From: Candidatus Sumerlaeia bacterium
Lineage (GTDB): Bacteria; Sumerlaeota; Sumerlaeia; JABWBI01
Reading direction: 5' to 3'
NCBI GenBank assembly: GCA_013360565.1
Contig: JABWBI010000008.1
Span: forward strand, 1 to 36,161
DNA: 36,161 nucleotides
Part shown: positions 1 through 36,161 of the stretch, one piece after another
Position numbering within the stretch: position 1 is the stretch's first letter
Layout of the letters: every line of letters starts with the position of its first letter
Notes under the pieces: generated by a model
Seen by the model: only the letters and a program-made list of their open reading frames with translations
Database searches by the model: none
Told to the model about the DNA's origin: nothing
Position numbers and translations under genes: made by a program

Positions 1-650
1 CGGCGGTGGTGCGGGCGCTCGGCGCGGCGCAGTCGGCGGTGGCGCACGACATGGGGGCCGTCGGGCCGACGAAGGACTGCGCGTACGAGGGCCCGGTGCT
101 GAAAGCGCTGCACGGCGTACCCGTCTCACTGGAGGGCAAGAGCGCGGCGTGCGCCCACCTGAGCCATGTCGGCAATGTGGCGGCGGCGTGCGCGGACCTG
201 TGGTCGAACGAGTCGGTGCAGAATGTGCGGCTCTTGGCCGGGCAGGCGCCGACCGTGTTCGCCGAGATGCTGGTCTACGACTGCCGGCTGATGAACGAGG
301 CGGCGCGGCGGGGCGAGGCGCACCGGCTGCAGGACTGGCTGATTGCGAGCGATGCGCGGCTGAAGCCGGGGGCGTTCATCCTGACGCCGGCGTGAAGCGT
401 GGCGCTGGCGGAGGCGATCGCCTCGACGACGGATCATCTCGGGCGGGCGCGCGCGGTCACTGCGGCGGCGCTGCGGCTGATGCGCGGGGGGGCCGTGGAA
501 GGGCACCTCGTCATCGACGCGCGCGAGACGAGCTGGCTGTCGCGTCTCGAGGATCAGCTCGCCTCGGTGCCGGCCGGCGAGGGGGCCCTGATCGATCAAG
601 TCCAGGCGGCGCGACCGGGCCTGTTCACGCCGAGTGAATACGGCCTGTGA
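1..650 (+). pseudogene. mtaB: MtaB-like methanol--corrinoid methyltransferase, C-terminal part, interrupted by an in-frame TGA
   Basis: The 5' end lies outside the window. MtaB transfers the methyl group of methanol to the corrinoid protein MtaC, using zinc. The visible part carries the typical block GPTKDCAYEG, whose Cys matches the zinc-ligand Cys of the archaeal family (as I recall it), followed by MEGK-like LEGKSAACAH and the conserved DLWSNESVQN. Reading frame 3 runs to a TGA at 393-395. The same frame then continues without another stop to TGA 648-650. The continuation ends in TPSEYGL, matching the family's PENYGF-type C-terminus, and by memory alignment the length across the TGA fits the archaeal protein without a gap. 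So the TGA replaces one sense codon rather than marking two genes. A GTG at 399 could allow restart for the last 83 residues. It is annotated as pseudogene because of the stop; sequencing error, a recent nonsense mutation or recoding are all possible. The family call is strong. Confidence 0.85.
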
Positions 651-713
651 GGGCGCCCACGCCTTGACAGCCCCGGGACGCGGGCCGAAGGGTGAGACGC
701 CGGACGTTCGCCG

Positions 714-2705
714 TTGAATCCTCGATTCCGTGTCACCTCGCTGAGCCCGCGGTCGGTCCGCGTGGAGTTCTCGCTCTCGAGCACCTTCGCCGGGGGGCCG
801 TCGTTCTTCTTCCGGGACCGGGGCGCTCCGTGGCCGTGGGCGCGCGTGAGCGAGCGGAGCGAGGCGACGGTCTTCGAGAGCGAGAGCTTCACTCTGACCG
901 TGCGTGACGGAGCCAACTCGCTCGATGCCGGGGCACTGGAGGTGGCGTGGCGCTGGGGGGGACGCGCCGGGCAGTGGCGGCCAGGCGACATGGACACGCA
1001 GAATCTGGGCGGGCCGTTCTCGGCGCTCGACGTGTTGTCGCGCGAGATCGTTGCCGAGGGGGTGCATGAGTTCGATCCACTCGATGGGCACGACGCACAC
1101 CGGTGCTCGACGCACGAGGTGCATCAGGCGCTTCAGCGGGCGATTCTCGCCGGGACGGGGCGCTTCCCGGTCAACGGGGAGACCATGGAGGAGCTCCGGC
1201 GCTTCGCGGCGGGCGAGCCTTCCAGGCGCCTGAAGAGGTGGCCCGAAGGCTTCCGCCGTGCCCTCGCGCGTGTCCGGCGCTTCCCGCCGGGCTTCCTGAC
1301 GCGCGGCGGGTTGACGGTGATCCGCGACACCGGCCCGCTGTGGGACCGCGAGAAGAATTGGATCACACCGCGTCCCGGGGGGCACGTCGACATCACGTTC
1401 ATCGCCTGCGGCGATGACTACCGCGGCACGCTGGGCGAAATCGCGCGGCTGAGCGGCCCGCCTCCGCTGCTGCCGCGCTTTGCGCTGGGTGTCTGGTTCT
1501 CGTGTTACCGCCGGATGGGGCAGCGGGCCTTCGAGAGGCTCGCCGACAGCTTTGACCAGCACGACCTGCCGCTCGACATGGTCGTCGTCGACACGGACTG
1601 GCACCGGGGATTCTGGCACGGCTTCGACTGGAACCGGCGGCTCTTCCCCGATCCCCCGGCATTCTTCGCCATGCTGCGCGAGCGCGGGATTCACTGCACG
1701 TTCAACGTCCACCCGTGCCACATTCCCGCGACAGACTTCAAGGCAGCGGAGTTTCGGCGACGCACGGGCAGCACGGCGCCGGTGCTGACGGAGGCGACGG
1801 CTCCTCACCCGTTCTTCGCGGGCTGCTTCCGCGCGGATCTGATGAACCCGGCGGAGGCGGAGGCCTACTTCGACGTGTTCCATCGCCCGGTCACAGAGAT
1901 GGGCTGCGACTTCTGGTGGATCGACGGAGCGATGGAGCACTGGGACGGACGCGAGGCGACGGCGTGGCTCAATCATCTCTATTTCGAGCATGTCCGGGGT
2001 GGATCGGACCGGCCGGTGGCGTTCTCGCGGGCATCGGGGCTGGGCTGCCACCGGACGACGCTGGCGTTCTCGGGCGACACGCTCTCGCAGTGGGAGGTGC
2101 TGGGCCAGGCCGTGGAGATGACGGTGCGGGCGGCGAACTCGCTGGTGGTTCATTGGTCGCATGACATCGGCGGCTTCGCGAAGGGCGACCCCTCCTGGAA
2201 GCAGAACAGGCCCCCGGCGGAGCTCTATCTCCGCTGGGTTCAGTTCGGTTGCCTGAGCCCGGTGATGCGCTTCCACAGTGACCACGGCGTGCGCGAGCCC
2301 TGGCGCTTCGGCAGGAGGACACTGGCACTCGCGCGGGAGGCGTTGCAGCTCCGCATGCGGCTGCTGCCTCTCTTCGAGGCCCTGAATCGCGAAGCGCACG
2401 AGACGGGCGTGGGGCCGTGGCGTCCAATGTGTTACGACTGGCCGCAGGAAGAGGAGGCCTTCCGGCGCTGGCGGCAGGCGATGATCGGTGACGGGCTGCT
2501 CTTTGCGCCGGTGATGGCTCCGCAGGGATGGGTAGAGGTGTGGTTTCCGCCAGGGCGGTGGACGCATTTTCAGACGCGAGCGGTCACAGCGGGGCCGTGC
2601 ATCAAGCGCTGGCGGGCCGAGCTGAGCGAAATTCCCCTCTTCGTGCGCGAGGGGTGGGCTCTCGATCTCGCGCCGGCGGCGCGGCGGTCACGGGACATTC
2701 CTTGA
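714..2705 (+). CDS. Glycoside hydrolase family 31 protein (alpha-glucosidase/alpha-xylosidase type)
   Basis: This 663-residue protein has GH31 architecture: an N-terminal beta-sandwich (about 1-200), a catalytic barrel (about 240-560) and a C-terminal beta region. The likely nucleophile is Asp404 in WWIDGAMEHW and the likely acid/base is Asp455 in FSGDTLSQWE. Also visible are WSHDIGGF and LRWVQFGCLSPVMRFHSDHG, the conserved barrel end that shapes the active site. The family hydrolyses terminal alpha-glycosidic bonds with retention; the substrate cannot be read from sequence. No signal peptide is seen, so a cytoplasmic enzyme acting on imported oligosaccharides is likely. The start is TTG at 714: an in-frame TGA at 693-695 blocks anything further upstream, and the first residues (NPRFRVTSLSPRSVRVEFS) already fit the start of the family's N-terminal strand. 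No good ribosome-binding site is visible. The gene lies 63 nt after mtaB and converges on the radical SAM gene. Confidence 0.88.
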   Translation: MNPRFRVTSLSPRSVRVEFSLSSTFAGGPSFFFRDRGAPWPWARVSERSEATVFESESFTLTVRDGANSLDAGALEVAWRWGGRAGQWRPGDMDTQNLGGPFSALDVLSREIVAEGVHEFDPLDGHDAHRCSTHEVHQALQRAILAGTGRFPVNGETMEELRRFAAGEPSRRLKRWPEGFRRALARVRRFPPGFLTRGGLTVIRDTGPLWDREKNWITPRPGGHVDITFIACGDDYRGTLGEIARLSGPPPLLPRFALGVWFSCYRRMGQRAFERLADSFDQHDLPLDMVVVDTDWHRGFWHGFDWNRRLFPDPPAFFAMLRERGIHCTFNVHPCHIPATDFKAAEFRRRTGSTAPVLTEATAPHPFFAGCFRADLMNPAEAEAYFDVFHRPVTEMGCDFWWIDGAMEHWDGREATAWLNHLYFEHVRGGSDRPVAFSRASGLGCHRTTLAFSGDTLSQWEVLGQAVEMTVRAANSLVVHWSHDIGGFAKGDPSWKQNRPPAELYLRWVQFGCLSPVMRFHSDHGVREPWRFGRRTLALAREALQLRMRLLPLFEALNREAHETGVGPWRPMCYDWPQEEEAFRRWRQAMIGDGLLFAPVMAPQGWVEVWFPPGRWTHFQTRAVTAGPCIKRWRAELSEIPLFVREGWALDLAPAARRSRDIP

Positions 2706-2710
2706 AGGCG

Positions 2711-2742
2711 TCGACGCCGGACGTTGGGGCGTCCGGCGTCGA
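2711..2742. terminator. Perfect 13-bp inverted repeat, probable bidirectional terminator
   Basis: The arm TCGACGCCGGACG (2711-2723), a TTGGGG loop and the exact reverse complement (2730-2742) form a strong hairpin 6 nt after the GH31 stop. It lies between two convergent genes, so it could stop transcription from both sides. No T-tract follows on either strand, so this is not a textbook intrinsic terminator. Confidence 0.55.
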
Positions 2743-2808
2743 TCCTCCCGACGAGTGCATCAGTCATGATACCGACAGTGGGGAGAAAACGGGATGGGGG
2801 GACCTCGC

Positions 2809-4794
2809 TCAGCCCATGCGGCCGGTGGCGTCGAAGGCCTTGGACTTGATGATGTGGGCGAGGAACCAGAGGTTGACCTTCACCTCGCGGTACAGGTTGA
2901 CGAGCGTCTGGCCGACGTCGATGCGGTGCCAGCGGAGGGTGCCGAACCAGTGGAGCGTCTGGCGCCAGTGGCGGTTGAGGGTGCGGCGCGAGTAGACGGC
3001 CTGGCGGCGGACGGCGTCGATGGCGTCCTGGCTCTTTCCCAGGAGGCGCTCGCGGCCGGTGAGGGCGACGCGCATGAAGAACTGCGGGAGGCTGCGGTGC
3101 CAGCGCAGGGTGACGAAATTGCGGCCGATGTCGCGCCAGCGGACGATGTGCTGCTTGGCGAGCTGAACGCGCTGGTCGCGCTGGGGCCAGGTGGCGAGCC
3201 AGAGCTCCTGCATCTCCCAATAGAGCTTCACCCACTCCTTGAGGATGTGGCCGACCTCGCGCGTGCGGCGGCGGGTGTAGGTCCACCGGCTCTCGATGGG
3301 GAAGGTGGGCCGGCGCTCGAGGCGGGCCTTGCGGCGGAAGAAGCCGGTGATCATCGGGTGTTCGCCCTCGATCAGGGCGTTCTTGTACCAGATGAAGTTC
3401 TTCATGATGTTGAAGTAGTTGCGGTCCTGCGAGCGCTGGAGGATGCCCTTCATGTTCTCGAAGTTGTAGAAGGTCTTCCAGGCGTCACGGTAGGCCTGGG
3501 TCCACTGCTCGGCGGTCATGCGGGGGTGAGGCATGGCGGCGTGGAAGGAGTCGTAGCGGTTGAAGTCCTTGTCCATCGGCCGCCCCTCCCTGGTCCACCG
3601 CTTGTGGTCGGCGGAGCCGGGCAGGGGGGTCATCATGAAGAAAGAGGCCTGGTCAGGCTGGACCTCGTTCATGAGCTGGAGGAGGTCATGGGAGATGACG
3701 CTGTCGTAGGTGTCGCCGTCGAAGCCGATGATGTAACCGCAGTGGGTGGCGATCTCGTGGGCGCGGTATTTGTCGATGAGGACCTTGTAGTCGGAGATCT
3801 TGTTCTGGTTCTTGCCGGAGTCGGCGAGGTTGGCGGGGTTGAGGGACTCCATGCCGAGGAAGACCTGGGTGCACCCGGCGCGGCGGGCCTTCTCGACGAA
3901 GTTGGGGATGGTGTGGCTGAGAAGGTCGACCTGCATCATGAAGGTCAGGTGGATGCCCTCGCTCTCGCGCAGCTCGATGAGGCGGTCGAAGATCTGCTCC
4001 CAGGACTTGTTGCGGGCGAGGTTGTCGTCCACGAAAAAGTAGTGGGTGACGCCGAGAGCCCAGTTCTCCCGGACCTTCTTGGCGATCCAGTCGGGGCTGC
4101 GCCAGCGCATCTTGCGGCCCTGGACGTTGATGATGGTGCAGAACGAGCAGTTGAAGGGGCAGCCGCGCGACGTGTCGATGGTCGCCATGTGGTTGAAGGT
4201 GAAGCGGTTGCGGTACCGCTTCGGCATGAGCGGGATGGGCTTCTCGAAGAGGTCGGGCTTGTCGTCGACGAAGTTGTAGGTGGGCTCGAGGCGCTCTTCG
4301 AGCGCGGCCTGGAGCAGCTCGTCCCAGTGCTCCTCGACTTCGCCGCAGACGATGGTCACGCCGAGGTCGATCAGCTCCTGAATCTCGGGGGTCATGCCGA
4401 TCATCTCGATCGTGCCCGAGACGTGGAAGCCGCCGAGCATGACCTTGGCGCCGAGGCCCGCGAACTGCTTGGCGAGGTCGGAGGCGCGGGGATACTGGTT
4501 GGTCTGGACGCCGACGAGGCAGACGAGGTCGATCATGCCCTCGCGCTTGCCCCGTTTCATGATTCTGTCTGGGCGGATGCGGTGAACCGTCTCGTCCCAC
4601 ATCTCGATCTCGACGGCGACGTCCGAGCCGAGGACCTGACGCTCCTGGGCGTCCTGCGTCAGGCCCATGAGGGCGGCGAGGGTGTTGGAGGGGAGGGTGC
4701 CCTTCCAGTGGCGGATGACGTACCCCTCGTCGTCGTACTTGGAGGGCTTGATCAGAACAATGCGCAGGGTGCGCGAGGCCGTCGCGGTCGTCAT
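2809..4794 (-). CDS. Radical SAM protein with N-terminal cobalamin-binding-like domain
   Basis: The protein has 661 residues. The N-terminus (about 8-165) resembles the Rossmann-like B12-binding domain of this superfamily: RIVLIKPSKY, a helix-rich middle and MLGGFHVSG. The DxHxxG motif that supplies a lower axial histidine is absent, so cobalamin, if bound, would be base-on or unliganded. The radical SAM core begins at DTSRGCPFNCSFC, where Cys212, Cys216 and Cys219 form the CX3CX2C site for the 4Fe-4S cluster that cleaves S-adenosylmethionine. The core runs to about 400. A long basic, aromatic C-terminal extension (about 440-661) contains the hexapeptide TLRWHR twice (562-567 and 619-624). 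ATG 4794 is chosen over ATG 4842 because the conserved domain begins just after it and AAGGGATGG lies upstream. The reaction is unknown; related proteins methylate or rearrange unactivated carbons. It is 230 nt downstream of the PilZ gene. Confidence 0.85.
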   Translation of the reverse strand: MTTATASRTLRIVLIKPSKYDDEGYVIRHWKGTLPSNTLAALMGLTQDAQERQVLGSDVAVEIEMWDETVHRIRPDRIMKRGKREGMIDLVCLVGVQTNQYPRASDLAKQFAGLGAKVMLGGFHVSGTIEMIGMTPEIQELIDLGVTIVCGEVEEHWDELLQAALEERLEPTYNFVDDKPDLFEKPIPLMPKRYRNRFTFNHMATIDTSRGCPFNCSFCTIINVQGRKMRWRSPDWIAKKVRENWALGVTHYFFVDDNLARNKSWEQIFDRLIELRESEGIHLTFMMQVDLLSHTIPNFVEKARRAGCTQVFLGMESLNPANLADSGKNQNKISDYKVLIDKYRAHEIATHCGYIIGFDGDTYDSVISHDLLQLMNEVQPDQASFFMMTPLPGSADHKRWTREGRPMDKDFNRYDSFHAAMPHPRMTAEQWTQAYRDAWKTFYNFENMKGILQRSQDRNYFNIMKNFIWYKNALIEGEHPMITGFFRRKARLERRPTFPIESRWTYTRRRTREVGHILKEWVKLYWEMQELWLATWPQRDQRVQLAKQHIVRWRDIGRNFVTLRWHRSLPQFFMRVALTGRERLLGKSQDAIDAVRRQAVYSRRTLNRHWRQTLHWFGTLRWHRIDVGQTLVNLYREVKVNLWFLAHIIKSKAFDATGRMG

Positions 4795-5024
4795 CAGAGA
4801 GCCATCCCTTTCAAGAGGGGCAGAGTCACCGTTTGCCGTCACGCTTCCGGGCAGGGGAGAGCAGCGGCAATCCGCAGAGAGTGGGTGAAGATTTCAGCAG
4901 ACAAGCCAATCATGGGCCACTTGGCTAGTTCTATCAAAATCAATGGGGTACGGTCCTCTCGTGGACGAGGCAAGTCAAGGGGAAAGGGGAGATGGATTCC
5001 GCGTTTGCGGTCAGGCGTGAAGGC

Positions 5025-5399
5025 TCAGGCCACCGCGGCGCGGGCCCCCTTCTCGATGCGGGAGAGCAGGTCTTGGAAGGCGGGAGGGATGTGGCCCATG
5101 AACATGAGGCCGGTGCGGTAGACGCCGGCTTCGTCGGTGCGGCACCACTTGGTCTTGGCGAGGATGACGACGGGGGCGGTGCGGTCGGGGGTGCGGACGG
5201 CGACCTGGACGAAGGCTCCGACGCGGATGGCCTCGCGGCTCTGGAGCTGGATACCGGTCTCCGAGACATCGACGGTGGTGGCTTGGCTGATCTGCCTGTC
5301 GAGGTCGTCGTCGGCCTCGAAGGAGACATAGCGGAGCGAGACATTCCAGGGGTAGCGCGGCTTGAGGCGCCGGTCGGCGCCACGGCTTTCGTCTCTCAT
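5025..5399 (-). CDS. PilZ-domain protein, probable cyclic-di-GMP receptor
   Basis: This 124-residue protein is almost entirely a single PilZ domain. Both c-di-GMP-binding signatures are present: RxxxR (Arg11 to Arg15, in RRLKPRY) and DxSxxG (Asp44 to Gly49, DVSETG), followed by the expected beta-barrel strands. Family knowledge says such proteins change conformation on binding the second messenger and act on motility, secretion or polysaccharide machinery. The start at ATG 5399 is preceded by AGGAGG with a 9-nt spacer, which is better than an upstream ATG at 5462. That ribosome-binding site overlaps the 3' end of the upstream helix-hairpin-helix gene, so the two genes are almost certainly translated from one message. 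The effector partner is not visible here. Confidence 0.85.
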   Translation of the reverse strand: MRDESRGADRRLKPRYPWNVSLRYVSFEADDDLDRQISQATTVDVSETGIQLQSREAIRVGAFVQVAVRTPDRTAPVVILAKTKWCRTDEAGVYRTGLMFMGHIPPAFQDLLSRIEKGARAAVA

Positions 5400-5401
5400 C
5401 G

Positions 5402-5962
5402 TCACGGACCTCCTGTGGCCAGCGCTGAGGGCGGGCCCTGATAGGTGGACTCGCCACGGCACACGAGGTGCCCGGCGAGGATGGCGTACATCTCCTGGCT
5501 GACGCCGAAGACGCGGCTGATGTGGGCAGACTGCTCGAAGGGGCCCACCGTCTCGCGGAAGTGGACGACGGCCTCGGCGCGGAGGGCGTCGAACCCGGGC
5601 ATCTGCGCCAGGAGGGCCGCCGGAGCGGTGTTGATGTTGACGACCCAGGGCCGCGCGAGGAGCTCGCGCTCGCTGGGGGTGAGATCGGCCCCGCGGGGTC
5701 CGATGGCGATCGGTTCCGTGGCGAGGTGCCCGCCGGGTTCGATGGCGAGCTCGGGCCCAGGCACCGGCAGGAGCGGGGGCAAGGCGACGTCGACGACGGT
5801 GGGGACGACGCCCGGTAAACCGGGCGTGATCTCGGCGAGCATGGGGGTGAAGTCGGGGCCGAGCGAAGGACCTGGGCCGGGGCGCGCGGGCTTCTGAGCC
5901 GCGGCCGGCACAGTCAGGAGGGCCGCGGCGAGGAGAGCGGCGGGGCGATTGAGGGCGGTCAT
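5402..5962 (-). CDS. Exported helix-hairpin-helix protein, GspK/ComEA-like C-terminal domain
   Basis: This protein has 186 residues. It begins with a signal peptide (MTALNRP, then a hydrophobic [11 protein letters not shown] core) with a probable cleavage site at AAA/QKP near residue 22. A proline-rich linker (about 25-95) leads to [18 protein letters not shown] (108-124) and a second helix pair to about 165. VNINTA...L..MPG is the entry into the tandem helix-hairpin-helix fold of ComEA and the type II secretion minor pseudopilin GspK. In such exported proteins the fold serves DNA uptake or protein contacts. There is no pilin-type prepilin motif at the N-terminus, so it is not a normal GspK. 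It forms an operon with the PilZ gene that follows. The start at 5962 is chosen because it places the signal peptide at the N-terminus; no strong ribosome-binding site is seen. Confidence 0.7.
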
Positions 5963-6097
5963 GGGCAGGGGCGGGCCATCTCTCTCATCGTCGCCTCTTC
6001 GCCCGAGCTTGAGGGGGTTCGGGGGCCTCTGGGGCTTGTCTTTCCACGGGCGGCGCTCCAGCATGGCAACATCACCCGGTCTCGGGGAGGCCCCAGA

Positions 6098-6562
6098 ATG
6101 AAGTGCGCGACCGAGCACCTGACGTTCAACACCAAGCGCCGGCGGGAGATGGTGCGGATCACGGAGGAGGTGAGGCGCGTCGTGGCGCGCAGCGGGATTC
6201 AGGAGGGGATGGTGCTGGTGAGCGCCATGCACATCACGGCGGCGGTGTGGGTCAACGACGACGAGCCGGGCCTGCACGACGACGTCTCGCACTGGCTGGA
6301 TGCACTCGCGCCACCGGGGCGATACTGGACGAAGGAGTCGGACGCGGACGGGGCGATGCAGATCCGCCACCACGACTATCGCCACCACCGGACGGGCGAG
6401 GACAACGCGGACGCGCATCTGAAGAACCTGCTGATCGGCCACCAGGTGATTGTGCCGGTGACAAAGGGCAACCTCGACCTCGGTCCCTGGCAGCAGGTCT
6501 TCTACATGGAGTTCGACGGGCAGAGGCCCAAGCGGCTGGTCATCAAGGCGATAGGGGAGTGA
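6098..6562 (+). CDS. YjbQ/UPF0047 family protein
   Basis: This 154-residue protein shows the YjbQ family pattern throughout: [16 protein letters not shown] (family SxHTTAxxxxNexe), [12 protein letters not shown], the metal-site-like [13 protein letters not shown], the [15 protein letters not shown] strand and a closing [17 protein letters not shown]. coli YjbQ has weak thiamine-phosphate-synthase-type activity when overexpressed, and the true function is unknown. This version carries an extra His-rich stretch, [14 protein letters not shown] (89-102), where most members are shorter. ATG 6098 has GGGGAGG 7 nt upstream. It is transcribed divergently from the helix-hairpin-helix gene across 135 nt. 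It is probably a single-gene unit, as the next gene has its own promoter candidate. Confidence 0.88.
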
Positions 6563-6643
6563 TGCACTTCAGCAATACCTCCGAGAGACGGCCGACGTGA
6601 TGACGGCGGTCCGTGAGGGGAGGCGATCTCGCCGCCATCGGCC

Positions 6644-6673
6644 TTGACCCGTCTTGGCGGGCGTGGGGACAAT
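6644..6673 (+). promoter_or_regulatory. Sigma-70-like promoter for the MoxR/VWA pair
   Basis: TTGACC (6644-6649), an 18-nt spacer and GACAAT (6668-6673) lie 33 nt before ATG 6706. The -35 box matches five of six consensus bases and the -10 box four of six. The spacing matches the gyrB candidate exactly. Confidence 0.45.
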
Positions 6674-6705
6674 CTGGCTTCTCAATCCCAGGTGAAAGGC
6701 CCCTC

Positions 6706-8169
6706 ATGCCCCGCCCCGCCACGCTCGGCGATCTGAGGCGATCCGGGTATCGCCACCGCCCGGTCCGTGAGGAGATCCGGGCCAATGTGATCACGGCACT
6801 GCGCGAGCGCCGGGCGCTCTTCCCGGGGATCATCGGCTACGACGAGTCGGTGATCCCGCAGGTGATCAACGCGCTGCTGGCCAAGCACGACTTCCTGCTG
6901 CTCGGGCTGCGGGGTCAGGCAAAGACGCGTCTGATCCGGGGACTGACGGCGTTTCTGGACGACGAGATCCCGGTGATCGCGGGTTCGCCGATTCCGGAGG
7001 ACCCGTTCCACCCGGTCACGCCGGCGGGCAAGCGGCTGGTGCGCGAGGGCGGTGACGATCTGCCGATCGCGTGGCTGACACGCGGGGAGCGCTACAACGA
7101 AAAGCTGGCGACGCCGGACGCGACGATTGCGGACCTGATCGGGGACATCGATCCCATCAAGGCGATGAGCCGCCGGCTCGATTTCGCGTCGGAAGACATC
7201 ATCCACTATGGCATTGTGCCGCGGTCGAACCGGGGCATCTTCGCCATCAACGAGCTGCCCGACCTCCAGGCGCGGATCCAGGTCGGTCTTCTGAACATCC
7301 TGGAGGAGCAGGATTTTCAGATCCGGGGCTTTCCCATCCGCATGGCGCTGGATCTGCTCGTGGTGTTCACGGCGAACCCGGAGGACTACACGAACCGGGG
7401 GAAGATCATCACGCCGCTCAAGGACCGGATCGAGGCGCAGATCCTGACGCACTATCCGAAGTCGATCGAGGAGGGGATCGCGATCACGCGCCAGGAGGCG
7501 TGGAGCGATCGCGGCGAGGAGATCCGGCTGCACGTCTCCGATCTCTTCTACGAGCTGACGGAGTACATCACGGCCGAGGCGCGCGTGTCGGACTACGTGG
7601 ACCGCAACTCGGGGGTGTCGGCGCGGATGCCGATCACGCTGGTGGAGACGATGATGAGCGCGATGGAGCGGCGGGCGCTGCTGGCGGGCGAGGGCGAGGC
7701 CTCCGCGAGGGTGTGTGACCTCACCTCGGCGCTGCCGGCGATCACGGGGAAGGTCGAGCTGATCTACAAGGGGGAGCAGGAGGGCATCGGCCAGGTGGCG
7801 GAGCACCTGGTGGGCAAGGCCATCAAGGAGCGCTTCAACGAGATGTTCATCCCGCACCACCGGCGCAACCGCGAGCCGGCGCGCGAGGCCTTCGACCGTT
7901 TCTCGGAGGTCATCGGCTGGTTCGAGTCGGGCCACACGCTGGACCTGAGCGACGTGATGGCCCAGGGCGAGCTGATGGGGGCGCTCGACGAGGTGGAGGG
8001 GCTGCGTGCGATCACGCAGCGGGCGTTCAAGGGAATCCAGACGCGCGACCTCCCGGGCGCGATGGAGTTCATCCTCGAGGGTCTGGCACAGAATTTCGTC
8101 ATCTCGAAGTTCCGGCTGACGACCGGCTCGCGCTACAGCGACACGCTGGGTGCGATGCAGGCGGAGTGA
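6706..8169 (+). CDS. MoxR/magnesium-chelatase-subunit-I-like AAA+ ATPase
   Basis: This protein has 487 residues. Walker A is GLRGQAKT (67-74). The Walker B region is GIFAINELPDL (177-187), with Asn in place of the usual Asp before the Glu; I recall the same NELPDL form in homologues often labelled magnesium chelatase. A sensor-type FTANPEDYTNRG follows (221-232), then an arginine-finger region and a helical lid. Such ATPases work with VWA-domain partners to remodel or activate target proteins, and the partner gene follows 4 nt later. The start at ATG 6706 has AGGTGAAAGG just upstream. There is no chlorophyll or cobalamin gene nearby, so a true chelatase role is unlikely. The pair probably acts as a chaperone or maturation complex on an unknown client. 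Confidence 0.88.
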   Translation: MPRPATLGDLRRSGYRHRPVREEIRANVITALRERRALFPGIIGYDESVIPQVINALLAKHDFLLLGLRGQAKTRLIRGLTAFLDDEIPVIAGSPIPEDPFHPVTPAGKRLVREGGDDLPIAWLTRGERYNEKLATPDATIADLIGDIDPIKAMSRRLDFASEDIIHYGIVPRSNRGIFAINELPDLQARIQVGLLNILEEQDFQIRGFPIRMALDLLVVFTANPEDYTNRGKIITPLKDRIEAQILTHYPKSIEEGIAITRQEAWSDRGEEIRLHVSDLFYELTEYITAEARVSDYVDRNSGVSARMPITLVETMMSAMERRALLAGEGEASARVCDLTSALPAITGKVELIYKGEQEGIGQVAEHLVGKAIKERFNEMFIPHHRRNREPAREAFDRFSEVIGWFESGHTLDLSDVMAQGELMGALDEVEGLRAITQRAFKGIQTRDLPGAMEFILEGLAQNFVISKFRLTTGSRYSDTLGAMQAE

Positions 8170-8173
8170 GGCG

Positions 8174-9307
8174 ATGCGTTTCCGCTACGCGCAGTTCGAT
8201 CCGCGCTTCGCCACAGAGCGGCGTGAGGAGCAGATGAGGCGGCTCTTCCTGCAGCTGCTGATGCACTCGGGGGGAGACGTCGACCGCGCGCTCGAGTGGC
8301 TCGACGAGATCGCGCAGCGCCACCGCCTGTGGGGCGACGGCCTCGACCTGGAGCGACTCAAGGAGATGCTGCAGGACCAGGGCTACATCAGCGCCGATCC
8401 CCGGTCCCGGACGGGGAAGGGAGAGCGCGTGCCCCGCTCCGGCCCTCCCCGGCTGCGCGCGACGCGCAAGGCGGAGAGGGCACTGCGCGGGCTCGCGTTC
8501 GAGGAGCTGTTCTCTTCGCTGCGGCAGGATTCCATCCACGGCGACCACGTGACACCGCACGCCGGGTCGGGCGGCGACCGCCTGCCGGAGACGCGCCCCT
8601 TCCTCTTCGGCGACCGGGTGCAGGACCTCGACATCGCCGGCTCGGTGACGAATGCGCTGCTGCGCACGGGGGCGGAGAGCTTCGACGTGCGTGAGGACGA
8701 CCTGATGGTGCACGAGATCGAGCACGCGACGTCGTGTGCCACGGTGATCGCCCTCGACATCTCCCACTCGATGATCCTGTACGGCGAGGACAGGATCACG
8801 CCGGCGAAGAAGGTGGCGCTGGCGATGGCGGAGCTGATTCAGACGCGGTACCCCAAGGACGCACTGGACGTGATCGTCTTCGGCGACGAGGCGCACCCGA
8901 TCCACCCTCGGGATCTGGCCTTCATCCAAGTCGGCCCCTTTCACACGAACACGCGCGCGGCGCTCGACCTGAGCGAGCAGATTCTGACGCGGCGAAGACA
9001 CGCCAACCGGCAGGTGATCCTGATCACCGACGGCAAGCCGAGCGCGCTGACCGAGGGGGGGCAGATCTACATCAACTCGTTCGGGCTGGACGCGCGAATC
9101 GTCAACCTGACCGTCGAGGCCGCGCAGCGGCTGCGGAGGAGAGGGATCACGATCACGACGTTCATGATCGCATCGGACCCCTATCTGCGCCAGTTCGTCG
9201 AGCGACTGACGGAGGCCAACCACGGCCGCGCGTACTACGCGGACCTGGACGACCTCGGGCGGTTCGTGCTGGCGGACTACGTGAAGAACAAGCGGAAGCG
9301 GATGTGA
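8174..9307 (+). CDS. VWA-domain protein, partner of the MoxR-like ATPase
   Basis: This 377-residue protein has a charged N-terminal half (1-180) with no recognised domain, followed by a von Willebrand factor A domain. The metal-ion-dependent adhesion site is intact: DISHS (195-199), a Thr in HTNTR (about 257-261) and the Asp of ITDGKPS (about 284-290). It thus resembles the ChlD/CoxE-type partners of MoxR ATPases, in which the VWA metal site binds the client or the ATPase ring. It starts 4 nt after the ATPase stop and the upstream GGAG ribosome-binding site overlaps that stop region, so translation is probably coupled. It is soluble, with no membrane segment. Its stop lies only 4 nt from the stop of the convergent protease gene, leaving no room for a terminator. 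Confidence 0.87.
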   Translation: MRFRYAQFDPRFATERREEQMRRLFLQLLMHSGGDVDRALEWLDEIAQRHRLWGDGLDLERLKEMLQDQGYISADPRSRTGKGERVPRSGPPRLRATRKAERALRGLAFEELFSSLRQDSIHGDHVTPHAGSGGDRLPETRPFLFGDRVQDLDIAGSVTNALLRTGAESFDVREDDLMVHEIEHATSCATVIALDISHSMILYGEDRITPAKKVALAMAELIQTRYPKDALDVIVFGDEAHPIHPRDLAFIQVGPFHTNTRAALDLSEQILTRRRHANRQVILITDGKPSALTEGGQIYINSFGLDARIVNLTVEAAQRLRRRGITITTFMIASDPYLRQFVERLTEANHGRAYYADLDDLGRFVLADYVKNKRKRM

Positions 9308-9311
9308 GCGG

Positions 9312-11267
9312 TCAGCCCGGCGTCTCGCCCGGCATGATCGGGGGCATCGGCAAGTCCAGGGCGGCTGCGACGACACGGATCATCTCGGCTTCGCCGGCGG
9401 TGACCGCGCGGTCGGCGGTGATGCAGAGGACGCAGGCCTCGAAGAGTGTGCGCCGCTGCATGAGGCCGAGCTGCCGGAGATCATCGAGCGCCCGGCCGAG
9501 CGCCTCGAGGGAGCATCTCTCGCGGGGCAGCGGCGTGACCGGCGCTCCCATCTGAAGGTGATGCGAGGCGAGGGCGAAGGCGGCGATGGCCTCCTCGGCG
9601 TCCTCCGCGCCCTCATGCGCCAGGGCGGAGAGGAGCACGCCGATCGACTCCCGGGGTCCGTTGAGCGAGTACCACTTCGTGCGAAGCGTCTCGGCCCCCT
9701 CGAAGCGCGCCGAGAGGCGGCGGATGAAGACGTGGGCGACAGCGAACTCGAACAGGCTCATCTGCCGGTCGGCCTCGATGAGCCGCTGCAGCGTGGAGCG
9801 AAACGACTCGAACTGCGGGCGGGACATCTGCTGCAGCGCCGGCATCGCCATGGCCACGAGGGCGAGCCGATGCTCCCGCGGCAGGGTTGAGACGGGCTGC
9901 TGGAGCATCAGCGTGCGATCGATGAGCGCGGCGTCCCCGGCGGCGCGCACCGCCTGGGTCTGGCGCTCTCGCACCGCGGGATCCGGGTCGAGCAGGAGGG
10001 CGAAGACGAGGGCCCGGGCGGCAAAAGGGCTGTGGGCTGCGTCTTGGAGAAGCGGGGGCACCGCCGAGGTCACCCGCTGGGCGTGAGCCAGGTGAGCGGG
10101 GGTGGGCTTTCCGATCTGCTGCACAAGGGTCTCGGGCTTCAGGGTCAGCACCTGGACGACACCCGCGGCTGCTGCGGGCAGAGGTGAGGGAGGTGTCGCC
10201 GGAGCCGGGGCCGGCGCGGCCTCCTGTCGCGTGACGGCCGGCCATGACCCGTCCCACGACTTGTCGATGCGGCGGATGCGCTCGTCGAGTGGCGGATGCG
10301 TGGCGAAGAGGCTCGACAGGCCGATCGCGTCGCCGAAGAAAAGGTGACTGGCCTGCTCGGCGTTCGGCGTCTTGAGACGCGCGTGTTCGAGGAGTCCGCC
10401 GATCTTCTTGAGCGCGCCGCTGATGCCGCTGGGATCGCGCGTGAACTGGACGGCGGAGGCGTCGGCGAGGAACTCCCGCTGCCGCGAGATGGCAGCCTTG
10501 ATGAGGCGGCCGAAGAGGACGCCGATGTACCCGATGGCCGTCAGAGCGACGGAAATGGCGATGATCACGACGATGACGCCGGCGGCGCCCCCCTGGTTGC
10601 GTCCGCGTCCGCTGGACACCCGCCAGCGGCCGCGGCTGAGGCCGCGGAGCACCGTCTGGCCGATGAGTCCCAGGAGAAGGATGCCGTGCAGCAGACCGAT
10701 GAGACGGACATTGAGGCGCATGTCGCCGTTGAGAATGTGGCTGTACTCATGGGCGACGACGCCCTGCAGCTCTTCACGCGAGAGGAGCTCGATGGCGCCC
10801 CGGCTGACGCCGATCACGGCGTCGCCCGGGCGAAAGCCGGCGGCGAAGGCGTTGATCGACGACTCCTCGTCCATCACGTAGACGGGGGGCGGCTGAATGC
10901 CCGAGGCGATCGCCATCTCCTCGACGACGTTGATCACGCGCCGCTCGTCTGGGTCCGCCGTGTCGCTGGGGATGAGGCGTCCGCCGAGCATCTCGGCGAC
11001 GGCGCGTCCGCCGCGGCCGAGCATGGCGATCTTGACGAGGCTGCCGAGAGCGATCAGGGCAACGGCGGGAATCAGGGTCGCCAGGAGAACCTGAGGATCG
11101 AGGAGCCAGCGCCGGTAGCCGGCGCCTGGCTGAGAGTTCGCTGCGCTCAGGACTCCGGCGACGGCCAAGTGGACCGTCAGGACGATGGCCACGACGGCTG
11201 CGAGGAAATACGCGGCGAGAAGGGCCGTCCTCCGCCGCGCCTGCACCTGATGGTCGAAGAAATTCAT
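9312..11267 (-). CDS. M48-family membrane metalloprotease, HtpX-like, with long C-terminal extension
   Basis: The protein has 651 residues against about 290 for classical HtpX. Two transmembrane helices come first (about 14-40 and 58-80), then the zinc motif HEYSH (173-177) inside VVAHEYSHILNGD. Two more hydrophobic segments follow (about 190-207 and 229-253), then the third zinc ligand, Glu265, in SRQREFLADA. The family degrades or clips misfolded membrane proteins, with the active site facing the cytoplasm. The last 320 residues form an alanine-rich helical region; its end (CVLCITADRAVTAGEAEMIRVVAAAL) is reminiscent of a TerB-like helical domain, though I hold that loosely. ATG 11267 places the first helix at the N-terminus. 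Being next to the MoxR/VWA pair hints at a proteostasis neighbourhood, but the genes are on opposite strands. Confidence 0.87.
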   Translation of the reverse strand: MNFFDHQVQARRRTALLAAYFLAAVVAIVLTVHLAVAGVLSAANSQPGAGYRRWLLDPQVLLATLIPAVALIALGSLVKIAMLGRGGRAVAEMLGGRLIPSDTADPDERRVINVVEEMAIASGIQPPPVYVMDEESSINAFAAGFRPGDAVIGVSRGAIELLSREELQGVVAHEYSHILNGDMRLNVRLIGLLHGILLLGLIGQTVLRGLSRGRWRVSSGRGRNQGGAAGVIVVIIAISVALTAIGYIGVLFGRLIKAAISRQREFLADASAVQFTRDPSGISGALKKIGGLLEHARLKTPNAEQASHLFFGDAIGLSSLFATHPPLDERIRRIDKSWDGSWPAVTRQEAAPAPAPATPPSPLPAAAAGVVQVLTLKPETLVQQIGKPTPAHLAHAQRVTSAVPPLLQDAAHSPFAARALVFALLLDPDPAVRERQTQAVRAAGDAALIDRTLMLQQPVSTLPREHRLALVAMAMPALQQMSRPQFESFRSTLQRLIEADRQMSLFEFAVAHVFIRRLSARFEGAETLRTKWYSLNGPRESIGVLLSALAHEGAEDAEEAIAAFALASHHLQMGAPVTPLPRERCSLEALGRALDDLRQLGLMQRRTLFEACVLCITADRAVTAGEAEMIRVVAAALDLPMPPIMPGETPG

Positions 11268-11364
11268 GTCGCACTTGTGGTCCTCCCGAGGCGCGCCGTC
11301 AAGCCGTGACGCATCGAGAAACCCCTTGATCTTCCGCGACCTGGGAGCGCATGAGACCGCTGCG

Positions 11365-12108
11365 ATGCCGAAACCCCAGTCCGATCTCTCCGTGCGCCTC
11401 GAACGCCTGCTCGCGGATCGAGACCGCCGCGCGCGCCCGAGTGCGATTCTCAGGGCCATCGAGTCTGCCGCGGTGGACCTCTCTGAACACGCGCAGGAGA
11501 ACCTCTCGGATCTCATCGAGTGGCTCATCGAGGCCGAAGCCCTGGCTCAGGCGGGCACACTCGGGGACGTGACCGCGCGTGTCGAGGCCAGAGCCACGGC
11601 GCCCCGGAAGACGGCTGCCCACGCCCCGGCGAGTGACAGAGAGAGCCCCCGCGCCCGCGTCAAGGCGAAGGGAGCCGATCTCATCGGACCGCCGAACCCC
11701 GGGGAGTACCCTGTCGTCAAGGTCTTCATCGACGGCGGGGCGCGGGGCAACCCCGGCCCGGCGGCCATCGGCATTGTGATGGTGGACGACGGCGACGAGA
11801 CGATCTGGACTCACGCCGAGGTCATCGGCGAGGCGACAAACAACATCGCCGAGTACACGGCGCTCGTGCGCGCGCTGACGGAAGCCAAGCGGCTCCGCGT
11901 GATGCGCCTCGAGGTGTGCTCCGACTCCGAGCTGGTGGTGAATCAGATTCTCGGCCGCTACAAGATGAAGAACGAGGGCCTGCGGCCCCTGTGGGAGGAG
12001 GCGCAGAGTCTCAGCCGCGACTTCGAGCGCTTCCGCATCCGCCACATTCCGCGGTCGCAGAACCGGGTCGCCGACAGGCTTGTCAATCAGGCGCTGGATG
12101 AGAACTGA
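11365..12108 (+). CDS. Ribonuclease H (RNase HI type) with N-terminal extension
   Basis: This 247-residue protein carries a full RNase H fold in its C-terminal 130 residues. The four catalytic acids are in place: Asp123 in FIDGGARGNPGP, Glu163 in NNIAEYTA, Asp187 in CSDSELVV and Asp237 in NRVADRLVN. Such enzymes cut the RNA strand of RNA-DNA hybrids with Mg2+. The GGARGNPGPAAIGIV form and lack of a basic protrusion place it with the bacterial/archaeal RNase HI proteins that resemble RnhC-type fusions, not with E. coli RnhA. Residues 1-70 are predicted helical, followed by a disordered Ala/Arg-rich linker; I do not recognise this part, and it is not the small HBD domain of eukaryotic RNase H1. 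ATG 11365 is chosen over ATG 11266 because the latter would overlap the divergent protease start. Confidence 0.88.
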   Translation: MPKPQSDLSVRLERLLADRDRRARPSAILRAIESAAVDLSEHAQENLSDLIEWLIEAEALAQAGTLGDVTARVEARATAPRKTAAHAPASDRESPRARVKAKGADLIGPPNPGEYPVVKVFIDGGARGNPGPAAIGIVMVDDGDETIWTHAEVIGEATNNIAEYTALVRALTEAKRLRVMRLEVCSDSELVVNQILGRYKMKNEGLRPLWEEAQSLSRDFERFRIRHIPRSQNRVADRLVNQALDEN

Positions 12109-12125
12109 ACTCTGCGCCTGGACCC

Positions 12126-12914
12126 TCAGCGCTTGACCGCGCCGAAGACCGCCTGACGCCCGTGGCGGAAATAGATCTCCGGTTCGCCGAAACCCGCCTC
12201 GACGAGCGCGGCCTGATGGAAGGACCAGGGCAGGCCGTTGTCGTCCCCCTGCCAGAGCCCAGCGCGCTGGCGGAAGTCCTCCATGGCCTCACCGAAGCCG
12301 GGCCACTCGTTCGCGAGGTTCTCGTAGAACTGCGCCCAGGTCTCGCCGGGGTGAGGGTAGGTCTCCTTCCAGAGGCGGTCGTCGTAGCCGATCATCCCCT
12401 GCCGCCAAGTGGATTCTCCGGCGAGGGGGTCGGCGATGGCGAGAACGCCGCCCGTGACGAGGGCTTCCGCGCATCGGTGGTAGAGCGATCGGAGAGCGTC
12501 GGGGCCGAGCCAGTGGAGCGCCGTGGCGCTCACGATGGCCTGGAAAGGCTCGCTCATGGCCAGGCGCGTCGTGCGGAAGTCGGCCTCGACCCAGACCACC
12601 CGGTCCGCGACGTCGGTGTGCATGCTCTTCGCAAGAGCGAGGAGCATCGGGTCGGCATCCATGCCCACAGCCCAGACCTGCTTGCCGAAGCGCAGGAGGC
12701 GGCCCGTGAGACTGCCGGGTCCGCAGCCGAGGTCGAGGGCCCGCAGGCGGTCCTCATTCAGGCGCCAGGAGGTCGTGCCGACGATCTTCTTGATCGCCTC
12801 CATCTGGGCCTCACGGTGAGGGATGTGATGGTCCTGCATCGCCTCCCAGCGGGCGTAGATCTCCGGTGTCAGGAGATGCCGGTTCTGAGCGACCCAGGCG
12901 TGGAGGAGGGACAT
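12126..12914 (-). CDS. Class I SAM-dependent methyltransferase (trans-aconitate methyltransferase-like)
   Basis: This 262-residue protein has a Rossmann-like methyltransferase core. Motif I is LDLGCGPGSLTG (60-71), with an acidic residue at the end of strand 2 (GMDADPMLL), VEADFR for motif II, and SATALHWL for the post-II region. The ATALHWL block resembles trans-aconitate methyltransferase (Tam) and related small-molecule enzymes. The substrate is unknown. ATG 12914 is the only start close to the conserved N-terminus; no Shine-Dalgarno sequence is apparent. It converges with the RNase H gene (17 nt apart) and diverges from the beta-propeller-like gene across 127 nt in which I see no convincing promoter. 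Confidence 0.85.
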   Translation of the reverse strand: MSLLHAWVAQNRHLLTPEIYARWEAMQDHHIPHREAQMEAIKKIVGTTSWRLNEDRLRALDLGCGPGSLTGRLLRFGKQVWAVGMDADPMLLALAKSMHTDVADRVVWVEADFRTTRLAMSEPFQAIVSATALHWLGPDALRSLYHRCAEALVTGGVLAIADPLAGESTWRQGMIGYDDRLWKETYPHPGETWAQFYENLANEWPGFGEAMEDFRQRAGLWQGDDNGLPWSFHQAALVEAGFGEPEIYFRHGRQAVFGAVKR

Positions 12915-13041
12915 GGGCAGAGATCTGGTCCAAGTTCGGTGGAAAAGTGAACAGAAATCTCGACTCACACACAGGGGCCTTGCCGGATTCAAGTCTGAAG
13001 GCTGCTCTGACGATTCACTTGGCTCCGGTGCCCCTCTCCCC

Positions 13042-15225
13042 ATGACACATCGACAGCTCCCTTACGTCGCTGAGGGCTCCCGCTCAGACAAGGCGCACCC
13101 AGGATTCCGGCTTGCCGCGGTGATCGGGCTGGCCACGCTTGCGACGCCGCTGCCCGCGGCAGCTCCCGGTGACTTGCTGTCTTCTCAGCCTCTGCCTGCG
13201 GTGGTGCGGGACGTCTCCGGCGTGGCGTTCGACCCGGATGGGAACGTCTGGCTGATCGACCCCAGTCTCGGGCACTTCGGCATGCTCGGACCTGCCGATC
13301 TGCGAGTCCGGGGGGCGTTCGACTTCCGCGCGTTCTGTCCTGGCGCCCGCGACATTGACATCGCGCCAGACGGCACCATCTACCTCTGCGATCCGCCAGC
13401 TCGAGAGCTGTATGTGCTGCCACTGGGGGCGAGCGCTCCGACTCGGATAGGCAACGCCACGCAGACCGGCCTGACGACGATCACGTCTGTCGCTGCGGGA
13501 GATCCCGGGGGATCACTGTGGATCTTGGACGGCGTGACAAGCCGTGTTCGCCAGGTGCGTCTGGATCCACTGGGAGTGATCGGCGGGTTCAATCTCACCC
13601 TGAGCAGCGATCAGGCCGCCACTGACATTGAGCTTCAGCCGGACGGGACACTCTGGGTCTTGGTCACCGGGGACAGAGGGCCTCGGCTGCTTCACGTGCA
13701 GACGAACGGAGCGGCGGCTCCCCCGGTGGCTTCGATTTCCCTTGCCGGCGCGGGTATCACCGACCCACGCGGCTTCGCTTTCGACGCGAACATGGTGATC
13801 GGCGTGGTGGACGGGGCATCGCGGACGCTTCGGCGACTGGCCGGGCCGCCTCCCGTTCTGACCGAGGCTCTGCTCAGCACGCCGTCCCCCCTTCCGCTGG
13901 TGCCGGCGGGGAGGTGGATGACGCTCGTGTTTGACCGGCCGGTGTCCGTCAACGGCACGATCGGACCCAACGACCTGCGATTTCAGGGAGCGCTGCTCGA
14001 CACGCTCGGCACATACACGTCCCGCCTCAGCCCGGAGAATCCGACGCAGGTGGAGCTCCATTTCTCGTCGAGCGCCATCATCACGGCACTCGCGGGATTG
14101 GCGCGCATTGACCTCGCCGAGGGACGAGACGCCGGAGACATCACCGATGCCGCGACCGGGGTCCCGGCAGCACCCTCGCAGCTGCGGCGCATTCAGTACG
14201 AGATGATTGCGCTGCCCACGGTCTCGGTCGGCGTTGCCGGGGGCGAGATCTCAGTGCTCGACCTGGAGGCGGCCAGATTCCGCAGGCACAGCCTCCGCAT
14301 CGGGGCGAATGTTCTGGGCCTCGATGTGCTTGTCTCTCTCCAGAATCTGCCTGTGGCGACCGGTCTTGTGGGGGGCATCGGCGTCAGTCCAGCAGAGCTC
14401 GGACTCTTGGGTCCCGGCGTCGACCTGACCCTCGAGTATCATCCCAATGCAGTCCACACGCGAGAGGGGGGAGACGAGCGACGGCTGCGCATTCACCAGC
14501 TGATCGCCCAGCCAGACGGTTCCCACGTGGCGATCCCCTTGCCCGGACCTCAGGTGGTGAACACTCGGCAGCACACCATCACCACACCTCTGGTGAACCT
14601 CGCACCCCAGCATGCCCCCAGTGGACCAAGCCGCAACGGAGCAACGAACGACGAGCCGGCGCTCTACGCGACGCTTCCCCTGGACACGGTCGACGACCGA
14701 ACAGTGTACCTGCAGCGCTCCGCGCAGGCGCGTCGCGGCGGCGGCGATGAAGAGGGGGCCGCTCTGACGCCGGGTTCCAACGGGCAGTACACACGGCACC
14801 GGATCACATTCCCAGGCTATGTGTCGTCGACGAGTGGCATTGCGGTGACACTGCGCGAGGCCAACCTGTTCGAGCGCCAGGGATTCCCCGAGGGGAGCAA
14901 TTCGCTGTTTGTGCTTGAGTCCGCCGGGGACATCCCAGTCGCGGTCAGGATCGACGTGGAGTACCGCGACACGCCTCAAGGGATGGATGCGCGGACAGCA
15001 GGCAACGACATCGGTGACCCGGGGCAGATGCGCGTCGTCCGCCGGACCGGCATCTACCAGGAATTCGACTTCATTCCCAATGCCTCTCCATCCGTCGTGC
15101 CACCGCTCATCGGCGCCAACGGGGTCAGTCCAATCACCCAGAATGGCTGGGGTGTCTACGGCGCTCTGATCGACCCGGCCGCCGCCTCGATCCCCGCAGA
15201 GCTGACAGTGCTCAGCGCGGAGTGA
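13042..15225 (+). CDS. Exported protein with NHL/SMP-type beta-propeller repeats, function unknown
   Basis: This 727-residue protein is not assigned to a specific family. A hydrophobic segment near residues 25-45 ([20 protein letters not shown]) looks like a signal peptide with a long n-region; a later start would shorten it. The first third has repeats of the type [34 protein letters not shown] and [13 protein letters not shown], spaced 45-55 residues, as in NHL or SMP-30-type propeller blades. Then follow beta-rich segments, one ([16 protein letters not shown]) resembling a bacterial Ig-like fold. There is no anchoring motif or sorting signal that I recognise. It overlaps the stop of the convergent trpB2-type gene by 14 nt. 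It is probably secreted or periplasmic. Confidence 0.75.
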
Positions 15226-16585
15226 CGACTCGGGCGAGCGGCAGATCGCGCAGCGCGCGCTCGATCTCGCCGGCCGGGTGGGCGTAGTCCTCGAGCTCGC
15301 CGTCGAAGAAGCGCTGGTAGGAGGCCATGTCGAAATGGCCGTGGCCGCTGAGATTGAAGAGGATGAGGCGCTCGCGCCGCTCCTCCTTGGCGCGGAGCGC
15401 CTCGGCCACGGCGGCGTGGATCGCATGCGACGACTCGGGCGCCGGGATGATCCCCTCGGTCTGCGCGAAGAGGACGGCAGACTCGAAGCAGGCGATCTGC
15501 GGGACAGCGATGGCCTCGATCAGGCCGCAGTCGAGCGCGTGGCTCACCAGCGGCGCGACACCGTGGTAGCGCAGGCCGCCGGCGTGGATGCCCGGCGGGA
15601 TGAAGCCGTGGCCGAGGGTGTGCATCTTGAGCAGCGGCGTCAGCTTCGCCGTGTCGCCGAAGTCGTAGGTGAACCGGCCGCGCGTGAGTGTGGGGCAGGC
15701 CGTTGGCTCGACGGCGACGAGACGGATCGGCGTGCCGGCGAGCTTCTCGGAGAAGAAGGGGAAGGCGATGCCCGCGAAGTTGCAGCCGCCGCCGCAGCAG
15801 GCGAGGACGACGTCGGGCACCCTCTCACCGGCGAGCTTGAGCTGCTCCTTGGCCTCGAGGCCGATGACCGTCTGGTGCAGCAGGACGTGGTTGAGCACGC
15901 TGCCGAGCGTGTAGTTGCGGTCGGGGTTCTTGGCGGCCTCCTCGACGGCCTCGCTGATGGCGATGCCGAGGCTGCCGGGCGTGCCGGGCATCTCGCGCAG
16001 GACGGCGCGGCCGGCGCCGGTGCGGTCACTCGGTGAAGCGAAGACCTTGCCGCCCCAGGCCTGCATCATCAGGCGGCGGTGGGGCTTCTGGTCGTGGCTG
16101 ACGCGCACCATGTAGACGGTGCAGTCCATGCCGAAGTGGCAAGAGGCGAATGCCAGCGCGCTGCCCCACTGGCCGGCGCCGGTCTCGGTCGTCAGGCGGA
16201 GGATGCCGTCGAGGCGATTGAAGTATGCCTGGGGAATCGACGAGTTGACCTTGTGGCTGCCTGCGGGTGAGACCGACTCGTTCTTGTAGTAGATGCGTGC
16301 AGGCGTGCCGAGCCGCTCCTCGAGACGCCGCGCGCGGACGAGCGGCGTCGGGCGCCAGAGGGCGAGCGCGCGGCGGACGTCATCGGGAATCTCGATCCAC
16401 CGCTCGGTGGAGAGCTCCTGATCAATCAGCCCCTTCGCGAAAATGGGGGCGAGATCGGCCGGCTTGATCGGCTGCAGCGTCCCGGGGTGAAGAGGCGGCG
16501 CCGGCGGCTTCGGGAAGTCCGGAACCGCGTTGTACCACCGCTGCGGCAGCTCGCGCTCGGGAAGCAGGAATCGAAGGCTCTCCAT
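15212..16585 (-). CDS. trpB2: Tryptophan synthase beta chain, TrpB2 type
   Basis: This 457-residue enzyme is longer than classical TrpB (about 400) and matches the TrpB2 class in length and in its N-terminal extension ([17 protein letters not shown]). TrpB condenses indole with serine using pyridoxal phosphate. The cofactor lysine is Lys112 in [10 protein letters not shown]. The Gly-rich phosphate loop is [11 protein letters not shown], and [11 protein letters not shown] matches the conserved region around the catalytic Glu. There is no trpA or other trp gene nearby; standalone TrpB2 is common and may salvage indole or use other substrates. The start at 16585 is the only ATG near the conserved N-terminus. 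The gene is 143 nt downstream of enolase, with a GC-rich hairpin between them, so it may be a separate transcript. The tail-to-tail overlap with the upstream-strand gene is 14 nt. Confidence 0.93.
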
Positions 16586-16679
16586 CTCCGTCTCTCATCA
16601 CCTCCGTGGCATTGAACGCGAGATCCTGAGGGGACCCCGGCGAACCGGCAAGGGCATTTCCATTGCAGAGAGCGTCAGA

Positions 16680-16721
16680 GGGCAGGCGCGGTGTCCGGCG
16701 CCTCCGGCGCGGGCCGTGCCC
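16680..16721 (-). terminator. GC-rich stem-loop after enolase, possible terminator
   Basis: On the minus strand, 7 nt after the enolase stop, GGGCA pairs with TGCCC and CGG with CCG around an inner GCGCC-GGA-GGCGC stem. No T-tract follows. It may separate enolase from the trpB2-type gene. Confidence 0.35.
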
Positions 16722-16728
16722 CCGGGTC

Positions 16729-19000
<2,272 letters not shown>

Positions 19001-19116
19001 GGCCCACCCCTTGACTCAGGTGGCCCAGGTTCCGTTCGTCACCAGCTTCTCGTCAATCAATTCCTCAGCACCTCCGCCCGGGGCTCCGATGACGCGGAAG
19101 AGGCCCTCCCCGGTCG

Positions 19117-19758
19117 ATGCGTCGCGTCTGCGTTGCCCTCCTGGCCATGGCCCTGCCGCTCTCGGTGGGGAGCACGCTGGCGCCTCCCGGGCTCTCCGGC
19201 GAGGAATCCCCCCAGACGAAGACCCCGCGGCGCGAGGTCTTTCTCTCCTGCGCACCCGGTGCGTCGGGCCTGCTCACGCTCCGATTCCCCGGGCGTTACG
19301 TCCTGGCGTCCGATCTGCGTGGCCTGGTGATCGAGGTGGCCTCGCCGGGCGTCACGCTCGACTTGGCCGGACACGAGATCACGGCCAATGAGGCCACGGC
19401 AGGCGCCATCACGGTCCGGCCCGAGGGCATAGGCACGGTCATCCGCGGCGGTGTCATCTCGGGTTCACCGGGCTGGGGGATCGATGCCCGCGCGGCGCGG
19501 GGATGCCGGATCGAGGGGATCACCCTGCGAGGCAATGCCGCCGGCGGCGTTCGGATCGGCCCGGGCGGGCTTGTGCGGCACTGCGCCGTGGAGGGACCTG
19601 GCCCGGCCATCGCGGTCACCGGTGTCGGCGCGTGGATCGCGGAGAATGATCTGTGCGAGAGCGAGCGAGGACTCGAAATCGTCGGCACGGACAATGTGGT
19701 CGCAGCCAACCGGAGCGGCAGGCTGTCCGTCGGCGGGGGAAACTGGCTGGCCGACTGA
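19117..19758 (+). CDS. Exported right-handed beta-helix repeat protein
   Basis: This 213-residue protein has a signal peptide (MRRVCVALLAMALPLSVGS). A parallel beta-helix-like region follows from about residue 60: VTLDLAGHEITAN, GTVIRGGVISGS, GCRIEGITLRGNAAGGVRIG, LVRHCAVEGPG, AWIAENDLCESERGLEIVGTDNVVAANR. The LDLAGHEI and ENDLCESERG patterns match the parallel beta-helix (pectin-lyase-like/NosD-like) repeats, which in this size range usually have no catalytic residues. The role is unknown; it is probably periplasmic or surface located. It is divergently transcribed from the dockerin-like gene across 116 nt and converges with mgtE 46 nt downstream. Confidence 0.75.
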   Translation: MRRVCVALLAMALPLSVGSTLAPPGLSGEESPQTKTPRREVFLSCAPGASGLLTLRFPGRYVLASDLRGLVIEVASPGVTLDLAGHEITANEATAGAITVRPEGIGTVIRGGVISGSPGWGIDARAARGCRIEGITLRGNAAGGVRIGPGGLVRHCAVEGPGPAIAVTGVGAWIAENDLCESERGLEIVGTDNVVAANRSGRLSVGGGNWLAD

Positions 19759-19804
19759 CTCGTCCCCTCAGCGAAGCGGCAGATCCATCTGGGCTCTGAG
19801 TCCG

Positions 19805-21166
19805 TCACGTCAGCCTTGGCAACACGGCCGACGCGAGGCTCAGGACCAGGAAGAACCCGCACATGTCGGTGATCGTTGTGAGCATCGGGCCAGAGACGAG
19901 AGCGGGGTCGACCTTCAGGCGTTTGAGCAGCAGCGGGAGAGTGCCGCCCACGACGACGGAGAGCAGGGTGTTCGCGGCGAGAGCCGTCCCGACCACGAGC
20001 CCGAGGTAGGGGTTGCCCTTCCAGAGCAGAGCCACGAGCGCCAGAAGCGCGCCGAGCGCCACGCCGTTGATGACGCCGAGCGATCCCTCCTTGAGCACAA
20101 CTCGCCCGATCTCCCGCGGCCGCACCAGCCCGAGCGACAGTTCCCGCATGCTCACCGCCACCGCCTGATTTCCCGAGCAGCCGCTCATGTCGGAGATGAT
20201 CGGCAGAAACACCGCCAGCGTGATCGCTGCGGCGAGCGTCTCCTGATACAGCGCGATGACGCTGGCGGCGAGGATGTTCAGGACAATGTTGACTGAGAGG
20301 AAGGCCAACCGCCGGCCCGAGCGCAGCCAGAGGGGCATCGATCGGAACTCCTCGCCGCCGATGATGCCGCTGATCTTGAGCAGGACGCTGCTGGCCTCCT
20401 CGCCCCGGGCCTCGTCGACCGCCGCGCGGCGGACGACGCCCACGAGCCGGTTCGCGGCATCGACGACGGGCACGCCGATGAACGAGTGGGTCTCGAAGAA
20501 GCGGATGAGCTCGTCCAGCGAGGCCGTGACCAGGACGCGCCTGGGATGTGAGATCATGAGCTCCGTGAGACGCCGGTTGCGCGCCGAGAACAGAATGTCC
20601 CGCATCGGGAGAATCCCGATCAGCGTCCCGCCGGGACCCAGCACATAGGCGTACTGAACCTCAAAGTCCGAGTACCGGTCCCTGTTCTCCCGCAGGTCGT
20701 CGAGGAGCTCGACCACCTGCATCTGCCCGGGGAAGGCGAGGAACTCGGTCGTCATGAGCCCCCCCGCGGTGTTGGGTGCGTAGGAGGCGAGCGCGCGCAG
20801 CTCCGCCGCCTGCTCAGGTCTCAACTCCTGAAGAATCGCCTCGGCCTGCTCTTCGCCGAGCGCCCCGAGTAGGTCGGCCTGCCGGTCGGAGCGGAGTTCG
20901 TCCACGATCGCCGCCGCCTCAGCCGGGGGCAGATCCTCGATCAGGTCGGCCGCCATCGTCTCGCTGACCGTCTTCATGAAATCCGCCACGCGCTCGGGTC
21001 CGAGGATCTTGATCAGCTGGCGCTGCTCAGCGCGGGTGAGCCGGAGGCTCGCCTGGATGGCGACCATCGGGGGGTGGTGCCCAAAGAATTCCCGGAGCGC
21101 CTCGGCGTCACCCGTGCGGAGGCGCTCTCCGAGGTCCTCCCAGGGCTGCAGACTCTCGTCGGCCAT
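19805..21166 (-). CDS. mgtE: Magnesium transporter MgtE
   Basis: This 453-residue protein has the complete MgtE plan: a superhelical N-domain (about 30-130, with repeats such as LIEDLPPAEAAAIVDEL), two CBS domains (about 137-255), a plug-helix region and five transmembrane helices (about 285-450). The C-terminal TTITDMCGFF keeps the pore Asp (Asp434) that selects Mg2+. The other pore motif reads SGCSGNQAVAVSMRELSLG (328-346), whereas most members have a GGNxGxQ form. In the family, cytoplasmic Mg2+ closes the channel through the N and CBS domains. ATG 21166 with GGGAGAG upstream gives the usual N-terminus. No M-box-like leader is evident in the 107 nt before the gene. Confidence 0.93.
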   Translation of the reverse strand: MADESLQPWEDLGERLRTGDAEALREFFGHHPPMVAIQASLRLTRAEQRQLIKILGPERVADFMKTVSETMAADLIEDLPPAEAAAIVDELRSDRQADLLGALGEEQAEAILQELRPEQAAELRALASYAPNTAGGLMTTEFLAFPGQMQVVELLDDLRENRDRYSDFEVQYAYVLGPGGTLIGILPMRDILFSARNRRLTELMISHPRRVLVTASLDELIRFFETHSFIGVPVVDAANRLVGVVRRAAVDEARGEEASSVLLKISGIIGGEEFRSMPLWLRSGRRLAFLSVNIVLNILAASVIALYQETLAAAITLAVFLPIISDMSGCSGNQAVAVSMRELSLGLVRPREIGRVVLKEGSLGVINGVALGALLALVALLWKGNPYLGLVVGTALAANTLLSVVVGGTLPLLLKRLKVDPALVSGPMLTTITDMCGFFLVLSLASAVLPRLT

Positions 21167-21273
21167 CGGATCTCTCCCATGCAGTGTCCTGGCCGCCACG
21201 AGCGCACACGGCGCAGAGGCTGTCAAATGCGTTGCGAAGTCGGCCGCGGCGATGATGCATTCCCTTCAGACGG

Positions 21274-22953
21274 ATGAGAGCGCCCGCTTCCTCCCCCGCC
21301 GGCTGGTCCCGCTCCCGCGCGACCGTCGCCCTCTTGACGCTCGGCACCGCCGGGCTGGCTGTGGGGGTGCTGTCTCTGAACGACAGCTACATCGACTTCG
21401 GCGACGGCAACTACCTCTACGTCGCCTGGCGTCTGACCGAGGGCGCCGCGCTCTACAGCGAGATTCTGTCGCCCCAGCCTCCGATTCACTCCCTGCTGGC
21501 CGCCGGTCTCGTCTGGCTCGGTGACCGCCTGGGCTCAGCCATCCTCACCGTCCGCACAGCCCTCGTCTTCGTCCATCTCTTCACTGGCTGGCTGCTCTAC
21601 CGGCTGGCCCGCCGCTGGGGTTTCGGACGGGGGACGGCCGTGCTCGGGGTCCTGATCTGGGCGCTGTGTCCCATCAACTTCCGCTGGAGTCTCGGCTGGC
21701 AGTCCGAGAACATCGAGCTGATCTTCCTGCTGTGCGCCCAGATTATGCTGTGCCGACGCGGCGGGCTGACGCTCTTTCTGGCGGGTCTGTGCGGCGCGGC
21801 TGCGCTGCTGTGCAACATGACCGCCGCGCCCTACGTGCTCTTCAATGCCCTTTTCGCCGTCGTCGCCTTTCGGCGGCGAGGGCTGCTGTGCGCGGCCGGC
21901 CTCCTCGGCGGCTGGCTGGCGGTGGCGCTGAGTTTTGAAATCGCCACGGGCGCGTTCTTCCAGAACACGATCCTCAACCAAGTCGGCTCCTACCCCGAGC
22001 AGGGGCTCCTCGCCTACGCCGCGCGCAAAATCCTCCAAGAGGGGCGCAGCGTGCTCCGCGTGGAGGGGGTCTGGGTGGGGCTCGCGCTTGGGGGAATGGT
22101 ACTCGCGGGAGCTCGGGCCCGCGCCCGGTGGAGCGATCCCGTCGCGCTCTACCGCGGCATCTACTCGCTGGGAGGGCTCCTCTCGATCACGTATGTCTCG
22201 AAGGGCGGCACGGTCGATTACATCTTCTGTCTGGGCGACCCTTACGTGGGGATGTGGGCGGGGTACGCGCTGGTGTCGCTCTCCGAGAGGGCGGCGGCCC
22301 CCAGCCTGGCGACGCCGGATCGCAGACGCTGGATCTGGGGTACGGCCGTGTTTCTCCTGCTGCTCACGGGCACCGTGCAGTCGATCCCCTATCACTGGCG
22401 CTATCTGTCTCAGCAGGGCAGCGAGTGGCCCTCGGATCGCATGCGGCTCGTGACAGCTCGGATCGAAGAGCACACCCGGCCGGGCGACCTCATCCTGGCG
22501 CCGCCGCACTTCGCGTTCATCACGCGCCGGCGCCTGGTCGAGGACTTCTCGGAGACGTACCTCTGGTACATCAAGTGGCTCAACGAGATGCGCGCGGGCG
22601 AGCCGGGTGAAGGGGTCGCGATGATGGAGCGCATCGGGACGGCCATCCGGGAGGGACGCGTCGCGCTCATCGCGCTCAACGGGCTCTCGCCCGAGCTCGA
22701 GCGGCAGAGCATGGTCGCCGGCACGCTGCCGGAGGAGGCGCAGGGGCTCGAGAACCGGTACATCGCCTCCATTGATCCCATCCGGCGCGCCGTGTTCGCC
22801 GCGTGCCGGCGGGCCGGGCCGCGCCTGTCGAGCAACTTGCCGCACAGCGCCTCGCGTGTGTTTGGGGATGCGAGCGGTCGGCCTCTTGTGTACATGCAAG
22901 AGGAGCTGACGTTCTGGACTCCGCGTCATCAAGGGGAGAGCGGACTTGACTGA
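21274..22953 (+). CDS. GT-C-type membrane glycosyltransferase (ArnT/PMT-like)
   Basis: This 559-residue protein has about ten hydrophobic segments in residues 17-380, followed by a soluble region of about 180 residues. The first periplasmic loop carries DFGDGNYLYVAWRLTEG...LYSEILSPQPP, the acidic loop and PQPP phrase typical of the ArnT/PMT superfamily, where an Asp near the first helix acts in catalysis. These enzymes transfer sugars from polyprenyl-phosphate donors on the outer face of the membrane to lipids or proteins. The acceptor here is unknown. The start at 21274 has no strong ribosome-binding site and is uncertain. It overlaps the next gene by 8 nt, so the two are translationally coupled. 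Confidence 0.78.
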   Translation: MRAPASSPAGWSRSRATVALLTLGTAGLAVGVLSLNDSYIDFGDGNYLYVAWRLTEGAALYSEILSPQPPIHSLLAAGLVWLGDRLGSAILTVRTALVFVHLFTGWLLYRLARRWGFGRGTAVLGVLIWALCPINFRWSLGWQSENIELIFLLCAQIMLCRRGGLTLFLAGLCGAAALLCNMTAAPYVLFNALFAVVAFRRRGLLCAAGLLGGWLAVALSFEIATGAFFQNTILNQVGSYPEQGLLAYAARKILQEGRSVLRVEGVWVGLALGGMVLAGARARARWSDPVALYRGIYSLGGLLSITYVSKGGTVDYIFCLGDPYVGMWAGYALVSLSERAAAPSLATPDRRRWIWGTAVFLLLLTGTVQSIPYHWRYLSQQGSEWPSDRMRLVTARIEEHTRPGDLILAPPHFAFITRRRLVEDFSETYLWYIKWLNEMRAGEPGEGVAMMERIGTAIREGRVALIALNGLSPELERQSMVAGTLPEEAQGLENRYIASIDPIRRAVFAACRRAGPRLSSNLPHSASRVFGDASGRPLVYMQEELTFWTPRHQGESGLD

Positions 22954-25267
22954 GCCTGACGCTGCGCTGCGCCGCGGCGCGTCGATGAGCCTCATCGGGC
23001 GGACCGTGATCGCCGCGTGGGCGACGGCGGTGACGCTCTGGCTTGTCTCGGGACTCGCAAATGTCCCGCTGCCCGCCCCGGCCGTGGCGGCCGCGACAAA
23101 CTGGGCGCTGGGCCGGACGACGGCGTTTCCCCCGGACGTCAATTTCCTTGACCTCTACACCCTGGGCCACGAGGGCAGCCTTCTTCGGACCTATGCGGCC
23201 CTGGCCAGCCCGCAGACGTGGCGCCGGGCGGAGATGGGGCCAGGGCCCATCGACTGGCTGGGCCACGCCGAGGGGATCGGGGCGATCGGGCTCTACACAC
23301 TGCTGGGCCTTTGTGTGCTGGGTGCGCTCGGGATCCGCTGGCCGTGGCCCACGCGTCTGGCCGTGGCCTACGCTCTGGGCCTGGGGATGGCGGGCTGGGT
23401 CTTTGAGCAGCTCGCGATCGCCTTTCTCTTGAATCGCTGGACCGTGCTCGGTGCCTTCGCACTGCTTTTCGGCGCGTTCGGCGCAGTCTGGCGCCGGGTG
23501 GCCTGGGCGGACAGGCGGGTCGAGATGGCCGAGCCGGAGCTCGGAGCCCCCTTCGCCACCTCGGCCCTCGATCTCCTCTTCCGCGCGATCGCGTGGGCCC
23601 TCCTCGCCCTGATTGTGGCCCTGAGCTTCTACCACGCCGTCTGCTTCCCCCCCACCAACTGGGACGCGCTGATTCTCTACCTCGGTTACGCGCGCCAGAC
23701 ACACGAGGCGGGCGGCTTCCCGATCAAGGTCGTCGCCCAGGTCGGCATCGGCCTGGGGGCCAACTACCCCCACCTCTTCGAGGTCACCCAGGCGGCGATC
23801 ACCCGGCTGGGGGGACACTGGTCCCCGCTCGTGGGCCAATGGGCCGTGCCCTGGGCCTCGCTCTGCTCGACTGTCCTCGTCTTCGCACTCGCCCACCGCC
23901 TGTTCCGCAGGCGGGACCTGGCGCTCGCCGCGGCGCTGGTCTTCCGCTCGATCCCGTACGGCGTGTCCTTCTCGCACCTCGTCTCCAACTACCCGCTCGC
24001 CACCCTGCTGTGCGCGTCACTGCTCCTCGCAGCCCACGACTTCCTTGTCACCGGACGCCACCGCTGCGCCACGGCCATGCTCGCCCTCGCGGCCGCAGCC
24101 AGCCACGTGAACTACCTGATGCCGGCGCTCTGGGGGATTGCGGTGGCCACCCTCGTGATGCGCTGGCTCTTCGAGCAGGCGACGCGCCGCACACCCACTC
24201 GCCACCCGTGGACGGGAGTCGCGTTTGTCCTGCTGCTGGCGGTGGGGCTCTCATGGCATGTCCGCAACTGGGCCGTGACCGGCAACCCCGTCTACGCGTT
24301 CTTCCCCGAGCTCCTGGGCGGGCGAAACATCAACCCCGAAGTCCTGGCGTCGGCGGACGCGGAGTGGCGGGCGAATGGCGACGGCCTCGGCGCGCTGTCG
24401 GCGCAGATCGGCGAACGGACGCCGCTGACCAACCTGCTCCATGTGCCGCGTTACCTGCTGCTTGAGCCGGTGTTCCGCTGGAAGTTGGCCCCACTCTTCG
24501 CTGCCCTCGCGCTGCCGGGTCTGCTGATGCTCGTGAGCGCACTCCCACAGTGGCGGCGCCACGCAGCCATGGAGACACCCGAGCGCGCGATGTTCTGGAT
24601 GCTGCCCGTGGCCGTGTTCGTGGGCCTCTGGGGGTATCATCTGGCCCTGGGCGATCACTACCTCTATCAGATTCTGCCGATGCTCGTCCCAGCCTCGCTG
24701 TTCGCAGTGTTTCCCCTGGCGCTCGGCGGCGCAGCGGGCGGGCTCCTGCGGGGGCTCGTGATCGCGGCGGCGGTGCTCGTCGCCGTGCCGTTCAGCCTGA
24801 TGGGCTTCAAGATGACGAAGTCGGCGGAGGATCAGCTCGGTCTCGGGGCACTGACCCATCCCTTCCCGGACGTGATGGTGTTCTACAACCGGGTGTTTCC
24901 CGGCGATGTGCCGATCTGGCAGGAGCTGGAGCGTCGCTGGCGAGGAGCGACTGTGCTGACGCATGACAATCGCCATCTGATCTACGACCCGCTCGTGGAG
25001 ATCGTGCACCTGGACGATTGGGACGTGCAGCGCGTGTACGGGATCGAGGACCCGGCCGAGCGGCTCGCATTCTGGCGCGAGCGGGGAATCGACCTCTATC
25101 TGCGGATTCCCAACGAGGCGCGGCACCGGATCAACGCGAGAGCGGGGCTCCAGTCGCTCATCAGCCGGGGGGATCTCCGGCTCGTGTTGCAGTCGGGGGA
25201 GAATGCTCTGTACGCGTTCCCCTGGGCTCGGCCGCGGGAGAATGGCGTTGCGGGCGCGCGCCCGTGA
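22946..25267 (+). CDS. Large polytopic membrane protein, GT-C glycosyltransferase-like
   Basis: This protein has 773 residues with about twelve hydrophobic segments and a C-terminal soluble tail of about 150 residues. The loop FPPTNWDALILYLGYARQTHEAG (near 233-255) resembles the D-containing catalytic loop of GT-C enzymes that use lipid-linked sugars. The downstream NYPHLFEV and SNYPLATLL are also common in uncharacterised members. The start is TTG at 22946, preceded by AAGGGGAGAG and overlapping the end of the previous gene. With its neighbour it may decorate a cell-surface glycan or glycoprotein. There is no nucleotide-sugar gene in the cluster. Confidence 0.72.
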   Translation: MTEPDAALRRGASMSLIGRTVIAAWATAVTLWLVSGLANVPLPAPAVAAATNWALGRTTAFPPDVNFLDLYTLGHEGSLLRTYAALASPQTWRRAEMGPGPIDWLGHAEGIGAIGLYTLLGLCVLGALGIRWPWPTRLAVAYALGLGMAGWVFEQLAIAFLLNRWTVLGAFALLFGAFGAVWRRVAWADRRVEMAEPELGAPFATSALDLLFRAIAWALLALIVALSFYHAVCFPPTNWDALILYLGYARQTHEAGGFPIKVVAQVGIGLGANYPHLFEVTQAAITRLGGHWSPLVGQWAVPWASLCSTVLVFALAHRLFRRRDLALAAALVFRSIPYGVSFSHLVSNYPLATLLCASLLLAAHDFLVTGRHRCATAMLALAAAASHVNYLMPALWGIAVATLVMRWLFEQATRRTPTRHPWTGVAFVLLLAVGLSWHVRNWAVTGNPVYAFFPELLGGRNINPEVLASADAEWRANGDGLGALSAQIGERTPLTNLLHVPRYLLLEPVFRWKLAPLFAALALPGLLMLVSALPQWRRHAAMETPERAMFWMLPVAVFVGLWGYHLALGDHYLYQILPMLVPASLFAVFPLALGGAAGGLLRGLVIAAAVLVAVPFSLMGFKMTKSAEDQLGLGALTHPFPDVMVFYNRVFPGDVPIWQELERRWRGATVLTHDNRHLIYDPLVEIVHLDDWDVQRVYGIEDPAERLAFWRERGIDLYLRIPNEARHRINARAGLQSLISRGDLRLVLQSGENALYAFPWARPRENGVAGARP

Positions 25268-25297
25268 TGCGAGGTTCGCGGCAGGCGTGAGGGGACC

Positions 25298-25876
25298 ATG
25301 CTCGAGAAGCATCAGCCGCAGGCCGAGCCCGTGTGGGACATCGACAACCTCTGGCTCGCCTTTCTTTTCCTGTGCCTGTGCTGGGTGGCGATCATGGTGG
25401 TCATCATCCACCGCGACGTGATCAACCAGACGTTCATCCAGCGCGCGACGATTGAGCGGGTGGAGGCGGAGGCGCGTCTGACGGCGCTGCGGCTCGCCGA
25501 GCCTCAGAGCGACGAGATCCGGGAGCTCGAGGGCAAGGTGAGGAGTCTGGCCGACCGCATTCGGGGAGCGGAGTCGCCGCCGACGCTCCTGTTCATGGTC
25601 TTTGCGGCCTTCGAGGCGATGTTCATCCTCGCGTACTACCTGCTGCTGGTCCGCCTGAGACCGCAGATCCGCTCGGTGAGCGTGTTCGTCTATCTGCTCA
25701 CCCTGCCGCTGGGTTTCGTGTACTTCTTTCTGTTCATCACGATCGGGCGTTATCACTCGTGGTCGGAGCTCTTCGGCGATTTCTTCACGACGCTGGTCGC
25801 GCTCTACTTCGCGGGGGGTCTCGTGTACCTCGGGGGGGAAGCGCTGCTGCGAGGACGGCGGGCAAGCGGGGTGTGA
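25298..25876 (+). CDS. Small membrane protein with coiled coil, function unknown
   Basis: This 192-residue protein is not recognised. Residues 18-39 form a hydrophobic helix (LWLAFLFLCLCWVAIMVVII). A charged, helical stretch follows (about 45-88; heptad-like ERVEAEARLTALRLAE, IRELEGKVRSLADRI) that should form a coiled coil. Three more hydrophobic helices occupy about 92-185. The start ATG 25298 has GAGGGG 3 nt upstream. It is 30 nt after the second GT-C gene on the same strand, so it is probably the last gene of that operon; a gap of 215 nt with a promoter follows. It could be a partner that helps assemble or anchor the glycosyltransferases, but this is a guess from position only. Confidence 0.65.
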   Translation: MLEKHQPQAEPVWDIDNLWLAFLFLCLCWVAIMVVIIHRDVINQTFIQRATIERVEAEARLTALRLAEPQSDEIRELEGKVRSLADRIRGAESPPTLLFMVFAAFEAMFILAYYLLLVRLRPQIRSVSVFVYLLTLPLGFVYFFLFITIGRYHSWSELFGDFFTTLVALYFAGGLVYLGGEALLRGRRASGV

Positions 25877-25992
25877 GCGTACGAATCCTGCGGCAAAAAG
25901 CCCCCGCGAAACTGACGCGGAGATTCAGCGAAACGACTTTGCACAGCATTGATTTCACATGGCTTGGAAGTGTTGGTCCTCCGCGATTTCTC

Positions 25993-28635
<2,643 letters not shown>

Positions 28636-28660
28636 CCCCACTCCCCACAGAGAAGGCGCC

Positions 28661-31162
<2,502 letters not shown>

Positions 31163-31166
31163 CCTG

Positions 31167-34100
31167 ATGCGCTGCATCGCCGCTGCGCTCGCTCTCGGCC
31201 ACGCTCTCCTGGCGGGCTCGGCCGCGTCGCCGGTGCTGACGCGCCTGCGTCCCCTCGACCTGACGGTCTCGCCGTGGGTGTTCACCCCCGGTGCGGACAT
31301 CGGTTCAACGCTGGCGCGGCGCGCATCCCTCGAGCCAGAGGGACACACGGTCACGCTCCCGGCCGAGCTCGAGTCGGACTCCGGCGCCGGGTCGCTGACC
31401 TTTGTCTTTCATGTCGAGGATGCCATCTGGTACGAGCGCCCAGTGCTGTCGTCCGAGCTGACGATCGGCGACATCCGGGGAGGCGACGAGGTCTTTCTCA
31501 ACGGGGAGCGAATCGGTGCCTCGTCGGGGATGGCGATCGCCGACACGGGATTGCCGCGGCGGCACATTCTCCCCTCTCGTCTTCTGCGCTTCGGAGGGTG
31601 GAACGAGCTCCGCATCGTCATTCGGGGACTCGGGGGAACGCCGGTGCTGCGAGTGCGGGGGCCCATCACTCTCTCTGCACTCGGCCCGTACGAGCTGTGG
31701 CGACGGAGCGCGTCGTGCCGCACGGACCTCCAGGCTCTGACGCAGACGCTTTGGCGGGCGGAGGAAGAGGCGATCCGCCCGCGGACGGTGCGCGCGCTGT
31801 GGCGCGCGCACCGGAGACTGATCGTGCGGCTGGCCGATGCGGAGACGGCTCTGGGTGCCGGGCAGTGGGGGAGGGCGCGCCGCCTTCTGGATTCGACCGA
31901 GGACAGTCTGCATGGGCTCGATGCACGGCTGGCACAGCTGCGGTTCGACCTGCGCGACCGGGAGAGCGAGCGCCAGCGGGCGCGTCTCGGTCAGCTGACA
32001 GCCCTTCTGACGAGCGATGAGCGTGCGCGGGGGATCACGGTGCGCGCGCGTTCTCCGGGTTTCGGGCGGTTCGGACTGTGGCTCCACGACGGGACGTCGC
32101 ATCTCGAGCGCGTGTCGCCGGTGGAGGTGCGTGGCCGCGGCGCGATGGGTTGGCGGCTGGCTGTGGACACGCTGTTCGCTGCCGAGGTGGTGGACATCGG
32201 CTGGACGTCAAAGACGACACTGGTGACGGGCCTGCGAGGCGACCACCCCTGCGACTGGGCGGTGACGGCCTCCCTGCCGTTCCCCGGCGTGATGATCGAA
32301 CAGCGAGCAGGGCGTGACACGGCGTTCGATCTCGAGGCGCCGGCGGCGTCGCTCGCCATTCACACGCTTCGGCGGCGCCCCGGCGGGGTCGAGGTCTCGG
32401 CGGGGGCGCGCGGCCATGACGGCGGAGCGCTCGCCCTGCTGGTGACGCGACGCGGCGAGGCGGAGTCGATCTGGGCCGTGATTCCGCCGGAACCGTTCGA
32501 GCAGGTGGACCTGGTGCCGCGGGGATCCGGCATGACGCGGCTCACCCTGCGGTTCCCGCCGGGCTCGTCGCGGCGTCTGGTCCTGGCGCCGCTGGACGGG
32601 ATCGGCCTGCGAGACACGCACACGCTCACGTCCGCCGATGCTGAGGCGGCGGCGGCTCTGGTCGTCTTGGCGCAGGAGTTCCCGGCGCGTGTGGAGGAGT
32701 TCTACGCGGTCGATGAGACGGCTGGCCGCGTCAGGGTCTTCGATCTCTTCACTCCCCGCGCGCTGGACCCGAGACGGGATCTGCCGGTGGATCGCGCCGT
32801 CTGGTTTCCGCCGCTCGTGGCGTTCGCCGCGGAGCGGGGGCTCGGCGCGGAGCTGCTCTCGGACGATCCCATCTCGCTGAGGGCGACAGCGTTCGAGGGC
32901 CCCACGCTCGCGGCCCGCGCTCCGGGGGGGCTTGCGGCCTACTCACTCGCTCTTCCGTCGCTCGAGGGACGCTTCCATCTGGCCACCGAGCGGAGCCCGG
33001 ACCTCCAGGCGATGCTCAACCGGCACCTCACCGACCTCGGCGCGCCGACGATGCCCAATGGGGTGGACCGCACCTACAAGAGCCGTGCGCAGGGGTATCA
33101 CGCCTGGGCCCTGCTGTCGCCGGAAAACCGGCGCCGCCTTTCCGAGAACGGGCAGCAGATGATCCCGCTGACGTTCGACCCCGCCATCTGGTACGCGTGG
33201 ACGGAGCCCTTTTCGGGCATGACGACTTGGCACACTTACACGATCGAGGGGCCGGGGTTCGACCTCTACGACCAGGAGTGGGGCAACGGGCTGACGCTGT
33301 ATGCGCTGTCGCTCTGGATGATGGTCGAGGACGGAGCGGCTCAGCTTCAGCCACACCTCGAGATGCTCCAGCGGATCTGGGCGTGGTGGCCGATGACAGA
33401 CGACTGGGCATGGATGCGGTCGTCGAACGGATTTCACGGCCACGGGACGGGGGCGGGAGACTGCTCGTGCGCGGACTTCGCGGGGGCGCTGGGCCGGGCG
33501 CGCATCATGGAGGCGATGGGGGACTCCGCCGGGCGCGACGAGGCATGGCTCGTCGCGGCACGCTCGGCGCTGTCCACTGTGGGGCGCTTCGCGCTGACAC
33601 CTTGGGCACGCGAGCGCGGTCTGCTCGCGTCCACGGAGGTCGCCGTCGGCTTTCACGAGGGCGAGGGTTTCCTGGCCGGCGACGTGACTGACTACCCATG
33701 GAACGTGACGTCGATGATCTCCGGCAACGGTGTTCAGCCGGAGCTGTTCGATCTGTTGATGGCCCGCGTGCCCGAGCGCCTTCAGGCCCTCGAAGACGAG
33801 GTGCTGAGCGCGAACCCCACGATCTTCGATGGCACGGCGGACTACGGGCGGGCGACGATCTACCAGGGAAATTCGGGCTACATCACGCTGCCGCACCTGT
33901 GCGCCCAGGCGCGGCTCGGGACACCGGACGAACAGCTGCGCAATTGGGTCGCGCTGGCGGAATCCAACTCGCATCTGTGGTGGCAGGCGCCGACCACACT
34001 CGCGGAGATCATCGGCCGGGATTCCGGTGCTTGGCTGCTCGGCTGGTCGGCGGGCCGATGGCTGCGCGGTCAAGTCGGCGAAGGAGGAACAGTGAGATTG

Positions 34101-34277
34101 GCGTTCCGGGCCTCCATCTCTCCCTTTCGCATGCGCCTCCACCTGGAGCGTGAGCCCGCACGGGTTCTGCTGAACGGCCGGCCTCTCTCCGCGTGGCGCT
34201 GGGATGCCCGGACGCGCGTCCTCGAGGCCGAGGCGAACTCGAGGGGCGAGATCGAGTTCACGGTGGAGCCGCGGTGA
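31167..34277 (+). CDS. Large exported protein with jelly-roll and probable (alpha/alpha) barrel domains, possible glycan-active enzyme
   Basis: This 1036-residue protein is not assigned to a known family. A signal peptide occupies about residues 1-21 (MRCIAAALALGHALLAGSAA). Residues about 72-171 look like the galactose-binding jelly roll of GH2-type enzymes: VEDAIWYERPVL, GDIRGGDEVFLNGERIG, HILPSRLLRFGGWNELRIVI. A helical hairpin region (about 195-280) and beta-rich middle domains follow. Residues about 640-970 look like a helical toroid with GYHAWALLSPENR, YDQEWGNGLTLYALSLW, WWPMTDDWAWMRSSNGFHGHGTG and FDGTADYGRATIYQGNSGY, rich in aromatic and acidic residues as in (alpha/alpha)6 glycosidases and lyases. 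The C-terminus is a small beta-sandwich (VLLNGRPLSAW). Acidic candidates are present, but I cannot name a catalytic pair. It follows gyrA by 4 nt and overlaps the CBM9-like lipoprotein gene by 4 nt. An alternative is a non-catalytic glycan-binding scaffold. Confidence 0.65.
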   Translation: MRCIAAALALGHALLAGSAASPVLTRLRPLDLTVSPWVFTPGADIGSTLARRASLEPEGHTVTLPAELESDSGAGSLTFVFHVEDAIWYERPVLSSELTIGDIRGGDEVFLNGERIGASSGMAIADTGLPRRHILPSRLLRFGGWNELRIVIRGLGGTPVLRVRGPITLSALGPYELWRRSASCRTDLQALTQTLWRAEEEAIRPRTVRALWRAHRRLIVRLADAETALGAGQWGRARRLLDSTEDSLHGLDARLAQLRFDLRDRESERQRARLGQLTALLTSDERARGITVRARSPGFGRFGLWLHDGTSHLERVSPVEVRGRGAMGWRLAVDTLFAAEVVDIGWTSKTTLVTGLRGDHPCDWAVTASLPFPGVMIEQRAGRDTAFDLEAPAASLAIHTLRRRPGGVEVSAGARGHDGGALALLVTRRGEAESIWAVIPPEPFEQVDLVPRGSGMTRLTLRFPPGSSRRLVLAPLDGIGLRDTHTLTSADAEAAAALVVLAQEFPARVEEFYAVDETAGRVRVFDLFTPRALDPRRDLPVDRAVWFPPLVAFAAERGLGAELLSDDPISLRATAFEGPTLAARAPGGLAAYSLALPSLEGRFHLATERSPDLQAMLNRHLTDLGAPTMPNGVDRTYKSRAQGYHAWALLSPENRRRLSENGQQMIPLTFDPAIWYAWTEPFSGMTTWHTYTIEGPGFDLYDQEWGNGLTLYALSLWMMVEDGAAQLQPHLEMLQRIWAWWPMTDDWAWMRSSNGFHGHGTGAGDCSCADFAGALGRARIMEAMGDSAGRDEAWLVAARSALSTVGRFALTPWARERGLLASTEVAVGFHEGEGFLAGDVTDYPWNVTSMISGNGVQPELFDLLMARVPERLQALEDEVLSANPTIFDGTADYGRATIYQGNSGYITLPHLCAQARLGTPDEQLRNWVALAESNSHLWWQAPTTLAEIIGRDSGAWLLGWSAGRWLRGQVGEGGTVRLAFRASISPFRMRLHLEREPARVLLNGRPLSAWRWDARTRVLEAEANSRGEIEFTVEPR

Positions 34278-34870
34278 GACGCTCCGCCCTCCTCTCGGCT
34301 GTGATGCTCGCTGCGGGCGGATGCTCGCGCGCTCCGGTCAACTTCTATCCCTCGCAGTGGTACGAGTGGGAGTCGGCGCGCACTTCGCCTCATCTGTTTG
34401 CGCGCGTGACACGGGCCGATCAGGTGGAGGCCAATCGCGAGTGCTGGACGGGCCTCGCCGATCTGTCTGCGGAGGCGCTGATGGTCGCCGACCGCGGCCA
34501 TCTGTCGCTGCTGTGCCAGATCACGGACGATGTCCCGCTTCACCAGCCGCGGCCGGCGCGGACCTATCCCCGCTGGTGGCTGCGGCGGACCGCGGGTGAT
34601 GCGGTTGACCTCGTGCTCCATCCGCGGCGCGGCGAGCCGCTCCGCGTCTCGACAGGCCTGGGAAGCGCCGGAGTGGCGCCCCAGATCGTCGATTCCCAGG
34701 GGCGAGACTCGGCCGATGTTCTGCCCATGCCCTCGGGGGCGCGGCTGCATCTGCGGCTCGATCTGGGAGCGCGGGGTCTGAGCGCTGCCCAGATCGCCAG
34801 TGCGGAGGTCATCATCCACGACGTGGACGGTCCGGCCGACTGGTCTGTTCACCGGACAAGGCTGCGCTGA
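34274..34870 (+). CDS. Lipoprotein with CBM9/DOMON-like carbohydrate-binding domain
   Basis: This 198-residue protein begins with a lipoprotein-type signal (MRRSALLSAVMLAAGGC, lipobox AAGGC), giving Cys17 as the lipidated residue. The rest resembles the CBM9 beta-sandwich: WTGLADLSAEALMVADRGHLSLLCQITDD followed by DAVDLVLHP and, near the end, VIIHDVDG. The DLSA...W/ADxxxLxLxxxxxDD and DxVxLxxxP phrases are the usual family pattern. Such modules bind terminal sugars. The start GTG 34274 overlaps the stop of the upstream gene as GTGA, so translation is coupled, which supports a shared role. It would sit in the inner or outer membrane facing the periplasm or cell surface. Confidence 0.65.
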   Translation: MRRSALLSAVMLAAGGCSRAPVNFYPSQWYEWESARTSPHLFARVTRADQVEANRECWTGLADLSAEALMVADRGHLSLLCQITDDVPLHQPRPARTYPRWWLRRTAGDAVDLVLHPRRGEPLRVSTGLGSAGVAPQIVDSQGRDSADVLPMPSGARLHLRLDLGARGLSAAQIASAEVIIHDVDGPADWSVHRTRLR

Positions 34871-34879
34871 GGCTGAGCG

Positions 34880-35512
34880 ATGAACCTGCCCAATCGTCTC
34901 ACGCTGAGCCGGGTGCTGATGATCCCAGTGTTCGTCGCGCTGCTGGAGACAGCGTATATCCGGACGATGCCACAGGGGGCGCGGACGATCCTGTGCGCGG
35001 CGGCGACGCTCGTGTTCGTGGCGGCCGCGATCACGGACATCATCGACGGCAAGCTCGCCCGGCGCTGGGGCATGATCACCGACTTCGGCAAGCTGTTCGA
35101 TCCGCTGGCTGACAAGTTGCTGGTGACAGCGGCGCTGATCATCTTCGTCTACCACGGGTTCTTCCACGGGTGGGTCGTTGTCGTCATTCTCAGCCGGGAA
35201 TTCATCGTCACGGGGCTGCGGAGCCTCGGCGAGCGGCACCAGCGGACCATCGCGGCGGACAACTGGGGGAAGTGGAAGACGATCTCTCAGACGGTCGCGA
35301 TCATCTACGGTCTCGTCCACATCACGGTGCTGAACGCTGCGCAGCTCGCCGGTCCGCTTCAGTCGATCTGGATCGGGCCGCCGCATCTGGAGTACTGGTC
35401 GGGGTGGATGCTCGACGCGCTGATCACCGTCGCGCTGCTGACCACGGTGGCATCGGGTGTGACCTATCTCGTGCGCAACTGGGACCTTGTCGATCAGCGC
35501 GCGCGAGACTGA
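34880..35512 (+). CDS. pgsA: CDP-diacylglycerol--glycerol-3-phosphate 3-phosphatidyltransferase
   Basis: This 210-residue membrane enzyme makes phosphatidylglycerophosphate from CDP-diacylglycerol and glycerol-3-phosphate, the committed step to phosphatidylglycerol and cardiolipin. The CDP-alcohol phosphatidyltransferase motif is complete: Asp53, Asp56-Gly57, Ala60-Arg61, Gly70, Asp74 and Asp78, on a conserved stretch with correct spacing. MNLPNRLTLSRVLMIPVF is the family N-terminus. About six transmembrane helices are visible. It starts 9 nt after the lipoprotein stop and probably shares the gyrase-operon promoter. The related Cls or Pss enzymes have different N-termini, so PgsA is the best call. 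Confidence 0.92.
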   Translation: MNLPNRLTLSRVLMIPVFVALLETAYIRTMPQGARTILCAAATLVFVAAAITDIIDGKLARRWGMITDFGKLFDPLADKLLVTAALIIFVYHGFFHGWVVVVILSREFIVTGLRSLGERHQRTIAADNWGKWKTISQTVAIIYGLVHITVLNAAQLAGPLQSIWIGPPHLEYWSGWMLDALITVALLTTVASGVTYLVRNWDLVDQRARD

Positions 35513-35521
35513 CAGAGGATG

Positions 35522-35740
35522 TCAGCCGAAGGGGAACTCGCGGTGGCTTCCGCCGAGGCTGTTGCGGATGCCGCGGACGCCCTGCTTGATCTCCGTTCGG
35601 ATGCCGATCAGCTGCTTGATCAGCATGGCGCGGAAGCAGCGGTCGAAGTCCTCGCAGCCGTGACACTCCTCGCGGGTGTTGAGCCGTTCGACCCCTTCCT
35701 CGAAGAAGGCGCCGAGACCGACGCCGAAGCACTGCTTCAT
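35522..35740 (-). CDS. Small four-cysteine protein, function unknown
   Basis: This 72-residue protein is unrecognised. It has four Cys: Cys4, Cys26, Cys29 and Cys35, the last three in CHGCEDFDRC. The spacing C-x21-C-x2-C-x5-C could bind zinc or an Fe-S cluster. The N-terminal half (GAFFEEGVERLNTREE) and the C-terminal half (RAMLIKQLIGIRTEIKQG) look helical. A ribosome-binding site GGAGG lies about 9 nt before ATG 35738-35740, and a plausible promoter sits just upstream, overlapping the end of moaC. The stop lies 9 nt from the convergent pgsA stop. The intact, well-spaced start and promoter argue that it is a real gene. Confidence 0.6.
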   Translation of the reverse strand: MKQCFGVGLGAFFEEGVERLNTREECHGCEDFDRCFRAMLIKQLIGIRTEIKQGVRGIRNSLGGSHREFPFG

Positions 35741-35773
35741 GGATTCCGCCCTCCGCTGAGTGAAGTCGCGGGG

Positions 35774-35802
35774 ATAATGGCCCAGAGAGGGAGCCGAATC
35801 AA
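35774..35802 (-). promoter_or_regulatory. Sigma-70-like promoter for the 72-residue protein gene
   Basis: On the minus strand, TTGATT (35797-35802), a 17-nt spacer and CATTAT (35774-35779) lie about 34 nt before the ATG. Each box matches at least four consensus bases. The segment is AT-richer than its surroundings. Confidence 0.45.
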
Positions 35803-35806
35803 CCGC

Positions 35807-36161
<355 letters not shown>

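Follow-up and report, generated by a model that had tools for sequence, protein, structure and literature searches.

A single in-frame TGA in an otherwise conserved bacterial mtaB gene is most readily explained as a recent nonsense mutation or a draft-assembly base error

The window, the whole stretch of 36,161 nucleotides analysed here, is contig C2 of the draft genome of a Candidatus Sumerlaeia bacterium (3.33 Mb, 422 contigs, 82% complete) and, because the contig ends there, it begins within a gene for the methyltransferase MtaB. Frame 3 runs from position 3 to 650, closing with TGA at 648-650, and it is not the single uninterrupted reading frame of a normal mtaB, as it contains one internal stop, a TGA at 393-395, exactly where the original prediction had placed it in a frame otherwise open to 650. 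The 5' portion of mtaB is found on another contig of this genome, C105, the end of which overlaps the start of the window by an exact 42 nt; this 42-nt sequence is present only at the ends of these two contigs, making the join unique, and in the joined gene of 461 codons the TGA is codon 377. The features of the locus are as follows.

3..650, + strand: 3' portion of mtaB (approximately codons 247-461, plus stop), assigned from the PF12176 match and the unique 42-nt overlap
393..395, + strand: internal TGA in frame with mtaB (joined-gene codon 377), a sense codon in 89 homologous sequences
399..401, + strand: GTG proposed as a restart, read from the sequence, with no preceding Shine-Dalgarno-like sequence
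411..424, + strand: palindrome GAGGCGATCGCCTC, codons for Glu-Ala-Ile-Ala-Ser, read from the sequence, not kept in the sister genome
648..650, + strand: normal terminal stop of mtaB, also TGA, read from the sequence

The 216-residue product obtained by reading through the TGA gives a single continuous match to PF12176 (profile 243-459 of 460, 219 bits, E 1.4e-64) and the part on C105 matches profile positions 5-254 with 266.9 bits, so that the two parts lie above the Pfam cut-off of 25 bits along the whole profile, and a function in methanol:corrinoid methyl transfer is predicted from this family match. An alignment to archaeal MtaB without a gap across the site, which had been proposed originally, was recovered with PDB 2I2X chain A (E 9.4e-31), but the closest relatives are bacterial rather than archaeal, the nearest being 71% identical and from a Candidatus Sumerlaeota MAG. 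The gene shares with known MtaB (PF12176; PDB 2I2X chain A; bacterial copies in Moorella, Clostridium, Bacteroidales and others) the whole-length match, the KDCAYE and WSNES motifs, a C-terminal YGL and the presence of mtaC in the genome, and differs from them in the one in-frame TGA at codon 377 and in an mtaC that is not adjacent. No second intact copy of mtaB was found in the assembly, an Rfam search of the window gave no match, and a scan for promoters and terminators around the TGA site found none.

The gene for the partner corrinoid protein MtaC is intact on contig C198 (1732-2394), with no internal stop, and its product is 72% identical to the MtaC of the sister genome (G001, same family, 92% complete). 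The sister has mtaC next to mtaB (its mtaB, on contig C286, is the same as that in record JAFGKF010000278.1, a Candidatus Sumerlaeota MAG), whereas here mtaC is on a separate contig and does not adjoin mtaB. Contig C105 also encodes a URO-D/MtaA-like protein and the C-terminal portion of a corrinoid activation protein and, with mtaC intact, the presence of these genes indicates that the pathway was recently in use. What precedes mtaB on C105 is not mtaC but a gene for an FG-GAP/P-domain secreted protein (914-2962, minus strand). This protein and a secreted protein encoded in the window (18113-19000, minus strand) end in similar dockerin-like C-terminal motifs, one of which is DVNGDGQVDAADIVDYLLEHGG.

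An important consideration is the state of the sequence 3' of the TGA. Compared with the sister, identity is 0.82 for the 130 residues 5' of the TGA and 0.45 (0.447) for the 47 residues 3' of it, and dN/dS against the sister is 0.21-0.29 before the TGA and 0.71 over the 47 codons after it. In a control set of 488 homologue pairs, chosen for an identity of 0.75-0.88 before the site, post-site identity had a mean of 0.50 (sd 0.13) and was at or below 0.447 in 44% of pairs; similarity to the sister after the TGA is thus what is expected of the less conserved part of the family and is the normal family pattern. Against an outgroup the same 47 residues were slightly less identical in this genome (0.214) than in the sister (0.274), and this, together with the higher dN/dS, could hint at relaxed constraint, though the region is always less conserved in the family. 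GC content by codon position is similar on both sides of the TGA; the gene retains E421, P436, E439 and a terminal Tyr-Gly-Leu, the last being the C-terminal conservation that had been predicted (Y in 100%, G in 83% and L in 87% of homologues). The 3' part of mtaB shows no clear decay, and the claim that the TGA is accompanied by little other damage holds, the following sequence being preserved as it is in intact homologues. Decay of an old pseudogene was considered and rejected, the region after the TGA being no less conserved than in intact pairs.

The TGA has no counterpart among the homologues examined. Across 89 homologous sequences, drawn from many phyla and including a few duplicates, the residue at the corresponding position is N in 44, V in 17, I in 9, S in 8, A in 7, T in 3 and F in 1, and in none of the 89 is there a Cys, a Trp or a stop. 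The sister, the sole other member of its taxonomic family examined, has GCG (Ala) at the site, and no closer relative with the same TGA was found. The search of related genomes suggested in the original prediction thus shows that the TGA is not a family feature, and the variability of the site is such that neither selenocysteine nor reassignment to Trp would be expected there.

As in bacterial selenoproteins, an internal TGA stands here between conserved flanks, and the insertion of selenocysteine would make this MtaB a selenoprotein. One test of such candidates looks for Cys or Sec at the corresponding position of homologues (PMC1088965), and neither occurs in any of the 89 sequences. The look-up of selA, selB and selC that had been proposed yielded nothing above cut-off in this genome or in the more complete sister: the curated selA model gave no match in either, the selB matches of this genome fell below the cut-off of the curated model and the best of them is EF-Tu, with likewise none above cut-off, and only EF-Tu in place of selB, in the sister, and the top-scoring candidate for tRNA-Sec (43.8 bits, where 47 is the cut-off) sits on a tRNA-Ser gene, again with none above cut-off in the sister. 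The combination of selA, selB and tRNA-Sec is therefore lacking from both genomes, at 82% and 92% completeness. Within the class, selA was above cut-off in ten genomes (G003, G005, G006, G008, G010, G011, G012, G016, G020 and G023), about a quarter of those searched, and was absent from the rest, including the family studied here, which makes selenocysteine a patchy trait. Apparent TAG stops inside the selB matches of two other members of the class proved to be the ordinary ends of EF-Tu genes.

The palindrome GAGGCGATCGCCTC does lie at 411-424, and the earlier judgement that it lacks the features of a selenocysteine insertion element was right in effect. A hairpin 16 nt after the TGA formally satisfies a loose bacterial SECIS rule (a 5-bp stem and a G opening the loop, with the loop 16-37 nt after the UGA), but so do 56% of 6208 control codons from the genes of the window. 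Stretches of 48 and 58 nt from the TGA folded no better than shuffled sequences (z-scores of -0.02 and 0.21, respectively), and no SECIS hairpin beyond chance was therefore found; the sister DNA reads AAGGCCATCGCGGCC at the corresponding place, so the palindrome is not conserved. Literature searches found no MtaB selenoprotein. The conserved flanks and the hairpin speak for selenocysteine, but against the other evidence its probability is close to negligible, and this form of read-through was removed from the options originally listed.

Other ways in which a genuine TGA might be tolerated have to be set against the use of this codon elsewhere in the genome, where, in 245 kb, 109 of 119 long frames close with it, as do all 12 of the window genes checked. 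TGA is thus the standard terminator and there is no general recoding; genome-wide reassignment of TGA to a sense codon, for which no support was found, has a likelihood that is practically nil. Read-through by a near-cognate tRNA, yielding some full-length MtaB, would account for the conserved part after the TGA, but a recent event or an error would explain that conservation just as well, the TGA is common to no relative examined and is the genome's main terminator, and such read-through is highly unlikely. A two-chain MtaB, with translation restarting at GTG 399 three bases past the stop, would make use of an in-frame GTG directly after the TGA, but no Shine-Dalgarno-like sequence was found upstream of it, no split homologue occurs among the 89 and the conserved C-terminal residues would be detached. 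For these reasons truncation with restart, which had been among the options first proposed, is regarded as extremely unlikely, while sequencing error and recent nonsense mutation are retained from that list. In more general form, a real and maintained TGA that yields two forms of MtaB, or a split one, through reinitiation at GTG 399 or low-level read-through is very unlikely.

By far the most probable explanation is that the TGA arose through one change at base level in a bacterial mtaB that is otherwise intact, whether as a recent nonsense mutation carried by the organism or by one of its strains, or as a base error in the draft assembly; all other readings taken together are unlikely. An assembly error or strain variant is given about an even chance and a recent nonsense mutation slightly under an even chance, a division which is a matter of judgement and which reads alone could separate. 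A base error might have arisen at this site, about 390 bases from a contig end of a metagenome draft, and the assembly is fragmented, with mtaB itself split by the contig end, which was counted in favour of a base-level event. A codon-usage scan of the 245 kb for other interrupted genes returned mostly antisense shadow frames and ordinary gene neighbours and so places no more than a loose bound on the error rate. A genuine TGA would end translation at residue 376 and deprive the product of its final 85 positions, the conserved YGL among them, leaving a truncated MtaB that is probably non-functional. We infer that the TGA had a single-base origin, that it is recent and that any real lesion brings loss of function.

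The pyrrolysine methyltransferases MtmB, MtbB and MttB are corrinoid-dependent enzymes with an in-frame stop, TAG, at the catalytic site. MtaB resembles them as a corrinoid-dependent methyltransferase with an in-frame stop, but here the codon is TGA, the site is variable and the enzyme is a zinc enzyme. Bacterial selenoproteins differ from the present case in their selenocysteine machinery, their Cys homologues and a distinctive SECIS, and the TGA is known here from a single sequence only. When the locus is set beside draft MAGs with a nonsense mutation or point error, no difference emerges: the one lesion, the intact flanks and the fragmented genome are shared. The finding is ordinary and alters nothing known, but it is a useful negative, in that a gene in a metagenome bin can mimic a new selenoprotein when an internal TGA has intact flanks and a hairpin close by. 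Such a case can be dismissed cheaply by asking which residue homologues have there, whether the genome and a sister contain selABC, and how often control codons satisfy the hairpin rule. Should reads confirm the TGA, it would mean that one Sumerlaeota lineage has recently lost methanol use.

A further observation concerns GGCGATCGCC, a palindrome resembling the cyanobacterial HIP1 core, which occurs in the window at 413-422, 10905-10914, 17695-17704 and 31532-31541. These four copies compare with 0.47 expected, a count of four being reached in 2 of 100 shuffles, and the excess may come from codon usage.
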